From Clostridiales bacterium (GTDB lineage Bacteria > Bacillota > Clostridia > Oscillospirales > Oscillospiraceae): a stretch of 60,599 nucleotides of DNA. Location: positions 1 to 60,599 of the forward strand of contig JAAVHX010000036.1 in assembly GCA_014799475.1 (NCBI GenBank). Direction: 5' to 3'. Both the position numbers and the translations under genes were made by a program. Shown piece after piece: positions 1 through 60,599 of this stretch. How positions within the stretch are numbered: the first letter of the stretch is position 1; each line of letters begins with the position of its first letter. The notes under the pieces are model-generated. The model ran no database searches, was not told where the DNA came from, and was given only the letters and a program-made list of their open reading frames with translations.

Positions 1-143
1 CACTCCGCCTGGGCATACAGGCGGTCCCGGGTGACGCCCGGCGTGTCCTCCACGATGGACAGGCGCTTGCCCGTCAATTTATTGAACAGCATGGACTTGC
101 CCACGTTGGGGCGGCCCACGATGGCCACCAGGGGCTTTGCCAT
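1..143 (-). CDS. der: GTPase Der (EngA), N-terminal fragment
   Basis: The first 47 codons of a minus-strand gene that runs off the left edge. The product begins [20 protein letters not shown], with a G1 P-loop GRPNVGKS, and continues to a switch-type DTPGVTRDR motif, the pattern of the first G domain of Der/EngA, a double-GTPase needed for 50S ribosome assembly. The ATG at 143 is preceded by a GGAGGGATA ribosome site. Only the first G domain start is visible, so the second domain and KH domain cannot be checked; another Era-like GTPase is possible but less likely. Confidence 0.85.
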
Positions 144-301
144 GGGTATCCCTCCTATCACAAACAGAGCCGATCATGTTTGAACGCCCGCACTCCGTCA
201 GGTGGAACGGCAGGCAATAATTCAGTCATTATAAGGTAGTATACCAAATCTGTCAAAAAAAAGATAGGGGAAAATGGGAAATTTTCCGGGAAGAAAGCAA
301 C

Positions 302-336
302 AAAAAAGCCGCCGTATCAACGGCAGCTTTTTTTGC
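302..336 (-). terminator. Terminator after rpmF
   Basis: Inverted repeat AAAAAGC-GCCGT with a short loop, followed on the minus strand by a run of T, four bases beyond the rpmF stop codon. Typical intrinsic terminator closing the yceD-rpmF unit. Confidence 0.75.
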
Positions 337-339
337 TTA

Positions 340-522
340 TTACTTCTCGGCAGGGGCGACCTCACGGCCATTGTAGGTCATGCAGCTCTTGCAGACACGG
401 TGGGGCAGGGTGACGGTACCGCACTTGGGGCAGGTGTTGATACCGGGAGTCTCCAGCTTCCACACGGAGCTGCGGCGCTTGTTCCTGCGCTGCTTGGATA
501 CTTTACTCTTCGGGACGGCCAT
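340..522 (-). CDS. rpmF: 50S ribosomal protein L32
   Basis: A 60-residue protein starting MAVPKSKVSKQRRNKRRSS, the conserved L32 N terminus. It has the zinc-ribbon pair CPKC (about residues 31-34) and CKSC (about 44-47), so this is the zinc-binding form. It lies 40 bp downstream of yceD on the same strand, the usual bacterial yceD-rpmF arrangement, and is followed by an intrinsic terminator. Length is normal for the family. Confidence 0.97.
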   Translation of the reverse strand: MAVPKSKVSKQRRNKRRSSVWKLETPGINTCPKCGTVTLPHRVCKSCMTYNGREVAPAEK

Positions 523-562
523 TTTGACACCTCCTTATTGGTCAATGTCCGCGGACATGAGA

Positions 563-1075
563 CTACTGGTCTGCTTTCTCCGGCTCCAGCAGCTGGGCCA
601 GCTTGGCCAGCCTGGGGTCGATCTCCCTCTTGCAGCGGCAGGGCTCCACATTCAAGTCCACACCGCAGCCGGGGCAAAGGCCCTTGCAATCCTCAGAGCA
701 GAGATTTTTCGTGTCCATTTCAAGGAGGAATACCTCCCGCATCAGCTCGTCCAGCTCCAGTTCGCCGTCCTTGTTCAGCAGGACGATGTCGTCGCTCTCC
801 CCGTTGGCCAGCTCAAGGGCCAGCAGGGTGTCGTACTCCACCGCTTTCTCCCGCTCAAAGGGCTTGGCGCATCGGTCGCAGACCAGCGACAGGACTGTGT
901 CCAGCCTGGCGTTCAGCTCCATGGCCCCCGCCCGGTTGCGCACCGCTCCCCTGACCTGGACGGGCCGGGTAAAGGGCGTCGCGCCGTTCCACTCCATGCC
1001 GGACAAATCCAGCCGGAGTTCGAAGGGCAGTACCGCGCCGGGCTGTTGGGCTAAAGGCTTCAAATCCAGTTTCAT
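563..1075 (-). CDS. yceD: YceD/DUF177 family protein
   Basis: A 170-residue protein of the DUF177 family, implicated in 23S rRNA metabolism and nearly always encoded upstream of rpmF. The family cysteines are visible: CDRC near the middle, and a C-terminal cluster CSEDCKGLCPGCG that looks metal-binding. The start at 1075 has a GAGGTGTGCC ribosome site and a consensus sigma-A promoter at 1105-1133. The molecular role is known only from the family. Confidence 0.9.
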   Translation of the reverse strand: MKLDLKPLAQQPGAVLPFELRLDLSGMEWNGATPFTRPVQVRGAVRNRAGAMELNARLDTVLSLVCDRCAKPFEREKAVEYDTLLALELANGESDDIVLLNKDGELELDELMREVFLLEMDTKNLCSEDCKGLCPGCGVDLNVEPCRCKREIDPRLAKLAQLLEPEKADQ

Positions 1076-1104
1076 GGCACACCTCGCATAATGGCACGAC
1101 TGGT

Positions 1105-1133
1105 ATTATACTAGACCTGGCCGGAAATGTCAA
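1105..1133 (-). promoter_or_regulatory. Sigma-A promoter of yceD-rpmF
   Basis: On the minus strand TTGACA (1128-1133), a 17-bp spacer and TATAAT (1105-1110): a full consensus match. It overlaps the last bases of the upstream aminotransferase gene. Such a strong promoter suits a ribosomal protein operon. Confidence 0.85.
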
Positions 1134-2347
1134 ACATTTTCCGCAATATTTTGTGTTTTTTCTTGGAGGAACTCCTCCAGGCGGTCCATGCCCTTTTTGA
1201 TGTTGTCCATCGAGACAGCGTAAGACCAGCGCACGAAGTTGGGCGCGCCGAAGCCGGTGCCGGGCACTGCGGCCACCAGGCCGTGCCTGAGCAGGGCGGC
1301 GGCGAAGTCGTCGCTGCTGTTGATGGTCTCGCCGCAGATGGTGCGGCCCAGCTGCTTCTCCACGTTCATCATGATGTAGAACGCGCCCTCGGGCCTGATG
1401 CAGCTGACGCCGTCCATGGCGTTCACCCGCTCCACGATATAGTTCCGGCGCTCCTCAAAGGACCGGCGCATCTCCTTTACACAATCCTGGGGGCCGCTCA
1501 GCGCCGCCACCGACGCCGCTTGAGAGATGGAGCTGGGGGAGCCGGTGGAGTTGCTGAGGTAATTGGCCATCACCTTGGCGATCCTTTCGCTGGACAGCAG
1601 GTAGCCGATCCGCCAGCCGGTCATGGCATAGGACTTGGACACGCCGTTGATGAGGATTGCGCGCTCCTTCACGTCCTCCCCGAGGGAGGCAATAGACGTA
1701 AACTCCCTGCCGTCGTACACCAGGCCGTAGTAGATCTCATCGGAGATGATGTAGATGTCCTTCTCCACGCACACCCGGGCGATGGAGGCCAGCTCCTCCC
1801 TGGAGTACATCATGCCGGTGGGGTTGCAGGGATTGTTGAGAACGAGCGCCTTTGTCCTGGGGGTAACGGCGGCGGCAAGCTGCTCGGCGGTCATTTTGAA
1901 CCGGTTGGACTCCTCCGCCGTGACCACCACGGGCACGCCGCCCACCATCCTGACCATCTCCAAATAGCTCACCCAGAAGGGGGCGGGCAGGATCACCTCA
2001 TCGCCTGGGTCCACCAGCGCCCGCAGGGCGATATACACGCAGTGCTTGGCGCCGCTGGAGATCACCACCTGGGAGGGCTTGTAATCCAGGCCGCAGTCCT
2101 GGCGCATCCGCTTGCAGACGGCCTCTTTCAGCGCCACGGTGCCGGAGGCGGGGGTGTAGCGGGTGACATTCTCGGCAATGGCCTGGTTTGCCGCCGCCTT
2201 GATATGGTCAGGGGTATTGAAATCCGGCTCCCCTGCGCCGAAGCCGATCACATCAATGCCGTCCGCCTTCATCTGTTTGGCCAGGGCGTCGATGGCCATG
2301 GTGCTGGACACCCGCACTGCGGACGCGATTTGAGCAAGTTCTTTCAA
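1130..2347 (-). CDS. Pyridoxal-phosphate aspartate aminotransferase (class I/II)
   Basis: About 405 residues of a fold-type I aminotransferase, probably aspartate:2-oxoglutarate transaminase. Visible motifs are GFGAGEPDFNTP near the N terminus, YTPASGT, NNPCNPTG, the PLP lysine in GVSKSYAMTGWRIGY, and a C-terminal PEGAFY. The start is taken as TTG at 2347: GGAGG sits 7 bases upstream and the product begins MKELAQIASAV. An ATG at 2377 in the same frame is excluded because it abuts the -10 box of the promoter at 2378-2406. Aspartate from this enzyme would feed lysC/hom and purine synthesis found elsewhere in the window. Other amino-acid specificities within the subfamily remain possible. Confidence 0.88.
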   Translation of the reverse strand: MKELAQIASAVRVSSTMAIDALAKQMKADGIDVIGFGAGEPDFNTPDHIKAAANQAIAENVTRYTPASGTVALKEAVCKRMRQDCGLDYKPSQVVISSGAKHCVYIALRALVDPGDEVILPAPFWVSYLEMVRMVGGVPVVVTAEESNRFKMTAEQLAAAVTPRTKALVLNNPCNPTGMMYSREELASIARVCVEKDIYIISDEIYYGLVYDGREFTSIASLGEDVKERAILINGVSKSYAMTGWRIGYLLSSERIAKVMANYLSNSTGSPSSISQAASVAALSGPQDCVKEMRRSFEERRNYIVERVNAMDGVSCIRPEGAFYIMMNVEKQLGRTICGETINSSDDFAAALLRHGLVAAVPGTGFGAPNFVRWSYAVSMDNIKKGMDRLEEFLQEKTQNIAENV

Positions 2348-2377
2348 GGGGATCCCTCCAATTGTTATCTTGTGCAT

Positions 2378-2406
2378 ATTATATTCTCAATCTTGCAAAA
2401 ACGCAA
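2378..2406 (-). promoter_or_regulatory. Sigma-A promoter of the aminotransferase gene
   Basis: Minus-strand TTGCGT (2401-2406), 17-bp spacer, TATAAT (2378-2383). Transcription should start near 2370, which forces translation to begin at the downstream TTG at 2347. Confidence 0.75.
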
Positions 2407-2472
2407 GCATACTTTGGGGTATTTTCAAGCTTTTTGCAGTTTCAGCAAAATGGAGTTGCATTTTGCGGAAAA

Positions 2473-2502
2473 TTTCCCCGTCTGCCGAAGCGGACGGGGA
2501 AA
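2473..2502 (-). terminator. Terminator after the CoaX-like gene
   Basis: A 10-bp stem TTTCCCCGTC/GACGGGGAAA with a 10-base loop, followed on the minus strand by ATTTTCC. It begins 4 bp past the stop codon of the pantothenate kinase-like gene. Confidence 0.7.
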
Positions 2503-2506
2503 GCGC

Positions 2507-3280
2507 TCAGCGGCGGGTATTTTTTCGGTAGAGGTGGTACAGCCCCTTCACCAAAAGGTCGTGGTCATATTTGATCTCCCTGCGGCACAGGCGGTAGAGG
2601 GCGGGGGCGCGGCCCCCCGTGGCCACCACCGTGGCGGCGGGAGCCCCCGCCGCCTCCTCCAGGGACTCGATCACCCGGTCAAACGCGCCGCTGTAGCCGT
2701 ACAGCACCCCGGCCCGCATGGAGTCCACCGTGTTCCGGCCCAGGGGCGTGTCCACCTGGGCCATGGAAATTTGCGGCAGCTGGGCCCCGTTCCGGGACAG
2801 GGCCTCCAGGGCGATGTCCACCCCGGGCATGATGGCGCAGCCCTCAAAGGCGTTTTCACTCAAATAGGAGAAGGTGACGGCGGTGCGGGAGTTGATGATG
2901 ATGGCGGGGGTGGGATAGAGGGCGGAGGCCGCCACGGCGGAGGCCACGATGTCGCTGCCCAGCTGGTTGTGGATCTCCGCCTTGATGTTCAGTCCGGTTT
3001 TCAGCCCCGGCCCCACCACCAGGGGGGGCTTGCCGGTGAGCCGGCGCAGGGTGCGGGCGTAAGTGCCGGTGATGGGGGGCACCACGCTGGACAGAATGGC
3101 CCCGTCCACCGCTTCCAGCTTCGCCCGGTAAAGGTGAAATACCCCCATCAGGTCGATGGCGCAGCGGTCGTCGGTGATCTTGGCGTCCGTCTCCAGCTCT
3201 GACTGGAAGGACAGCGCGCCCTCTTCCGTGAACAGGGCGATGGTGGTGCGGATGTTGCCGATGTCGATGGCCAGGATCAT
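2507..3280 (-). CDS. Type III pantothenate kinase-like protein, degenerate motifs
   Basis: A 257-residue member of the CoaX (ASKHA fold) family, which normally phosphorylates pantothenate in the first step of CoA synthesis. Family marks are the N-terminal MILAIDIGN, PGLKTGLNI, LGSD and PGVDIALEAL. Key motifs have drifted: the first phosphate motif reads DIGNIRTT where DIGNTN is usual, and the normally strict DxGTATT motif reads NSRTAVT, losing its aspartate. The GADR segment reads GSDI. The start at 3280 was chosen because it gives the family N terminus and has GGGGAGAGGCACC just upstream. It may have altered activity or be a paralogue with another job; a second canonical CoaX elsewhere in the genome would support that. 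Confidence 0.78.
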   Translation of the reverse strand: MILAIDIGNIRTTIALFTEEGALSFQSELETDAKITDDRCAIDLMGVFHLYRAKLEAVDGAILSSVVPPITGTYARTLRRLTGKPPLVVGPGLKTGLNIKAEIHNQLGSDIVASAVAASALYPTPAIIINSRTAVTFSYLSENAFEGCAIMPGVDIALEALSRNGAQLPQISMAQVDTPLGRNTVDSMRAGVLYGYSGAFDRVIESLEEAAGAPAATVVATGGRAPALYRLCRREIKYDHDLLVKGLYHLYRKNTRR

Positions 3281-3346
3281 GGTGCCTCTCCCCTTTCCAT
3301 CGGATATTATACACCGATTTCCACCAGCTGTCACCAGAAATCGAAG

Positions 3347-3370
3347 CGGGGCGGGAAATTTCCCGCCCCG
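3347..3370. terminator. Palindrome between leuB and coaX-like gene
   Basis: A perfect GC-rich palindrome of GGGGCGGGAAA and its complement, 8 bp after the leuB stop. The T-run (GTTTTCC) is on the plus-strand side, so termination of leuB transcription is plausible but not textbook. Confidence 0.5.
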
Positions 3371-3378
3371 TTTTCCTG

Positions 3379-4455
3379 TCAGATGTTATTCCGGATGATC
3401 TCGCCCATCCGCTTCGTCCCGATGACGCTCTCCCCTGCCCGGGCAATGTCGGCGGTGCGCCAGCCGTCCGCCAGCGCCTTGTCCACGGCGGCCTCAATGG
3501 CGTCCGCCTCGGCGGCCAGCTTGAAGGAGTAGCGGAACATCATGGCCGCAGACAGGATGGTGGCGATGGGGTTGGCCTTGTCCTGGCCCGCGATGTCCGG
3601 GGCGGAGCCGTGGATGGGCTCATACAGCGCCGGGGCGCCGTCCCCCATGGAGGCGGAGGGCAGCAGGCCGATGGAGCCGGTGATCATGGACGCCTCGTCG
3701 GACAGGATGTCGCCGAACATATTTTCCGTGACCACCACGTCGAACTGTCCCGGATCCCGCACCAGCTGCATGGCACAGTTGTCCACCAGCACATCCTCGT
3801 ACTCCACATCGGAATACTCCTCTGCCAGACGGTGCATGACAGACCGCCACAGGCGGGAGGTCTCCAGCACGTTGGCCTTGTCCACACTGGACACCTTGCC
3901 CCGGCGCAAACGGGCCATCTCAAAGGCCCGGCGGCCGATGCGCTCGATCTCCATCTCGGAGTAGGCCATCAGGTCGGTGGCCTCCACCCCCCGGTCCTCG
4001 GTCTGGTACTTGTCCCGCTTGCCGAAGTAGATGCCGCCGGTCAGCTCCCGCACCATGAGCAGGTCGATGCCCTTCTCCGCCGTCTCCTTTTTCAGCGGGC
4101 AGGCATCCGCCAGGGCTGGCCGCAGGGCGGCGGGGCGCAGGTTGGCGTACAGCCCCAGATCCTTGCGGATGGCCAGCAGAGCCGTTTCCGGGCGCTGCTC
4201 GGCAGGCTTGTCGCTGCCCCACTTGGGACCGCCCACCGCGCCCAGCAGCACCGCGTCGCAGGACTTGCACAGCTCCGCCGTGCCGTCGGGGTAGCTCTTA
4301 CCCACCGCGTCGGTGGCGCAGCCGCCCAGCAGCACGTCCACATACTCGAAGGTGTGGCCGAATTTCTCGCCCACCCTGTCGATGACCTTCACCGTCTCGT
4401 TGACGATCTCCGGGCCGATGCCGTCCCCCCGGATCAGTGCGATCTTGTAATTCAT
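3379..4455 (-). CDS. leuB: 3-isopropylmalate dehydrogenase
   Basis: 358 residues, NAD-dependent oxidative decarboxylation of 3-isopropylmalate, third step of leucine synthesis. Motifs: [17 protein letters not shown] at the start, [10 protein letters not shown], the substrate-binding arginine region [36 protein letters not shown], and [12 protein letters not shown] with the metal/NAD segment. Length is normal. Its ATG overlaps the leuD stop by 4 bp (ATGA), so the two are translationally coupled. Last gene of leuCDB; leuA is not nearby. Confidence 0.96.
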
Positions 4456-4937
4456 TTTGCCACCCCTCTCGCTTTTAGGGATTTCAGCAGCCCGCCGTTC
4501 TCGATGATGCCGTTGACGAACTCCGGGAAGGGCGCGGCCTGGAATTCCGCCCCGGAAGTCTCGTTGACGATCACGCCGGTGGCAAAGTCCACGCTGACGG
4601 AATCCCCGGCGCCGATGCCGTCCACCGCGGCCGGGCACTCCAGAATGGGGAAGCCGATGTTGATGGCGTTGCGGTAGAAGATGCGGGCAAAGCTCTTGGC
4701 GATGACGCACTTCACGCCGCAGGCCTTGATGGCCAGGGGGGCGTGCTCCCGGGAGGAGCCGCAGCCGAAGTTTGCGCCGCCGATGACGATGTCCCCCGCC
4801 TCCACGGTGGAGGCAAACTGGGCGTCGATGTCCTCCATGCAGTGGGAGGCCAGGGATTTCTCGTCCGGGGCGTTGAGATACCGGGCGGGGATGATGACGT
4901 CGGTGTCCACATTGTCGCCGTATTTATAAATTTTCAT
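4452..4937 (-). CDS. leuD: 3-isopropylmalate dehydratase small subunit
   Basis: 161 residues, the swivel-domain subunit of isopropylmalate isomerase. It opens [20 protein letters not shown] and has the conserved [15 protein letters not shown] and [15 protein letters not shown] motifs. This is the short, archaeal-type/HACN-like LeuD paired with a roughly 420-residue LeuC. It starts 15 bp after leuC and overlaps leuB by 4 bp. Confidence 0.95.
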
Positions 4938-4952
4938 GTTATTTCCCCTCCC

Positions 4953-6212
4953 TTAAAGTGTCGCGGGGTCAGTGACCACGCCGGTAACGGCGGACGCCGC
5001 CGCCACCACAGGACTGGCCAGAATAATCATGGAGCTGGTGGGGCCCATGCGGCCCACAAAGTTGCGGTTGGTGGTGGAAATGGCCCACTCGTTGTCGCTG
5101 AGCACGCCCATGTGCCCGCCCAGGCAGGGCCCGCAGGTGGGGGTGGACACCACCGCGCCCGCCTGGATGAAGTCGGCCACCAGGCCCTCGGCCATGGCGT
5201 CCAGGTAGATCTGCTGGGTGGCGGGGATGACGATGCAGCGCACACCGTCCGCCACCTTCCGGCCCCGGAGGACGGCGGCGGCCTCCCGCAGATCCTTCAG
5301 CCGCCCGTTGGTACAGGAGCCGATGACCACCTGCTGGATGGGCTTGCCTGCCGCCTCGTCCACCGTCTTGGTGTTGGAGGGCAGGTGGGGGAAGGACACC
5401 GTGGGCCGCAGGGCGGACAGGTCGATGGTGACCTCCCGAGTGTATTCCGCGTCGGGGTCGGCCTCGAACGCCTGCCACTCCCGGCTGACCCGGCCCTTTA
5501 AGTAAGCGGCGGTTTTGTCATCCACCGGGAAGATGCCGTTCTTGGCCCCGGCCTCGATGGCCATGTTGCAGATGGTGAAGCGGTCGTCCATCTCCAGGGC
5601 GGCGACCCCCTCCCCCACGAATTCCAGGGACTGGTACAGCGCCCCGTCCACCCCGATCATACCGATCAGATGGAGGATCACGTCCTTGCCGCTGACGTAT
5701 TGGCCCAGCCTGCCGGTGAGGTTCACACGGATGGCGGAGGGCACCTTGAACCAGGCCAGCCCCGTAGCCATGCCCGCGGCCATGTCGGTGGAGCCCACGC
5801 CGGTGGAGAAGGCCCCCAGCGCCCCGTAGGTACAGGTGTGGGAGTCTGCGCCGATGATGACCTCGCCGGGGGCAGCGAGGCCCTTCTCCGGCAGGAGCGC
5901 GTGCTCAATGCCCATCTGGCCCACGTCGTAAAAGTGGGTGATGGAGTGGGCTTTGGCAAACTCCCGGCAGGCGGCGCAGAGCTGGGCGGACTTGATGTCC
6001 TTGCAGGGGGTGGAGTGGTCCAGCACAATGGCGATCTTGTCCTTGTCAAACACGGCGGACAGCCCCGCCTTCTTGAACTCCGTGATGGCCACCGGGGTGG
6101 TGATGTCGTTGCCCAGCACCAGGTCCAGCCTGCCCTCGATGAGCTGTCCGGCCTCCACCCGGTCAAGTCCGGCGGAGCGGGCCAAAATCTTCTGGGTCAT
6201 GGTCATGCCCAT
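4953..6212 (-). CDS. leuC: 3-isopropylmalate dehydratase large subunit
   Basis: 419 residues of the aconitase superfamily, carrying the 4Fe-4S cluster that isomerises 2- to 3-isopropylmalate with LeuD. Cluster cysteines are in GSCTNGR (about residue 300) and TCGPCLGG (about 360). Other marks are the LDHSTP segment and [15 protein letters not shown]. The short length and motif spelling fit the LeuC/HACN subgroup of anaerobes rather than the 470-residue enterobacterial type. The ATG at 6212 has AGGAGG 8 bases upstream; later in-frame ATGs (codons 3 and 5) lack that spacing. First gene of leuCDB, divergent from a Crp-family regulator. Confidence 0.95.
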
Positions 6213-6275
6213 GAAACATTCCTCCTATGTCCAAATTTGATGCACTTATTATGCCAGAACTTATCTCTCAAAAAT

Positions 6276-6340
6276 GCAAACTGTGATACAATGTTGGGGA
6301 TGTTATTTCCCCCGAATACGCAAACCATGATACAATATTG
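6276..6340. promoter_or_regulatory. Two 21-bp direct repeats between leuC and the Crp-like gene
   Basis: Two copies (6276-6296 and 6320-6340) of GCAAAC-NN-TGATACAAT-N-TTG differ at three positions and start 44 bp apart, about four helical turns. Each contains an extended -10-like TGATACAAT reading toward the Crp-family gene, with no good -35 box. They could be tandem activator-dependent promoters or operators of the adjacent regulator. Confidence 0.45.
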
Positions 6341-6402
6341 CCGAAGAGGACCGTTTTCCCTGTCCAGCGGGCGGGGAAACCCAGAGAGAGGAGGCGAGCC
6401 GC

Positions 6403-7041
6403 GTGGCGGTTTGGGATCTTCTGGCGGAGGGCCGCAGCCCCCGGAAATACCGGGCCGGGCAGCTGGTCTACCTCCAGGGCGCCCGCCCGGAGTGCTTTTA
6501 TTACCTGATCTCCGGCTCGGTGCGCAGCTTTATCAGCTCCAGCTCCGGGGAGGAGCGGGTGCTTGCCGTCCACCGCTCCGGCGACCTGATGGGGGAGGCG
6601 TCCTTCTTCGACGGCTGCCCCCGGGTCACCTCCGCCATGGCGCTGGAGGACTGCCGGATCTTGACCATCGACCGGCCCCAGCTGGACGCCGCCTTCCAGC
6701 GCCACCCGGAGCTGGCCCTACCCATGCTCCAGTACCTGGCCCGGACGGTGCGCCTGCTGTCCGACCACGTAGGCTCCTCCTCCCTGCCCGCCCAGCAGCG
6801 GATAGCGCGGTGGCTGCTGGGACAACCAGGCGTCGCAAGCGATGCCGGCGTAAGCACTGTTCAAGAAAGCGGCGCCATCCGCGCCACCCACGAGGGAGTC
6901 GGCCAAGCGGTGGGCCTGTCCCGGGTAACGGTGAGCCGGGTGCTGGGGGAGCTGGCGGCCCAGGGGCTGGTGGGGCTGGGATACCGCTCCATCACCGTTC
7001 TGGACCGGACGCGGCTGGAGGATCTGGCATTCGAGGCATAA
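6403..7041 (+). CDS. Crp/Fnr family transcriptional regulator
   Basis: 212 residues: an N-terminal cyclic-nucleotide-binding-type beta barrel (about 15-115; LVYLQGARPECFYYLISGSV) and a C-terminal winged helix (about 140-205) with the recognition segment GVGQAVGLSRVTVSRVLGEL. No N-terminal cysteine cluster for an Fe-S centre is visible, so it is not a classic oxygen-sensing FNR; the effector is unknown. The start is GTG at 6403, preceded by GAGAGGAGGCGAGCC. It is divergent from leuCDB, with paired direct repeats between them that may be its binding sites. Confidence 0.9.
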   Translation: MAVWDLLAEGRSPRKYRAGQLVYLQGARPECFYYLISGSVRSFISSSSGEERVLAVHRSGDLMGEASFFDGCPRVTSAMALEDCRILTIDRPQLDAAFQRHPELALPMLQYLARTVRLLSDHVGSSSLPAQQRIARWLLGQPGVASDAGVSTVQESGAIRATHEGVGQAVGLSRVTVSRVLGELAAQGLVGLGYRSITVLDRTRLEDLAFEA

Positions 7042-7049
7042 AACGGAAC

Positions 7050-7075
7050 GGGGCGCTGACACTGCTCAGCGCCCC
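7050..7075. terminator. Bidirectional terminator between convergent genes
   Basis: Stem GGGGCGCTGA/TCAGCGCCCC with a short loop in the 43-bp gap between two convergent genes, followed on the plus strand by a pyrimidine-rich tract ending in TTTTT. Confidence 0.75.
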
Positions 7076-7084
7076 GCTTCTTTT

Positions 7085-7744
7085 TCACCAGAGAACGGAC
7101 TTGACATATGGCTGCTTCATCAAGGGGGACAGCAGGCGATCCAGCTTCCGCTCGGAGCAGGACAGACGGTTTATTTGGAGCTCAATGGACAGCACCCCGT
7201 CCGCCCGCTCGTATTTGGAGGAGGAGGGCTCCAGCTTCAGCTTGGCCAGCTCCGCCTGGAAGCAGTCCAGAGCCTCGGGCCGATCGTCGATCTGGATGCA
7301 GATGACGGCGGAGCCGCCCAGGGCGTGATCCCGGTGGAGGACGGCTTGGATGACCACGATAAACACCGCGCCAAAGGTACTGACCCAGTACATACCCGCC
7401 CCCATGGCCATGCCGATGCCCACCGTAGCCCAGAGCCCGGCGGCGGTGGTCATGCCGGTGATGCTCCGCTTGCGGGCGGAGATGGCGCCCGCGCCGATAA
7501 AGCCGATGGCGGTGACCACCCCGGCGGTGACGCGGCTGGGGTCGAGTTTGACGGCCTCAAGCTCCATCATGTCGAAAAAGGCGTATTTAGACACCAGCGT
7601 CATCATGCACGAGGCGAATGAGACAATGAGATGGGTGCGGATGCCCGCGCCCTTCATCCGCAGCTCCCGCTCCAGACCGATCAAGCCGCCGAACAGGGCG
7701 GACAAAACAAGGCGAAGAATACATTCCCACACAGTTGGGCCCAT
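7085..7744 (-). CDS. MgtC/SapB family membrane protein
   Basis: 219 residues with an N-terminal region of about four membrane helices and a soluble ACT-like C-terminal region (from about 150). The family signature is visible in LVLSALFGGLIGLERELRMKGAGIRTH and GFIGAGAISA. Members occur in magnesium-starvation and stress responses; the biochemical activity is unsettled. The ATG at 7744 has GAGGAGG 8 bases upstream and gives the normal MgtC N terminus; an earlier ATG at 7804 has no ribosome site. Monocistronic and convergent with the Crp-family gene. Confidence 0.88.
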   Translation of the reverse strand: MGPTVWECILRLVLSALFGGLIGLERELRMKGAGIRTHLIVSFASCMMTLVSKYAFFDMMELEAVKLDPSRVTAGVVTAIGFIGAGAISARKRSITGMTTAAGLWATVGIGMAMGAGMYWVSTFGAVFIVVIQAVLHRDHALGGSAVICIQIDDRPEALDCFQAELAKLKLEPSSSKYERADGVLSIELQINRLSCSERKLDRLLSPLMKQPYVKSVLW

Positions 7745-7909
7745 AAAAACGGCCTCCTCTCCCCGGCTCCCGCCGGCTGTGATGCTTTCCATACTATATA
7801 TCATAATCTAAATGAACGGGAAATTCCACCTTTTTTGAAAAAGTATCGTATGCGGCCGAAGGTGAAGCAGGCCAAAAGCCCGGGATGCCGCGGATCCTGT
7901 TGATAAGGG

Positions 7910-7938
7910 TGGACATCCAAAAAAAGCGGGTGTATAAT
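7910..7938 (+). promoter_or_regulatory. Sigma-A promoter of the ATP synthase operon
   Basis: TGGACA (7910-7915), 17-bp spacer, TATAAT (7933-7938), 58 bp before atpB. The rest of the 7745-7996 gap shows nothing else recognisable. Confidence 0.75.
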
Positions 7939-7996
7939 ATGGGTGCCGCCAAATTTCGGCGGAACACACCAACTGCTCGAAAGAAGGAATGCTTAG

Positions 7997-8821
7997 ATGA
8001 AGCAACACAAAAAGGGCCTGGCGATCTGGCTTGTGGTCGTGGTGCTGCTGTTCATCGCCGCGCTGCTGGCGGGCTCACCCGGCCAATCGGAAACCGTCCA
8101 GGAGGCCATGCGGGACGCGGTGCTCCACAGTACGGGCCAGATCAGCCTTTTCGGCTGGATGACAGTCAATCCGGGGATGATCTCCGCCTTCCTGGTGACG
8201 GCCATCCTGCTGATCGCCGCCGCGCTGATCCGAATATTCGCCATTCCCCGCTTCAAGCTCCAGCCGGGAAAGCTCCAGCTGGTGCTGGAGGAGGCGGTGG
8301 GCCTGTTCGACGGCATGGCCAGGGGAAACAGCCCTCACCGGAACCGCTTCCTGGGGGCCTACATCTTCTCCGCCGGGGCCTATATCTTCGTGGGGACGCT
8401 GTTTGAGCTGCTGGGCGTCCAGGCCATCACGGTCCACGGACACCCCATTACCCTGCCCGCCCCCCTGTCCGACGTAAACGCCGCCATTGGCCTGGGCGTG
8501 CTGTCCTACCTGGTCATCGTCTCCGGCGCTGTGGTAGAGCATGGCCCCAAGGGCGTGCTGAAGGCCCTGAAAGAGTTCTCTCTGCCCATCTCCATGAGCT
8601 TCCGTCTGTTTGGCGCACTGCTCAGCGGCCTGCTGGTGACGGAGCTGGTCTATTACTTCGTAAACCTCAGCTTTGTGCTGCCGGTGGTGGTGGGAGTGCT
8701 GTTCACCCTGCTCCACGCCCTGATCCAGACCTACGTGCTTACCATGCTGGTGGCGCTGTATTATGGCGAGGTGTCCGAACCTTCTCATAAAAAAGAAAAA
8801 CTCCAGGCGGAAAACGCCTGA
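7997..8821 (+). CDS. atpB: ATP synthase Fo subunit a
   Basis: 274 residues with about six membrane helices. Subunit a forms the ion half-channels next to the c ring; the essential arginine is in SMSFRLFGALLSGLL (about residue 204). The C-terminal HALIQTYVLTMLVALYY helix is the family signature. First gene of a B-E-F-(H)A-G-D-C operon; atpI is absent. The ATG has AAGAAGGA upstream. Confidence 0.95.
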   Translation: MKQHKKGLAIWLVVVVLLFIAALLAGSPGQSETVQEAMRDAVLHSTGQISLFGWMTVNPGMISAFLVTAILLIAAALIRIFAIPRFKLQPGKLQLVLEEAVGLFDGMARGNSPHRNRFLGAYIFSAGAYIFVGTLFELLGVQAITVHGHPITLPAPLSDVNAAIGLGVLSYLVIVSGAVVEHGPKGVLKALKEFSLPISMSFRLFGALLSGLLVTELVYYFVNLSFVLPVVVGVLFTLLHALIQTYVLTMLVALYYGEVSEPSHKKEKLQAENA

Positions 8822-8854
8822 ACTATATTAAAAATATAATGGAGGTCATTATCC

Positions 8855-9211
8855 ATGAATAAGCTGCTGAAAAAGATCATCGCCCTGGCCGGGGTCATGC
8901 TGCTCGCCCTGGCCCTCACCGCCCCCGCCTTTGCCGCCGAGGCCCCCGACGCCTCTGAGCCCACCGCCCAGACCCAGGAGGGCGGCTCCATCGGCTCCAA
9001 GGCCATCGCCGCGGGCATCGCCGTGGGTCTGGCCGCCGCCGGCGGCGCGGTGGCTATGGGTCTTGCCACCGCCAAGTCCACCGAGAGCATTGCCCGCCAG
9101 CCCGAGGCGGAGGGCAAGGTGCGCACCACCCTGATGCTGGGCCTGGTGTTCATCGAGACGGCCATCATCTACGCCCTGTTGGTGGTCATCCTCATCATCT
9201 TTGTGCTATAA
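8855..9211 (+). CDS. atpE: ATP synthase Fo subunit c with N-terminal signal-like extension
   Basis: 118 residues, against about 70-90 for usual c subunits. The extra N terminus (residues 1 to about 28) looks like a cleavable signal peptide: KK, a hydrophobic core, then PAFAAEAP. Helix 1 follows from about 48, then the polar loop ARQPEAEGK and helix 2 with the ion-carrying glutamate in GLVFIETAIIYALL. Glu-Thr plus Tyr in helix 2 resembles sodium-type rings, but the helix-1 glutamine of sodium rings is replaced by methionine (AMGLATAK), so ion specificity is uncertain. RBS GGAGGTC precedes the ATG. Confidence 0.93.
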   Translation: MNKLLKKIIALAGVMLLALALTAPAFAAEAPDASEPTAQTQEGGSIGSKAIAAGIAVGLAAAGGAVAMGLATAKSTESIARQPEAEGKVRTTLMLGLVFIETAIIYALLVVILIIFVL

Positions 9212-9229
9212 CCTTGGGAGGTCATCATC

Positions 9230-9721
9230 ATGCCTCTGAATATCAATTTGCAGCAGATTTTGCTGCACTGGATGAACCTGGCCATCCTGACGGGAGGGCT
9301 CTACTTCCTTCTGTTCAAGCCGGTGAAGGAGTTTATGGACAAGCGGGCCGCCCACTATCAGGAGCTGGATCAGCAGGCCGCGGACAAGCTGGCCCAGGCG
9401 GAGCGGCTCCGCGCCGACTGCCAAGCCAAGCTGGATCACGCCGACGAGGAGATCCGCAAGGAGCGTACCCAGGCCCAGCAGGCCGCCGCCCAGGCCGCCC
9501 AGGAACAGGTGGAGCAGGCCCAGGAGCAGGCGCGGCACATTATCGCCAAGGCCCATGCCGAGGCGGAGCAGACCCGTGAGCGTGCCCTGCGGGAGTCCCA
9601 GAAGGAGATGCGGGAGCTGGCCGCTCAGGCGGCGAAAAAGCTGGCCGCCCGACCCGGAGCTGACGCGTTTGACCAGTTCCTGGAGCTGACGGAGGGAGGC
9701 GGGGCGCATGAGGGCCGCTAG
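9230..9721 (+). CDS. atpF: ATP synthase Fo subunit b
   Basis: 163 residues: one N-terminal membrane helix (about 9-27) and then a long Ala/Gln/Glu-rich coiled coil with right-handed periodicity, the peripheral stalk. The ATG at 9230 has GGGAGGTCATCATC upstream. Its 3' end overlaps the next gene by 14 bp. In normal ATP synthases its C terminus binds the delta subunit; here that partner is fused to alpha. Confidence 0.93.
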   Translation: MPLNINLQQILLHWMNLAILTGGLYFLLFKPVKEFMDKRAAHYQELDQQAADKLAQAERLRADCQAKLDHADEEIRKERTQAQQAAAQAAQEQVEQAQEQARHIIAKAHAEAEQTRERALRESQKEMRELAAQAAKKLAARPGADAFDQFLELTEGGGAHEGR

Positions 9722-11468
9722 AGGCCGCCTGACCGCCCAGCTGCGCAGCGCCAACCAGCCCACCGAGGCACAGCTCCAGCGCTTCGAGCAGTTCCTCACC
9801 CGCACCTACCAGCGGAAGGTCCCCCTCCGCTGGGAGCGGGACGAGACCCTTCAGGACGGCTTCCGCCTCCAGGTGGGCTCCGACGTGTACGACTGGACTC
9901 TGGATGGCCGTGCGCGGCAGTTCCAGGACTACCTGCGCCAGCTCCAGCCCGGGCACAATGATATTGTCCCCCTGATCCGTCAGGCGGTGGAGGAGTGGGA
10001 ACCCGTCCCCGCCCCGGAGGAGATCGGCGAGGTGCTCACCGTGGACGGCGACATCGCCACCGTAAACGGCCTGGCCCACGCCCAATATGGGGAGATCCTG
10101 GTGTTCTCCTCCGGCGTGAAGGGCATGGTGCAGGATCTGCGCCCGGACGGGCTGAGCTGCATCCTCTTCGGCGACGGCGAGGAAATCAGCGCGGGCGGCA
10201 TGGTCCGCCGCACCTTAAAAACCGCCGGTATGCCCGTGGGCAAGGACTATCTGGGCCGGGTGGTGGATGCCCTGGGTCTGCCTGTGGACGGCAAAGGCTC
10301 CATCGAGCCGGAGGGCTACCGCCCCATTGAGACCCCCGCGCCCGGCATCCTGGACCGCCAGCCGGTAAACACCCCCATGGAGACGGGTTTGCTTGCCATC
10401 GACTCCATGTTCCCCATTGGCCGGGGCCAGCGTGAGCTCATCATCGGTGACCGCCAGACCGGCAAAACCGCCATCGCCCTGGACACCATCCTCAACCAGA
10501 AGGGTAAGGACGTGGTGTGCATCTACGTGGCCATCGGCCAGAAAACCAGCTCGGTGGCGCAGCTGGCGGAAAATCTGGCCCGCCGGGGCGCCATGGAGTA
10601 CACCACCATCGTCACCGCCCCCGCCGGCGCCTCCGCCGCTTTGCAGTATATCGCCCCCTACGCCGGGTGCGCTCTGGGTGAGTATTTCATGTACCAGGGC
10701 CGGGACGTGCTCATCGTGTACGATGACCTCTCCAAGCACGCCATCGCCTACCGGGCGCTCAGCCTGCTGCTGGAGCGTTCTCCGGGCCGCGAGGCCTTCC
10801 CCGGCGACGTGTTCTACCTCCATTCCCGCCTGCTGGAGCGCTCCGCCCACCTCAGCGACGAGCTGGGGGGCGGCAGCATGACCGCCCTGCCCATCGTGGA
10901 GACCCAGGCGGGGGACGTGTCCGCCTATATCCCCACTAACATCATCTCCATCACCGACGGCCAGATCTTCCTGGAAAGCGAGCTATTCTTCTCCGGCCAG
11001 CGGCCTGCCGTCAACGTGGGCCTGTCCGTATCCCGCGTGGGCGGCGACGCCCAGACAAAGGCCATGAAGTCCGCCGCCGGGTCCATCCGGCTGGAGCTGG
11101 CCCAGTACCGGGAGATGGAGGTGTTCACCCAGTTCTCCAGCGACCTGGATGACGCCACCCGCCGCCAGCTGGCCTACGGCCAGGGGCTCATGCGCCTGCT
11201 GCGCCAACCCCAGTACAATCCCCTGAGCCAGCACCAGCAGGTCATCACGCTCACCGCCGCCATGGATCACGTGATGCAGGACGTGCCGCTGAGCCGGATG
11301 GACGGGTTCCGCGCCGGACTGCTTGCCGCCTTTGAGGAGGAGGCCCCGGATCTGTGCGCCCGCATCGACCAGACCGGGCGGCTGTCCGAGGACGACCGGG
11401 CGCAGATTCTGGCCCTGGCCCGGGACTATCTGAAGCGGTTCCAGGGCGGCGGGGCGCGGGAGGACTGA
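9708..11468 (+). CDS. atpA: ATP synthase delta(C-terminal)-alpha fusion subunit
   Basis: 586 residues, about 80 longer than an ordinary alpha subunit. Residues 1 to about 80 read like the C-terminal domain of the delta subunit (LTRTYQRKVPLRWE, then DGFRLQVGSDVYDWTLDGR and a final helix); the N-terminal six-helix domain of delta is missing. From about 83 the alpha subunit follows with its own N-terminal helix (DIVPLIRQAVEEWE), beta barrel, P-loop GDRQTGKT (247-254), ALQYIAPYAGCALGEYF and VSRVGGDAQTK. No separate atpH exists in the operon. The only start before the delta-like region is the ATG at 9708, overlapping atpF by 14 bp. The reading frame is continuous, so this is not a frameshift artefact visible here. 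Confidence 0.9.
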   Translation: MRAARGRLTAQLRSANQPTEAQLQRFEQFLTRTYQRKVPLRWERDETLQDGFRLQVGSDVYDWTLDGRARQFQDYLRQLQPGHNDIVPLIRQAVEEWEPVPAPEEIGEVLTVDGDIATVNGLAHAQYGEILVFSSGVKGMVQDLRPDGLSCILFGDGEEISAGGMVRRTLKTAGMPVGKDYLGRVVDALGLPVDGKGSIEPEGYRPIETPAPGILDRQPVNTPMETGLLAIDSMFPIGRGQRELIIGDRQTGKTAIALDTILNQKGKDVVCIYVAIGQKTSSVAQLAENLARRGAMEYTTIVTAPAGASAALQYIAPYAGCALGEYFMYQGRDVLIVYDDLSKHAIAYRALSLLLERSPGREAFPGDVFYLHSRLLERSAHLSDELGGGSMTALPIVETQAGDVSAYIPTNIISITDGQIFLESELFFSGQRPAVNVGLSVSRVGGDAQTKAMKSAAGSIRLELAQYREMEVFTQFSSDLDDATRRQLAYGQGLMRLLRQPQYNPLSQHQQVITLTAAMDHVMQDVPLSRMDGFRAGLLAAFEEEAPDLCARIDQTGRLSEDDRAQILALARDYLKRFQGGGARED

Positions 11469-11469
11469 C

Positions 11470-13780
<2,311 letters not shown>

Positions 13781-13781
<1 letters not shown>

Positions 13782-14188
13782 TGGATACCTTTCAGGTACA
13801 CATTCTGGCCGCGGACAAAACGCTGTACGAGGGCCCCTGCGTCAGCCTGACCATCCCCGCCAATGACGGGGAGCGGGGCATCCTGGCCCACCACAGCTCC
13901 ATGATGGCCGCCATTGTGCCGGGGGTGATCCGCTGGCAGCCGCCGGGACAGGAGGTTCAGCTGGCGGCGGTGTCCCCCGGCATGGTAAAGGTGGAGGCCA
14001 ACGAGGTTCTCGTCCTGGTGGACTCGGCCGAGCGCCCCGAGGAGATCGACGAGGCTCGGGCCCGCCGGAAGGCGGACGAGGCTCGGGAGGCCATGCTGCA
14101 GAAGAAGAGCATCCAGGAGTACCAGCTGGCCCAGTCCACGCTGGCCCGGGCGCTGAACCGCCTGCGGGTGAGGGGCCGGGGATTGTAG
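13781..14188 (+). CDS. atpC: ATP synthase F1 subunit epsilon
   Basis: 135 residues: beta-sandwich domain (1 to about 85, DTFQVHILAADKTLYEGPCVSLTIPANDGERGILAHHSSM) and a C-terminal two-helix domain rich in Arg/Ala/Glu. The ATG at 13781 shares a base with the atpD stop and has GGAGGGCGCG upstream. An earlier in-frame ATG lies inside atpD and is not needed. Last gene of the operon. Confidence 0.95.
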
Positions 14189-14212
14189 CAATTTCGGAAA
14201 GGACGTGGCCAC

Positions 14213-15301
14213 ATGGCAAAAAAGGTACTCAAACGGGTGGGTATTGCCGCCGGTGTAATACTCGGCATGGTGCTGCTGGCCGCGGTGGGCCTGATCGTGT
14301 GGCTCACCGTGACGGAGTACAAACCCGCCCCGGTGGAGGAAGCGCCGGTTCTCCCCGGCCACAGCAAATACCTCTCCATCGGGGACAGCCTCACGATACT
14401 TACGCAAAACACCGGGTACGGCGGACTGGGGGCGGACTCCGACTTCTTCATGGACGGCGGCAGGGGCGTCAACCCCAGCCGGGACCAGGTACAAGCCAAC
14501 CTGTCCGGCCTCACCACTCAGCTTTTCTTTGACCAAAAGGCCGACATCTACTTTCTTCAGGAGGTGGACGTCAATTCCAGCCGTACCCAGGGCATCAACC
14601 AGAGCTCCCACTGGCACAACAGCTTTCTCCAGGCTTTGGGAAGCTGCTCCAGCTCCCACGCCCTGAACTACTCCTGCGCGTTTGTCCCCTATCCCCTGCC
14701 CCCCATCGGCAAGGTGCAGAGCGGGGTGCAGACCCTCAGCGCCGCCCCTATCCTTTCCGCCCAGCGCGTCGCCCTGCCCTGCCCCTTCTCCTGGCCGGTG
14801 TCCGCCGCCAATCTGAAGCGGTGCCTGCTGGTCAGCCGGGTTCCGCTGGACGATTCCGATAAAGAGCTGGTGCTGGTCAACCTCCACCTGGAGGCCTACG
14901 ACGACGGCGAGGGCAAGGCTGCCCAGACCAAGGCCCTCATGGACTTCCTTACCGCCGAATACGACAAGGGCAACTACGTCATCGCCGGGGGCGACTTCAA
15001 CCAGACCTTCCCCGGGGCGCTGGACGCATTTCCCATCAAGGACGCCTCCCTGTGGGCGCCCGGCGTACTGGACGCGGACATCCTCCCCGACGGCTGGCAG
15101 CTCGCCTATGACCTGTCCGTCCCCACCTGCCGCCTGCTGAACCAGCCCTATGACCCGGACAGCGGGGACACCCAGTTCTATGTCATCGACGGGTTCATCC
15201 TCTCCCCCAACGTCAGGCTGGACAGCGCGGAAACACTGGATCGCCAATTTCAGTATACCGACCACAACCCGGTGCTGATCCAGGTAACGCTGGAGGCGTG
15301 A
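14213..15301 (+). CDS. Membrane-anchored endonuclease/exonuclease/phosphatase family protein
   Basis: 362 residues with an N-terminal membrane helix (about 9-32), then an EEP-superfamily domain facing outside. Visible EEP motifs: SIGDSLTILTQNTGYGG, FLQEVDVNS with the metal-binding glutamate, VNLHLEAYDDG, IAGGDFNQTF and the C-terminal YTDHNPVLIQV with the catalytic His. Substrates of the family range from DNA to phosphoinositides and sphingolipids; the one here cannot be told. It follows atpC by 24 bp with its own ribosome site (GGAAAGGACG) and ends at a strong terminator. Confidence 0.85.
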   Translation: MAKKVLKRVGIAAGVILGMVLLAAVGLIVWLTVTEYKPAPVEEAPVLPGHSKYLSIGDSLTILTQNTGYGGLGADSDFFMDGGRGVNPSRDQVQANLSGLTTQLFFDQKADIYFLQEVDVNSSRTQGINQSSHWHNSFLQALGSCSSSHALNYSCAFVPYPLPPIGKVQSGVQTLSAAPILSAQRVALPCPFSWPVSAANLKRCLLVSRVPLDDSDKELVLVNLHLEAYDDGEGKAAQTKALMDFLTAEYDKGNYVIAGGDFNQTFPGALDAFPIKDASLWAPGVLDADILPDGWQLAYDLSVPTCRLLNQPYDPDSGDTQFYVIDGFILSPNVRLDSAETLDRQFQYTDHNPVLIQVTLEA

Positions 15302-15327
15302 CCGGCCCCCAAACACAAGCATAAAGG

Positions 15328-15353
15328 ACGCCCGGTGCGCAAGCACCGGGCGT
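15328..15353. terminator. Bidirectional terminator
   Basis: Stem ACGCCCGGTGC/GCACCGGGCGT with a 4-base loop between the convergent EEP gene and spoIVA. Confidence 0.75.
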
Positions 15354-15356
15354 TTC

Positions 15357-16832
15357 TCACAATATGATGCAGATCAGCCCGCCGGACCCCTCGTTGATGA
15401 TCCGCTGGAGGGTCTCCCGCAGCTTCTCCCGGGCCTCCTCCGGCATCCGCTTCAGCTTGCCGTTGAGGTCCTCCCCCACCAGCTCGTGGAAGGAGCGGCC
15501 GAAGATGTTGGAGTCCCAGATCTTCCCGGTGTCCCCCTCGAACTGCTGGAGCAGGTAGTCCACCATCTCCTCCGACTGCTTCTCGGTGCCCATGATGGGG
15601 GACACCTCCGTCTTGATGTCCGCCCGCATCATGTGGATGGACGGAGCCGACGCTTTGAGGCGCACGCCGTACCGTCCCCCCTGTTTGACGATCTCCGGCT
15701 CCTCCAAAGTCATCTCCTCCGGATTGGGCATGACGATACCGTAGCCCGTGGCCTCTACCTGACTGAGCGCCCCCTCCACCTTCTCGTACTTGCGCTTCAT
15801 GGCGGCCATCTGGGTGAGCTGGTCGATGAGGTCGCCGTCGTCCTGGATCTCCAGTCCGCACTGCTCGGACACCGTGGAGTAGAACAGCCCCCGGGGCAGC
15901 TCCAGCGTGGCGGTGACCACCCCGCTGCCCATGTCCATGCGGTTGAGGACGGCGGAGCTGACCTCCTCCCGGTCGCCCATGGCCAGCACCGCCCCCTCCG
16001 CGTCCCGCAGGCGGGTGAGGCCCTCCGTCTCCTCCCGGATCATGGCGTACAGCCCGCTCTTGATGGGGTGGTCGAAGGGAAGCACATCCACCCAGGGCGG
16101 CAGGAACAGATCCATCTGTTTCAGCGGGAACTCGTGGAGCACCGCCCGGATGATCTCACTCACCGCCCCCTCGTCCAGGGTCAGGCAGTTGACGGCCAGG
16201 CACGTCACGTCGTACCGCTCGGCGATGTCCGCCTGGAGGGTCTGGGCCCGTTCGCCGTAGGGCTGGGCGGAGTTGAGCAGCACCATGAAGGGCTTTCCCA
16301 GCTCCTTCAGCTCGCCGATCACCCGCTCCTCCGCCTCCAGGTAGTCCTCCCGGGGGATGTCGGTGACCGAGCCGTCAGTGGTCACCACGATGCCGATGGT
16401 GGAGTGGTCGGTGATGACCTTCTGGGTGCCGAACTCCGCCGCCTGGGTCATGGGGATCTCGTGGTCGAACCAGGGGGTGGTGACCATCCTGGGCTGGTCG
16501 CCGTCCAGCTGGCCCAGGGCGCTGGGCACCATGTAGCCCACGCAGTCGATGAGCCGGACGGAGAACACGCCGCCGTCCTCCATGGCCATCTCCACCGCGT
16601 CCTCGGGGACGAACTTGGGCTCGGCGGTCATGACCACCCGGCCCGAGCCGCTCTGGGGCAGCTCGTCCCGGGCCCGGTCCCGGATGTAATTGTTCTCGAT
16701 TTTGGGCAGCACCAGGGTCTCCATGAAGCGCTTGATGAAGGTGGACTTCCCCGTGCGCACGGGACCCACCACGCCGATATAGATGTCGCCCTGGGTGCGC
16801 TGGGCAATATCCTCATACAGTTTGTTTTCCAA
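15357..16832 (-). CDS. spoIVA: Stage IV sporulation protein A (spore coat ATPase)
   Basis: 491 residues, essentially the length of the B. subtilis protein. SpoIVA is the ATPase that polymerises on the mother-cell face of the forespore and anchors the coat. Visible: Walker A GPVRTGKSTF near the N terminus, RLIDCVGYMVP, GIVVTTDGSVTDIPREDY, and a C-terminal ending GGLICIIL. The start is TTG at 16832 (MENKLYEDIAQRTQGDIYIG), with GAGGAGG 7 bases upstream; an in-frame ATG further up lacks a ribosome site. A sigma-E promoter lies at 16866-16895. Its neighbour sipL encodes its predicted partner. Confidence 0.96.
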   Translation of the reverse strand: MENKLYEDIAQRTQGDIYIGVVGPVRTGKSTFIKRFMETLVLPKIENNYIRDRARDELPQSGSGRVVMTAEPKFVPEDAVEMAMEDGGVFSVRLIDCVGYMVPSALGQLDGDQPRMVTTPWFDHEIPMTQAAEFGTQKVITDHSTIGIVVTTDGSVTDIPREDYLEAEERVIGELKELGKPFMVLLNSAQPYGERAQTLQADIAERYDVTCLAVNCLTLDEGAVSEIIRAVLHEFPLKQMDLFLPPWVDVLPFDHPIKSGLYAMIREETEGLTRLRDAEGAVLAMGDREEVSSAVLNRMDMGSGVVTATLELPRGLFYSTVSEQCGLEIQDDGDLIDQLTQMAAMKRKYEKVEGALSQVEATGYGIVMPNPEEMTLEEPEIVKQGGRYGVRLKASAPSIHMMRADIKTEVSPIMGTEKQSEEMVDYLLQQFEGDTGKIWDSNIFGRSFHELVGEDLNGKLKRMPEEAREKLRETLQRIINEGSGGLICIIL

Positions 16833-16865
16833 AGCTGAACCCTCCTCACGCATACTCAATTCCAT

Positions 16866-16895
16866 TTGTATGGGGTTTTGTCCGGGAATATGACA
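16866..16895 (-). promoter_or_regulatory. Sigma-E promoter of spoIVA
   Basis: Minus-strand -35 GTCATATT (16888-16895), 14-bp spacer, -10 CATACAAA (16866-16873). This is a near-perfect match to the mother-cell sigma-E consensus (GKMATATT-N14-CATACAMT) and fits the known sigma-E control of spoIVA. Confidence 0.75.
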
Positions 16896-16896
16896 G

Positions 16897-16927
16897 GGGC
16901 GGCATGGAATTTGTCCACGCCGCCCCT
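16897..16927. terminator. Hairpin after sipL
   Basis: Stem GGGGCGGC/GCCGCCCC with additional TGGA/TCCA pairs, 6 bp past the sipL stop. The T-run is better on the plus-strand side (CCTTTTTATT), so the direction of termination is unsure. Confidence 0.5.
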
Positions 16928-16933
16928 TTTTAT

Positions 16934-18445
16934 TCAGCTTCTCCTGGCCGGAATGAGCAGCAGCGTGCCCGCCGCCGCCTCGTCCCCGGGCAGGGTGTTG
17001 GCCGAGCGGATGTCGTCCACGGTGGAGCCGCAGGACTTGGCGATGTCCCACAGCGCCTCCCCCCGCTCCACCCGGCGGATGACCACCGAAGGCCGGGGGC
17101 CCGTGTCCCGCGCCTCGCCGGGCTTCACGTCGCTGACACAGCTCACCTGCTCCTCCCGGGTGACCGTCCAGGCAAACTCCGCCTCAAAGCGCACCTCCAG
17201 CCCGCCGGTGACAGGGACAGCGGTGCACTCCCCCACCGGGCGGCAGCGGCAGGCGCACTGGCACCCCTCCGGCACGTCCACCCGACAGGTCACGGGTATC
17301 TCCGTCTCCACGCTACACAGGGCGTCGTCCTCGCTGAGGTAAAGGATGGATGCGTTCACCTGGGCAATGAACTCCATGCCGCCCTCCGCGGGCGCGCCCG
17401 CCAGGGACGACACCGCCGCGGCACAGTCCAGCACCTGCTTGGCCGGGATGCCGGACTCGCACAGCTTCCGGCCCATCTCCCGCCGGGCAGAGCGCTCCGC
17501 CATGGTGCACAGCCGCACCGGGGCCCGCTCCACGTCGATGGGCTGGCCCACGCAGTAGGCGTCCCCGATGAGGCTCACCGACCGGCGCTCCCACACCGCC
17601 GCCTGGGCCAGCGCCTCCAGGGCCACCTCCAGCTCGCCCTCCCGGGCGCGGCAATCCACGCTCTTCAGCGTCACCGCCACCTCCGGCTCCGCCTCGTCGG
17701 GCAGCTCGCCAATGTCCAGGATCTGGGAGTATGGCAGCTCGAACCGGGTCTGGCAGACCCCCTCCCCAGAGCGGTACACCGCCGAAAGCTGCACGTCCCC
17801 CTTGAGCACCAGCTTTTTGCCGATAAACTTGGCGTCCGCCGTCCCCAGGTCCGCCCGGTAGGACAGCAGCTCCTCCAGCTCCGGCCGGGAGGCGGGCGGG
17901 CGCAGCACATCGGAAAAGGTAAAGCTCTTCTCCACCACATCCGGGATCACGCAGCACTTCCGGGGGGTGATGAGCTTTTGCAGCCCCTCCCCCTCACCCA
18001 CCGTCAGGTCGGCGGACAGCTCCCGGCGCTCCCTGTCGTAGGCCGCCGCCCATACGGTGATGTTGACCCGCGCCAGCAGCTTCCGCGGATTGACCGTCCG
18101 GGCGTCCGCGGCTGCGGCCTGCACGTCCGCCAGCACCGGGCAGCCGGCGCGGAATTTGGGGTCGTCCCTCTGGCACTGGAAGGGGATGGACACCTCCAGC
18201 GAACGGGGCAGCTCCTCGCCCTCCGGGATGTACAGCACGGTGACCTTTGCCGTGCCGGACAGGCGCAGGGCGCCCTCCCCCAGCTCCTTATCCTTGAGAA
18301 ACGCTTTGCCGGACGCCGAGACCACCCGGGCAATGTCCGGGAAGGCGTCGGGTACGATGCTCTCCAGGGTCTCCTCCTGGGAGAACATGGTGTGCGCCAC
18401 GGGCCGGTATCCCTCCAGCGTGACTCGCCGCAGTTCCATATCCAT
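16934..18445 (-). CDS. sipL: SPOCS-LysM spore protein, SipL-like
   Basis: 503 residues: several SPOCS (DUF3794) beta modules through about residue 440 (MDMELRRVTLEGYRPVAH at the start, repeated VTCRVDVPEG-type strands) and a C-terminal LysM domain (about 455-500; RGEALWDIAKSCGSTVDDI). This matches SipL, the SpoIVA-interacting protein of C. difficile, whose LysM domain binds SpoIVA during coat assembly. The ATG at 18445 has AGGAGAGGAAG upstream. A sigma-E-like promoter sits at 18478-18507 inside a 53-bp repeat that bounds the upstream island. Adjacency to spoIVA supports the assignment. Confidence 0.85.
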   Translation of the reverse strand: MDMELRRVTLEGYRPVAHTMFSQEETLESIVPDAFPDIARVVSASGKAFLKDKELGEGALRLSGTAKVTVLYIPEGEELPRSLEVSIPFQCQRDDPKFRAGCPVLADVQAAAADARTVNPRKLLARVNITVWAAAYDRERRELSADLTVGEGEGLQKLITPRKCCVIPDVVEKSFTFSDVLRPPASRPELEELLSYRADLGTADAKFIGKKLVLKGDVQLSAVYRSGEGVCQTRFELPYSQILDIGELPDEAEPEVAVTLKSVDCRAREGELEVALEALAQAAVWERRSVSLIGDAYCVGQPIDVERAPVRLCTMAERSARREMGRKLCESGIPAKQVLDCAAAVSSLAGAPAEGGMEFIAQVNASILYLSEDDALCSVETEIPVTCRVDVPEGCQCACRCRPVGECTAVPVTGGLEVRFEAEFAWTVTREEQVSCVSDVKPGEARDTGPRPSVVIRRVERGEALWDIAKSCGSTVDDIRSANTLPGDEAAAGTLLLIPARRS

Positions 18446-18456
18446 AGGCTTCCTCT

Positions 18457-18509
18457 CCTTGCTCGTATTCTGTGGCAAGTATATGAGCGGGTTCAGGCCG
18501 ATATGCCTG
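18457..18509. repeat. 53-bp direct repeat, sipL-proximal copy
   Basis: Identical over 53 bases to 20126-20178, in the same orientation. This copy carries the sipL promoter and the beginning of its Shine-Dalgarno region. Identity ends abruptly at both sides. Confidence 0.95.
18478..18507 (-). promoter_or_regulatory. Sigma-E-like promoter of sipL
   Basis: Minus-strand -35 GGCATATC (18500-18507), 14-bp spacer, -10 CATATACT (18478-18485), each 7 of 8 to the sigma-E consensus. It lies wholly within the direct repeat copy at 18457-18509. Confidence 0.65.
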
Positions 18510-18654
18510 CCAAAAAGTGAACGGCGCGCGCGCCGCCCGGGGACGGCGGGCGGGGCCCCGCGCGGCGGGCCGGGGGGTTAATTGGGCCGCGCCCTCGTAA
18601 GCGGCCCTCCCCCCGGCCCAAAGCAAGGGGGCCCACCCGGTGGCCCCGGGCTGG

Positions 18655-18900
18655 TTAGGTCATCGCCGCGTCTATGGCCCTTCTGAGCCACTGGTACACG
18701 CTGAGCCCTTCTTCCTCGGCCTTGGCCGTCACTGCCTGGGCGTAGCTGAAGGGCACGTGAATGGCCAGCATGGTGCGCTTCCAGCGGTCGTCCTCTCCCC
18801 TGCGCCGTTGGTACACACGTTTGGTTTTCCTCAGATTAGCGTACTCCAAAACGGCCAGTTCGCGAGCCTTTTGGTCACTTTCTTCCACCAATCGTGCCAA
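18655..18900 (-). CDS. Ribbon-helix-helix-like small protein
   Basis: 81 residues if started at the TTG at 18900. The last 40 residues (TMLAIHVPFSYAQAVTAKAE, then EGLSVYQWLRRAI) have the spacing of an Arc/CopG-type ribbon-helix-helix DNA-binding fold; the first half is basic and charged. The open frame continues upstream without a stop to about 18960 (IIGQYQKQYQDFPRDER), so the true start is uncertain; no ATG/GTG with a ribosome site is seen there. Just downstream of the 44-residue ORF and probably co-transcribed. A repressor or relaxosome-type accessory role is possible. Confidence 0.6.
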   Translation of the reverse strand: MARLVEESDQKARELAVLEYANLRKTKRVYQRRRGEDDRWKRTMLAIHVPFSYAQAVTAKAEEEGLSVYQWLRRAIDAAMT

Positions 18901-18950
18901 AATGGCCCGCTCGTCCCTGGGAAAATCTTGGTACTGCTTTTGGTACTGTC

Positions 18951-19085
18951 CTATGATTTTTCGCCTCCTCCCATGGCCGCGCGCATCTCCTCCCGGGCCG
19001 ATTCCAGTCTGGCCAGGAAGTCCAGCGCCGCCGCCTCCAGCTCGGTCATGGCCATGAGCGCCTTGTACATCTTGCTGTTTTCCAT
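18951..19085 (-). CDS. 44-residue hypothetical protein
   Basis: Begins MENSKMYKALMAMTELEAAA and is largely one amphipathic helix ending GGGEKS. The ATG at 19085 has a textbook GGAGGTGA ribosome site and a sigma-A promoter at 19104-19132, which is why it is called despite its size. It precedes the RHH-like gene. No recognised family. Confidence 0.65.
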   Translation of the reverse strand: MENSKMYKALMAMTELEAAALDFLARLESAREEMRAAMGGGEKS

Positions 19086-19103
19086 GGTGTCACCTCCACG
19101 GTT

Positions 19104-19132
19104 AGCATAGCACAACCGACCCTGGGACGCAA
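19104..19132 (-). promoter_or_regulatory. Sigma-A promoter of the small island operon
   Basis: Minus-strand TTGCGT (19127-19132), 17-bp spacer, TATGCT (19104-19109), 18 bp before the 44-residue ORF. Confidence 0.65.
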
Positions 19133-19479
19133 GCCGAACATGACACGGTTTGTCTGGTTTCCGCTCCCTGTTCCCGGTCGGCGCGGAGCATTCCCGGCCA
19201 CGGCTTTTCCCCGCACGGCACGAGGGCGGAAGGGGGGCCAGCGCGCCCGAAAGGCGAGGCCCGCCAAGGACGGCGGGCCGAAGCCCCGCGAAGCCGCCAC
19301 GGACGGCGGCGAGCGGGGGCCGCGCGAAGGGCCAAGGGCGGCACAGACCGGCCCGCACGGGGGGGCAGGACGAACGGGCGGGCACCACTGAAACCTGGAG
19401 CATTGGAGGCGGGCGGGGCTGTCTCGGCGCTCCTGGGCGCTGTCTGGCGGGCGCTCCGTCTGCGCTGTGGCGTCCCCTA
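19133..19479. other. GC-rich non-coding stretch in the island
   Basis: About 350 bp, strongly GC-rich with short inverted repeats, between the small operon promoter and the HNH gene. Open frames here are compositional and lack ribosome sites. I see no gene. Confidence 0.5.
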
Positions 19480-19857
19480 TCAGGGGGGCTCCAGGTCATC
19501 CCTGGGGCAGTCCTTGCCCTGGCACCAGGGTCTGCGCGGGCAGTCCGGGCAGGGGTATGGATTGCTGGCCCAGGGGTTCCACTGGGGGGCGTAGTAATCG
19601 GCTAGGTACTCGGTACAGGCTTGCTGTATGCCCTCCTGGGTCATGTCCTGCCAGTCCCGGAGGTTCGTTCCGTGGGCCAGGGCGTGGCAGTCTGAGCATA
19701 GCGTGATGAGGTTGTGGGGGCTGTTGGTGCCTCCCTCGCCCCTGGGCACGTGGTGGTGTATCTGGAGGTACTTGGTGCTGTCGCAAAGGGCACAGCGGAA
19801 CCCGTCCCGCTCGTAGATGGCCCGCCGCTCCGTCCTGCTGATGTTGGCGCTTATCAT
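19480..19857 (-). CDS. HNH endonuclease
   Basis: 125 residues. The HNH core is clear: CALCDS, then LQIHHHVPRGEGGTNSPHNLITLCSDCH (split CxxC zinc pairs plus the catalytic His-Asn-His), followed by a second cysteine-rich tail PCPDCPRRPWCQGKDC. Small HNH proteins of this type occur in phages, plasmids and mobile islands. The ATG at 19857 has AGGAG 8 bases upstream; the GTG at 19866 would sit directly on the ribosome site and is rejected. The second copy of the 53-bp repeat, with its sigma-E-like promoter pointing this way, lies 270 bp upstream. Confidence 0.88.
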   Translation of the reverse strand: MISANISRTERRAIYERDGFRCALCDSTKYLQIHHHVPRGEGGTNSPHNLITLCSDCHALAHGTNLRDWQDMTQEGIQQACTEYLADYYAPQWNPWASNPYPCPDCPRRPWCQGKDCPRDDLEPP

Positions 19858-20125
19858 GTTCGCCACTCCTTTCTGCCGCTCCCTGGCGGCACGACCAGGA
19901 GAGCGCCGCCAGTCAAGGCTGGGCCCACCGGGCCCACGGCGGAGCCGCTCGGCCTTGGCCAGGTGCTATACTGGGAGGGCTGACAGGGGCGGTCTGTTCG
20001 GTAGGGCGGCCCTGGAGGTCACAGCCCGCTGACGAGGACGGTAAAGCCCCCGGGGGGCGGAACCCCGGGGGCGCTGGCTGGGCAGGACGATGGAGGCTAC
20101 GCCGTCAGGCGTATGCCGTACTGGG
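19858..20125. other. Leader or spacer between HNH gene and distal repeat
   Basis: Non-coding. It holds a GC-rich inverted repeat GCCCCCGGGG/CCCCGGGGGC (around 20047-20073) and a small TACGCC/GGCGTA palindrome (around 20098-20113). If the distal repeat promoter is used, this would be the HNH mRNA leader. Confidence 0.4.
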
Positions 20126-20178
20126 CCTTGCTCGTATTCTGTGGCAAGTATATGAGCGGGTTCAGGCCGATATGCCTG
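20126..20178. repeat. 53-bp direct repeat, distal copy
   Basis: Identical to 18457-18509. It duplicates the sigma-E-like -35 (20169-20176) and -10 (20147-20154) boxes but not the full sipL ribosome site. Confidence 0.95.
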
Positions 20179-20189
20179 GGGATATAGAG

Positions 20190-20217
20190 AGGCCCCCGGG
20201 CTTGCGCCCGGGGGCCT
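20190..20217 (-). terminator. Terminator of the SLH protein gene
   Basis: Stem AGGCCCCCGGGC/GCCCGGGGGCCT with a 4-base loop, 32 bp past the stop codon; the following tract is CTCTATAT rather than a pure T-run. Confidence 0.65.
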
Positions 20218-20248
20218 TCGCGCTGCTTGATTTTGTCTGCAGGGGGTT

Positions 20249-22135
20249 TTACGCCGCCTGGGCCAGAGCCGCCGCCAGCTTGGCAAAGAAGTCGTTGAAG
20301 ATGACCTGGGCTTCCTCGCCCATGATGACGTCATCCCACGCGCCAGCCAGCTCGATGAAGAGCTCGCCCTCGTCCAGCTTGATGCCGGCGAACACCGCAT
20401 AGCGGTTCAGGAACTCCTGGAGCTCGCCCTCGGGGCTGATCTCAAGGCTTTCCACGCTGCGCAGAACCAGGTCGTCGGGCCGGAAATTGCCGTCCTGGTC
20501 GGGCAGGGCAATGCCCATGTCCTGGGCCCAGCCGATGGCGACCGCCCAGTAGTGGTCCTCGGGCACGTCAGCAAAGGTAGACAGCTCCGCCTCGGGCTTG
20601 CCGCTCTGCTCCCACAGGTAGCCGATGGCATCCGCGCGGGTGAAGATACCGGCCAGAGGCACGTCCACATCCTCGATCTCGACGGTGTTGTCGTCGGGCA
20701 GGGGCAGGGGGTCAAGGGGCCGGGTCTCAACAAGGCCGCAGCCCCGCTGGCATTCGCGCTGCTCCTCGCCGGCCACGCCGGGGCCGGGCTGCTTGGTCAC
20801 GTGCCAATCGCCCATGTCGTGGTTGTCGGGGTCTATGGCAGTCTCCACCGTGTGGAGGGTCTTGCAGAACGGGCAGGTGTAGCTGATCGAGCCGTTTGCC
20901 ATACAGGTGGCTTCCTCGACAGTTCCGTCAAGGGTCTCCCAATACTTATCGGTGTGCAGAGCGCCTTCCGTAGTACCATCATGATACGTCACGGAAGTCC
21001 CTTCGTTCCCTACCTGGCCATTGCCGCAGATCGTGTTGTTGCCATCCGTAATAGTAAGGCCGTCCTCGCCACGCTTATCATAATAGATACCCGTGCAGCC
21101 GCCCTCATTATCTTGGATCACGCAGCCGTCGAAGGTAACGTTGAGGGCTTTGCAATTGCCCTGCCAAAGGGCGACACCGCCATGGTCATAGGTGCGGTTA
21201 TCGTCTTTGTCCACCCGGTTTCCTGTGATCGTGGTGTTCTTGACCGTAGCGTTAAGGCTTTGACCCCTCTCGTAGATGCCGAAGTCAATGGCGTCACCTT
21301 CCGCCACATTCCCCGTGATCGTGCAGTCCTCGATCGTGGCGTTCACGTTACCGGCGTGGGCCCGGAAATAAATCGTGCCGCCTTCCTCTGTGTAGTTGTT
21401 TTCCACGGTCACACCCTTAAGGGCCACATTCAGGGTAGAAGAGTCTTTTGCCTTCTCGGTGTTCTCCGCGCAAATGGCGGGACCCTGCGAGCGGTTTCCG
21501 CTGACAGAGCCGCCTTCCATGGTGAAGGAACCGTTGTTCTCCACGTATACCGCGCCGACGCCCATTGTGCCGGTGCCATCCTTGTAGCTCTCACCCGGCT
21601 TGGAGTTACTCCACGCGTTTCCGCCGGTGATCTTGCCGGTGCCCTCGCTGTCGGTGATGGTCAGGCTGCCGCCCGTCACGATCAGGACGGTGCCCTTGTT
21701 GAGGTCAGCGTCGTCAACCTCATTGCCATCTTCATCGTAGAACTTGCCGGTCTCGGCATCCAGTTCAGCGTCCGGGTTCAGGTCGATGTCGTGGCCGTTC
21801 AGCTCGATCGAGACCTCTTTATCAGTTCTCCAGAACCAAATGCCGCCGTTGTCTCGGTCCGCGTCCACATCCTTGTCAAACTCCACGTCTGCGTTGAGTT
21901 CGACCTTGCGGGTGCCGCCCTCGTCCCAGGCTTCGATCTCGTACCGATTTTCTTCCTCATTGAGCACGTTGCCGTAGCCATAGCGGCCGTCACCGATATC
22001 GACACCCGGCTTACCGTACTCGCCGTTGACGGCGTTTTGCAGGTCTTCAAAGCTCGCCGCGAAAGCGGGGGCCACCATGCTGACACACATGGCCAGGGAC
22101 AGGCCCACAGACAAAATCTTGTTCAATTTTTTCAT
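20249..22135 (-). CDS. Secreted beta-helix protein with SLH domain
   Basis: 628 residues. Signal peptide at 1 to about 27 (MKKLNKILSVGLSLAMCVSM ending PAFAA). The middle (about 80-380) looks like a parallel beta-helix with repeated segments such as IYFRAHAGNVNATIEDCTIT and VKNTTITGNRV. A cysteine-containing link (CPFCK, QRECQRGCG) follows at about 405-460, then an SLH-type domain from about 495 (FTRADAIGYLWEQSG, FADVPEDHYWAVAIGWAQDM, GNFRPDD). A surface adhesin or polymer-binding protein is likely. Expression appears controlled by three tandem c-di-GMP-I riboswitches in its leader. Codon use is less GC-extreme than in its neighbours. Confidence 0.82.
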   Translation of the reverse strand: MKKLNKILSVGLSLAMCVSMVAPAFAASFEDLQNAVNGEYGKPGVDIGDGRYGYGNVLNEEENRYEIEAWDEGGTRKVELNADVEFDKDVDADRDNGGIWFWRTDKEVSIELNGHDIDLNPDAELDAETGKFYDEDGNEVDDADLNKGTVLIVTGGSLTITDSEGTGKITGGNAWSNSKPGESYKDGTGTMGVGAVYVENNGSFTMEGGSVSGNRSQGPAICAENTEKAKDSSTLNVALKGVTVENNYTEEGGTIYFRAHAGNVNATIEDCTITGNVAEGDAIDFGIYERGQSLNATVKNTTITGNRVDKDDNRTYDHGGVALWQGNCKALNVTFDGCVIQDNEGGCTGIYYDKRGEDGLTITDGNNTICGNGQVGNEGTSVTYHDGTTEGALHTDKYWETLDGTVEEATCMANGSISYTCPFCKTLHTVETAIDPDNHDMGDWHVTKQPGPGVAGEEQRECQRGCGLVETRPLDPLPLPDDNTVEIEDVDVPLAGIFTRADAIGYLWEQSGKPEAELSTFADVPEDHYWAVAIGWAQDMGIALPDQDGNFRPDDLVLRSVESLEISPEGELQEFLNRYAVFAGIKLDEGELFIELAGAWDDVIMGEEAQVIFNDFFAKLAAALAQAA

Positions 22136-22149
22136 GTTCTTCTTCCTTT

Positions 22150-22171
22150 CTTTGCATATTCGGACGCAAAG
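22150..22171 (-). promoter_or_regulatory. Hairpin next to the ribosome site of the SLH gene
   Basis: Inverted repeat CTTTGC/GCAAAG between riboswitch 1 and the AGGAAG ribosome site. It could be the expression platform through which the riboswitches act on translation. Confidence 0.4.
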
Positions 22172-22173
22172 TG

Positions 22174-22264
22174 ATCCGGTAACCGAACGAGCTTAGAACC
22201 GCCAAGCAGTCTCAGCGGACCCTTAGCCTCTGGTTTTGCGTCCCACGGTTTCCCGCGGTTTGCC
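22174..22264 (-). ncRNA. Cyclic di-GMP-I (GEMM-I) riboswitch 1, gene-proximal
   Basis: Minus-strand hallmarks: GCAAACC (22257-22263), hairpin with a GGAAAC loop, GGGACGCAAAACC (22232-22244), CAGAGGCTAAGG, a variable P3 stem, then CGTTCGGTTACCGG closing near 22176. These are the conserved blocks of the GEMM-I aptamer. It is about 40 bp upstream of the start codon. Confidence 0.85.
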
Positions 22265-22265
22265 A

Positions 22266-22346
22266 TGCAACCGAACGGGCTTAGCGCGGAATCCCGCGCC
22301 TTAGCCTCTGGCTTTGCGTCCCATTGTTTCCAATGGTTTGCCAATT
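22266..22346 (-). ncRNA. Cyclic di-GMP-I (GEMM-I) riboswitch 2, middle
   Basis: Second tandem copy: GCAAACC (22335-22341), ATTGGAAACAAT stem-loop, GGGACGCAAAGCC (22310-22322), CAGAGGCTAAGG, a compact P3 stem (GCGCGGG/CCGCGC) and CCCGTTCGGTTGC near 22267. It abuts copy 1 with essentially no linker. Confidence 0.85.
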
Positions 22347-22366
22347 CCCCATCGGGGGGGTAGGTA

Positions 22367-22470
22367 CGACTGTGCAGCCGAACGAGCATAGGACGGGCCC
22401 GCGTTTCGCGAAAGTGACCGTCCGACAGCCTCTGGCTTTGCGCCCCATCGTTTCCGATGGTTTGCTATCG
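22367..22470 (-). ncRNA. Cyclic di-GMP-I (GEMM-I) riboswitch 3, promoter-proximal
   Basis: Third copy: GCAAACC (22459-22465), ATCGGAAACGAT stem-loop, GGGGCGCAAAGCC (22434-22446), CAGAGGCTGTCGG, a longer P3 arm and TCGTTCGGCTGC near 22372. It differs from the other two at one base of the GGGACGC block and in the 3' GGTTACC block, so ligand affinity may differ. Confidence 0.78.
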
Positions 22471-22494
22471 CGCCTCGCCTGCCACCCGCCGCCC

Positions 22495-22548
22495 TTAGGC
22501 GCATTGCGCGGCGGGCCGTTTCCCCGGCGGGCTGTCGATCATACGCAT
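22495..22548 (-). CDS. Short leader ORF upstream of the riboswitches
   Basis: A 17-codon frame MRMIDSPPGKRPAAQCA with ACGGAGGGG just upstream; the second ATG (22542) has the better 6-base spacing and would give 15 residues. It lies between the promoter hairpins and riboswitch 3. It could be a translated leader peptide or chance. Confidence 0.35.
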   Translation of the reverse strand: MRMIDSPPGKRPAAQCA

Positions 22549-22571
22549 CCCCTCCGTTCGTAGTACTTCTT

Positions 22572-22614
22572 GTTCGTGCTGCCCTTCAGCACGAACAAAG
22601 ACACATGTGTCTTT
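22572..22614 (-). other. Two adjacent perfect hairpins at the transcript 5' end
   Basis: An 18-bp palindrome AAAGACACATGTGTCTTT (22597-22614) immediately followed by GTTCGTGCTG/CAGCACGAAC (22572-22596). They would form at the very start of the SLH gene transcript; no T-run follows on that strand, so they are not a terminator. They may stabilise the leader RNA or bind a regulator. Confidence 0.6.
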
Positions 22615-22622
22615 GCGCTTTT

Positions 22623-22652
22623 ATTATAGCATAGGCCAAAAACAGAAATCAA
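22623..22652 (-). promoter_or_regulatory. Sigma-A promoter of the riboswitch-SLH gene unit
   Basis: Minus-strand TTGATT (22647-22652), 18-bp spacer, TATAAT (22623-22628). It gives a leader of about 480 nt before the start codon. Confidence 0.7.
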
Positions 22653-22695
22653 TAATCTTATTAAAAATTACTAAAAAAATTTAATATTTGGGCCT

Positions 22696-23154
22696 TCATT
22701 TGAGCTCAGTGCGGAACTTCCCGTCCTCCACCAGGATGACGCCGTAGCCCACCCGGCTGTGTATCCCCCCGGCGCTGCCGGGGTTGAAGAGCCACACCCC
22801 ACGGCCGGGCATATTCAGCCCCTCGTGGGTGTGGCCGAAGCAGGCCACGTCCATACCCTTCTCCTTCGCCGCCCGGGCCAGGTGGTCGGTGCCGCTCTTC
22901 ACGTAGTACCGGTGGCCGTGGGTGAGCAGGAACCGCACCCCGCCCGTCTCTATGATCAGCTCGTCCGGGGCCTTGTCCCAGTCGCAGTTGCCCCGCACCA
23001 GCTCCATGGGCACATCCGGGTAGGCATCCGCCAGCGTCTCGCCGTCCCGGTAGTTGTCCCCCAGGAAGAACACACGCTGGGGGCGCTCCCGCTCCATAGC
23101 GTCCATCATGGGGCCCAGTCGTCCATGGGAATCGGAAAATACTAAAATCTTCAT
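22696..23154 (-). CDS. YfcE/MJ0936-family metallophosphoesterase
   Basis: 152 residues. The calcineurin-like motifs are MKILVFSDSHGR (D-x-H), FFLGDNYRDG (GD), RGNCDW (GNCD), LTHGHRY and FGHTHEG (G-H-x-H). Small enzymes of this family are phosphodiesterases of unknown natural substrate. The ATG at 23154 is preferred (GGTGA 5 bases upstream); another in-frame ATG is 4 codons earlier. Often found near rdgB/rph in Firmicutes, but here rdgB is 10 kb away. Confidence 0.9.
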   Translation of the reverse strand: MKILVFSDSHGRLGPMMDAMERERPQRVFFLGDNYRDGETLADAYPDVPMELVRGNCDWDKAPDELIIETGGVRFLLTHGHRYYVKSGTDHLARAAKEKGMDVACFGHTHEGLNMPGRGVWLFNPGSAGGIHSRVGYGVILVEDGKFRTELK

Positions 23155-23162
23155 GTTGGTCA

Positions 23163-23187
23163 CCATTTCCCCATCCCTTCATATACT
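23163..23187 (+). promoter_or_regulatory. Possible mother-cell sporulation promoter
   Basis: CATATACT (23180-23187), the same -10 octamer as the sipL promoter, sits 24 bp before the first of three co-directional unknown genes. Upstream there is an AC dinucleotide 16 bases away (sigma-K-like) and only a weak sigma-E -35. Tentative. Confidence 0.3.
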
Positions 23188-23210
23188 GACAGTGAACGGA
23201 GGGATTTCCT

Positions 23211-23471
23211 ATGCCGAATTTTGACGAACTGCTCAAGGGAAAAGAGGCCGCGGGCCTGATGAAGGACCCCGGCAAGCTGGAAAAGCTGCGGGACGCGCCC
23301 GAAACCCAGAAAATCTTCGATATGCTCAGCAGGAGCACCGGGGATCTGGAGTCAGCGGCCCAGCGCGCCGCCAAGGGGGACACCGCCCAGCTGACCAACG
23401 CCATCCGCCAGCTGATGCGCGACCCGGAGGGGGCCAAACTCATCCAGAAGATGAAGGACAGCTTAAAATGA
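23211..23471 (+). CDS. 86-residue protein of unknown function
   Basis: Helical, charged protein starting MPNFDELLKGKEAAGLMKDP, with no signal peptide, cysteine or membrane segment. The pattern DPGKLEKLRDAPETQKIFDML resembles a short helical repeat. GGAGGGATTTCCT precedes the ATG. First of three genes in one direction (23211-24342) that look like an operon. I do not recognise a family. Confidence 0.8.
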   Translation: MPNFDELLKGKEAAGLMKDPGKLEKLRDAPETQKIFDMLSRSTGDLESAAQRAAKGDTAQLTNAIRQLMRDPEGAKLIQKMKDSLK

Positions 23472-23504
23472 TCTGACAAAACACCGCGCCGGGAGGGGAG
23501 CGCC

Positions 23505-23972
23505 ATGAGCGAACTGGAAGAAAAATTGGAGGGCATTCTGGGCAATCCCCAGGCCATGTCGCAGATCATGTCCCTGGCCCAGTCGCTCAACCTGGGCGGA
23601 TCGGGGCAAGACCCCGGCCAGGGCCAGCAGGCGGATCAAGCCCCCGGCCCGGCCGCGCCGTCCCAAAGCGAGGACGCGCCCGCGCCTCCGTCTCCCGCTC
23701 CCGCCGGTTTGGGCGGCGGGCTGGGGGGGATGCTGGGCGCGCTGGGCAATCTGGACGCCGGGACGCTGTCCGCCGCCGCCCAGCTCATGGGCCAGTTCAA
23801 CAGCGGCGGCGGGGACGACCAACGGGTGGCCCTGCTCACCGCCCTGCGCCCCTTTGTGAAGGAGGAGCGGTACGCCAAGCTGGACAAAGCGATCCAAATC
23901 GCCAAGCTGTCCCGGCTCATCCGCGGGGGGCTGGATCTGTTCCGCGCCCGCAAGGAGGACGGCCATGTATAA
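23505..23972 (+). CDS. 155-residue protein of unknown function
   Basis: An N-terminal helix MSELEEKLEGILGNPQAMSQ, a Pro/Gln/Ala/Gly-rich disordered linker (about 30-80, including GLGGGLGGMLGALG), and a C-terminal helical domain (about 105-150, ALLTALRPFVKEERYAKLDK) ending in basic residues. The N-terminal helix resembles the start of the preceding protein's repeats. GGGAGGGGAGCGCC precedes the ATG. It overlaps the next gene by 8 bp, so the pair is translationally coupled. Confidence 0.8.
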   Translation: MSELEEKLEGILGNPQAMSQIMSLAQSLNLGGSGQDPGQGQQADQAPGPAAPSQSEDAPAPPSPAPAGLGGGLGGMLGALGNLDAGTLSAAAQLMGQFNSGGGDDQRVALLTALRPFVKEERYAKLDKAIQIAKLSRLIRGGLDLFRARKEDGHV

Positions 23973-24342
23973 CCAATATCTGGACGACGACAGCTTCATC
24001 CTGCTGGAGCCGGAGCCCCAGGGCCAGCACAGCAGCCACCCAGGTCAAGGCCAGCCCCGGCAAAACCGCCCGAATCAGCCCCATCCAAACGGCCCCCGCC
24101 GCCCCCTGGAGCCGGTCCGCTCCAAAAACGACCTGGTGGGGGAGGTGACCCGGGGGCTGGGGCAGGCGCTGGACGGGGTGATGAAGCACTTCAAATTGGA
24201 GAAGTTCGACACCGGGGACATCCTGCTGGTGCTCATCATCCTGTTCCTCTACCTGGAGGACGGGGACAATCTGGAGCTGGTTATCACGCTGGGGCTGCTG
24301 CTCCTGCTGGGGCTCGATGACGGAAAAGACAAGGAGGAGTGA
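23965..24342 (+). CDS. 125-residue protein with hydrophobic C-terminal segments
   Basis: Acidic start (MYNQYLDDDSFILLEPEP), a Gln/Pro/Asn-rich linker (about 20-50), then a helix and two strongly hydrophobic stretches (about 82-95, ILLVLIILFLYLE, and 101-115, LELVITLGLLLLLGL) that could be membrane-associated hairpins. Third gene of the unknown operon; it ends against the convergent 24343-25107 gene with no gap. Function unknown. Confidence 0.78.
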   Translation: MYNQYLDDDSFILLEPEPQGQHSSHPGQGQPRQNRPNQPHPNGPRRPLEPVRSKNDLVGEVTRGLGQALDGVMKHFKLEKFDTGDILLVLIILFLYLEDGDNLELVITLGLLLLLGLDDGKDKEE

Positions 24343-25107
24343 TCACTCCTCCAGCGGGTACAGGACGGTCCCGTCGGGCAGGACAAAGATGCCGTCGGTC
24401 TGATCCAGGGGGCTGACCACGTCCCGGGCGGTCATGGCGTACACCACCACCCCGTCCTTTTCCGTCTCCGCCGCCACCAGAAGCCCGCTGTTCACCGACA
24501 CCCAGTACCGCTCCACGCCCCCCAGGGGGGCGTGGGACTCCACATACACGCAGGGCTGTCCGTCCCGCTCCACGTATCCGGCGGCGGTAATGTCCCGTTT
24601 GTCCAAATCCAGCACATCCTCATAGGTGGGCAGACGCTGCATGAGGTCGGCGGTTTTCTCGTCCATCGGCCTGGAGTACACCGACCGCTCCGTGTCATAC
24701 CACAGCCACAGCGTCCCCTCCCCCACGATGGAGTGTTCCACCGCGCCGGAGCTGAGGGTGGCCGAGGTGCGGATCCAGCCGTCCTCCTCCCACACCTGGG
24801 CGGTGACGGCGCCCACCGATTCCCCGTCGTCGGAAAAATACTCCACCGCCACCGTGCGGCGGTAGCTCTTGTATCGCTCCAGATCGGCGATCAGGCTCTG
24901 CACCGTCTGGGGGGCGACCTCCACCACCACGCCTTCCATCTGCCCGCTCTCCTCCCCCTCCGGGTCCACGCTCTGGGAGGCGTTGGGGTCGGGCAGCCGC
25001 AGATGGGGGGTGGGGGCCAGCAGGTTGAAGAAGAAGCTGTATCCCACAGCCACCAGCACCACCGCGATGATGACCACCGCCATTACCGTGCGTTTTTTGT
25101 CCTCCAA
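24343..25107 (-). CDS. Membrane-anchored protein, LolA/RseB-like fold suspected
   Basis: 254 residues: a short basic N terminus, one membrane helix (about 8-28, VMAVVIIAVVLVAVGYSFFF), a linker, then an extracytoplasmic domain with alternating strands (VAVEYFSDDGESVGAVTAQV, GTLWLWYDTERSVYSRPM, YVERDGQPCVYVES). The strand order is reminiscent of LolA/MucB-type barrels, but this is only a shape resemblance. The start is TTG at 25107 with GGGGGG upstream and product MEDKKRTVMAVV; longer frames run into the hairpin array and are rejected. Convergent with the unknown three-gene operon. Confidence 0.7.
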   Translation of the reverse strand: MEDKKRTVMAVVIIAVVLVAVGYSFFFNLLAPTPHLRLPDPNASQSVDPEGEESGQMEGVVVEVAPQTVQSLIADLERYKSYRRTVAVEYFSDDGESVGAVTAQVWEEDGWIRTSATLSSGAVEHSIVGEGTLWLWYDTERSVYSRPMDEKTADLMQRLPTYEDVLDLDKRDITAAGYVERDGQPCVYVESHAPLGGVERYWVSVNSGLLVAAETEKDGVVVYAMTARDVVSPLDQTDGIFVLPDGTVLYPLEE

Positions 25108-25265
25108 GCCTGTTCCCCCCAACAAAGCCTCCGGCTTTGCCGGGGACCCCCTTTTTGATTTGAATGCTCGGGCGAAATGAATTCGCCCTGCGCAAATTCT
25201 GCGCTTCGCTCCGAATTTACGCGCCACTCGGCGCGGCGGCCAGAAGGCCGCTTGGCTTCGCCCTG
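25108..25265. repeat. Array of small palindromes
   Basis: At least five perfect stem-loops in 150 bp: AAAGCC/GGCTTT, GGGCGAA/TTCGCCC with loop ATGAA, GCGCA/TGCGC, CGCGCC/GGCGCG and GCGGCC/GGCCGC. The flank CCCCAACAAA...GGGGACCCCC resembles the palindrome cluster at 34187-34275, and the ATGAATTC loop is shared with 31822-31940. REP-like intergenic element. Confidence 0.6.
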
Positions 25266-25269
25266 ATTT

Positions 25270-26418
25270 TCAGCTGATAAACGGCTCCGGCGGCTGCTCT
25301 GTCCGGCCGAAGTGGTACAGGATGCCGTCGGCGATGCGGCGGCAGGCTTTGCCGTCCCCGTAGGGGTTGACGGCGTGGGCCATCTCCTGGTAGGCGGCAG
25401 GGTCATTCAGCAACTCGTCCGCCAGCCGGATGATCTCATCGTGATCCACGCCGGCCAGCCTCACCGTCCCGGCCTCCACGGCCTCGGGCCGCTCCGTCTC
25501 TTTTCTGAGGACAAGCACCGGCTTGCCCAGGGCGGGGGCCTCCTCCTGCAAGCCGCCGGAGTCGGTCATCACCAGGTAGCTGCGGGCCATCAGGTTGTGC
25601 ATCTCCTCCACGTCCAGAGGGGCGGTGAGATGTACGTTTTCCATGCCGTCCAGGTGCCGGTGGGCGCACTCCCCCACCACCGGGCTGAGATGTACCGGGT
25701 AAACCAGCTCCGCCTCAGGGTGGGTTTGGGCGATGTGGGCCAGGGCGGACATGATGTCCTCCATGGGCTGGCCGTAGTTCTCCCGCCGGTGACAGGTGAC
25801 CAGGATCACCTTTTTGCCCTCGTAGTCCAGCCGGTTCAATATGTCCTCCGCGAAGGTAAAGCTCTTCACCACTGTGGTCTGAAGGGCGTCGATCACCGTG
25901 TTGCCGGTGACGAACAGCCCCTTGGAGATCCCCTCCGCCTCCAGGTTGCGGCGGTTGGCCGCGGTGGGACAGAAATGCAGCTCCGCCAGCCGTCCCACCA
26001 TGGAGCGGTTCATCTCCTCCGGGAAGGGGGAGTACTTGTCCCAGGTACGCAGGCCCGCCTCCACGTGGCCCACCGCGATCTGCTGGTAAAACGCCGCCAG
26101 CGCCCCGGCAAAGGTGGTGGAGGTATCCCCATGCACCAGCACCAGGTCGGGCCGCACCTCATGGAACACCCCCTCCAGCCCCAGCAGGCACTTGGAGGTG
26201 ATGGTGGACAGGGTCTGGCTCTGCTCCATGATGTCCAGGTCGAACTGGGGCTTCAGCCGGAAAATGTCCAGCACGGTGTCCAGCATCTGCCGATGCTGGG
26301 CGGTGACGCAGCAGATGCTCTCGATTTCCTCCCGGCCCTCCAGCTCCTTCACCAAAGGGGCCATTTTGATGGCCTCGGGCCGGGTGCCGAAAATGGTCAT
26401 CACCTTCAGCTTATTCAT
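25270..26418 (-). CDS. wecB: UDP-N-acetylglucosamine 2-epimerase (non-hydrolysing)
   Basis: 382 residues. Interconverts UDP-GlcNAc and UDP-ManNAc for wall polymers. Motifs: MTIFGTRPEAIKMAPLVKEL at the start, VHGDTSTTFAGALAAFY, GHVEAGLRT, FVTGNTVIDAL, TCHRRENYG and TDSGGLQEEAP near the C terminus. The ATG at 26418 has GGGGAGG upstream and overlaps the preceding transferase gene by 8 bp, so both are co-translated. With the WecA/TagO-like gene it supplies precursors for teichoic-acid-type or secondary wall polymer synthesis. Confidence 0.95.
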   Translation of the reverse strand: MNKLKVMTIFGTRPEAIKMAPLVKELEGREEIESICCVTAQHRQMLDTVLDIFRLKPQFDLDIMEQSQTLSTITSKCLLGLEGVFHEVRPDLVLVHGDTSTTFAGALAAFYQQIAVGHVEAGLRTWDKYSPFPEEMNRSMVGRLAELHFCPTAANRRNLEAEGISKGLFVTGNTVIDALQTTVVKSFTFAEDILNRLDYEGKKVILVTCHRRENYGQPMEDIMSALAHIAQTHPEAELVYPVHLSPVVGECAHRHLDGMENVHLTAPLDVEEMHNLMARSYLVMTDSGGLQEEAPALGKPVLVLRKETERPEAVEAGTVRLAGVDHDEIIRLADELLNDPAAYQEMAHAVNPYGDGKACRRIADGILYHFGRTEQPPEPFIS

Positions 26419-27538
26419 GGCCGTCCTCCCCTTCCTCCGCCGGTTCCTCCGTCTGCTCCGGCTTCTCATGGGCGGGGCCTGTCAGGAACACCCGCCAGGC
26501 GATGGCCGCGGCCACCCCCATGGCCAGCAGAAACACCATGGCCTTCTGCGCGCCGCCGGCGGTGAGCACCACGGCGGACAGGCCCAGAATGGCGGAGATG
26601 ACATACAGCACCCCTACCGCCTGCTTTTGGGAAAAGCCCATGTCGATGAGCCGGTGGTGGACGTGGCCCCGGTCAGGGGCCATGGGGCTCTGCCCCCGGG
26701 ATAGCCGCCGGATCACGGCAAAGCACTCGTCGAAGATGGGCAGGCCCAGCATGAGGAAGGGCACCACAAAGGAGATGATGGTGTACTGCTTGAACATCCC
26801 GTTCACCGACACGACCGCCATAATGAAGCCCAGGAAGGTGGAGCCGGTGTCCCCCATGAAGATCTTGGCCGGGTTGAAGTTGTAGGGCAGGAAGCCGATG
26901 CACGCCCCCACCAGCGCCGCCATCATCACCGCCACGTCCAGCTCGCCGTCCAGCTCGCTGACCAGCAGGGCGATGACCAACATGGAGGCCGCGCTGATGG
27001 TGGACACGCCGCAGGCCAGCCCGTCCAGCCCATCAATGAAGTTGACCGAATTGGTTATGGCCACGATCCAGATCACGGTGACGGGATAGGCCAACCAGCC
27101 CAGCTGCCACACCGGGTTGGAGCTAAAGATATTGGGGTTGGACAGCACGTCGATGCGGTTGCCCGCCACCACGGCGACGAGGGCGGCGATGATCTGCACC
27201 AAAAACTTGGGCACGGCGGGCAGGGCGTAAATGTCGTCCAAAATGCCCAGCACCACGATGATCACCGCCCCCAGCAGCATCCCCTTCTTCTCCATATCCA
27301 GGGGGACAAACAACAGCATGGACACCACAAACCCGAAAAAGATGGCCAGGCCGCCCATGCGGGGTATGGGGTGGTCGTGCATCCGCCGGCCGTCTTTGGG
27401 TACGTCCACCGCGCCCATCTTCACCGACAGCGCCTTCACCAGCGGCGTGGACGCGAAGGACACCATACCCGCCAGCACCAGCGCCAGCAATACGTACCAA
27501 ATATCCTGGGACGTCAGGATGGTTCTAAAATTGATCAA
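26411..27538 (-). CDS. WecA/TagO-type undecaprenyl-phosphate sugar-1-phosphate transferase
   Basis: 375 residues and about ten membrane helices. It links GlcNAc-1-P (or a related sugar phosphate) to undecaprenyl phosphate, the first membrane step of wall-polymer synthesis. Family motifs: HDHPIPRMGGLAIFFGF, LGILDDIYALP (aspartate pair), NSVNFIDGLDGLACG, FMGDTGSTFLGF and the DRGHVHHRLIDMG loop. A charged C-terminal tail follows. The start is TTG at 27538 with AAGGAG upstream. Followed by wecB with an 8-bp overlap. Confidence 0.92.
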   Translation of the reverse strand: MINFRTILTSQDIWYVLLALVLAGMVSFASTPLVKALSVKMGAVDVPKDGRRMHDHPIPRMGGLAIFFGFVVSMLLFVPLDMEKKGMLLGAVIIVVLGILDDIYALPAVPKFLVQIIAALVAVVAGNRIDVLSNPNIFSSNPVWQLGWLAYPVTVIWIVAITNSVNFIDGLDGLACGVSTISAASMLVIALLVSELDGELDVAVMMAALVGACIGFLPYNFNPAKIFMGDTGSTFLGFIMAVVSVNGMFKQYTIISFVVPFLMLGLPIFDECFAVIRRLSRGQSPMAPDRGHVHHRLIDMGFSQKQAVGVLYVISAILGLSAVVLTAGGAQKAMVFLLAMGVAAAIAWRVFLTGPAHEKPEQTEEPAEEGEDGHE

Positions 27539-27610
27539 CTGAATTTCGCTCCTTTTGGGCCGGCCGGCGCCGGATCAGCCCGCCGTTCCCCGCGCGCAGC
27601 GCGTTTTCTC

Positions 27611-28615
27611 TTATCGGGGCAGGAAGCCCACCTTTTTGTAAACCTTGCGCAGGGTCTTTTCCGCCACATAGGCGGCCCGTTCCGCCCCGGCGCGGTACAC
27701 CCCCTCCAGGTACGCCTTGTCGGCCAGCAGACGCTCCGTCTCCTCCCGGATGGGGCGCAGGGTCTCCACCACGGCCTCGCCCACGGCGGGCTTGAACTTA
27801 CCGTAGCCCTGGCCCTCAAACTCCGCCTCCACGTCCTCATAGCTCTTCCCCGTGGCGGCGGCGTAGATCTGGATCAGGTTGGACACGCCGGGCTTCTCCG
27901 GGGCGCGGCGGACGCAGCGCTCGGTGTCGCTGTCGGTGACGGCGCGCTTGAACTTGCGCATAATGTCCTCCGGCTTCTCCATCAGAAACACACAGCCCTC
28001 GGGCTGGGACTTGCTCATCTTGCTGTCCGGGGCGGACAGGCTCATGATCCGGGCGCCAACCTTGGCGATGTAGGGCTCGGGCACCTTGAACACGTCGCCG
28101 TACACGCCGTTGAAGCGGTTTGCGATGTCCCGGCAGATCTCCACGTGCTGCTTCTGATCCTCCCCCACCGGCACGGCGTCCGGCTGGTAGAGCAGGATGT
28201 CCGCCGCCATCAGCACCGGGTAGGTGAACAGACCCGCGTTGATGTTGTCGGCGTTCTTGGCGGACTTGTCCTTGAACTGGGTCATGCGGGACAGCTCGCC
28301 GAACATGGTGTAGCAGTCCAGCACCCATCCCAGCTGGCTGTGGGCGGGGACATGGGACTGGACGAACAGCACACACTTCTCCGGGTCCAGTCCGCAGGCG
28401 ATGTACTGGGCCAGCAGGGCCAGGGTGCGCTTTCTCAGCTCCGCCGGGTTCTGGCGCACGGTGATGGTGTGCAGGTCAGCCAGGAAAAAGTAGCAGTCAA
28501 ACTCGTCGATCATCTCCGGCCAGTGGCGCAGGGGGCCCAGGTAGTTGCCCAAATGCAGCTCCCCGCTGGGCTGGATGCCGGAGACCATCACTTTTTTGTT
28601 CCCATTTTCCATCAT
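27611..28615 (-). CDS. trpS: Tryptophan--tRNA ligase
   Basis: About 334 residues, a class I aminoacyl-tRNA synthetase. The HIGH equivalent is PSGELHLGNYLG and the KMSKS loop is KMSKSQPEG; LADLHTIT and VGEDQKQHVE are further family motifs. Two adjacent ATGs (28615, 28612) follow AAGG by about 8 bases; the GTG at 28621 is too close to it. Downstream of rsfS by a short gap and probably co-transcribed. Confidence 0.96.
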   Translation of the reverse strand: MMENGNKKVMVSGIQPSGELHLGNYLGPLRHWPEMIDEFDCYFFLADLHTITVRQNPAELRKRTLALLAQYIACGLDPEKCVLFVQSHVPAHSQLGWVLDCYTMFGELSRMTQFKDKSAKNADNINAGLFTYPVLMAADILLYQPDAVPVGEDQKQHVEICRDIANRFNGVYGDVFKVPEPYIAKVGARIMSLSAPDSKMSKSQPEGCVFLMEKPEDIMRKFKRAVTDSDTERCVRRAPEKPGVSNLIQIYAAATGKSYEDVEAEFEGQGYGKFKPAVGEAVVETLRPIREETERLLADKAYLEGVYRAGAERAAYVAEKTLRKVYKKVGFLPR

Positions 28616-28626
28616 GTTCACAACCT

Positions 28627-28995
28627 TTACTCAGCTTCCGCTGTCAGAAATTCAGAAATATCCACCGCCTCCGCGTCCGACCACAGCCGCTCCAGGCCGT
28701 AGAACTCTCGGCCCTCCTCGGTGAAAACGTGGATCACCACGGCGGAGTAGTCCATCAGCGTCCACTGGTTCCCCCGGTGGCCCTCGATATGGTGAGGTTC
28801 CTCCCCCGCCTTGGACATAGCCTCCTCCACCGCGTCGGCCAGGGCCCGCACCTGGGTGTTGGAGGTGCCGTTGCAGATGACGAAGTAGTCCGCCAGGGTG
28901 GTCTGGTCGGCGGTGCGCAGCACCTTGATGTCTTTTCCCTGCTTATCGTCCAGCGCCTTGACGGCGATGGACACCATTTCCTTCTCGTTCAGCAT
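28627..28995 (-). CDS. rsfS: Ribosomal silencing factor
   Basis: 122 residues of the RsfS/Iojap family, which binds L14 and blocks subunit joining in starved cells. Motifs: VLRTADQTTLADYFVICNGTSNTQVRALAD, then EGHRGNQWTLMDYSAVVIHVF and YGLERLWSDA. It lies 21 bp downstream of the LCP gene in the nadD-yqeK / LCP / rsfS string, the usual Firmicute neighbourhood. Confidence 0.96.
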   Translation of the reverse strand: MLNEKEMVSIAVKALDDKQGKDIKVLRTADQTTLADYFVICNGTSNTQVRALADAVEEAMSKAGEEPHHIEGHRGNQWTLMDYSAVVIHVFTEEGREFYGLERLWSDAEAVDISEFLTAEAE

Positions 28996-29016
28996 ATGAT
29001 CGTTCTCCTTTTCCGT

Positions 29017-30501
29017 TTAATCCGTCGTGTCGCCCCAGTCAAATACGTCTCCCCCCGCGTCGGTGGCAAAGGGATCGGGCTCTGTGGGGGCGCTGGCCGG
29101 GGGCTGGCTGTCCACAGGATCGCTCTCTATGGGATCGCTTTCTACCGGGCCGTTCTCCGCCGGGTCGCCGCCCATCGGGTCGCTTTCCAGCGGATCGCTT
29201 TCAATTGGGTCGCTCTCAATGGGCTCATCGGTTTCCCGCACCGGCGGCTGCCCCAGCTCCGGGGCGGCCAGCCGCCCGGTAGACGAGCGCAGAGAACCGT
29301 CAGCGTTCTGGCTCATCAGGTCAAGCTGCTTGATGGTGACCTGCTCCTTGTAGGGGTTCAGGTATTCATTGGTCATTTCCAGCAGCTGATTCTGGATGGG
29401 GCAGACGAAGCTCCAGTCGTTCCCGAACTGATAGTAGCTGCCCAATTTGTTGGGCATGGTGAGGAACTCCACGTCGCTCACCTTCAGCCCGCCCAGCACG
29501 GCCTCCTGGGCAAACCAGAGCATATTTTCCACCGACAGGTCGCTCTTCACCCGGCTGTTGAACAGCTTGATGAGCTGCCCGATCTTCGTGATGTTCCCGA
29601 TCTGGAGGGTCTGATCCAGCACCGCTTTCAGGAAGGAATGCTGTAGCTCCAGGCGGTTCAGGTCGCTGCCGCTCCAATTGCCGCCGGTGGGGATGCGCGG
29701 CCCGTTTTTTCCGTTGATATAACCATTGTGCCGCCAGCGGACGATTTGCATGGCGTCGTTTCCGTTCAGCTTGCGGTATCCCTGCTCCTGGTAGATGCTC
29801 AGATCCTGGAAGGGGTCGTAGTATTCCATATGGTAGGGGTTGTCAAACCAGACGCCGCCGATGGCGTCCACCATCTCCCCCACCAGCTCCCAGTCGATCT
29901 GCACGTAGTAATCGGGGACAAAGCCCACCAGCTCGGACACCTCATTGCGCAGCGCCTCGATGCCGTCGTCGCCCTGGCCGTACACGTTATAGACCGCGTT
30001 GAGCTTTTTCGCGCTGATGTTGGGTCGGGCGCTGGAGTTGATGAGGGTGTCCCGGGGCAGGGACATGACGGCGGCCCGCTGGTTGGCCACGTCGTAGGTG
30101 GCCACCATCATGGTGTCCGTCAGGCCGGAGGTGGTGTCCTGTCCGAAGATAAGGATGGTAAAAATGGCGTCGCTCTTGCGCTCGCCGCCCACCTTTGGCT
30201 CAATGGCGTCGATGTCCAGGGTGGGCTCGGGGGTGGCGTCCGGCGGCAGGTCGGTATCGGAGCTCTGCGGGCCAGGGCCGGGCAGGTCGGGCCGCTTCAC
30301 CCAGCGTTTGTACAGCAGGACCAGCGCCGCCGCGATGACCATGATGACCGCCAGCACGATCATGACGATCATGATGCGCTTCTCTTTTTGTTTCTGGGCC
30401 TGCGCCGGGGTCAGCGGCGGTTTCGCCTTCCTGTCCAGGCGCTTTCCCGGCCGTGCCCGATCCGGCGCCGCGTCGTTGTATCTTTTGGGGTGGTCGCTCA
30501 T
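29017..30501 (-). CDS. LytR-CpsA-Psr (LCP) family protein
   Basis: 494 residues. A basic cytoplasmic N terminus, a membrane helix (about 43-66), then the LCP catalytic domain (about 108-370: ILIFGQDTTSGLTDTMMVAT, MSLPRDTLI, DAIGGVWFDNP, LNGNDAMQIVRWRHN). LCP enzymes transfer lipid-linked wall polymers onto peptidoglycan or proteins. The C-terminal tail (about 425-480) is low-complexity, built of ESDP units. Start ATG at 30501 overlaps the nadD-yqeK stop by 4 bp. Genome context with wecA/tagO-like and wecB genes supports wall-polymer attachment. Confidence 0.93.
   Translation of the reverse strand: MSDHPKRYNDAAPDRARPGKRLDRKAKPPLTPAQAQKQKEKRIMIVMIVLAVIMVIAAALVLLYKRWVKRPDLPGPGPQSSDTDLPPDATPEPTLDIDAIEPKVGGERKSDAIFTILIFGQDTTSGLTDTMMVATYDVANQRAAVMSLPRDTLINSSARPNISAKKLNAVYNVYGQGDDGIEALRNEVSELVGFVPDYYVQIDWELVGEMVDAIGGVWFDNPYHMEYYDPFQDLSIYQEQGYRKLNGNDAMQIVRWRHNGYINGKNGPRIPTGGNWSGSDLNRLELQHSFLKAVLDQTLQIGNITKIGQLIKLFNSRVKSDLSVENMLWFAQEAVLGGLKVSDVEFLTMPNKLGSYYQFGNDWSFVCPIQNQLLEMTNEYLNPYKEQVTIKQLDLMSQNADGSLRSSTGRLAAPELGQPPVRETDEPIESDPIESDPLESDPMGGDPAENGPVESDPIESDPVDSQPPASAPTEPDPFATDAGGDVFDWGDTTD
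29110..29235 (-). repeat. 15-bp tandem repeats encoding ESDPx units
   Basis: About eight degenerate 15-bp units inside the LCP gene encode (I/L/V)ESDP-type pentapeptides in the extracytoplasmic tail. Copy number could vary between strains. Confidence 0.7.
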
Positions 30502-31697
30502 GCTTGATTCCCTTTCCCATAAAATTCATAGGCCGCCAGCGTATCGTGGTGGAGCTCCTTGTCCCGCTGGACCATCTCCTGCATGGACAGCGACGCGCCC
30601 ATGCCCACCGCTCCGTCTAGGTCAGTATACGCCAGCCGGCGTAGCTCCCCCACCTCGGGGAAATTCCGGCAGGGCTCCATGTAGTCGGCGATGTACAGCA
30701 GCTTCTCCTCCAGGCTCATGCCGCCCCGGGCGGTGGTGTGGTAGAGGATGGCGTCATAGATGCCGTCATCCACACCGAAGATGTGCCTGGCCAGGGCCGC
30801 GCCGCTCTTGGCGTGGAGCAGCTTGTCGGTGGCCCGCTCCAGGGGGCACAGCTCAATGCCGTATCGGTCGCAGATGTCCAAATGCTCCTGGAGGGTGAGA
30901 TACTTGGTACAGTCGTGGAGGATGGCAGCGCGGCGCATCCGCTCCTCGTCCGCGCCCCAGCGGTCTGCAAGCCTCGCGGCCTCCTCCTCGCAGCCCCTGA
31001 TGTGGGCCAGCCGCTTGGCGAACACCATGGAGTAGGACACGCACCGAAGATCCTCCAGGGACAGGCGCTTGAGATCGGCGTTGGTTCCATATAGTTTTTC
31101 CCGTAAAATATAACCATACACCGCCTGAGGCAAAAATTCCCGGCCTCCCCCCTGCGGAAGCAGCTCCCGCAGGCGGGTGGATGAGATGTCCACCAGGCCG
31201 GGGACTGTGATGGTGGTCAGTTTGGCGCTGTAGGCGCGGCTGAGGAAGTCCCGCTGGGGGGTGAATACCTCCTCGCCGTCCCGCTCTGTGCGGCCAAAGG
31301 CGCACACCCCCGCCAGGGCCAGGATCTTCTCCGGCTCGCGCCATTGGTGGAGAGTGAGGAACATATCCGTCCCCATGAGCAGCCACAGCTCCGCCCCCGG
31401 CCAGCGCCGGGCCGCCAGGGCCAGCGTGTCGGCGGTGTAGCTCTTGCCCTCCCGGTGGATCTCCGCGTCCCAAACCTCGGTGATGTCCGGCAGGAACAGC
31501 TGGTCGGCGGCAATGCGCGTCATCTCCAGCCGCTGCCCGGATGTGGGGCTGCCCGGGGCCAGATCCTTGTGGGGTGGGATCCCCGCCGGGACGAACACCA
31601 GCTTGTCCAAGCCTAGTGCAGCTACCGCCGCTTTAGCCGCCGCCAGATGCCCCAGGTGGGGGGGATTGAAGCTGCCGCCGTAGATGCCGATTTTCAA
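30498..31697 (-). CDS. nadD: NadD-YqeK fusion: nicotinate-nucleotide adenylyltransferase and HD-domain hydrolase
   Basis: About 399 residues in two enzymes. Residues 1 to about 200 are NadD (KIGIYGGSFNPPHLGHLAAA, MGTDMFLTLHQW, DISSTRLREL), making deamido-NAD. From about 215 to 390 is a YqeK-type HD domain (HIRGCEEEAARLADRWGADE, ILHDCTKYL, then YHTTARGGMS and YIADYMEP), a family reported to hydrolyse Ap4A. They are separate adjacent genes in most Firmicutes. The start is TTG at 31697, 5 bases after GGTGG and giving MKIGIYGG; the GTG at 31706 sits on the ribosome site. Confidence 0.9.
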   Translation of the reverse strand: MKIGIYGGSFNPPHLGHLAAAKAAVAALGLDKLVFVPAGIPPHKDLAPGSPTSGQRLEMTRIAADQLFLPDITEVWDAEIHREGKSYTADTLALAARRWPGAELWLLMGTDMFLTLHQWREPEKILALAGVCAFGRTERDGEEVFTPQRDFLSRAYSAKLTTITVPGLVDISSTRLRELLPQGGGREFLPQAVYGYILREKLYGTNADLKRLSLEDLRCVSYSMVFAKRLAHIRGCEEEAARLADRWGADEERMRRAAILHDCTKYLTLQEHLDICDRYGIELCPLERATDKLLHAKSGAALARHIFGVDDGIYDAILYHTTARGGMSLEEKLLYIADYMEPCRNFPEVGELRRLAYTDLDGAVGMGASLSMQEMVQRDKELHHDTLAAYEFYGKGNQA

Positions 31698-31734
31698 CGG
31701 AACCACCCTCTCAAAAAAGATTTAAGGGATGTGC

Positions 31735-31823
31735 TTATTTCACTGCCAGCTTGATTCTCTTGTCTTTGGGCTTGCTGTGGGTCTCCCGGTACAGCACGAA
31801 CTTGGTGCCGATCACCTGCACGC
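31735..31823 (-). pseudogene. Duplicated 3' end of yhbY
   Basis: An in-frame tail reading VIGTKFVLYRETHSKPKDKR then IKLAVK and stop: a second copy of the last 28 or so codons of yhbY. Over 61 bp (31761-31821 against 31974-32034) only three bases differ. It has no start and is separated from yhbY by a palindrome array, so it is either the original gene end displaced by an insertion or a tandem duplicate. Confidence 0.8.
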
Positions 31824-31940
31824 CCCATGGGTCAGGCCCCATGGGGACCCCGGATTTCACTCAAATCGGTGGAAATGAATTCCACCGATTTCAAGGTTTT
31901 GCTTCGCAAAACACTTGTACGCCGCACTTGCGGCGATGTG
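31822..31940. repeat. Palindrome array inserted between two yhbY 3' ends
   Basis: Four consecutive stem-loops: CCCATGGG/CCCATGGG, AAATCGGTGGAA/TTCCACCGATTT with loop ATGAA, GTTTTGC/GCAAAAC and CGCCGC/GCGGCG. The block is bracketed by an inverted repeat GATCACCTGCAC (31810-31821) and GTGCAGGTGATT (31941-31952). It looks like a small non-autonomous element. Confidence 0.65.
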
Positions 31941-31950
31941 GTGCAGGTGA

Positions 31951-32256
31951 TTATTTAACCAATCGAATGCGTTTGTCTTTTGGTTTGCTGTGGGTCTCCC
32001 GGTACAGCACGAACTTGGTGCCGATGACCTGCACCACCTGGCTCCGGGTGGCCTGGGCCAGTTCCTCCGCTCCCTCCCGGGGGGACAGGGGGCTGTTCTC
32101 CAGCACCTTGCCCTTGATGAGTTCCCGGGCCTCCAGGGCGTCGTCCGCCTGTTTTGTCAGGTTGGGGCCGATGCCGTCCTTGCCGATGTGGACGATGGTG
32201 TCCAGGTCGTTGGCTAGAGAGCGCAGCTGGGCCCGCTGCTTGCTTGTTAAATCCAC
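31951..32256 (-). CDS. yhbY: CRS1-YhbY domain RNA-binding protein
   Basis: 101 residues, the normal size of this 50S-assembly associated RNA-binding protein. Motifs: LTSKQRAQLRSLANDLDTIVHIGKDGI, the conserved GxxG-type loop, and the C-terminal QVIGTKFVLYRETH. Its last codons (RIRLVK) differ in sequence from the downstream duplicate (RIKLAVK), and the stop codon lies in the inverted repeat of the neighbouring palindrome element. The gene appears intact. Sits between rdgB and nadD, the usual order. Confidence 0.93.
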   Translation of the reverse strand: MDLTSKQRAQLRSLANDLDTIVHIGKDGIGPNLTKQADDALEARELIKGKVLENSPLSPREGAEELAQATRSQVVQVIGTKFVLYRETHSKPKDKRIRLVK

Positions 32257-32271
32257 TTAAAATACTCCTTT

Positions 32272-32859
32272 TTAGTTCAAATACTCCTCCAGCTTGGCCT
32301 GGAACGCCTCCAGGGCGCGGCCCCGGTGGGAGATAGCGTTCTTCTCCTCGGCGCTGAGCTGGGCGAAGGTCTTTTTCAGCTTGGGCAGGAAGAACACCGG
32401 GTCGTAGCCGAAGCCGCCCTCCCCCATGGGTGCGAAGGCGATGGTGCCGGGGCACTCTCCTCGGGCGGTGAGCACATCGCCGTTGGGGAAGCAGCAGGTG
32501 ATGACGGACACGAACTTGGCCGTCCGCGCCTGCCCCATGGGCATACTGGACAGCAGCAGGCGGTAGCGTCCCGCGTCGTCCAGCCCCTCGCCGCCGTACC
32601 GGGCGGAGTACACGCCGGGGGCCCCGTTCAGCGCGTCCACGCACAGGCCGGAGTCGTCCGCGATGGCGGGCAGGCCGCTGGCCTCCATGACGGCTCTGGC
32701 CTTCAGCAGGGAGTTCTCCTCGAAGGTGGCCCCCGTCTCCTCCACGTCCACGTCGATGCCCACGTCCGCCTGGAGGCACACCTCCACCCCCATGCCGGAC
32801 AGGATCTCGTTCATTTCCTTCAGCTTTTTCGGATTTTTGCTGGCCAGCACCAATTTCAT
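32272..32859 (-). CDS. rdgB: Non-canonical purine NTP pyrophosphatase
   Basis: 195 residues of the HAM1/RdgB family, which removes dITP/XTP from the nucleotide pool. Motifs: LASKNPKKLKEMNEIL (T/S-x-N-x-x-K type), ENSLLKARAV, ADDSGLCVDAL, GVYSARYGG and the C-terminal SHRGRAL. Normal length. It precedes yhbY by 15 bp. Confidence 0.96.
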   Translation of the reverse strand: MKLVLASKNPKKLKEMNEILSGMGVEVCLQADVGIDVDVEETGATFEENSLLKARAVMEASGLPAIADDSGLCVDALNGAPGVYSARYGGEGLDDAGRYRLLLSSMPMGQARTAKFVSVITCCFPNGDVLTARGECPGTIAFAPMGEGGFGYDPVFFLPKLKKTFAQLSAEEKNAISHRGRALEAFQAKLEEYLN

Positions 32860-32943
32860 GCCGCCGCCTCCATTCTATTTCTTTGGTATCCTAATATTTT
32901 ACACCAACCGCTCCGGGAAATCGTAACCAGAGTGTGAATATTG

Positions 32944-33810
32944 TCAAATCAAAGCCTCAACAAAGGAGGTGGCGTCGAAGGGCTGGAGGTCGTCTACGCC
33001 CTCGCCCACCCCGGCGAATTTGACGGGCACGCCCAGCTCGCGGGCGATGGCGATGACGATGCCGCCCTTGGCGGTGCCGTCCAGCTTGGTGAGCACGATG
33101 CCCGTGACCCCCGCCGTCTTGGAGAACTCCTTGGCCTGGATCAGGCCGTTCTGCCCGGTGGTGGCGTCCAGCACCAGCAGGGTCTCCCGGCTGGACTCGG
33201 GGCACTCCCGGTCGATGACCCGGCTGATCTTGTTCAGCTCGTTCATCAAGTTGGCCTTGTTTTGCAGACGCCCGGCGGTGTCCACCAGCACCACGTCGGC
33301 CTTACGGGCGCGGGCGGCGGACAGCGCGTCGTACACCACGGCGGCGGGATCTGCCCCCTCGTGCTGCTTGACGATGTCCACCCCGGCCCGGTCCGCCCAG
33401 ATGGTGAGCTGCTCGGCGGCGGCGGCCCGGAAGGTGTCCCCGGCGCACAGCACCACTTTGCGGCCCACGCTCTTCCAGTGGGCGGCCAGCTTGCCGATGG
33501 AGGTGGTCTTGCCCACCCCGTTGACGCCGATGAACAGGATCACCGCCGGCTTGCCGCTCATGTCCACGTAAGCCCCGCCCAGGTCCAGGTACTCCGCCAG
33601 GATCTCCCGCATACACTCCCGGGCGCCCTGGGTGTCCTTCACGCCCCGGGCGCGGCACCGCTCCCGCAGCTCGTCCACCGCCTCCATGGTGGTCTCCGCC
33701 CCCAAGTCGGCCATGACCAGGGACTCCTCCAGCTCGTCATAGAAGTCGTCGGTCAGCTCGGAAAAGCCGTTGAAAATGCCGATTTTCTTCACCTTGTCAA
33801 AAAAGCCCAT
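32944..33810 (-). CDS. ftsY: Signal recognition particle receptor FtsY
   Basis: 288 residues, NG domains only (no long acidic A domain), common in Clostridia. GTPase motifs: GVNGVGKTTSIGKLA (P-loop), DTFRAAAAEQL, DTAGRLQNK, TKLDGTAKGG and a C-terminal GVGEGVDDLQPF. It receives SRP-ribosome complexes at the membrane. The ATG at 33810 (MGFFDKVKKIG) has GGAAG upstream; longer in-frame starts are not family-like. Confidence 0.95.
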   Translation of the reverse strand: MGFFDKVKKIGIFNGFSELTDDFYDELEESLVMADLGAETTMEAVDELRERCRARGVKDTQGARECMREILAEYLDLGGAYVDMSGKPAVILFIGVNGVGKTTSIGKLAAHWKSVGRKVVLCAGDTFRAAAAEQLTIWADRAGVDIVKQHEGADPAAVVYDALSAARARKADVVLVDTAGRLQNKANLMNELNKISRVIDRECPESSRETLLVLDATTGQNGLIQAKEFSKTAGVTGIVLTKLDGTAKGGIVIAIARELGVPVKFAGVGEGVDDLQPFDATSFVEALI

Positions 33811-33829
33811 AGAAATAAAACTTCCTTTA

Positions 33830-34153
33830 TCAGATATTTGGGTTCTTCGCCCCGCACAGCGGACATTTCGGGTCGTCCAAATCGTGGACATGGCCGCAGG
33901 CGGGGCAGGTGGTCTGCGCCATATGGTCCTCGCCTTCCCGGTACTCAAAGTCCTCCTCGGACGGGCCGCTCCAATAAAAGTCCAGCTTGCGGCAGTTGGG
34001 GCAGCTCCATATCTCCACGTTCAGCGCCCCGGCCAGCAGGTTGGGCCAGTCTCCCCAGAGGAAGCTGGTCTGACCCAGCTGCATTTTTTCCGTTTTGACG
34101 TATTCCATTTTGCTGCGGCAGTTGCCGCAGCGTTTGTCCACCGATTCACTCAC
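33830..34153 (-). CDS. Zinc-ribbon protein of unknown function
   Basis: About 107 residues from the GTG at 34153 (11 bases after GGAGAAGGAG). Three CxxC pairs are visible (CGNC, CPNC, and CPACG...CPLCG), so two zinc ribbons are likely: one near the N terminus shared with the middle and one at the end. The middle reads EIWSCPNCRKLDFYW, typical of nucleic-acid-binding-nucleotidyltransferase-like small ribbons. It lies between smc and ftsY on the same strand. No specific family recognised. Confidence 0.75.
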   Translation of the reverse strand: MSESVDKRCGNCRSKMEYVKTEKMQLGQTSFLWGDWPNLLAGALNVEIWSCPNCRKLDFYWSGPSEEDFEYREGEDHMAQTTCPACGHVHDLDDPKCPLCGAKNPNI

Positions 34154-34186
34154 TTGATATTCAACTCCTTCTCCTCGTCGGGGCAA

Positions 34187-34275
34187 GCTCCATATCCCTC
34201 TCCCCGGCGCAAGCGCCAGGGCTCGCTCATTTCGCTGCCCCTCCTCTCCCCAACAAAACCAAAACCGTTTCGTTG
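34187..34275. repeat. Palindrome cluster between smc and zinc-ribbon gene
   Basis: Contains GGCGC/GCGCC with an AA loop and CCCCAAC/GTTGGGG enclosing AAAACC...CGTTT, followed by GGCCCC and TTTGAT. The outer stem and flank resemble the start of the array at 25108-25265. Confidence 0.5.
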
Positions 34276-34282
34276 GGGGCCC

Positions 34283-37200
34283 CTATTTGATGTTTAACTC
34301 TTTTTCTACATCATTCAAATTGATCGTAAGCATTCTGGACACGCCCTTCTCCTGCATGGTGACGCCGTAGAGCACGTCGGCCTCCTCCATGGTGCCCCGG
34401 CGGTGGGTGATGACGATGAACTGGGTCTTGTCGCTCATGCGGCGCATATACCGGGCGTAGCGCACCACATTGGACTCGTCCAGCGCCGCCTCGATCTCGT
34501 CCATAACGCAGAAGGGCGTAGGCCGCACCTTCAGGATGGCGAAGTACAGCGCGATGGCGATGAGCGCCCGCTCGCCGCCGGACAGGGAGCTCATGTGCTG
34601 GATGGTCTTGCCCGGCGGCTGGGCCTTGATCTCGATGCCGCAGTTGAGCACATCCTCCGGGTCATCCAGCAGCAGCTCCGCCTTGCCGCCGCCAAACAGG
34701 TCGGTGAACGCGCGGCGGAATTCCTGGTCGATGAGGGCGAACTGCTCTTTAAAGATGCCGGTCATCTCGCTGGTAATCTGGGCGATGATGTCCTCCAATT
34801 CCTTTTTCGCGCGGGCCACATCGTCACGCTGGCCGGTGAAGTAGGTGTACCGCTCGTTGACCCGGGCGAACTCCTCCACCGCGTCCGGGTTGATGCTGCC
34901 CAGAGCGGAGATGGAGCGCTTCAGCTCCCCGATGCGCCGCTGGGCCTTCTGGACGGATTCCAGCTCCACCCGTTGGGCCCTGGCCGCCTCGTGGGACAGC
35001 TGGTAGCTCTCCCACAGCTTGTCCAGGATCTGGCTCTCCTCCATGGCGGCGGCGGCGGACTTCTGCTCCAGCACCGACACCTCCCGCTCCATGGCAAGCA
35101 GCTCGTTGTTCTTGTCCCGGGCCTGGCGGTCTGCCTGGTTGCGCCTGCCCTCCAGGGCCAGCTTCTCGTCGTTGAGGCGGCGGATGGCGGCGGAGCCCTC
35201 CTGGCTGGCGGCCTTCAGCCCCTGCAGGCGCTCCTCTTCCTCTTTGATGCGCCGCGTCAGGTAGTCGTTTTGCTGCTCAAACTGGCCGATCATGGCGGTG
35301 CGGCTGGCGGTGTCGCCGGACAGGTCGTCCCGCAGGCGCTCCAATTCGTCGATGCTCTGGCGCAGGGCGGACTGCTCGCCCTCCAGCCCCGCCATGCGGG
35401 CGCTGTGCTGGGCGGACTCCTCGTTCAGCTGGGCCACCTTGTCCTGCAAAGCGGTGCGGCCCTGGGCCTTGGCCTCGCCCTCCGCCCGCAGGGCGGCGGC
35501 GGAGCCCTCCAGCTCCTCGATCCGGGCCTTGGCCTGGGCGGTGTTCTGGGTGTTCTCCTCCATGCGGCGGCGGACCTGCCCCCGCTCCCCGGCCAGGGTC
35601 TGGCGGCGCAGCTCGATGTCCGCCAACTGGGCGGCGGCGCTGTCCGCCCGCTCGGTGTATTTCAGCACCGCGTCCTCCGCCTCGCGCAGCTGGGCGGTGG
35701 CGGCGTCCAGCTCGTACTGGGCGGCGGTGACCTCCCGCTGGGTCTTTGCCAGCTCGTCAGCGGCGGTTTTCAAATCAGCGGCGAGGCCGTCTTTTTGCTT
35801 GTTCAAGCGCTCCAGCTCGTTGGCTCTGGACAAAATGCCCGCCGACCGGGACACCGAGCCGCCGGTCATGGAGCCGCCGGTATTCAATACTTGTCCGTCC
35901 AGGGTGACGATGCGGAAGCGGTGGCCGAACTTGCGGGCCATGGCCATGGCCTTGTCCATATCCTGGGCGATGACCACCCGGCCCAACAGGTTGGAGAAAA
36001 TATTGGCGTATTCGGGAGCGAAGGAGATCAGCGCGTCTCCCATACCCACGAAGCCGTCCTCCCGCTCCACGCCCTTGTCCCGGAAGTCGGCGGGGCGGAT
36101 GGTGTTCATGGGCAGGAAGGTGGCTCGGCCTCCGTCCCGGCGCTTCAGGTAGTTGATGGCGTTTTTGCCGTCCTCGTCCCGCTCCACCACCAGGTTCTGC
36201 ATGGCGCCGCCCAGGGCGATCTCGATGGCCACCGCGTACTGGTCGGGCACGTGGAGCAGACCCGCCACCGGGCCCCGGACGCCCCGCAGGCCGCCCCGCT
36301 CCGCCTCGTTCATCACCAGCTTGACCGCCTTGGAGTAGCCCTCATACAGCTTTTCCATCTCGGACAGCATCTTGATCCGGGACGCGAGGTTGTTCTCGTC
36401 CATTTGCAGCCGGCGGTGCTTCTCCTGGGCCTGGTCCAGCCGCCGCTGGCGGGACTGTAAGCGCATTTGGTAGCCGGAGATCACGTTGCGGGCCGCGTCC
36501 CGGTCCTCGGTGACCTTTTCCAGCTCTTTCCTGGTGCCGTCCAGCGTCTCCCGGGCCTGGGACGACTTGTCCTCCTGCTCCTGGAGCTCCTGGCTCAGCT
36601 TTTCCTCCCGGTCATACAGCTCCTGGGCGGCGGCGGCCAGGGCGGACAGCAGCTCCTTGGCCTCCCCGGCGGAGGCGGCCTCCAGCCGCTCCCGCTCCTG
36701 GAGGCGCTCCAGTTCGTCGTTGAGGGTGCCCGCCGAGCCCAGCACCTCCTGGGTGCTCTGGGCCAGGGCGTCGATCCGCTCCTGGCAGGCGGCCATGTCC
36801 CGCTCGATCTCGTCCAGACGGCCCTTCCGCTCCTCGATCTGGGCGGCGATGGAGCCCGCCCGGCCCTCCTGCTGCTCCAGCTCCTGGCGGATGCGCTGGG
36901 CGTTCTCGCTGTTGTTTTTGATGTCGTTTTTCAGCAGGGCGATGGCGTTCTCGCAGGAGTGCACCTGCTCGTCCATGCCGGACTGCTTCCCGCGAAGCTC
37001 CTCGGCCTGGATGTCCTTGTCCCGCATTTGCTCGGCGATCTGCCCGCTCTCGGCGTACAGCCGCTCCACCTCGGCATGGGCCTCGTCCCGCTGGCGGACG
37101 GCAGCGTCCAGGTCTGAGCGCAGCTTCACGCCGCCCGCCCGGATGCGCTCCAGCTGCTCCAGCCAGACGGAGATCTCCAGCCCCTTCAGCTCGTCCCGGA

Positions 37201-37852
37201 GCACCAGGTACTTTTTCGTCTTTTCCGCCTGCACCCGCAGGGGCTCCACCTGGAGCTCCAGCTCGCCGATCTTGTCGTTGATGCGCACCAGGTTCTCGTC
37301 GGTGCGCTCCAGTTTGCGCTCCGCCTCCTCCTTGCGGTGGCGGAAGCGGGAGATGCCCGCCGCCTCCTCAAAAACCTCCCGCCGGTCGGAGCTCTTGACG
37401 GACAAAATCTCGTCGATGCGCCCCTGGCCGATGATGGAGTAGCCCTCCCGGCCCAGGCCGGTGTCCATAAACAGCTCGTTGATGTCCTTCAAGCGGCAGG
37501 CCCGGCGGTTGATGTAGTACTCGCTCTCCCCGGAGCGGTAGTACCGCCGGGTCACCGCCACCTCCGTCTCCTCCATGGGGAAGATGCGCTCGGTGTTGTC
37601 CAGCACCAAGGTGACCTCCGCGAAGCCCAAGCCCTTGCGCTTTTCCGTGCCGTTGAAGATGACGTCCTCCATCTTCGCCCCCCGGAGGGCGCGGGTGGAC
37701 TGCTCCCCCATCACCCAGCGGATGGCGTCGGAAATATTGGACTTGCCCGAGCCGTTGGGCCCCACCACCGCCGTGATGTCGGAGCCGAAGGCCAGCACCG
37801 TCTTATCGGGAAAGGACTTGAAGCCCTGGATTTCAAGCGCTTTTAAATACAA
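34283..37852 (-). CDS. smc: Chromosome segregation protein SMC
   Basis: 1189 residues, full-length condensin subunit. N-terminal Walker A GPNGSGKSNISDAIRW, long coiled coils (about 165-500 and 670-1010), a hinge domain around 510-650 (GVRGPVAGLLHVPDQYAVAI, GGSMTGGS), then the C-loop LSGGERALIAIALYF and Walker B FCVMDEIEAALDESN. The start is TTG at 37852 (MYLKALEIQGFKSFPDKTVL), 6 bases after GAGGTG, in place of the GTG at 37861 that overlaps that ribosome site. A sigma-A promoter lies at 37934-37962. A parS site 17-20 kb away may load it through ParB. Confidence 0.96.
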   Translation of the reverse strand: MYLKALEIQGFKSFPDKTVLAFGSDITAVVGPNGSGKSNISDAIRWVMGEQSTRALRGAKMEDVIFNGTEKRKGLGFAEVTLVLDNTERIFPMEETEVAVTRRYYRSGESEYYINRRACRLKDINELFMDTGLGREGYSIIGQGRIDEILSVKSSDRREVFEEAAGISRFRHRKEEAERKLERTDENLVRINDKIGELELQVEPLRVQAEKTKKYLVLRDELKGLEISVWLEQLERIRAGGVKLRSDLDAAVRQRDEAHAEVERLYAESGQIAEQMRDKDIQAEELRGKQSGMDEQVHSCENAIALLKNDIKNNSENAQRIRQELEQQEGRAGSIAAQIEERKGRLDEIERDMAACQERIDALAQSTQEVLGSAGTLNDELERLQERERLEAASAGEAKELLSALAAAAQELYDREEKLSQELQEQEDKSSQARETLDGTRKELEKVTEDRDAARNVISGYQMRLQSRQRRLDQAQEKHRRLQMDENNLASRIKMLSEMEKLYEGYSKAVKLVMNEAERGGLRGVRGPVAGLLHVPDQYAVAIEIALGGAMQNLVVERDEDGKNAINYLKRRDGGRATFLPMNTIRPADFRDKGVEREDGFVGMGDALISFAPEYANIFSNLLGRVVIAQDMDKAMAMARKFGHRFRIVTLDGQVLNTGGSMTGGSVSRSAGILSRANELERLNKQKDGLAADLKTAADELAKTQREVTAAQYELDAATAQLREAEDAVLKYTERADSAAAQLADIELRRQTLAGERGQVRRRMEENTQNTAQAKARIEELEGSAAALRAEGEAKAQGRTALQDKVAQLNEESAQHSARMAGLEGEQSALRQSIDELERLRDDLSGDTASRTAMIGQFEQQNDYLTRRIKEEEERLQGLKAASQEGSAAIRRLNDEKLALEGRRNQADRQARDKNNELLAMEREVSVLEQKSAAAAMEESQILDKLWESYQLSHEAARAQRVELESVQKAQRRIGELKRSISALGSINPDAVEEFARVNERYTYFTGQRDDVARAKKELEDIIAQITSEMTGIFKEQFALIDQEFRRAFTDLFGGGKAELLLDDPEDVLNCGIEIKAQPPGKTIQHMSSLSGGERALIAIALYFAILKVRPTPFCVMDEIEAALDESNVVRYARYMRRMSDKTQFIVITHRRGTMEEADVLYGVTMQEKGVSRMLTINLNDVEKELNIK

Positions 37853-37933
37853 TGACCGCACCTCATTATCTTGGCGCCCGCTGTCGCGGAACCATTCTCT
37901 GCCTACCTGTTTGTATCAGCTCATAGATAGTCT

Positions 37934-37962
37934 ATTTTATCACTATACCCGCCGCATTGCAA
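37934..37962 (-). promoter_or_regulatory. Sigma-A promoter of smc
   Basis: Minus-strand TTGCAA (37957-37962), 17-bp spacer, TAAAAT (37934-37939), 82 bp before the start codon. The divergent gap 37853-38169 holds this and the promoter at 38053; nothing else is seen. Confidence 0.6.
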
Positions 37963-38052
37963 CCGTGAAGTGCCACAATTATCACAGGTCTCCGTTTTGA
38001 AGCACGGGGACACCCTAAAAAGCAAAGCTCCGCGCTATCTGATAAATAGCAC

Positions 38053-38081
38053 TTGAAATCCCCGGCTGAATCCCGTATACT
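38053..38081 (+). promoter_or_regulatory. Sigma-A promoter of the diguanylate cyclase gene
   Basis: TTGAAA (38053-38058), 17-bp spacer, TATACT (38076-38081). It shows that translation must begin downstream, at 38170. Confidence 0.7.
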
Positions 38082-38169
38082 ATACCTAAATTTAACATTG
38101 TTGGCCGGAAGCGGCGGGAATGCCTTTCCGACCTTCAGCGCGGTTTTTGCGCGCAGAACAGGGAGGAAT

Positions 38170-39087
38170 ATGGAAAATATATTGATCGTTGACGACAGCC
38201 CAGTGCAGGCCGCGCAGCTGAGGAGCATTTTAGACGACGAATACGCGGTCACCACGGTCCACACGGCGGAGGAGGGCCTTCACGCTGCCAGCTGCGGGGA
38301 CTTTTCCCTGATCCTGCTGGATGTGGTCATGCCGGACATGGACGGCTTCACGCTTCTGAAAAAGCTGCAGGAGGAGGTCATCACCCAGCAGATCCCGGTC
38401 ATTCTGATCACCAGTCTGGCGGAGATCGAGAGTGAGCAGAAGGGGCTCACGCTGGGCGCGGTGGACTACATCACCAAGCCCTTCCACCCGCTGATCGTCA
38501 AGGCCCGGGTACATACCCACGTCAAGCTGTACCAGTACCGCAGGCAGGTGGAATTCCAGTCCATGACCGATCAGCTCACCGGGGTGTACAACCGGCGGCG
38601 GCACGACCACTACAGCCGGGTCAAATGGCAGGAGGCCATCCGTCTGCAGATTCCGTTTTCTGTCTGTATGCTTGACATCGACAAATTCAAGGTGTACAAC
38701 GACACCTTCGGCCACCCCGCCGGGGACAAGGTCATCGTCAGCGTGGCGCAGGCGGCGGCCTCCCGCCTGCGGCGCCCCACCGACTTTTTCGCCCGCTACG
38801 GCGGGGAGGAATTTGTGGCCTTTCTGCTGGGTGACGAGGCGGAAAACGCTTTCGCGCACCTGAAAACCATCCGGCAGGCGGTGGAGGATCTCCATATCCC
38901 CCACAACCCGTCTGTCTCCCCGTGGGTCACCGTCAGCATCGGCGGGATCACCGTGGTGCCCCAGCCTGGCACCTCCTACGATACATATCTGAAAATCGCG
39001 GACGCCATGCTGTACGACGCCAAGCGGTTCGGCCGGAACCAGGTGATCTGGGCCGATGGAAAGGCCCAGTGCCAGCAGGAGAAATAG
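38170..39087 (+). CDS. Response regulator with GGDEF diguanylate cyclase domain
   Basis: 305 residues in a PleD/WspR-like REC-GGDEF layout. REC domain (1 to about 120): acidic pair D8-D9, phospho-acceptor D51 in LLDVVMPDMDG, K103 in ITKPF. GGDEF domain (about 133-300): active-site GGEEF (211-215) and an inhibitory I-site R202-x-x-D205 five residues before it, so an active, product-inhibited cyclase is predicted. The ATG at 38170 follows GGGAGG. No histidine kinase is adjacent. Its c-di-GMP could act on the triple riboswitch at 22.2-22.5 kb, which is an inference. Confidence 0.93.
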   Translation: MENILIVDDSPVQAAQLRSILDDEYAVTTVHTAEEGLHAASCGDFSLILLDVVMPDMDGFTLLKKLQEEVITQQIPVILITSLAEIESEQKGLTLGAVDYITKPFHPLIVKARVHTHVKLYQYRRQVEFQSMTDQLTGVYNRRRHDHYSRVKWQEAIRLQIPFSVCMLDIDKFKVYNDTFGHPAGDKVIVSVAQAAASRLRRPTDFFARYGGEEFVAFLLGDEAENAFAHLKTIRQAVEDLHIPHNPSVSPWVTVSIGGITVVPQPGTSYDTYLKIADAMLYDAKRFGRNQVIWADGKAQCQQEK

Positions 39088-39128
39088 GCTCCCGCCCCCA
39101 CAGCTTATTTGCGCACATTCCAACGACA

Positions 39129-39168
39129 AAAAGGACAGACCGGGCCGCTCCGCTCGGTCTGTCCTTTT
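39129..39168. terminator. Bidirectional terminator
   Basis: Stem AAAAGGACAGACCG/CGGTCTGTCCTTTT between the convergent cyclase gene and lysC, with A and T runs at both ends. Confidence 0.85.
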
Positions 39169-39179
39169 ATGATGCCTGC

Positions 39180-40406
39180 TTACTGCGCGCCGTTGAATTC
39201 GTCGTAGAACCGGTCGTGGATGACCTGCACCGCCCGGTCCGCGTCGCTGATGTGCACCAGCACAGAGACCTTGATCTCGCTGGTGGAGATCATGTTAATG
39301 TTGATGCCCGCGCTGAACAGCGCCTCAAACATGGCGGCGGCCACGCCGGGGTTGTTCACCATGCCCGCGCCCACGATGGACACCTTGGCGATATTGTCCG
39401 ACACGTCGATGTGGTCGAAGTGGATGCGCTCCCGGTTCTCCTCCAGCAGTTTCTGGGCCAGCTCCATGTCGCCCTTGGCCACGGTGAAGCTGATGTCCTT
39501 GGTGTCGCTACGGCCGATGGACTGGAGGATGATGTCCACATTCACGTTGTTTTTGGCCAGCAGAGAGAAGATCTTATAGGCGATGCCCGGGGTGTTCTCC
39601 AGGCCCACCAGGGCCAGACGGGCGATGTTCTTATCCTTGGCGACGCCGCTGATGTGGGATTTTTCCATAGTCTTGACGACCTCCTTCACTTTCGTACCGG
39701 GCTTGCCGGAGAAGCTGGACAGCACCTCCAGGTTCACGCCGTACCGCTTGGCCATTTCCACCGAGCGGTTGTGGAGCACCTGGGCGCCCAAAGTCGCCAG
39801 CTCCAGCATCTCATCATAGGTGATCTCGTCCAGCTTGTGGGCGGTGGGCACCAGGCGGGGGTCGGCGGTATACACGCCGTCCACGTCGGTGAAGATCTGG
39901 CACAGGTCGGCGCCCAGCGATGCGGCGATGGCCACCGCCGACGTATCCGAGCCGCCCCGGCCCAGGGTGGTGATGTCGTCAAACCGGTTCAGCCCCTGGA
40001 AGCCGGTGACGATGACGATGCGCCGCTTGTCCAGCTCCGCCCGGATGCGCTCCCCCTGCACCCGCTTGATGCGGGCGTTGCCATAGCCGGAGTTGGTACG
40101 GAAGCCCGCCTGCCACCCGGTGAGGGAGACCACCGGGAAGCCCATGCCCTCGATGGCCATGGCGCACAGGGCGCAGGAGATCTGCTCGCCGGTGGACAGC
40201 AGCATATCCAGCTCCCGCTTGGAGGCGTTGGGGTTGATCTCCGCCGCCTTCTCAATGAGGTCGTCGGTGGTGTCCCCCTGGGCGGACAGCACCGCCACCA
40301 CCCGGTTCCCCTGTTTATAAGTATCGGTGATGATGCGGGCCACGTTGCGGATCTTTTCCCCGTCCGCCACAGAGGACCCGCCGAATTTCTGCACGATCAA
40401 TGCCAT
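39180..40406 (-). CDS. lysC: Aspartate kinase
   Basis: 408 residues: N-terminal kinase domain (KFGGSSVAD at 6-14, VSLTGWQAGF, GRGGSDTSAVAIAA) and two C-terminal ACT domains (from about 265; VGLENTPGIAYKIFSLL, VGAGMVNNPGVAAAMFEAL) for feedback by lysine/threonine. First step of the aspartate family pathway. No internal beta-subunit start was sought. Encoded just downstream of hom, separated by a palindrome-rich gap of 204 bp. No lysine riboswitch blocks are seen upstream. Confidence 0.96.
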   Translation of the reverse strand: MALIVQKFGGSSVADGEKIRNVARIITDTYKQGNRVVAVLSAQGDTTDDLIEKAAEINPNASKRELDMLLSTGEQISCALCAMAIEGMGFPVVSLTGWQAGFRTNSGYGNARIKRVQGERIRAELDKRRIVIVTGFQGLNRFDDITTLGRGGSDTSAVAIAASLGADLCQIFTDVDGVYTADPRLVPTAHKLDEITYDEMLELATLGAQVLHNRSVEMAKRYGVNLEVLSSFSGKPGTKVKEVVKTMEKSHISGVAKDKNIARLALVGLENTPGIAYKIFSLLAKNNVNVDIILQSIGRSDTKDISFTVAKGDMELAQKLLEENRERIHFDHIDVSDNIAKVSIVGAGMVNNPGVAAAMFEALFSAGININMISTSEIKVSVLVHISDADRAVQVIHDRFYDEFNGAQ

Positions 40407-40483
40407 AGTTGTTTCATCCTCTCATGGAGATTTCTCTCGACGCTCCATTTTATGCTGGAAGGCTTCCCAGTTGTCACGCTGCG

Positions 40484-40600
40484 AAACGGCCAGGGCGCTC
40501 GGTCGCTTTCGCTGCGACTCAGGCAAAACCCGATCCCGCTTTGCGGGCTCTGGGCTTTTGCCTTCGCTCCGTTCCAAGCTCCCTCGCTGTCCGCTTCTCC
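40484..40600. repeat. Palindrome-rich gap between hom and lysC
   Basis: Nested inverted repeats: AGGCAAAA/TTTTGCCT enclosing CCC/GGG and CCCGC/GCGGG, plus GGTCGC/GCGACT. Similar in style to the other intergenic palindrome arrays. No gene. Confidence 0.5.
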
Positions 40601-40610
40601 GCGCTTCTGG

Positions 40611-41825
40611 TCAGTCCAGTACCCGGAAAGCGGAACGCACCTCCAGCCCCGCCAGTCTCTCCTCCAGCTGAGCCTGGGTCAGCTCGCCCTCGGTGATGCA
40701 GGCGGACTCGGCCCCGCCGCTCTCCCGGCGGGCCAGCAGCTTGCACCCCGGCAGGGCCGCGCGCAGCGCATCGGCGGACGCGGCGGCCCGCACGTACCAG
40801 CGGCTCTTCAGCGCCCCGGTGCCGCAGGCGGCGTCCTCGCCCCCCGGCTCCCAGCCCAGCGCCTTGCGGTGGCCCATGTTCCTGGCCACGTCGATGACGT
40901 CCGCCACCACGGCGGAGGCGGTGGGCAGCTTGCCCGCGCCCCGGCCATAGAACATCACGTCGCCGATGGCGTCGCCCCGGACGGAGATGGCGTTGAACAC
41001 GTCCTCCACCCCGGCCAAGGGGTCGGACTGGTCCACCAGATGGGGGGCCACATAGGCGCACACTCTGCCATCCTCCCCGTGGATCGCCCTACCCAGCAGC
41101 TTGATCTTCTTACCAGCGCTCTCGGCGTAGTCCACGTCGGCCAGGGTCACCCCGGTGATGCCCTGGGTGGGCACCTGGTCGGGGCTGATGTGCCGCCCAA
41201 AGGCGATGTCCGCCAGGATGCAGATCTTCCGGCAGGCGTCGTGGCCCTCCACGTCGGCGGAGGGGTCCCGCTCGGCGTAGCCGTTGTCCTGGGCCTCCTT
41301 CAAAGCCGCGTCAAAGGTCAGCCCCGCCCGGATCATCCGGGTGAGGATATAGTTGGTGGTGCCGTTCAGGATGCCGTAGATCTCCAAAATCTCGTTGGCG
41401 GCCAGGCACTGGGACAGGGGCCGGATAATGGGGATGCCGCCGCCCACGCTGGCCTCGAACAAGTAGCACACGCCCTTCTCCCGGGCCAGCTGGGTCAGCT
41501 CGTACCCGCAGGTGGCCACCAGCTCCTTGTTGGAGGTGACCACGCTCTTGCCCGCCTCCAGGGCGCGGCGGGTGAAGTCCAGGGCCACCTTGGCCCCGCC
41601 GATGGTCTCCACCACGATGTCCACCTCGGGGTCGTTCTCGATGACGGCGAAATCCTTCACAAACCGGTCCGCGAAGGGGCTGTCCGGGAAGTCCCGCACG
41701 TCCAGGATATATTTCAGCCGGATCAATCCGTCCGCCTTGCGCTCGATGCTGCTCTCGTGCCCGGTGAGCACCTCAGCCACGCCGGAGCCCACGGTGCCGA
41801 AGCCTAATATTGCCACATTTACCAT
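40611..41825 (-). CDS. hom: Homoserine dehydrogenase
   Basis: 404 residues: NAD(P)-binding domain (VNVAILGFGTVGSGVAEVL), catalytic domain (ASVGGGIPIIRPL, GILNGTTNYILTRM, GYAERDPSADVEGHDACRKI), and a shortened C-terminal regulatory part. Reduces aspartate semialdehyde to homoserine for threonine/methionine. The ATG at 41825 follows GGAAGGAA. Promoter at 41917-41945. With lysC it forms the aspartate-family pair. Confidence 0.96.
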   Translation of the reverse strand: MVNVAILGFGTVGSGVAEVLTGHESSIERKADGLIRLKYILDVRDFPDSPFADRFVKDFAVIENDPEVDIVVETIGGAKVALDFTRRALEAGKSVVTSNKELVATCGYELTQLAREKGVCYLFEASVGGGIPIIRPLSQCLAANEILEIYGILNGTTNYILTRMIRAGLTFDAALKEAQDNGYAERDPSADVEGHDACRKICILADIAFGRHISPDQVPTQGITGVTLADVDYAESAGKKIKLLGRAIHGEDGRVCAYVAPHLVDQSDPLAGVEDVFNAISVRGDAIGDVMFYGRGAGKLPTASAVVADVIDVARNMGHRKALGWEPGGEDAACGTGALKSRWYVRAAASADALRAALPGCKLLARRESGGAESACITEGELTQAQLEERLAGLEVRSAFRVLD

Positions 41826-41916
41826 TGCGCAGTCATTCCTTCCTTGGGGCCCTGTCCGCAGGCCGGCCATTTGGGCCCTCTCACTGAAAAAAATCACTCA
41901 TTTTGAACTTCTTAAG

Positions 41917-41945
41917 AATATATCACATCTTTGGGCCGTTGGCAA
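41917..41945 (-). promoter_or_regulatory. Sigma-A promoter of hom
   Basis: Minus-strand TTGCCA (41940-41945), 17-bp spacer, TATATT (41917-41922). The leader between it and hom contains a GGGCCC/GGGCCC inverted repeat but no T-box sequence. Confidence 0.65.
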
Positions 41946-42039
41946 TCGCCATCGTCCCTGCTTTTTCACCAAACCTTTTTTGCGCCGCGCCCGTTTCTTT
42001 AGCGGAATGAAGCAATACAGCCCCCGCGGAACGCAAAAG

Positions 42040-42068
42040 ACCGCCCGGCGGCTTTGCCGCCGGACGGT
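42040..42068 (-). terminator. Terminator of the PBP gene
   Basis: Stem ACCGTCCGGCGGC/GCCGCCGGGCGGT with a 3-base loop, followed by CTTTTGC on the minus strand. Confidence 0.75.
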
Positions 42069-42097
42069 TTCCTGCTGATCGATCCGGTTCCCAATCC

Positions 42098-44902
42098 CTA
42101 TGGGAAATTCCCCCAATCGTCCACTGGGACATAGGGTTCATCGGGCTGCGGGAAGGGATCCACACCGGGCTCCCACGGCTCTATGGTGGGCGTGGGGGTG
42201 GGCTCCCAGATGGGCGGGATAAAGGGCTCGTAGGACTCCACCGGCGGCCAGGTGGGCTCTTCGGATGTCCCCGGCTCGGGGGGCTCCGGAGTCTCGGGCG
42301 GTTCCTCAGTGGTGTGCGCATGGCAGTACCGGAGCTCCTCCGGGAGCAGCTCGTACCAGTTCAGCAGGGCGTCGGCGTCCCCGATCGTCAGGCCGGACTT
42401 GGCCAGCTCCCGCTCATAGTCCACCATGGTGACCGTCCTGACGCTCTCCTCCGGGCAGAACTCGCTGGCCAGGTAATAGCGCCCGGACGGCTCGCCGTTG
42501 CTCTTAAGGATGGGGCTGTCTATGCAGACCTTCACCGGCTTATGGCACTCGCAGAAGCCGGCGGGCGCGTCGGCGGCGAACAGGCGGAAGGTCTGGGCCC
42601 GGTTGCCCCGGACATCCTGCCCGCATTCGGGGGTGGCCTGCATACCACAGTCGAGACAGATGGAATAGGTGTTCAGCGTGCCGGGCACATCGAAGGCCGC
42701 GTTTTCCTTGTCCTCGTGGAGGATGGTCATCACCTTCTGCCACAGGGAGACCCCGGGGTTAAAGTGATTGTAATTGATGACCTCGCTGTTGGGATAGCCC
42801 GTCCACACAGCGGCGGTGTAGTACTTGGTGTAGCCGCAGAACCAGTAATCATACGTGTCGTTGGTGGTGCCCGTCTTGCCCGCCACGGTCTGGCCGGCGA
42901 TGCGGGCCCCGGTGCCGGTGCCCGAGGTGACCACGTTGGTGAGCATGGAGTTGATATAATAGGCCGTCTCCGGCTTGATGATAAACTCGGGCTTGGGCTT
43001 GTTGTCCACAATGGTGTTGCCGTTGGCGTCCTTGATCTCCAGCACGGTGGTGGCCTTGGTGAACTCGCCGTTCCGGGGGAAGGTGGCGTAGGCCGCCGCC
43101 ATTTCAAAGGTGGACACACCCCAGGTCAGGCCGCCCATGGACAGCGGGCTGCGGTCGATGTCCGACACGACATCGCCGTTGGCCCTCACAAAATAGGGCT
43201 CCAGGGAGGTAAAGCCGAATTTGTTCACCATATAGTCGTAGGACGCCTCGGGGGTGACCATCTCCACCACCCGCAGGGCCACGGTGTTCAGCGACACCGT
43301 CACCGCGTACTGCACCGTGGTCAGCCCCCGGTAATCGGCCGAGACGTTGAGGGGCCAGACCTTGCCGTTGAGCAGATAGGGATTGTCGTCGATCACCGAC
43401 GCGGGGGTGATGAGCCCCATATCGATGGCCGGGCCGTAGACGGACAGGGGCTTGATGGACGACCCGGGCTGGCGCGTGGTGGTCACCGGCCAGATGGAGC
43501 CCCGGTTCAGCGTCTTTTCCGCCGTGCTGCCCAGGGCCACCACGTAGCCGGTACTGTTGTCCACCACCGAGATGGCTGACATGAGCCGCTGGCCGGTGCG
43601 TGAGGACACCTGGTCCAGGTTGGAGCGGTCGTTGAACACCGTGTCCACCGCCTGCTGCGCCTCCGGGTCATAGGCCGTGATGATGGACAGGCCGCCGCTG
43701 AGCACCCGCTGCTCGCACATATCCCGGCTCATCTTGGTCTCCTCCCGGAGCAGCTCGATGGCCTCATTGATGACCTCCTCCACATACCAGGAGTAGACGC
43801 CGGACGAACTCTTCGTATCCGTATCGGCGGGGTTATCGTCATCCGGAACGGCCTGGAGATCTCGCTTGAACACCAGGGGCTGGGCGATGGCCGCGTCCCG
43901 CTCCGCCTCGGTGATATAGGCGCCGTCGGGGGAGATCTCCGGGTCGGCCATCAGCTTCAGGATGGTCTCCTGCCGGGCCTTGTTGAACTCCCGGTTGGTC
44001 CACACCGAGCCGTTGTCATAGGAATGTTCCGCCCCGCAGTACTCACACACGTCGTCCTTGCTCAGCGAATACAGCTTGCACTCCGGGTTCTGGCACTGGT
44101 AGCGCACCACGTCCACCACGCCGTAGGGCGCGTACAGGGACGGGTTATTGGTGATGCCCGCCAGACTGGCGCACTCGGCCAGGTTCAGATCCCACACGTC
44201 CTTGCCGAAGTAGAGCTTGGACGCGGCCTGGACGCCCCGGCATCTGTTGCCCAGGTAGATATAATTGAGATAGAAGGTGATAATATCCTTTTTAGTATAA
44301 TTGCTCTCCAGCTCCAGGGCCGTGAAGATCTCCAGGATCTTCCGGTTGACGGTGACATCGTTGCGCTCGGTGACGTTTTTGATGAGCTGCTGGGTGATGG
44401 TGGAGCCGCCCTGGATATTGCCGCCGGTGAACATCCGCAGCAGGCCCGACGCGGTGCGCCGCCAGTCCACCCCGTTGTGGGTGGGGAAACGCTTGTCCTC
44501 GATGGCGATGAACGCGTTGATCAGATCCTCCGGAAGCTGATTGTACTCCACCAGCTCCCGGCTCTCTGTGCCTGTCAAGGTCTGGAGTTCCACCAGCCCC
44601 CCGGTGTTCTTATCCTCATAGTAGATGACCGAGTTCTCGTTCATGGTGTAGTCTTCCAGCCTCAGGTAGGTTTGGGGCATGACCACCGTTTTGACATAGA
44701 CGACGGCATAGCAGACCATGAAGCAGCCGGTAATGACGCCGATCAGCAGCAGGGTGCCGATCACCTGGAAGAAGCGGATGATGATGGTCAGCCAAATGGG
44801 GCGGCGCCGCCGCTTGCGCCTGGAGCGGGGCTCCTGCCGGCCGCCGGACTGGGACTGCGGCTCCCGGCGCTCTGGAACTCGGTTTTGGTTCGTATCTGAC
44901 AT
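42098..44902 (-). CDS. Class A penicillin-binding protein (GT51 plus transpeptidase) with Cys4 insertion
   Basis: 934 residues. Basic N terminus, membrane helix (about 37-65), GT51 glycosyltransferase (EDKRFPTHNGVDWRRTASGL, GGSTITQQLIKN), transpeptidase with S-x-x-K (PGSSIKPLS), S-x-N (VSLNTVAL) and K-T-G (AGKTGTTND), then a Pro-rich C-terminal tail. Between the two catalytic domains is a C270-x4-C275-x10-C286-x2-C289 insertion typical of a zinc ribbon; a second cysteine group (CLDCG...CGQD...CECH) follows the transpeptidase. Polymerises and crosslinks peptidoglycan outside the membrane. Own promoter and terminator. Confidence 0.94.
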   Translation of the reverse strand: MSDTNQNRVPERREPQSQSGGRQEPRSRRKRRRRPIWLTIIIRFFQVIGTLLLIGVITGCFMVCYAVVYVKTVVMPQTYLRLEDYTMNENSVIYYEDKNTGGLVELQTLTGTESRELVEYNQLPEDLINAFIAIEDKRFPTHNGVDWRRTASGLLRMFTGGNIQGGSTITQQLIKNVTERNDVTVNRKILEIFTALELESNYTKKDIITFYLNYIYLGNRCRGVQAASKLYFGKDVWDLNLAECASLAGITNNPSLYAPYGVVDVVRYQCQNPECKLYSLSKDDVCEYCGAEHSYDNGSVWTNREFNKARQETILKLMADPEISPDGAYITEAERDAAIAQPLVFKRDLQAVPDDDNPADTDTKSSSGVYSWYVEEVINEAIELLREETKMSRDMCEQRVLSGGLSIITAYDPEAQQAVDTVFNDRSNLDQVSSRTGQRLMSAISVVDNSTGYVVALGSTAEKTLNRGSIWPVTTTRQPGSSIKPLSVYGPAIDMGLITPASVIDDNPYLLNGKVWPLNVSADYRGLTTVQYAVTVSLNTVALRVVEMVTPEASYDYMVNKFGFTSLEPYFVRANGDVVSDIDRSPLSMGGLTWGVSTFEMAAAYATFPRNGEFTKATTVLEIKDANGNTIVDNKPKPEFIIKPETAYYINSMLTNVVTSGTGTGARIAGQTVAGKTGTTNDTYDYWFCGYTKYYTAAVWTGYPNSEVINYNHFNPGVSLWQKVMTILHEDKENAAFDVPGTLNTYSICLDCGMQATPECGQDVRGNRAQTFRLFAADAPAGFCECHKPVKVCIDSPILKSNGEPSGRYYLASEFCPEESVRTVTMVDYERELAKSGLTIGDADALLNWYELLPEELRYCHAHTTEEPPETPEPPEPGTSEEPTWPPVESYEPFIPPIWEPTPTPTIEPWEPGVDPFPQPDEPYVPVDDWGNFP

Positions 44903-45013
44903 TGAGATCCCTCCGATGTAGTTCGCCGTCCCGCTCCGGCGGGACGGCCGGGTCCCTCTCTCTCGGGGCCGTCGGCCCCTGACCGCGGACGTGCTTTGTC
45001 GGCAATCGTTGGT

Positions 45014-45042
45014 ATTATACCACGGTCAAACCCATTTGTCCA
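45014..45042 (-). promoter_or_regulatory. Sigma-A promoter of the PBP gene
   Basis: Minus-strand TGGACA (45037-45042), 17-bp spacer, TATAAT (45014-45019), about 110 bp before the start codon. Confidence 0.75.
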
Positions 45043-45109
45043 CCCTAGTCAAAACGACAGGTTTCGGCCCTTCCAGTCACTGGCTTTCGTAGAAATTTTA
45101 TGTTCCCTC

Positions 45110-45138
45110 TTGCAATTTTCTCTGTCAGCCGTTACAAT
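45110..45138 (+). promoter_or_regulatory. Sigma-A promoter of the DUF1292 gene
   Basis: TTGCAA (45110-45115), 17-bp spacer, TACAAT (45133-45138), 50 bp before the start codon. Confidence 0.65.
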
Positions 45139-45188
45139 AGAGTCACAGCAGGCGGATCCGTTTGGCCGCCGGTAAGGAGGATTCCGCC

Positions 45189-45470
45189 ATGAGCGAGGAA
45201 TACGGCCCTGATTTCGTGTCGGTCACCGATGACGAGGGCAATGAATTTGAACTGGAACATCTGGGCACCCTGGAATACAGCGGCCAGGAGTATATGGCTT
45301 TCGTCCCCGCCGACATGGACGAGGATGACGAGGATTTCGGTCTGATCCTTCTCAAGGTCATCGAGCAGGATGGGGAGCAGCTGCTGGCCGACATCGACGA
45401 CGAGCGGGAGCTCAACGCCGTCTATGAAAAATTCATGGAAGAGCTGTTCGAGGACGAGGAGGACGAATAA
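45189..45470 (+). CDS. DUF1292 family protein
   Basis: 93 residues, very acidic (MSEEYGPDFVSVTDDEGNEF, then FVPADMDEDDEDFGLILLKV and a Glu/Asp-rich end). DUF1292 proteins are widespread in Firmicutes, often near ruvX/yqgF, with unknown function. The ATG at 45189 follows AAGGAGG by 8 bases; an upstream in-frame ATG (45162) precedes the ribosome site. The 6S RNA gene follows about 30 bp downstream. Confidence 0.9.
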   Translation: MSEEYGPDFVSVTDDEGNEFELEHLGTLEYSGQEYMAFVPADMDEDDEDFGLILLKVIEQDGEQLLADIDDERELNAVYEKFMEELFEDEEDE

Positions 45471-45499
45471 CCCGTCATTCGCAACGGCTCGGACGCATT

Positions 45500-45711
45500 T
45501 AATTCCCCTGCCGGGTTCTAACTACGTGACCTTGCCCTGTTAAAACCCACATTTCTAAAACGGGACGCCCCACTCGCGCGGCGGTTCGCAGACCTCCCGG
45601 CCCTCTTTGAAGGTATCTGGACGTTGGGAGCGGTAAAGCCAAGCGGAGGCGACCCACCTGCATTTTTGTGCAGGTTTTTAATGGGGCGGCACGGCCACGG
45701 CGGGGGAACCG
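45500..45711 (+). ncRNA. ssrS: 6S RNA
   Basis: A roughly 210-nt non-coding segment that folds into one long interrupted hairpin: TTCCCCTGCCG (45503-45513) pairs with CGGCGGGGGAA (45698-45708), and further in CGTG..GCCC..TTAAAACC pairs with GGTTTTTAAT..GGGGC..CACG. A small apical hairpin CCTGCA/TGCAGG is included. Length, closed stem and open centre fit the regulator that mimics an open promoter and sequesters sigma-A RNA polymerase. A terminator follows at 45721. Assigned by structure, not by a covariance search. Confidence 0.72.
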
Positions 45712-45720
45712 CCCAAACCA

Positions 45721-45752
45721 GGCGGAAGGGTTTTGCGCCCTTCCGCCTTTTT
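45721..45752 (+). terminator. Terminator after 6S RNA
   Basis: Stem GGCGGAAGGG/CCCTTCCGCC with a 7-base loop, then TTTTT. Confidence 0.85.
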
Positions 45753-45789
45753 CTGATTTGTGAATTTTTATTCTCAGAGGAATTTAGCC

Positions 45790-45818
45790 TTGCAACCGTT
45801 GTTTCGCCATGTTATAAT
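45790..45818 (+). promoter_or_regulatory. Sigma-A promoter of the PrsA-like gene
   Basis: TTGCAA (45790-45795), 17-bp spacer, TATAAT (45813-45818). Leader of about 80 nt with small GC hairpins. Confidence 0.75.
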
Positions 45819-45903
45819 ACCACGTAACGCCCTGCGGGGGTCCGTCTTTTGCGGACGCACGGCCCCGCCATCACTACACGAACACTGAGAGGATTGATAT
45901 ACC

Positions 45904-47472
45904 ATGAGCGCATCCAGAGAGAAAAAGCAGCGTCAGAACGCCGGCCCCGACCAGAAGGCCCTCAAAGCCCAGCAGGAGCGGGCGGCCCGCAAGCAGAAGA
46001 CCATCGTCTACTCCATCGTAGGCGCCGTGGCCGCGGTCCTGGTGATCGCGCTGCTGGTCTGGCGCACCGGCTTTTTCCAGGCCCGATCCGCCGCCGCCAC
46101 CGTAGGCGACGACACCCTCAGCACCGCCCAGTTTAGCTACTATTATCACAACATCCGCAGCAACTATGCCAACTCCTACACCGGCTACCTCATGGGCTTC
46201 GACAGCACCAAGAGCGACAGCGAGCAGATCTATGATTCCACCAACGGCCAGACCTACCGGGACTATTTTATCGAGCAGGCCCTCATCAACGCCCGGTTCG
46301 CCTATGCCCTGGAGCGGGAGGCGCTGAACGCCGGCCATACCGAGGCTGAGGTCAAGGACGACCTCGCCGCCGCCATCGCCAGCGCGAAGTCCGCCGCCTC
46401 CAGCAACGGGGTCAGCTACTCCGCCTATCTGCGGCTCATGTTCGGCCCTTATATGAGCACCGGCGTGTTTGAGCGGGAACTCACCCGCGCCCTGATGGCA
46501 GATCTGGTGAACGACGAAAAGTATGACGCGCTCTACGACAGCTACGCCCAGGCCGACCTGGAGGACTACTATAAGGAGAACGCCGACTCCCTGGATACCA
46601 TCGAGTACTCTTACCTCTATTTCGCCGCCCCCGATGTGGAGACCACCGATGAGAATGGCACCGCGCTGGGCGATGACGAGATCCAGAAGTTGAAGGACGA
46701 CGCCAAGGCCGAGGCCAAGGAGAAGGCCGAGGAGGCCCTGGAGGCCGTCGAGGGCGGCGCCTCCTTTGAAGCCCAGGCGGACAAGTACGAGCTGACCTCC
46801 GCCGGCAGCCACGGCGACCACGCCAAGGTGGTGGGCGTCAACAGCGTCGCCTCCGCCTACCGGGAGGATCTGCTCAAGCTGGGCAAGGACGAGTGCGGCC
46901 TGGTGGAAGTGGACGGCGGCTATTACGTCATCTCCTTCCATGACCGCTATCTGCTGGAAGAGCCCACCCGGGACGTGCGCCACATCCTGGCCCGGGCGGA
47001 GACCACCACCGATGAGAGCGGCAACGTGGTCGCCCCCACCGACGAGGCCTGGGCCGCCGCCAAGGCCAAGATGGACGAGATCCAGGCCGCCTGGGAGGCC
47101 AGCGGCAAGACCGAGGACGACTTCGCCAACCTGGCCAACGAGAAGTCCGAGGATGGAGGCTCCAACACAAACGGCGGGCTGTATGAGCGCAACTACGACG
47201 GGACCTTTGTCACCGAGTTCAACGACTGGGTGTTCGGCAGCCGCCAGCACGGCGACGTGGGCATGGTCCAGCACGAGGGTGACCCCACCGACACCCGGAC
47301 CACTCCCTACTGGGGCTACCACCTGATCTACTACGTGGGCGAGAACGAGCCCGTCTGGATGGGCACCGTCCGCAGCACCTTGGCGGATACGGCCCGCGGC
47401 GAGTGGCGGGACGGCATTTTTGCCAACTATCCCACCGCTGAGCTGGGCGGCGCCAAGTACCTGGGGAAATAA
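45904..47472 (+). CDS. Membrane-anchored peptidyl-prolyl isomerase (PrsA/SurA-like)
   Basis: 522 residues. Basic N terminus, membrane helix (about 36-57), a SurA/PrsA-N-like helical chaperone region (about 65-330, starting VGDDTLSTAQFSYYYHNIRS) and a parvulin-type region (about 360-500: RDVRHILARAETTTDE, FANLANEKSEDGGSNTNGGL, YWGYHLIYYVGE). It would fold secreted proteins at the outer face of the membrane, possibly including wall enzymes and the SLH protein. Longer than Bacillus PrsA because of acidic inserts. Not a lipoprotein: there is no lipobox. Confidence 0.88.
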   Translation: MSASREKKQRQNAGPDQKALKAQQERAARKQKTIVYSIVGAVAAVLVIALLVWRTGFFQARSAAATVGDDTLSTAQFSYYYHNIRSNYANSYTGYLMGFDSTKSDSEQIYDSTNGQTYRDYFIEQALINARFAYALEREALNAGHTEAEVKDDLAAAIASAKSAASSNGVSYSAYLRLMFGPYMSTGVFERELTRALMADLVNDEKYDALYDSYAQADLEDYYKENADSLDTIEYSYLYFAAPDVETTDENGTALGDDEIQKLKDDAKAEAKEKAEEALEAVEGGASFEAQADKYELTSAGSHGDHAKVVGVNSVASAYREDLLKLGKDECGLVEVDGGYYVISFHDRYLLEEPTRDVRHILARAETTTDESGNVVAPTDEAWAAAKAKMDEIQAAWEASGKTEDDFANLANEKSEDGGSNTNGGLYERNYDGTFVTEFNDWVFGSRQHGDVGMVQHEGDPTDTRTTPYWGYHLIYYVGENEPVWMGTVRSTLADTARGEWRDGIFANYPTAELGGAKYLGK

Positions 47473-47497
47473 AACATCTGGGGAAATAACGAACCGC

Positions 47498-47533
47498 AAA
47501 AAGGGGGCCGGGCAATTGCCCGGCCCCCTTTTT
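47498..47533 (+). terminator. Terminator after the PrsA-like gene
   Basis: Stem AAAAAGGGGGCCGGGCAA and its complement with almost no loop, ending in TTTTT; works in both directions, serving the convergent PAP2 gene too. Confidence 0.88.
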
Positions 47534-47573
47534 ATGGGGAATCTGTTCCGCACGGTTCCGATAGGCCCGGGGA

Positions 47574-48140
47574 TCATTCCGAGGCCCGCGGGCGGCTCTG
47601 GACGCGCTCCCATACGATCCTGACCACCCATGCCCCGGCAAGTCCGCACAGGGAGCCGATGACCGCCCCCACCAGCACGTCGCTGGGGAAGTGGACGCCC
47701 ACGTACAGCCGGGACAGGCCCATCACCACCGCGGCGCACACCGCCGCGATCTTCATCCACTTCTTCGGCGCGGACATACAGACCGCGATGGCAAAGGCAA
47801 AGGCGGCGTTGGTGTGGCCCGACGGAAAGCTGTTGGGGTCGTGCTCCGGCACCAGGTTGACAAAGTTTTCGATCACCAGCCACGGCCTGTCCCTCGCCAC
47901 CAGCGGCTTGATGGTGAAGTTCACCACCACCAGCCCGATGAGCATGGCGCACAGCGCCGAGAAGCCCGCCCTCCGGGTCTTCTTGAAAAACAGCATCAGT
48001 ACCCCTAACACGATAAACAGCATCCCGGTGTTGCCCAGCTGGGTGTACAGCTTCATGAACGGGTCCAGCAGGGCGCAGCGGATGTTCTGGGCGATCCACA
48101 CCAGCGCCCGCTCGTCGAATTGTTGAATGACTTCCGGCAT
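47574..48140 (-). CDS. PAP2-family lipid phosphatase
   Basis: 188 residues and about five membrane helices. The three phosphatase motifs are intact: KPLVARDRP (K-x6-RP), PSGHT and SRLYVGVHFPSD (SR-x5-H-x3-D). Such enzymes recycle undecaprenyl pyrophosphate or dephosphorylate other lipid phosphates. The ATG at 48140 (MPEVIQQFDE) follows GGGAGGG. Divergent from the glycosyltransferase genes, so a role in wall-lipid carrier recycling is reasonable. Confidence 0.9.
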   Translation of the reverse strand: MPEVIQQFDERALVWIAQNIRCALLDPFMKLYTQLGNTGMLFIVLGVLMLFFKKTRRAGFSALCAMLIGLVVVNFTIKPLVARDRPWLVIENFVNLVPEHDPNSFPSGHTNAAFAFAIAVCMSAPKKWMKIAAVCAAVVMGLSRLYVGVHFPSDVLVGAVIGSLCGLAGAWVVRIVWERVQSRPRASE

Positions 48141-48157
48141 TGTTGTCCCTCCCCGCC

Positions 48158-48186
48158 TTGACCCGTGGGTCAAAGCTATGTATAAT
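48158..48186 (+). promoter_or_regulatory. Sigma-A promoter of the glycosyltransferase pair
   Basis: TTGACC (48158-48163), 17-bp spacer, TATAAT (48181-48186), about 67 bp before the start. Confidence 0.75.
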
Positions 48187-48252
48187 AGATAGGTATGCTC
48201 TGTGATTTTACCCCATTCCCTGCCATCTGGCAAGCCCCTTTGGGAGGTCAAT

Positions 48253-50508
48253 ATGAAAGTCATCCATCTCATCAGCGGCGGCGACACCGGCGGCGCCAAG
48301 ACCCACGTCCACACCCTGCTGCAAGGTCTGAACCAGCACATCCAGGCGGACATGGTGTGCTTCACCGACGGGCTCTTCGTCCAGGAGGCCCGGGCGCTGG
48401 GCATCCGGGTAGACGTGATCGCCGGGGGCAATCCCCTGGCCGCGCTGAAGCCCCTGCGGGAGCAAATCGCCCAGGAGGGCTACGACATCATCCACTGCCA
48501 CGGCGCCCGGGGCAACCTGATGGGGGCGCTGCTGATGCGCTCCACCGGCCTGCCCGTGGTCACCACCGTCCACTCGGATCCCAAGATCGACTACATGGGC
48601 CGTCCCCTGTCCGCCCTCACCTTCGGCACCCTCAATAAATGGGCCCTGCGCCGCATCCCCTACCACATCGGCGTGTCCGGCCCCATGGTGGAGCTGCTCA
48701 TCAAGCGGGGCTACGATCCCCAGCAGATTTTTGACATCCGCAACGGCCTGGACTTCTCCAACCCCACCTCCCCCCTCACCCGGCGGGAGTACCTGGACAG
48801 CCTGAGGCTGGACTGGCCGGACGACGCGGTCATCGCGGGCATCGCCGCCCGTTTGAACCCGGTGAAGGACATCGGCACCCTGCTGCGGGGCTTTGCCGCC
48901 GCCCGCAGAGAACAGCCCCGCCTGCGCCTCATCATCGCCGGGGACGGCGAGGAGGGCCCCGCCCTCAAGAAGCTGGCCCAGGAGCTGGGGGTGGAGGACG
49001 CGGTGTGCTTCGCCGGATGGGTGTCGGACACCGCCAGCTTCTATCACGCCATCGACATCAACACCCTCACCTCCCTGTCCGAGGGCTTCCCCTATTCCCT
49101 GCCCGAAGGGGCCCGGTTCGCCCTGCCCACAGTGGCCACCGAGGTGGGCGGCGTGCCCTCCCTCATCCGGCACGACGTCACCGGCCTGCTGTTCCAGCCC
49201 CGGGATCACAAAACCCTGAGCCGCTATCTGTCCGCCCTCGCCGCTGACCCCGCGCTGCGCCGCCGCCTGGGGGACAAGCTGCTGGAGGAGGGCCGGGCGG
49301 AATACTCCATTGAGAACACCGTCCAGACCCAGTTGGACATCTACGCCTCCATCCTCCGCCGTGAGGCCCGGAAAAGCCGCAAACGGGACGGCGTGGTGGT
49401 GTGCGGGGCCTATGGCCGGGGCAATGCCGGGGACGAGGCCATCCTGAAAGCGGTGGTGGCCGAGCTGCGCGCCATCGACCCGGATATGCCCCTATGGGTC
49501 TTGACCCGCAAGCCAAAGCTGACCAGGCTCCGCCACCATGTGGGGGCCAGCTATACCTTCAACCCCCTCACCTTCCTGCAGCGGATCCGAAAAAGCGTCC
49601 TGTACCTCAACGGGGGCGGCTCCCTGATCCAGGACGTGACCAGCCACCGCTCTTTGTGGTTTTACCTGTTCACCCTGTCCGCCGCCCGGCGGCGCGGGTG
49701 CAGAGTCATGATGTACGGCTGCGGCATCGGCCCCATCATCCACGCCGGCAACCGCCGCCGGGCCGGCCGGATCATCGACCGCTCGGTGGACGTCATCACC
49801 CTGCGGGACAGCTCCTCCCGGGAGGAGCTGCGCGCCCTGGGCGTCACCCACCCCCAGGTGATCCTGGCCGCCGACCCCGCCGTCACCCTGCCCGCCGCCC
49901 TGCCGGCGGAGGCGGACGCCCTGCTGGAGCAGCACGGCCTCCACCCCCGGGACGGGGAAACATACCTGGGCGTCACCGTCCGGCCCTGGCCGGGCTTTGA
50001 GGAGAAGATCCCCTCCTTCGCCGCCGCCGTGGATCACGCCTATGAGGCGTACGGCCTCATCCCCGTGTTCATCCCCATCGAGGGCAGGCCGGACGACGCC
50101 GCCGCCCAAAAGGTGGCCGCCCTGCTGAAAAAGGCCCCCGCCCATCTTCTGCCCGCCTGCCCCACCACCGAGCTTGCCATCGCGCTGTACGCCCGGATGG
50201 ACGTGGCGCTGTCCATGCGGCTCCACGCGCTCATCTTCGCCGCCGCCGGCGGGGTGCCCCTGGTGGGGGTGGTATACGACCCCAAGGTGAGCTCCTTCCT
50301 GGACGACGCCGGGCAGGATCTGTACACCCAGCTGGACCAGCTCACCCCGGAGCTGCTGTGCTCCCTGGTGGATGCCGCCGCCGCCCGCCGCCACGACCGC
50401 ACCGCCCTGGACGAAAAGACCGCCCGCCTCATCCGGCTGGAGCGGGCAAACCAGGAGGCCGCCGCCAAGCTGCTGGCCGATCCTACGCAAGCCGGAGGTA
50501 GATCATGA
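48253..50508 (+). CDS. GT4 glycosyltransferase - CsaB pyruvyltransferase fusion
   Basis: 751 residues. Residues 1 to about 375 are a GT-B family 4 glycosyltransferase (MKVIHLISGGDTGGAKTHVH, VHSDPKIDYMG, IAARLNPVKDIGTLLRGFA, SLSEGFPYSLPEG with the E-x7-E area). From about 379 to 740 is a CsaB/polysaccharide pyruvyl transferase domain (VVCGAYGRGNAGDEAILKAV, YLNGGGSLIQDVTS, GCGIGPI, then MRLHALIFAAAGGVPLVGV). CsaB adds ketal pyruvate to the secondary wall polymer that SLH domains bind. The ATG at 48253 follows GGGAGG. The next gene overlaps by 4 bp. CsaB is usually a separate protein. Confidence 0.9.
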   Translation: MKVIHLISGGDTGGAKTHVHTLLQGLNQHIQADMVCFTDGLFVQEARALGIRVDVIAGGNPLAALKPLREQIAQEGYDIIHCHGARGNLMGALLMRSTGLPVVTTVHSDPKIDYMGRPLSALTFGTLNKWALRRIPYHIGVSGPMVELLIKRGYDPQQIFDIRNGLDFSNPTSPLTRREYLDSLRLDWPDDAVIAGIAARLNPVKDIGTLLRGFAAARREQPRLRLIIAGDGEEGPALKKLAQELGVEDAVCFAGWVSDTASFYHAIDINTLTSLSEGFPYSLPEGARFALPTVATEVGGVPSLIRHDVTGLLFQPRDHKTLSRYLSALAADPALRRRLGDKLLEEGRAEYSIENTVQTQLDIYASILRREARKSRKRDGVVVCGAYGRGNAGDEAILKAVVAELRAIDPDMPLWVLTRKPKLTRLRHHVGASYTFNPLTFLQRIRKSVLYLNGGGSLIQDVTSHRSLWFYLFTLSAARRRGCRVMMYGCGIGPIIHAGNRRRAGRIIDRSVDVITLRDSSSREELRALGVTHPQVILAADPAVTLPAALPAEADALLEQHGLHPRDGETYLGVTVRPWPGFEEKIPSFAAAVDHAYEAYGLIPVFIPIEGRPDDAAAQKVAALLKKAPAHLLPACPTTELAIALYARMDVALSMRLHALIFAAAGGVPLVGVVYDPKVSSFLDDAGQDLYTQLDQLTPELLCSLVDAAAARRHDRTALDEKTARLIRLERANQEAAAKLLADPTQAGGRS

Positions 50509-51584
50509 AGCAGATCCTCTGTCTGGCCCACGCCCCCTGGCGGGCACGGCCCGACCGCACCCAGCAGCTGCTGGCCCGGCTGGGGGACGCCCAGATCCTG
50601 TTCTTCGAGCCCGCCCCCAGAAAGGGCGAGCCCATGCCCGAGCAGGGCCGCCGGGTGCGCGCCCACATCACCGTGTACACCCTGCCCGCCCCCCTTCCCG
50701 GCCCTCAGGAGGGCACTCTGCTCCACCGGCGCAGGCTGGACAAATCGGCGGATTTCGTCCAGCAGATGATGGACAAGCACCATTTCCGGGAACCGGTGCT
50801 GTGGTGCACCGCCCCCGTCCACGCCCAGTTTCTGGACAAGCTGGCCTACCGGGGGGTGGTGTACGACTGCCACCGCTTCTGGGACGACCAGTACCTGGAC
50901 TGGGAGAGCGACCTGACCCGCCATTCCGAGGTGGTGTTCGCCGCCTCCTTCGGCCTGGTCAAGCGGCTGTCCCCCTGCAACGACAACATCGCCCTGCTCC
51001 CCAACGGGGTCAACCCCCTGCTGTTCCAGCAGCGGGAGCACACCGTCCCCCCTGCCCTGGAGGGCATTTCCGGGCAGCGGGTGCTGGGCCGGATGGGCCG
51101 GATCGACGGCCAGGTGGACCTGGAGCCCCTGCTCTACGCCGCCCGCCACCGGCCGGAGTGGACGTTCTTGCTGATGGGCCCCGCCACCAAACCGGGGGCG
51201 GCCCCGCTGCGGGGACAGGACAACATCGTGCTCACCGGGCCGGTGAACCCCCTGGATGTGCCCGACTGCCTGTACCGCTGCGACCTGCTGTTTGACCTGG
51301 TCCGCCTGGACCGGCCGGGCAGCGACATCGCCCCCAGCCGGGTATATGAGTACCTGGCCACAGGCAAGCCCATCGTCACCGTGGTGGACCCCAGTGTCCC
51401 CGACGCCATCCCGGAGCTGGTATCCACCGCCTACGACGGTTCCGGGTTCCTGCGCCGGTGCAAGGCCGCATTCGGCGAGGATCCCTCCCTCCCCCGCCGC
51501 CGGCGGGAGATGGCGCGGCAGTCCTCCTGGGCCAACCGGGCCCACCAGGTGTCCAACATCCTGGAGGCCACCGGGCTGTTTTGA
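50505..51584 (+). CDS. GT-B glycosyltransferase
   Basis: 359 residues. Rossmann-type N-terminal half (MKQILCLAHAPWRARPDRTQ, VVYDCHRFWDDQYLDW) and C-terminal half with a GT4-like nucleotide-sugar site (FDLVRLDRPGSDIAPSRVYEYLATGKPIV). It resembles TuaH-type transferases of teichuronic acid clusters. It overlaps the GT4-CsaB gene by 4 bp and is likely in the same pathway, building the pyruvylated wall polymer. Sugar specificity cannot be told. Confidence 0.85.
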   Translation: MKQILCLAHAPWRARPDRTQQLLARLGDAQILFFEPAPRKGEPMPEQGRRVRAHITVYTLPAPLPGPQEGTLLHRRRLDKSADFVQQMMDKHHFREPVLWCTAPVHAQFLDKLAYRGVVYDCHRFWDDQYLDWESDLTRHSEVVFAASFGLVKRLSPCNDNIALLPNGVNPLLFQQREHTVPPALEGISGQRVLGRMGRIDGQVDLEPLLYAARHRPEWTFLLMGPATKPGAAPLRGQDNIVLTGPVNPLDVPDCLYRCDLLFDLVRLDRPGSDIAPSRVYEYLATGKPIVTVVDPSVPDAIPELVSTAYDGSGFLRRCKAAFGEDPSLPRRRREMARQSSWANRAHQVSNILEATGLF

Positions 51585-51653
51585 ACTTTTCGCCATGGAC
51601 GGCCCGCCCTGGCCCCAAAGGATTGTATAAGCCTACGAAAATGCGGACGGCTC

Positions 51654-51682
51654 TTGATTTCTGGTTTTTTCTCCGATAAAAT
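51654..51682 (+). promoter_or_regulatory. Sigma-A promoter of the purine operon
   Basis: TTGATT (51654-51659), 17-bp spacer, TAAAAT (51677-51682), about 165 bp before purE. Confidence 0.65.
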
Positions 51683-51713
51683 GGTATCATCCTTTGGAAA
51701 TGAGGTGGCTGCC

Positions 51714-51785
51714 GTGAAGCGTCTCACTCCTGTCCGTCCGGGTTTCCGTCTCCACGGTGCCATTGCGTCCAAATGCTGCAACTGA
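51714..51785 (+). CDS. Candidate leader peptide of the purine operon
   Basis: A 23-codon frame starting GTG, product beginning MKRLTPVRPGFRLHGAIASK and ending CCN. GAGGTGG lies 5 bases before the GTG. It sits between the promoter and a terminator hairpin 8 bp past its stop, the classic layout of translation-coupled attenuation. Confidence 0.45.
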   Translation: MKRLTPVRPGFRLHGAIASKCCN

Positions 51786-51792
51786 GCAAAGC

Positions 51793-51831
51793 AGGCTGCC
51801 CGCGTATGCGCGGCGGCCTGTTTCGTTTTTT
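51793..51831 (+). terminator. Terminator/attenuator in the purine leader
   Basis: Stem AGGCTGCC/GGCGGCCT, extended by GCG/CGC past one bulge (51793-51819), followed by TGTTTCGTTTTTT. It ends just before the AAGGAGGA ribosome site of purE, so it would stop transcription ahead of the operon unless antitermination occurs. Confidence 0.6.
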
Positions 51832-51846
51832 GAAGGAGGACTGGAA

Positions 51847-52338
51847 ATGAAAAAAGTCGCCGTTATCATGGGCTCCGACTCCGATTGGCCGGTGGTCAAG
51901 GGGGCCTGCGCCCAGCTCAAGGAGTTCGGCATCCCCTACGAGGCCCACATCTTGAGCGCCCACCGCACCCCCGCCGCCGCCGCGGACTTTGCCAGAAGCG
52001 CCCGGGCCAACGGCTTCGGCGTGCTCATCTGCGCGGCGGGCATGGCCGCCCACCTGGCCGGGGCCTTTGCGGGTAACTCCACCCTGCCCGTCATCGGCAT
52101 CCCCATGAAGGGGGGCGCCATGGACGGGCTGGACGCCCTGCTGGCCACCGTGCAAATGCCCAGCGGCATCCCCGTGGCCACCGTGGCCATCAACGGGGCC
52201 AAGAACGCCGCTGTGCTGGCCGCCCAGATCCTGGCCGTGTCCGACGACGCCCTGGCGTTCAAGCTGGACGCCGCCCGGGATGAAATGGCGGCGCAGATCG
52301 CCTGGAAAGACACCGATTTACAGGCTGAATTGGACTAA
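51847..52338 (+). CDS. purE: 5-(carboxyamino)imidazole ribonucleotide mutase
   Basis: 163 residues. Opens [20 protein letters not shown], followed by [20 protein letters not shown] and [23 protein letters not shown], the N5-CAIR mutase signature. No purK is adjacent, so whether it uses CAIR synthetase encoded elsewhere or acts as a class II enzyme is open. AAGGAGGACTGG precedes the ATG. First structural gene of the pur operon. Confidence 0.95.
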
Positions 52339-52368
52339 TCAACATACTTTTGAAAGGAAGTTACCATC

Positions 52369-53079
<711 letters not shown>

Positions 53080-53082
53080 GCG

Positions 53083-54501
53083 ATGGGCGGATTTTTTGGC
53101 GCGATCTCCAAGCGCGACGTCACCCTTGACATCTTTTTCGGCGTGGACTACCACTCCCACCTGGGCACCCGCCGGGGCGGCATGATCATCTACGACAAAC
53201 AGGACGGCTTCCAGCGTCAGATCCACTCCATCGAGAACACCCCCTTCCGCACCAAGTTCGAAAACGACCTGGAGAAATTCCACGGCACCGCCGGCATCGG
53301 CTGCATCAGCGACACCGATCCCCAGCCCCTGCTGGTGCGCTCCCATCTGGGCCTGTTCGCCATCTCCACCGTGGGCATCATCAACAACGCCGATGCCCTG
53401 GTGGACGAATACTTCGACGGTCACACCCAGTTTATGGCCATGAGCTCCGGCAAGGTGAACTCCACCGAGCTGACCGCCGCCCTCATCAACCAGAAGGGCT
53501 CACTGGTGGAGGGCATCCGCCACGCCCAGGAGGTCATCGACGGCTCGTCCACCATCCTCATCCTCACCCCCGACGGCATCATCGCCGCCCGTGATAAATT
53601 GGGCCGCCTGCCGGTGCTCATCGGGAAGAATGAGGACGGCTGCTGCGTGTCCTTTGAGTCCTTCGCCTGCACCAAGCTGGGCTACGACAGCGCCTACGAG
53701 CTGGGCCCCGGCGAGATCGTCCGCATCACCGCCGAGGGCTGGGAGACCCTGGCCCCCGCCGGGGACAAAATGCGCATCTGCGCCTTTTTGTGGACTTACT
53801 ACGGCTATCCCAACTCCAATTACGAGAGGATGAACGTGGAGGTCATGCGCTGCCGCAACGGCGAGATCATGGCCCGGGACGAGGCGGCCCGAGGCGCCCT
53901 GCCCGACGTGGACTGGGTGGCGGGGGTGCCCGACTCCGGCGTGCCCCACGCCATCGGCTACGCCAACCGCAGCGGCAAGCCCTTCGCCCGGCCCTTCGTC
54001 AAGTACACCCCCACCTGGCCCCGTTCCTTCATGCCCGCCAGCCAGGAGGTACGCAACCAGGTGGCGAAAATGAAGCAGATCCCCGTCCCGGAGCTGATTC
54101 AGGGCCAAAAGCTGCTCTTTGTGGACGACTCCATCGTCCGGGGCACCCAGCTGCGGGAGACGGTGGACTTCCTGTACGGCGCGGGGGCAAAGGAAGTACA
54201 TATGCGTTCCGCCTGCCCCCCCATCATGTACGGCTGCAAATACCTGAACTTCTCCCGGAGCAACTCTGAAATGGAGCTGCTGGCCCGGACCATCGTCCAG
54301 GAGCTGGAGGGGGACGAGGGCCAGCGGCATTTGGAGGAATACGCCGATTCCAACACGGAGCGGGGCCAGTGCCTGCTCAAGTCCATCTGCGAAAAGCTGG
54401 GCTTCGACTCCCTGGGCTACCAGTCCCTGGACGGGCTGCTGGAGGCCATCGGCATCGACCGGGACAAAATCTGCACTTATTGCTGGACGGGGAAGGAATA
54501 A
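53083..54501 (+). CDS. purF: Amidophosphoribosyltransferase lacking the glutaminase cysteine
   Basis: 472 residues. Two-domain PurF: N-terminal Ntn-glutaminase fold (1 to about 230) and C-terminal PRTase with the PRPP loop LLFVDDSIVRGTQLRE and PTWPRSFMPAS. The usual N terminus is Met-Cys-Gly; here it is Met-Gly-Gly (MGGFFGAISKRDVTLDIFFG), so the nucleophilic Cys needed to hydrolyse glutamine is absent. Other glutaminase features (HLGTRRGG, GTAGIGC, NNADALVDEYF) remain. It may be ammonia-dependent or receive ammonia from a partner. It follows purC by 3 bp. No alternative start supplies a cysteine. Confidence 0.92.
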   Translation: MGGFFGAISKRDVTLDIFFGVDYHSHLGTRRGGMIIYDKQDGFQRQIHSIENTPFRTKFENDLEKFHGTAGIGCISDTDPQPLLVRSHLGLFAISTVGIINNADALVDEYFDGHTQFMAMSSGKVNSTELTAALINQKGSLVEGIRHAQEVIDGSSTILILTPDGIIAARDKLGRLPVLIGKNEDGCCVSFESFACTKLGYDSAYELGPGEIVRITAEGWETLAPAGDKMRICAFLWTYYGYPNSNYERMNVEVMRCRNGEIMARDEAARGALPDVDWVAGVPDSGVPHAIGYANRSGKPFARPFVKYTPTWPRSFMPASQEVRNQVAKMKQIPVPELIQGQKLLFVDDSIVRGTQLRETVDFLYGAGAKEVHMRSACPPIMYGCKYLNFSRSNSEMELLARTIVQELEGDEGQRHLEEYADSNTERGQCLLKSICEKLGFDSLGYQSLDGLLEAIGIDRDKICTYCWTGKE

Positions 54502-54511
54502 ACTCCCTGGA

Positions 54512-54527
54512 TGTTTCACGTGAAACA
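54512..54527. promoter_or_regulatory. parS centromere site
   Basis: TGTTTCACGTGAAACA, a perfect 16-bp palindrome identical to the ParB/Spo0J parS consensus, in the 59-bp gap between purF and purM. ParB loading here would seed SMC. Such sites cluster around the replication origin. Confidence 0.85.
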
Positions 54528-54560
54528 CATGTTCTAATTACATTGTTTGGAGGTTTCGCT

Positions 54561-55601
54561 ATGCAAGACTCCCATTCCGCGTCCTACGCCGCCGCCGGCG
54601 TGGACATTGAGGCCGGGTACAAGGGCGTACAGCTCATGAAAAAGCACGTGGAGCGCACCATGATCCCCGGCGTGGTCAGCGGCATCGGCGGATTCGGCGG
54701 GCTATTCGCCCCCGACCTGGCCAGCATGAAGGAACCCATCCTGGTGTCCGGCACCGACGGCGTGGGCACCAAGATCCGGATCGCCCAGCTGCTGGACAAG
54801 CACGACACCATCGGCATCGACTGCGTGGCCATGTGCGTCAACGACATCGTGTGCTGCGGCGCCAAGCCCCTGTTCTTCCTGGACTACATCGCCATCGGCA
54901 AAAACGAGCCGGAGAAGGTGGCGGCCATGGTGGCCGGCGTGGCGGAGGGCTGCGTCCAGGCGGGCTGCGCCCTCATCGGCGGCGAGACCGCCGAACACCC
55001 CGGCGTCATGAACCCCGAGGACTACGACCTGGCGGGCTTCTCCGTGGGCATCGTGGACAAGGAAAAGATGCTCGACAACACCAAAATGAAGGCCGGGGAC
55101 GTCATCCTGGGCCTTGCCTCCAACGGCCTGCACTCCAACGGCTTCTCCCTGGTGCGCAAGGTGTTCGACATCGAGCACGCCGACCTCAACAAGCCCCTGG
55201 ACGAGCTGGACGGCAAATCCCTGGGCGAGGAGCTGCTGGCACCCACCAAGATCTACGTCAAGCCCGTGCTGGCCGCCATGGAGGCCGCCCGGGTGTACGG
55301 CGTCAGCCACATCACCGGCGGCGGCTTCTTTGAGAACATCCCCCGCTGCCTGCCCCAGGGGCTGACCGCCAAGATCGACAAATCCGCCCTCCAGATCCCC
55401 CCCATCTTCTCCCTGCTCCAAAAGACCGGGAACATCCCCGAGCGGGATATGTTCAACACCTTTAACATGGGCGCCGGCATGGTGCTGGTGGTGGACAAGG
55501 AGGACGTGGTCAAGGCTGTGGCCGCCCTGGACAGGGCGGGCTGCCCCGCCCGGGTCATCGGCGAGGTGGTCCCCGGCGACGGGGGCGTGGAGCTGTTATG
55601 A
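54561..55601 (+). CDS. purM: Phosphoribosylformylglycinamidine cyclo-ligase
   Basis: 346 residues. AIR synthetase: YAAAGVDIEAGYKGVQLMKK, GTDGVGTKIRIAQ, DCVAMCVNDIVCCGAKPLFFLDY, GGETAEHPG, ASNGLHSNGFSLVRK and HITGGGFFENIPRCLP are the family landmarks. The ATG at 54561 follows TTGGAGG. The purN start overlaps its stop by 4 bp. parS lies just upstream. Confidence 0.97.
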   Translation: MQDSHSASYAAAGVDIEAGYKGVQLMKKHVERTMIPGVVSGIGGFGGLFAPDLASMKEPILVSGTDGVGTKIRIAQLLDKHDTIGIDCVAMCVNDIVCCGAKPLFFLDYIAIGKNEPEKVAAMVAGVAEGCVQAGCALIGGETAEHPGVMNPEDYDLAGFSVGIVDKEKMLDNTKMKAGDVILGLASNGLHSNGFSLVRKVFDIEHADLNKPLDELDGKSLGEELLAPTKIYVKPVLAAMEAARVYGVSHITGGGFFENIPRCLPQGLTAKIDKSALQIPPIFSLLQKTGNIPERDMFNTFNMGAGMVLVVDKEDVVKAVAALDRAGCPARVIGEVVPGDGGVELL

Positions 55602-56263
55602 GCAAGGTGAAGCGCATCGCCGTGCTGGTGTCCGGCGGCGGCACCAACCTGCAGGCCCTCATCGACGCCCAGCGCCGGGGGGACATCATCAACGGGGAAA
55701 TCGCCGCCGTCATCGCCTCCAAGCCCGGGGTCTACGCCCTGGAGCGGGCCAAACGGGCCCGCATCCCCGGCTATGTGGTGGCCCGGAAGGATTTCCCCGA
55801 CAGCCGGGCCATGACCATGGCGCTGGTGGACAAGCTGAAAAGCCTGGACATCGACCTGGTGGTGCTGGCGGGGTTCATGGTCATCCTCACCGAGGAGATG
55901 GTGAGGGCTTACCCCAACGCCATTTTGAACGTCCACCCCGCCCTGATCCCCTCCTTCTGCGGGGAAGGGCATTATGGACTTCACGTCCATGAAAAGGCGC
56001 TGGAGTACGGCGTGAAGGTGTCCGGCGCCACCGTCCACTTCGTCAGCGAGGAGTGCGACGGCGGGCCCATCGTGCTGCAAAAGGCGGTGGCGGTGGAGGA
56101 GAACGACACCCCGGAGACCCTCCAGCGCCGCATCATGGAGCAGGCGGAGTGGGTCATCCTGCCCCGGGCCGTGTCCCTGTTCTGCCAGGGACGCTTGAAA
56201 GTGGAGGGCCGAACCGTCCGCATTTTAAAGCCGCTGAATCTATCAAAGGAGTGTCTGCAATGA
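55598..56263 (+). CDS. purN: Phosphoribosylglycinamide formyltransferase
   Basis: 221 residues. GAR transformylase using 10-formyl-THF: RIAVLVSGGGTNLQALID (PRPP-like substrate loop), LAGFMVILTEEMV, the catalytic trio in NAILNVHPALIPSF and HFVSEECDGGPIV. Normal length. Overlaps purM by 4 bp and the IMP cyclohydrolase gene by 4 bp. Confidence 0.97.
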   Translation: MSKVKRIAVLVSGGGTNLQALIDAQRRGDIINGEIAAVIASKPGVYALERAKRARIPGYVVARKDFPDSRAMTMALVDKLKSLDIDLVVLAGFMVILTEEMVRAYPNAILNVHPALIPSFCGEGHYGLHVHEKALEYGVKVSGATVHFVSEECDGGPIVLQKAVAVEENDTPETLQRRIMEQAEWVILPRAVSLFCQGRLKVEGRTVRILKPLNLSKECLQ

Positions 56264-56964
56264 TCGACATGACCGAGTATTTACAGAATAACCCCTACCC
56301 CGGCCGGGGCATTATGATCGGCCGCTCCGCCGACAACAAGTGCGCCGTCATCGCCTACTTCATCATGGGCCGCAGCGAGAACAGCCGCAACCGTGTCTTT
56401 GAGGAGACGGAGGACGGCATCCGCACCCGCGCCTTTGACGAGTCCAAGATGACCGACCCCTCCCTCATCATCTACCACCCCGTCCGGCGGATGGACAACG
56501 GCATCACCATCGTCACCAACGGCGACCAGACCGACACCATCCGGGATAACATTTTGCAGGGCCACTGCTATCGCCATGCCCTGAACACCCGCACCTTCGA
56601 GCCGGACGGCCCCAACTACACCCCCCGTATCTCCGGCGTGGTGAAGCCCAACGGCTCCTACGACCTGTCCATCCTCAAGAGCCTGGACGGCGACCCCTCC
56701 TGCGCCTGCCGGTACTTCTACGAGTACGAGGCCCCCAAGGCCGGGGTGGGCCACTTCATCCACACCTATGAGAGCGACGGGAACCCCCTGCCCTCCTTCC
56801 AGGGGGAGCCGCGGATGGTGTCCATCACCGCCCCCGACGCGGAGACGCTGGCCGGGGATCTGTGGCTGGCGCTGAATGACGACAACAAGGTGTCCCTGTT
56901 CGTGCGGTATATCGACCTGGAGACCGGGGACGACGAGACGTCCATCATCAATAAGCACTGGTAA
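56260..56964 (+). CDS. IMP cyclohydrolase, stand-alone
   Basis: 234 residues of the archaeal PurO-like IMP cyclohydrolase family, which closes FAICAR to IMP; in most bacteria this is the N-terminal half of PurH, with a different fold. Visible: YLQNNPYPGRGIMIGRSADN, YFIMGRSENSRNR, DPSLIIYHPVR, NGDQTDTI and PNYTPRISGV. The ATG at 56260 overlaps the purN stop (ATGA) and follows AAAGGAGTG. It is directly followed by a separate AICAR transformylase, together replacing bifunctional PurH. Confidence 0.9.
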   Translation: MIDMTEYLQNNPYPGRGIMIGRSADNKCAVIAYFIMGRSENSRNRVFEETEDGIRTRAFDESKMTDPSLIIYHPVRRMDNGITIVTNGDQTDTIRDNILQGHCYRHALNTRTFEPDGPNYTPRISGVVKPNGSYDLSILKSLDGDPSCACRYFYEYEAPKAGVGHFIHTYESDGNPLPSFQGEPRMVSITAPDAETLAGDLWLALNDDNKVSLFVRYIDLETGDDETSIINKHW

Positions 56965-56979
56965 GGAGGAGGTTTGAAC

Positions 56980-58152
56980 ATGACCGAGCTGGAACTGAAA
57001 TACGGCTGCAACCCCAACCAGAAGCCCGCCCGCATCTTCATGGAAAACGGCGAGCTGCCCCTGGAAGTACTGAACGGCAAGCCGGGGTACATCAACTTCA
57101 TGGACGCGCTGAACTCCTGGCAGCTGGTGAAGGCGCTGAAAAAGGCCACCGGCCTGCCCGCCGCCGCCTCCTTCAAGCACGTCTCCCCCGCCGGGGCGGC
57201 CCTGGGCCTGCCCCTGACCGACGTGGAGCGCCGCATCTATTTCGCCCCCGAGGGCGAATTGTCCCCCATCGCCTGCGCCTACATCCGGGCCCGGGGGGCC
57301 GACCGGCTGTGCTCCTTTGGCGACTGGGCGGCACTGTCCGACACCTGCGACGCCGACACCGCCCGGTTCCTGGCCCTGGAGGTGTCCGACGGCGTCATCG
57401 CCCCCGGCTACACCGACGAGGCGCTGGAAATCCTCAAGACCAAGCGCAAGGGCGGCTATAATGTGGTGAAGATCGACCCCGATTACGCCCCCGCCCCCAT
57501 CGAGCGGCGGAACATCTTCGGCATCACCTTCGAGCAGGGCTACAATGACCTGGCGATTGACGAGAAGATGCTGGAAAACATCGTCACCGAAAACCGCGAT
57601 CTGCCCCAGGAGGCCAAGCACGATATGCTGCTGGCCCTCATCACGCTGAAATACACCCAGTCCAACTCGGTGTGCTACGTCAAGGGCGGACAGACCCTTG
57701 GCGTGGGCGCGGGCCAGCAGAGCCGTATCCACTGCACGAGGCTGGCGGGCAACAAGGCGGACATCTGGTGGCTGCGCCAGCATCCGAAGGTGCTGGGCCT
57801 CCAGTTCGAGGACGGCATCCGCCGCCCCGACCGGGACAACGCCATTGACCTGTACATCTCCGAGGAGCACGACGACGTGCTGGCCGAGGGCGTGTGGCAG
57901 AACACCTTCAAGGTGAAGCCCGACGTGCTCACCGAGGAGGAGAAAAAGGACTGGATCGCCCAGATGTCCGGCGTGACCGTGGGCTCCGACGCCTTCTTCC
58001 CCTTCGACGACAACGTGGAGCGGGCCTTCAAATCCGGCGCCAAGTACATCGCCCAGCCCGGCGGCTCCATCCGGGACGACCAGGTCATCGCCACCGCCGA
58101 CAAGCACGATATGGTCATGGCGTTCACCGGGATGCGGCTGTTCCACCATTAA
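56980..58152 (+). CDS. purH: AICAR formyltransferase, stand-alone
   Basis: 390 residues matching only the transformylase half of PurH; the N-terminal MGS-like cyclohydrolase domain is absent. Start MTELELKYGCNPNQKPARIF; the catalytic Lys-His pair is K66-H67 in SFKHVSPAG; later SNSVCYVKGGQTLGVGAGQQ, GSDAFFPFDDNVE and AQPGGSIRDDQVI. The ATG at 56980 follows AAGGAGGAGG. The missing activity is supplied by the preceding gene. Confidence 0.94.
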   Translation: MTELELKYGCNPNQKPARIFMENGELPLEVLNGKPGYINFMDALNSWQLVKALKKATGLPAAASFKHVSPAGAALGLPLTDVERRIYFAPEGELSPIACAYIRARGADRLCSFGDWAALSDTCDADTARFLALEVSDGVIAPGYTDEALEILKTKRKGGYNVVKIDPDYAPAPIERRNIFGITFEQGYNDLAIDEKMLENIVTENRDLPQEAKHDMLLALITLKYTQSNSVCYVKGGQTLGVGAGQQSRIHCTRLAGNKADIWWLRQHPKVLGLQFEDGIRRPDRDNAIDLYISEEHDDVLAEGVWQNTFKVKPDVLTEEEKKDWIAQMSGVTVGSDAFFPFDDNVERAFKSGAKYIAQPGGSIRDDQVIATADKHDMVMAFTGMRLFHH

Positions 58153-58165
58153 GGGGGGCATTGGA

Positions 58166-59422
58166 ATGAAAGTTTTAGTGGTAGGCTCCGGCGGACGGGA
58201 GCACGCCATCTGCTGGAAGCTGGCCCAGTCGCCCAAGGTTGACGAGCTGTTCTGCGCCCCCGGCAACGCGGGCATCGGCCAAGTGGCCAAGTGCGTGAAT
58301 GTCAAAGCCACCGACGTGGATGGTATGGTCCAGTGGGCAAAGGATAACGCCATGGATTTCGTGGTGGTGGCCCCGGACGACCCCCTGGCTCTGGGCATGG
58401 TGGACGCGCTGGAGGCGGCGGGCATCCCCGCCTTTGGACCCCGGGCCAACGCCGCCGTCATCGAGGCCAGCAAGGCGTTCTCCAAGGAACTGATGAAGAA
58501 GTACCGCATCCCCACCGCCAAATACGAGACGTTCACCGAGCTGGACAAGGCCCTCCGTTACATCGAGGCGCAGGGCGCGCCCATCGTGGTCAAGGCGGAC
58601 GGGCTGGCCCTGGGCAAGGGCGTGGTGGTGGCCGCCACCGTGGACGAGGCCAAGACCGCCGCCCGGGAGATGATGGAGGACAAGAAGTTCGGCGAGTCCG
58701 GCTCCACCGTGGTCATCGAGGAGTGCATGACCGGGCCGGAGGTCACCGTGCTGGCCTTTGCCGATGGGGAGCACGTGCGGCCCATGCCCGCCAGCCAGGA
58801 TCACAAGCGGGCCTACGACGGCAACCAAGGCCCCAACACTGGCGGCATGGGGGCCATCTCCCCCCCGCCCCAGTACACGCCGGACATCGCCAAACGGTGC
58901 GAGGAGGAGATCTTCCAGCCCACCATACAGGCGCTGAAGGCGGAGGGCCGGCCCTTCCACGGGGTGATCTACTTCGGGCTGATGCTCACCCCGGAGGGGC
59001 CGAAAGTGGTGGAATACAACGCCCGCTTCGGCGACCCGGAGTGTCAGGCGGTGCTGTCCCTGCTGGAGGGCGATTTGATGGATGTCTTCACCGCCTGCCG
59101 GGAGGGGACGCTGGATCAGGCGGATCTGCGCTGGAAAGACAGCGCCGCCTGCTGTCTGGTGCTGGCTTCCGGCGGCTACCCCCTGGACTACAAGAAGGGC
59201 TACCCCATCTCCGGGCTGGACGAGGCTGGGAAATCCGCTGTGGTGTTCCACGCCGGCACCGCCGAGAAGGACGGTCAGATCGTCACCAGCGGCGGGCGGG
59301 TGCTGGGCGTCACCGCCCTGGGGGACACCCTGGACGATGCCATCGCCAACGCCTACGCCGCCGCCAACCCGATTTCCTTTACCAATATGCACTTCCGTAC
59401 CGACATCGGCCACGCGTTCTAA
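58166..59422 (+). CDS. purD: Phosphoribosylamine--glycine ligase
   Basis: 418 residues of the ATP-grasp family. MKVLVVGSGGREHAICWKL at the start, VVVAPDDPLALGMVD, KADGLALGKGVVVA, QDHKRAYDGNQGPNTGGMGA and EYNARFGDPECQAVL are diagnostic. Preceded by AAGGGGGGCATTGGA. Its stop abuts the next start without a gap. Confidence 0.97.
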   Translation: MKVLVVGSGGREHAICWKLAQSPKVDELFCAPGNAGIGQVAKCVNVKATDVDGMVQWAKDNAMDFVVVAPDDPLALGMVDALEAAGIPAFGPRANAAVIEASKAFSKELMKKYRIPTAKYETFTELDKALRYIEAQGAPIVVKADGLALGKGVVVAATVDEAKTAAREMMEDKKFGESGSTVVIEECMTGPEVTVLAFADGEHVRPMPASQDHKRAYDGNQGPNTGGMGAISPPPQYTPDIAKRCEEEIFQPTIQALKAEGRPFHGVIYFGLMLTPEGPKVVEYNARFGDPECQAVLSLLEGDLMDVFTACREGTLDQADLRWKDSAACCLVLASGGYPLDYKKGYPISGLDEAGKSAVVFHAGTAEKDGQIVTSGGRVLGVTALGDTLDDAIANAYAAANPISFTNMHFRTDIGHAF

Positions 59423-60118
59423 ATGGACAAGCTGTTGGAGCGCGACCTGTACGGCCCGGTGCGGGACTACCTGGAAGGGCTGGGCTACGAGGTCAAGGGC
59501 GAGGTGAAAGACTGCGACGTCACCGCCCTGCGGGACGGCGAACTCATCGTGGTGGAGCTAAAACGGGGCTTCACCCTGGAGCTGATTTACCAGGCCCTGG
59601 ACCGGCAGCGGGTGGCCGACGGGGTATACGTGGCGGTGCCGCTGCCCAAGCGGGGCTATATGTCCCCCCACATTCGGGAAATGCAGTCCCTGTGCCGGCG
59701 GCTGGAGCTGGGTCTGATCTTTGTGGGCTTCACCCAGAAGGGTGTGCCTCAAATTGACGTGGTGGTCCATCCCAAGGAGGCGTCCGCCCCACGGCGGGAC
59801 AGAAAGCGCCGCCTGGCTGTGATCCGGGAGCATGAGAGCCGCACGGGCAGCGCCAACACAGGCGGCGTGACCCGGAAAAAGATTCTGACAGCCTACAAGG
59901 AGCAGGCCCTTCGAACCGCCCGGATCCTCCACGAAGCCGGCCCCGCGCGGGTGGAAGACGTAAAGCAGATGGGCGGCCCCGCCAACGCCGCCGCCATCCT
60001 GGGGCGCAACGTGCTGGGCTGGTTCGACCGGGAGCTTGGCCCGGACGGGCGGAAATACCTCTATCGTGTGAATCAGAAGGGCCTGGAGGCGCTGGAGCTG
60101 TACCGGGACATCCCTTGA
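59423..60118 (+). CDS. DUF2161 family protein, PD-(D/E)XK nuclease-like
   Basis: 231 residues. N-terminal half has a nuclease-like core: LYGPVRDYLEGLGYEVKGEV, then D-x10-ELK in CDVTALRDGELIVVELKRGF, the acidic-acidic-lysine trio of PD-(D/E)XK folds. The C-terminal half (about 130-231) is basic and looks like a winged helix (ARILHEAGPARVEDVKQMGG). DUF2161 proteins are annotated as phosphodiesterase-like without assigned substrate. The ATG at 59423 directly follows the purD stop, so it is translated from the pur operon mRNA; a terminator comes after it. Confidence 0.85.
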   Translation: MDKLLERDLYGPVRDYLEGLGYEVKGEVKDCDVTALRDGELIVVELKRGFTLELIYQALDRQRVADGVYVAVPLPKRGYMSPHIREMQSLCRRLELGLIFVGFTQKGVPQIDVVVHPKEASAPRRDRKRRLAVIREHESRTGSANTGGVTRKKILTAYKEQALRTARILHEAGPARVEDVKQMGGPANAAAILGRNVLGWFDRELGPDGRKYLYRVNQKGLEALELYRDIP

Positions 60119-60139
60119 TAGGCCCCAACATAACAGACT

Positions 60140-60166
60140 GAGCCCCGCGCCTGTGGCGCGGGGCTC
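60140..60166 (+). terminator. Terminator of the purine operon
   Basis: Perfect stem GAGCCCCGCGCC/GGCGCGGGGCTC with a 3-base loop, followed by TTT then A-run. Confidence 0.8.
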
Positions 60167-60180
60167 TTTAAAAAAACCGC

Positions 60181-60209
60181 TTGTATCGCCCTTGATTCTG
60201 TGCTATAGT
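60181..60209 (+). promoter_or_regulatory. Sigma-A promoter of the lipoprotein gene
   Basis: TTGTAT (60181-60186), 17-bp spacer, TATAGT (60204-60209). It implies a leader of about 300 nt. Confidence 0.65.
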
Positions 60210-60512
60210 AAACATACCGAGGCAAATAAAAGGCAGGGCGCGGGGTGCTACCAACACCCCACGCCCCTATGCGGGAGCCGTTCCTCCCACACAATAGCAA
60301 TATGCTACGCCAACCCCATTATAACGGTTTTCCTTATCTTATTCAAGGGGCGTTTTGGGGCTTTGTGTCTATGCGTGTTATGCGGTGTGGGGTATTCTAT
60401 CCCGCGCCGCTTTCAATTTGCCTCGATGGGAAAGCCCAACGGGGGCCGGGAATGGGAGTACCACCCCCGGGGGCCGTACCATTGAGACAAAAAACTTTTG
60501 GGAGGATTTCGC
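60210..60512 (+). other. Structured ~300-nt leader, unassigned
   Basis: Strong stems are visible: GGGCG-GGGGTG/CACCCC-CGCCC (near 60236-60267), GGGAG/CTCCC (near 60272-60288), and CCCC..AACG with CGTT..GGGG (near 60314-60360), then a GC-rich palindromic stretch before GGGAGG of the lipoprotein. I do not recognise the conserved core of TPP, cobalamin, lysine, ZTP, THF or c-di-GMP riboswitches. Open frames across it have no ribosome sites. Possible new cis-regulatory RNA. Confidence 0.4.
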
Positions 60513-60599
60513 ATGAAAAAACAGAGGATGTTAAGTCTATGTCTGGCGTCCCTTCTGGCCATGTCCCTCGCGGCCTGTAAGGGGCAGGCGGAGGAGCAG
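60513..60599 (+). CDS. Lipoprotein, N-terminal fragment
   Basis: 29 codons before the right edge. Type II signal peptide: MKKQRMLSLCLASLLAMSLA then lipobox LAAC with the acylated cysteine at 22, followed by KGQAEEQ. GGGAGG lies 7 bases before the ATG. A substrate-binding protein of a transporter is common in this setting, but the mature part is outside the window. Confidence 0.85.
   Translation, partial: MKKQRMLSLCLASLLAMSLAACKGQAEEQ

Follow-up and report, generated by a model that had tools for sequence, protein, structure and literature searches.

The window, that is, the whole stretch of 60,599 nucleotides of Clostridiales DNA analyzed here, carries on its minus strand three tandem c-di-GMP-I aptamers followed by a single expression platform directly 5' of the Shine-Dalgarno (SD) region of a gene for a 628-aa protein (Table 1). 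In the reading that we prefer, to which we would give a little less than an even chance (about 0.48), the three aptamers act on one translational platform through competition for a strand, and the whole would behave as a steep OFF switch. At the level of sequence, the window shows three aptamers uninterrupted by any platform, a single conserved one after the last of them and complementarity between platform and aptamers. We regard this architecture as a variant of the tandem-aptamer riboswitch, with a predicted mechanism and a predicted direction of control.

Table 1. Positions of the array, its leader, its platform and related features in the window (aptamers are lettered in RNA order)
Feature	Position	Strand	Basis or remark
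Sigma-70-type promoter: TTGATT, 18-nt spacer, TATAAT, TG before -10	22623-22652	-	10/12 consensus matches; consensus match only
Two perfect inverted repeats, presumed transcript 5' end	22570-22615 (22596-22615 and 22570-22598)	-	Sequence
Short upstream ORF MRMIDSPPGKRPAAQCA, PP[W/G]xxPA motif	22495-22548	-	SD GGAGG at 22551-22555
GC-rich hairpin CCCGCCG/CGGCGGG, between upstream ORF and aptamer A	22485-22515	-	Sequence
Aptamer A (5'-most in RNA order)	22374-22466	-	RF01051 match; limits are Vc2 position 20 to C92
Aptamer B (middle copy)	22267-22342	-	RF01051 match; limits are Vc2 position 20 to C92
Aptamer C (adjoins platform)	22179-22264	-	RF01051 match; limits are Vc2 position 20 to C92
Shared platform CGGAT-CA-CTTTGC-GTCCG-AATAT-GCAAAG	22150-22178	-	Directly 5' of SD; conservation, folding, association with multi-copy arrays
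Platform stem S1: CGGAT/GTCCG	22174-22178/22161-22165	-	
Platform stem S2: CTTTGC/GCAAAG	22166-22171/22150-22155	-	
Shine-Dalgarno region AAAGGAAG	22142-22149	-	Sequence
Regulated gene, 628-aa protein	20249-22135	-	Signal-peptide-like start and SLH (residues 520-559)
GGEEF-domain protein, receiver-like N-terminal part (REC by eye)	38053-39087	+	Canonical Asp at substrate-selecting position

A cmscan of the whole window with RF01051 (the Rfam model of c-di-GMP-I, cut-off 35 bits) listed aptamer B at 22265-22352 (60.8 bits, E = 1.9e-9) and aptamer A at 22370-22476 (44.9 bits, E = 1.4e-5). Aptamer C was absent from this list and from a rerun on 541 bases, most likely owing to the overlap of its 5' flank with aptamer B, and scored 51.7 bits (22175-22264) when searched separately. 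With RF01051 searched against the organism's own genome, all three exceeded the cut-off (A, 44.9 bits, E = 1.2e-7; B, 65.9 bits, E = 8.7e-13; C, 56.7 bits, E = 1.5e-10). The original prediction of three c-di-GMP-I aptamers here, for which three covariance matches were expected, is thus confirmed by three minus-strand matches beyond chance, all above 35 bits, that of aptamer C only when searched apart or in its own genome. In the base numbering, which we take to be that of Vc2, aptamers B and C have G20, A47 and C92 all intact, and aptamer A keeps A47 and C92 and has A20 in place of G20. Its core carries this A before GCAAACC (Vc2 position 20) and GGGGCGCAAA in place of GGGACGCAAA, so that the core deviation previously ascribed to "copy 3" is real, this copy being aptamer A, the 5'-most in RNA order. 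We assign B and C fully to c-di-GMP-I and A with reservation.

The three aptamers lie close together, with 31 nt between A and B, 2 nt between B and C and 43 nt from C to the start codon. Three terminator-like sites were found in the region, none of them on the minus strand. There is thus no platform between the aptamers, as in tandem-aptamer riboswitches, and no sign of an expression platform belonging to each aptamer, as in the Bc3-5 type; intervening terminators of the latter architecture are ruled out in the window by the gap lengths together with the terminator scan.

Similar arrays recur in related Clostridia. Three more, of four, two and two aptamers, are present in the organism's own genome, and aptamers above the cut-off were present in 17 of 42 genomes of the genus and in 69 of 250 of the family (even draw). 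The platform pattern occurred in at least 116 stretches in named contigs, whose titles, among the matches listed, were mostly Oscillospiraceae, Lachnospiraceae and genera of these, with some others, e.g., Peptococcaceae, and included cultured strains. Taking as an array aptamers no more than 60 nt apart, we obtained 159 distinct arrays (identical ones removed; platform matches are those listed), of which 41 had one aptamer, 69 two, 39 three, nine four and one five. In the aptamer-anchored subset, i.e., the 64 arrays of the own genome and the genus found via the aptamer and not via the platform, 44 were multi-copy and 22 had three or more copies. The opinion that a triple array is rare does not hold, triples being common in this lineage (these 22 of 64) and already published, in the available parts of PMC4759541 and of PMC9481103 (12 triplets). 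The 177 within-array gaps (one negative value excluded, and gaps above 60 nt excluded by definition) had a median of 5 nt and a maximum of 31, with 158 at 11 nt or less. Such distances seem short for a terminator belonging to each aptamer, and the gap lengths therefore point to an architecture of several aptamers and one platform. In the five-copy array (L130:2024-2433, the same as L244 and G110:C12), both model R1 and RF01051 gave five matches, and the five aptamers precede one platform and an SLH protein. Four successive copies occur in a cultured strain, Flintibacter muris DSM 110149 (L202).

The platform accompanies the multi-copy arrangement. Within the aptamer-anchored subset it was found in 43 of 44 multi-copy arrays versus 4 of 18 single ones (two further single arrays at contig edges excluded). 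In unfiltered tails, the order 3' of the C92 of the last copy is, with exceptions, CGGA[TC], a short spacer, CTTTGC, [GA]TCCG, a variable spacer, GCAAAG and the SD. The hairpin that had been noticed at 22150-22171 is indeed present (CTTTGC/GCAAAG), and its proposed role as the output stage beside the ribosome-binding site appears likely, as it is conserved in related arrays as part of this longer platform. In 41 aligned platforms, 99.3% of 451 cells pair (27 to 43% when slid) and the covariation score is above all 500 shuffles, a support that is weaker than it looks because 40 of the 41 rows came from a pattern that fixes part of both stems, one being added by hand. S1 and S2 vary little across these platforms, and a two-sided change affected one pair only in the 41 rows, which was equalled by 24 of 500 shuffles. 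The few changes that are independent of the pattern, from unfiltered tails, are a two-sided change in S1 to CAGA/TCTG in L051 and a register-shifted S2 of TGCTG/CAGCA in L078. The geometry of S1 and S2 is compatible with an H-type pseudoknot, which the platform may possibly form. By eye, no P1 stem was seen for each copy in the arrays inspected, except in L063 and L075, where ATCCG could pair with CGGAT. Four single aptamers of the same genus (L090 to L093) are without the platform and show hairpins followed by T-runs like ordinary terminators, and by eye their output differs from that of the arrays.

The proposed link between aptamers and platform is the strand CTTTGCGTCC, whose reverse complement is the aptamer core GGACGCAAAG. 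Part of this core recurs in the SD-side GCAAAG, and by complementarity the partners of the strand are thus either GCAAAG or the aptamer cores. We propose that CTTTGCGTCC would pair either with the core (GGACGCAAA[G]) of aptamers that are unoccupied, B and C being the likeliest, or with the GCAAAG beside the SD, a pairing that CGGAT/GTCCG would assist and that may take the form of an H-type pseudoknot. Each aptamer occupied would mean one competing partner fewer; with most or all copies occupied, the strand would close the SD-side element and translation would be lowered (predicted OFF), a steep response that would need no contacts between aptamers. It had originally been suggested that three binding events in series could give a steep or multi-level response; any steepness would arise instead because a single platform serves all three aptamers, and not because complete riboswitches follow one another. 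It is also unlikely that c-di-GMP is bound equally three times, as aptamer A has A20 and is of a copy type whose ligand contacts differ in several relatives (see below). We infer that ligand is bound, that the pseudoknot forms and that control acts on translation and is of the OFF type; in this direction we have little confidence.

Folding of the window is consistent with this competition. In the unforced fold, CTTTGCGTCC was placed on aptamer B with a value of 0.41, on C with 0.24, on the SD side with 0.20 and near the end of A with about 0.14. When occupied aptamers were imitated by masking with N, a crude stand-in for a bound aptamer, SD-side pairing was 0.24 with no copy masked, 0.02 to 0.23 with one, 0.75 to 0.85 with two and 0.98 with all three, in nested folding that cannot model a pseudoknot, i.e., S1 and S2 together. 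The SD was 0.83 to 0.97 unpaired in every occupancy state, and no structure covering it appeared in the unforced window fold; the OFF effect would be steric, because the SD of the window stays mostly unpaired. Over the related arrays the picture is less uniform. Full occupation increases SD-side pairing in 82 of the 118 arrays folded (of 191). In the 101 multi-copy arrays folded, the strand in the empty state was mainly on the aptamers in 45 and already mainly on the SD side in 36, and full occupation placed it on the SD side in 49. Two four-copy arrays were not monotonic in SD-side pairing, namely L012 (0.19 empty, 0.91 with copies 2 and 3 occupied, 0.58 full) and L086 (0.09 empty, 0.96 with copies 1 to 3, 0.83 full). 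Folding thus suggests a vote among the aptamers that is clear in the window only, with mixed support over the 118 arrays.

The nature of the regulated proteins bears on the direction of the switch. The 628-aa protein had been described as a secreted beta-helix/SLH protein; the signal-peptide-like start stands, as does one SLH domain (21.1 bits, just above the Pfam cut-off of 20.8), while the beta-helix was not confirmed by Pfam, in which the only other match, AC_1, was below its cut-off. Downstream of the arrays, 101 of 127 distinct ORFs of at least 100 aa start in a signal-peptide-like manner (crude pattern), a PxTG-like motif lies within the last 48 residues in 31 of 74 complete ORFs, and Pfam gave SLH in five, a thioester domain in one and nothing in two of eight sampled proteins. 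The signal peptides of many downstream proteins are nearly identical within the genus (MKKLSKILSVGLSL...), as though leader and signal peptide had traveled as one cassette.

Surface adhesins would lead one to expect an ON switch, and induction of surface proteins by c-di-GMP is frequent. With the same array and platform, bound aptamers, above all the last, might abolish a structure obstructing the ribosome, and synthesis of the surface protein would then increase with c-di-GMP. We consider this somewhat unlikely, since folding puts an extra stem beside the SD when the aptamers are occupied (0.98 versus 0.24 in the window) and the unforced window fold has no structure over the SD to begin with. 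The large share of signal-peptide-like starts (101 of 127) speaks for it nonetheless, and with the window SD 0.83 to 0.97 unpaired in all states the S2 stem need not inhibit.

A second alternative is that the last aptamer alone drives the platform, the upstream copies being passive duplicates that expand and decay. Copy number does range from one to five, and four single-copy members carry the same platform. Aptamer A represents a type of copy (5'-most, 93-nt form) present in 13 arrays, the motif having caught 15 rows, two of which, L102 and L195, were excluded as belonging to another type. Four of these 13 have a change at A47 or C92, versus 1 of 324 among all other copies (end unassigned in 17 rows, and some ends assigned by a pattern that itself ends in C), which would fit decay; judging from these bases, the type seems to be losing ligand contacts. 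In folding, when the last copy alone was occupied, only 12 of the 101 multi-copy arrays had the strand chiefly on a different copy. Outside the copy-A type, however, A47 is kept in all but one of the 324 rows and C92 wherever the end was assigned, with the same proviso on ends, and copy B is the favored partner of the strand in the window folds. We hold passive upstream copies to be unlikely.

True cooperative binding via tertiary contacts of neighboring aptamers, as in glycine riboswitches, would find the aptamers within contact range, as 158 of 177 gaps are of 11 nt or less; no shared pairing between aptamers was noticed in the window fold, which is nested and blind to tertiary contacts, and we rate this mechanism as distinctly improbable. 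A pseudo-cooperative series of three riboswitches, each complete with a platform of its own as in Bc3-5, is the sole arrangement tabulated for c-di-GMP-I in the available part of PMC9481103, yet is very improbable here, where B and C, 2 nt apart, cannot accommodate a platform between them and no terminator-like site lies on the minus strand.

The identity of base 20 raises the question of the ligand. According to the available part of PMC6456294, this base decides the ligand, G being for c-di-GMP and A for c-AMP-GMP, and an A-to-G change at base 20 of a Geobacter riboswitch turned selectivity from cGAMP to c-di-GMP. Similarly, in the accessible sections of PMC9481103, the A20 copy of D. acetoxidans bound c-AMP-GMP markedly better in in-line probing. 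Aptamer A has the A at position 20 that marks GEMM-Ib. Its assignment as a dedicated c-AMP-GMP aptamer is weakened by the rest of its type, in which A20 occurs in only 3 of 13 aptamers (window, L057 and L067) and 4 of 13 depart from A47 or C92. Among 118 multi-copy arrays, the last copy has A20 in 48 and C20 in 13 (examples of either are L049, L074, L079, L086, L133 and L202), compared with A20 in 16 and C20 in 3 of 178 upstream copies. The bias of A20 was also found at the level of 88% similarity clusters (33 of 81 last versus 7 of 69 penultimate copies) and in the aptamer-anchored subset (10 of 44 versus 4 of 72, P = 0.008), the shared ancestry of arrays not being removed in these tests. A20 copies do not look decayed, because they keep A47 (68 of 69), C92 (66 of 66 with ends assigned, some by a pattern ending in C) and GAAA (69 of 69).

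As for the signal, the GGEEF protein of the window is a plausible source, and the own genome has two GGDEF domains, both of the Asp type. No Hypr-type GGDEF (Ser/Thr) was found in the 53 readable of 61 loci from 21 genomes (52 Asp, one Asn; eight unreadable), and no SMODS domain in the own genome. A c-AMP-GMP synthase was thus not detected in the organism, a result that is not final at 86.6% genome completeness. Because the matching synthase was not found, A20 may tune the affinity for c-di-GMP rather than change the identity of the ligand. A broader proposal, which we consider doubtful, is that one to five aptamers vote via a single strand that mimics the complement of the core, an unoccupied copy being able to hold the ligand-free state, and that the last aptamer is often retuned (A20 or C20, other contacts intact), so that a two-signal or graded-affinity gate would control surface proteins.

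The leader upstream of the array has elements of its own. The two inverted repeats behind the promoter share three bases, and the two hairpins therefore compete. Adjacent inverted-repeat pairs, with overlap allowed, were detected in 20 of 150 leaders and in none of them in each of five shuffles; without overlap allowed, in 1 of 150. Pairs with different letters are seen in leaders L078, L081, L083 and L089. Leaders L014, L043, L051 and L087 are without promoter hairpins and have in common an upstream stretch, CGACAAATT..TGCGTGAATTTGA, which by eye resembles the 3'-terminal part of a gene lying before it. PPW and PPG slow ribosomes, and the upstream ORF is possibly a ribosome-slowing leader peptide. 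The search demanded the two prolines of PP[W/G] and not the following PA, and it found PP[W/G] in frame after an SD and start in 46 of 132 nonredundant leaders, compared with a mean of 0.2 and a maximum of 2 in 100 mononucleotide shuffles and 0 on the reverse strand; in these 46 leaders, P follows in 39 and A in 35. GC-rich stems similar to the one between upstream ORF and aptamer A were seen by eye in other leaders among the matches listed. Elsewhere in the window, a 6S RNA (RF00013) was found at 45502-45710 on the plus strand (50.4 bits).

Several known systems resemble this one in part, as far as the available portions of the sources go. In Bc3-5 of Bacillus thuringiensis CT-43, as here, three class I aptamers stand in one 5' leader, and control was more stringent and digital than with one or two (PMC4759541). 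However, these are modeled as three independent riboswitches, each with a terminator and switching transcription ON, whereas the array described here has one platform adjoining the SD and no terminators between aptamers. Tandem glycine aptamers share the design of several homologous aptamers followed by one platform, and glycine quadruplets (16 examples) are described as two two-aptamer riboswitches (PMC9481103). In our case the ligand and aptamer are others, up to five aptamers precede the platform, and the proposed coupling is via a shared competing strand and not via contacts between aptamers. The A20 of aptamer A and of 48 of 118 last aptamers recalls the Geobacter c-AMP-GMP riboswitches (GEMM-Ib; PMC6456294), from which our case differs in that no Hypr-type GGDEF was found (53 readable of 61 loci) and no SMODS in the own genome. 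The AdoCbl/c-di-GMP/c-AMP-GMP series of D. acetoxidans likewise has G20 and A20 variants in one genome, in independent riboswitches with putative terminators (PMC9481103), whereas both variants here occur in one array before one platform. The same source tabulates c-di-GMP-I with multiple platforms (347 doublets, 12 triplets), and the available text of PMC12452182 describes c-di-GMP as enriched in tandemly arranged complete riboswitches, some of them triples. We found no report of a c-di-GMP-I design with several aptamers and one platform in the literature on tandem, triple and quadruple arrays, on these families and on polyproline leaders, most subscription papers lying outside this coverage. 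The triple array as such is known; what is new lies in the shared platform, the scale of its occurrence in the lineage and the retuned last aptamer.

Many genes for secreted proteins, also in Flintibacter muris DSM 110149, are preceded by up to five aptamers that have one platform in common. If true, coupling through one competitor strand complementary to a common core would represent another type of mechanism; in view of the clustering of A20 in the last copy, it may be asked whether a second cyclic dinucleotide is sensed or affinities are graded.
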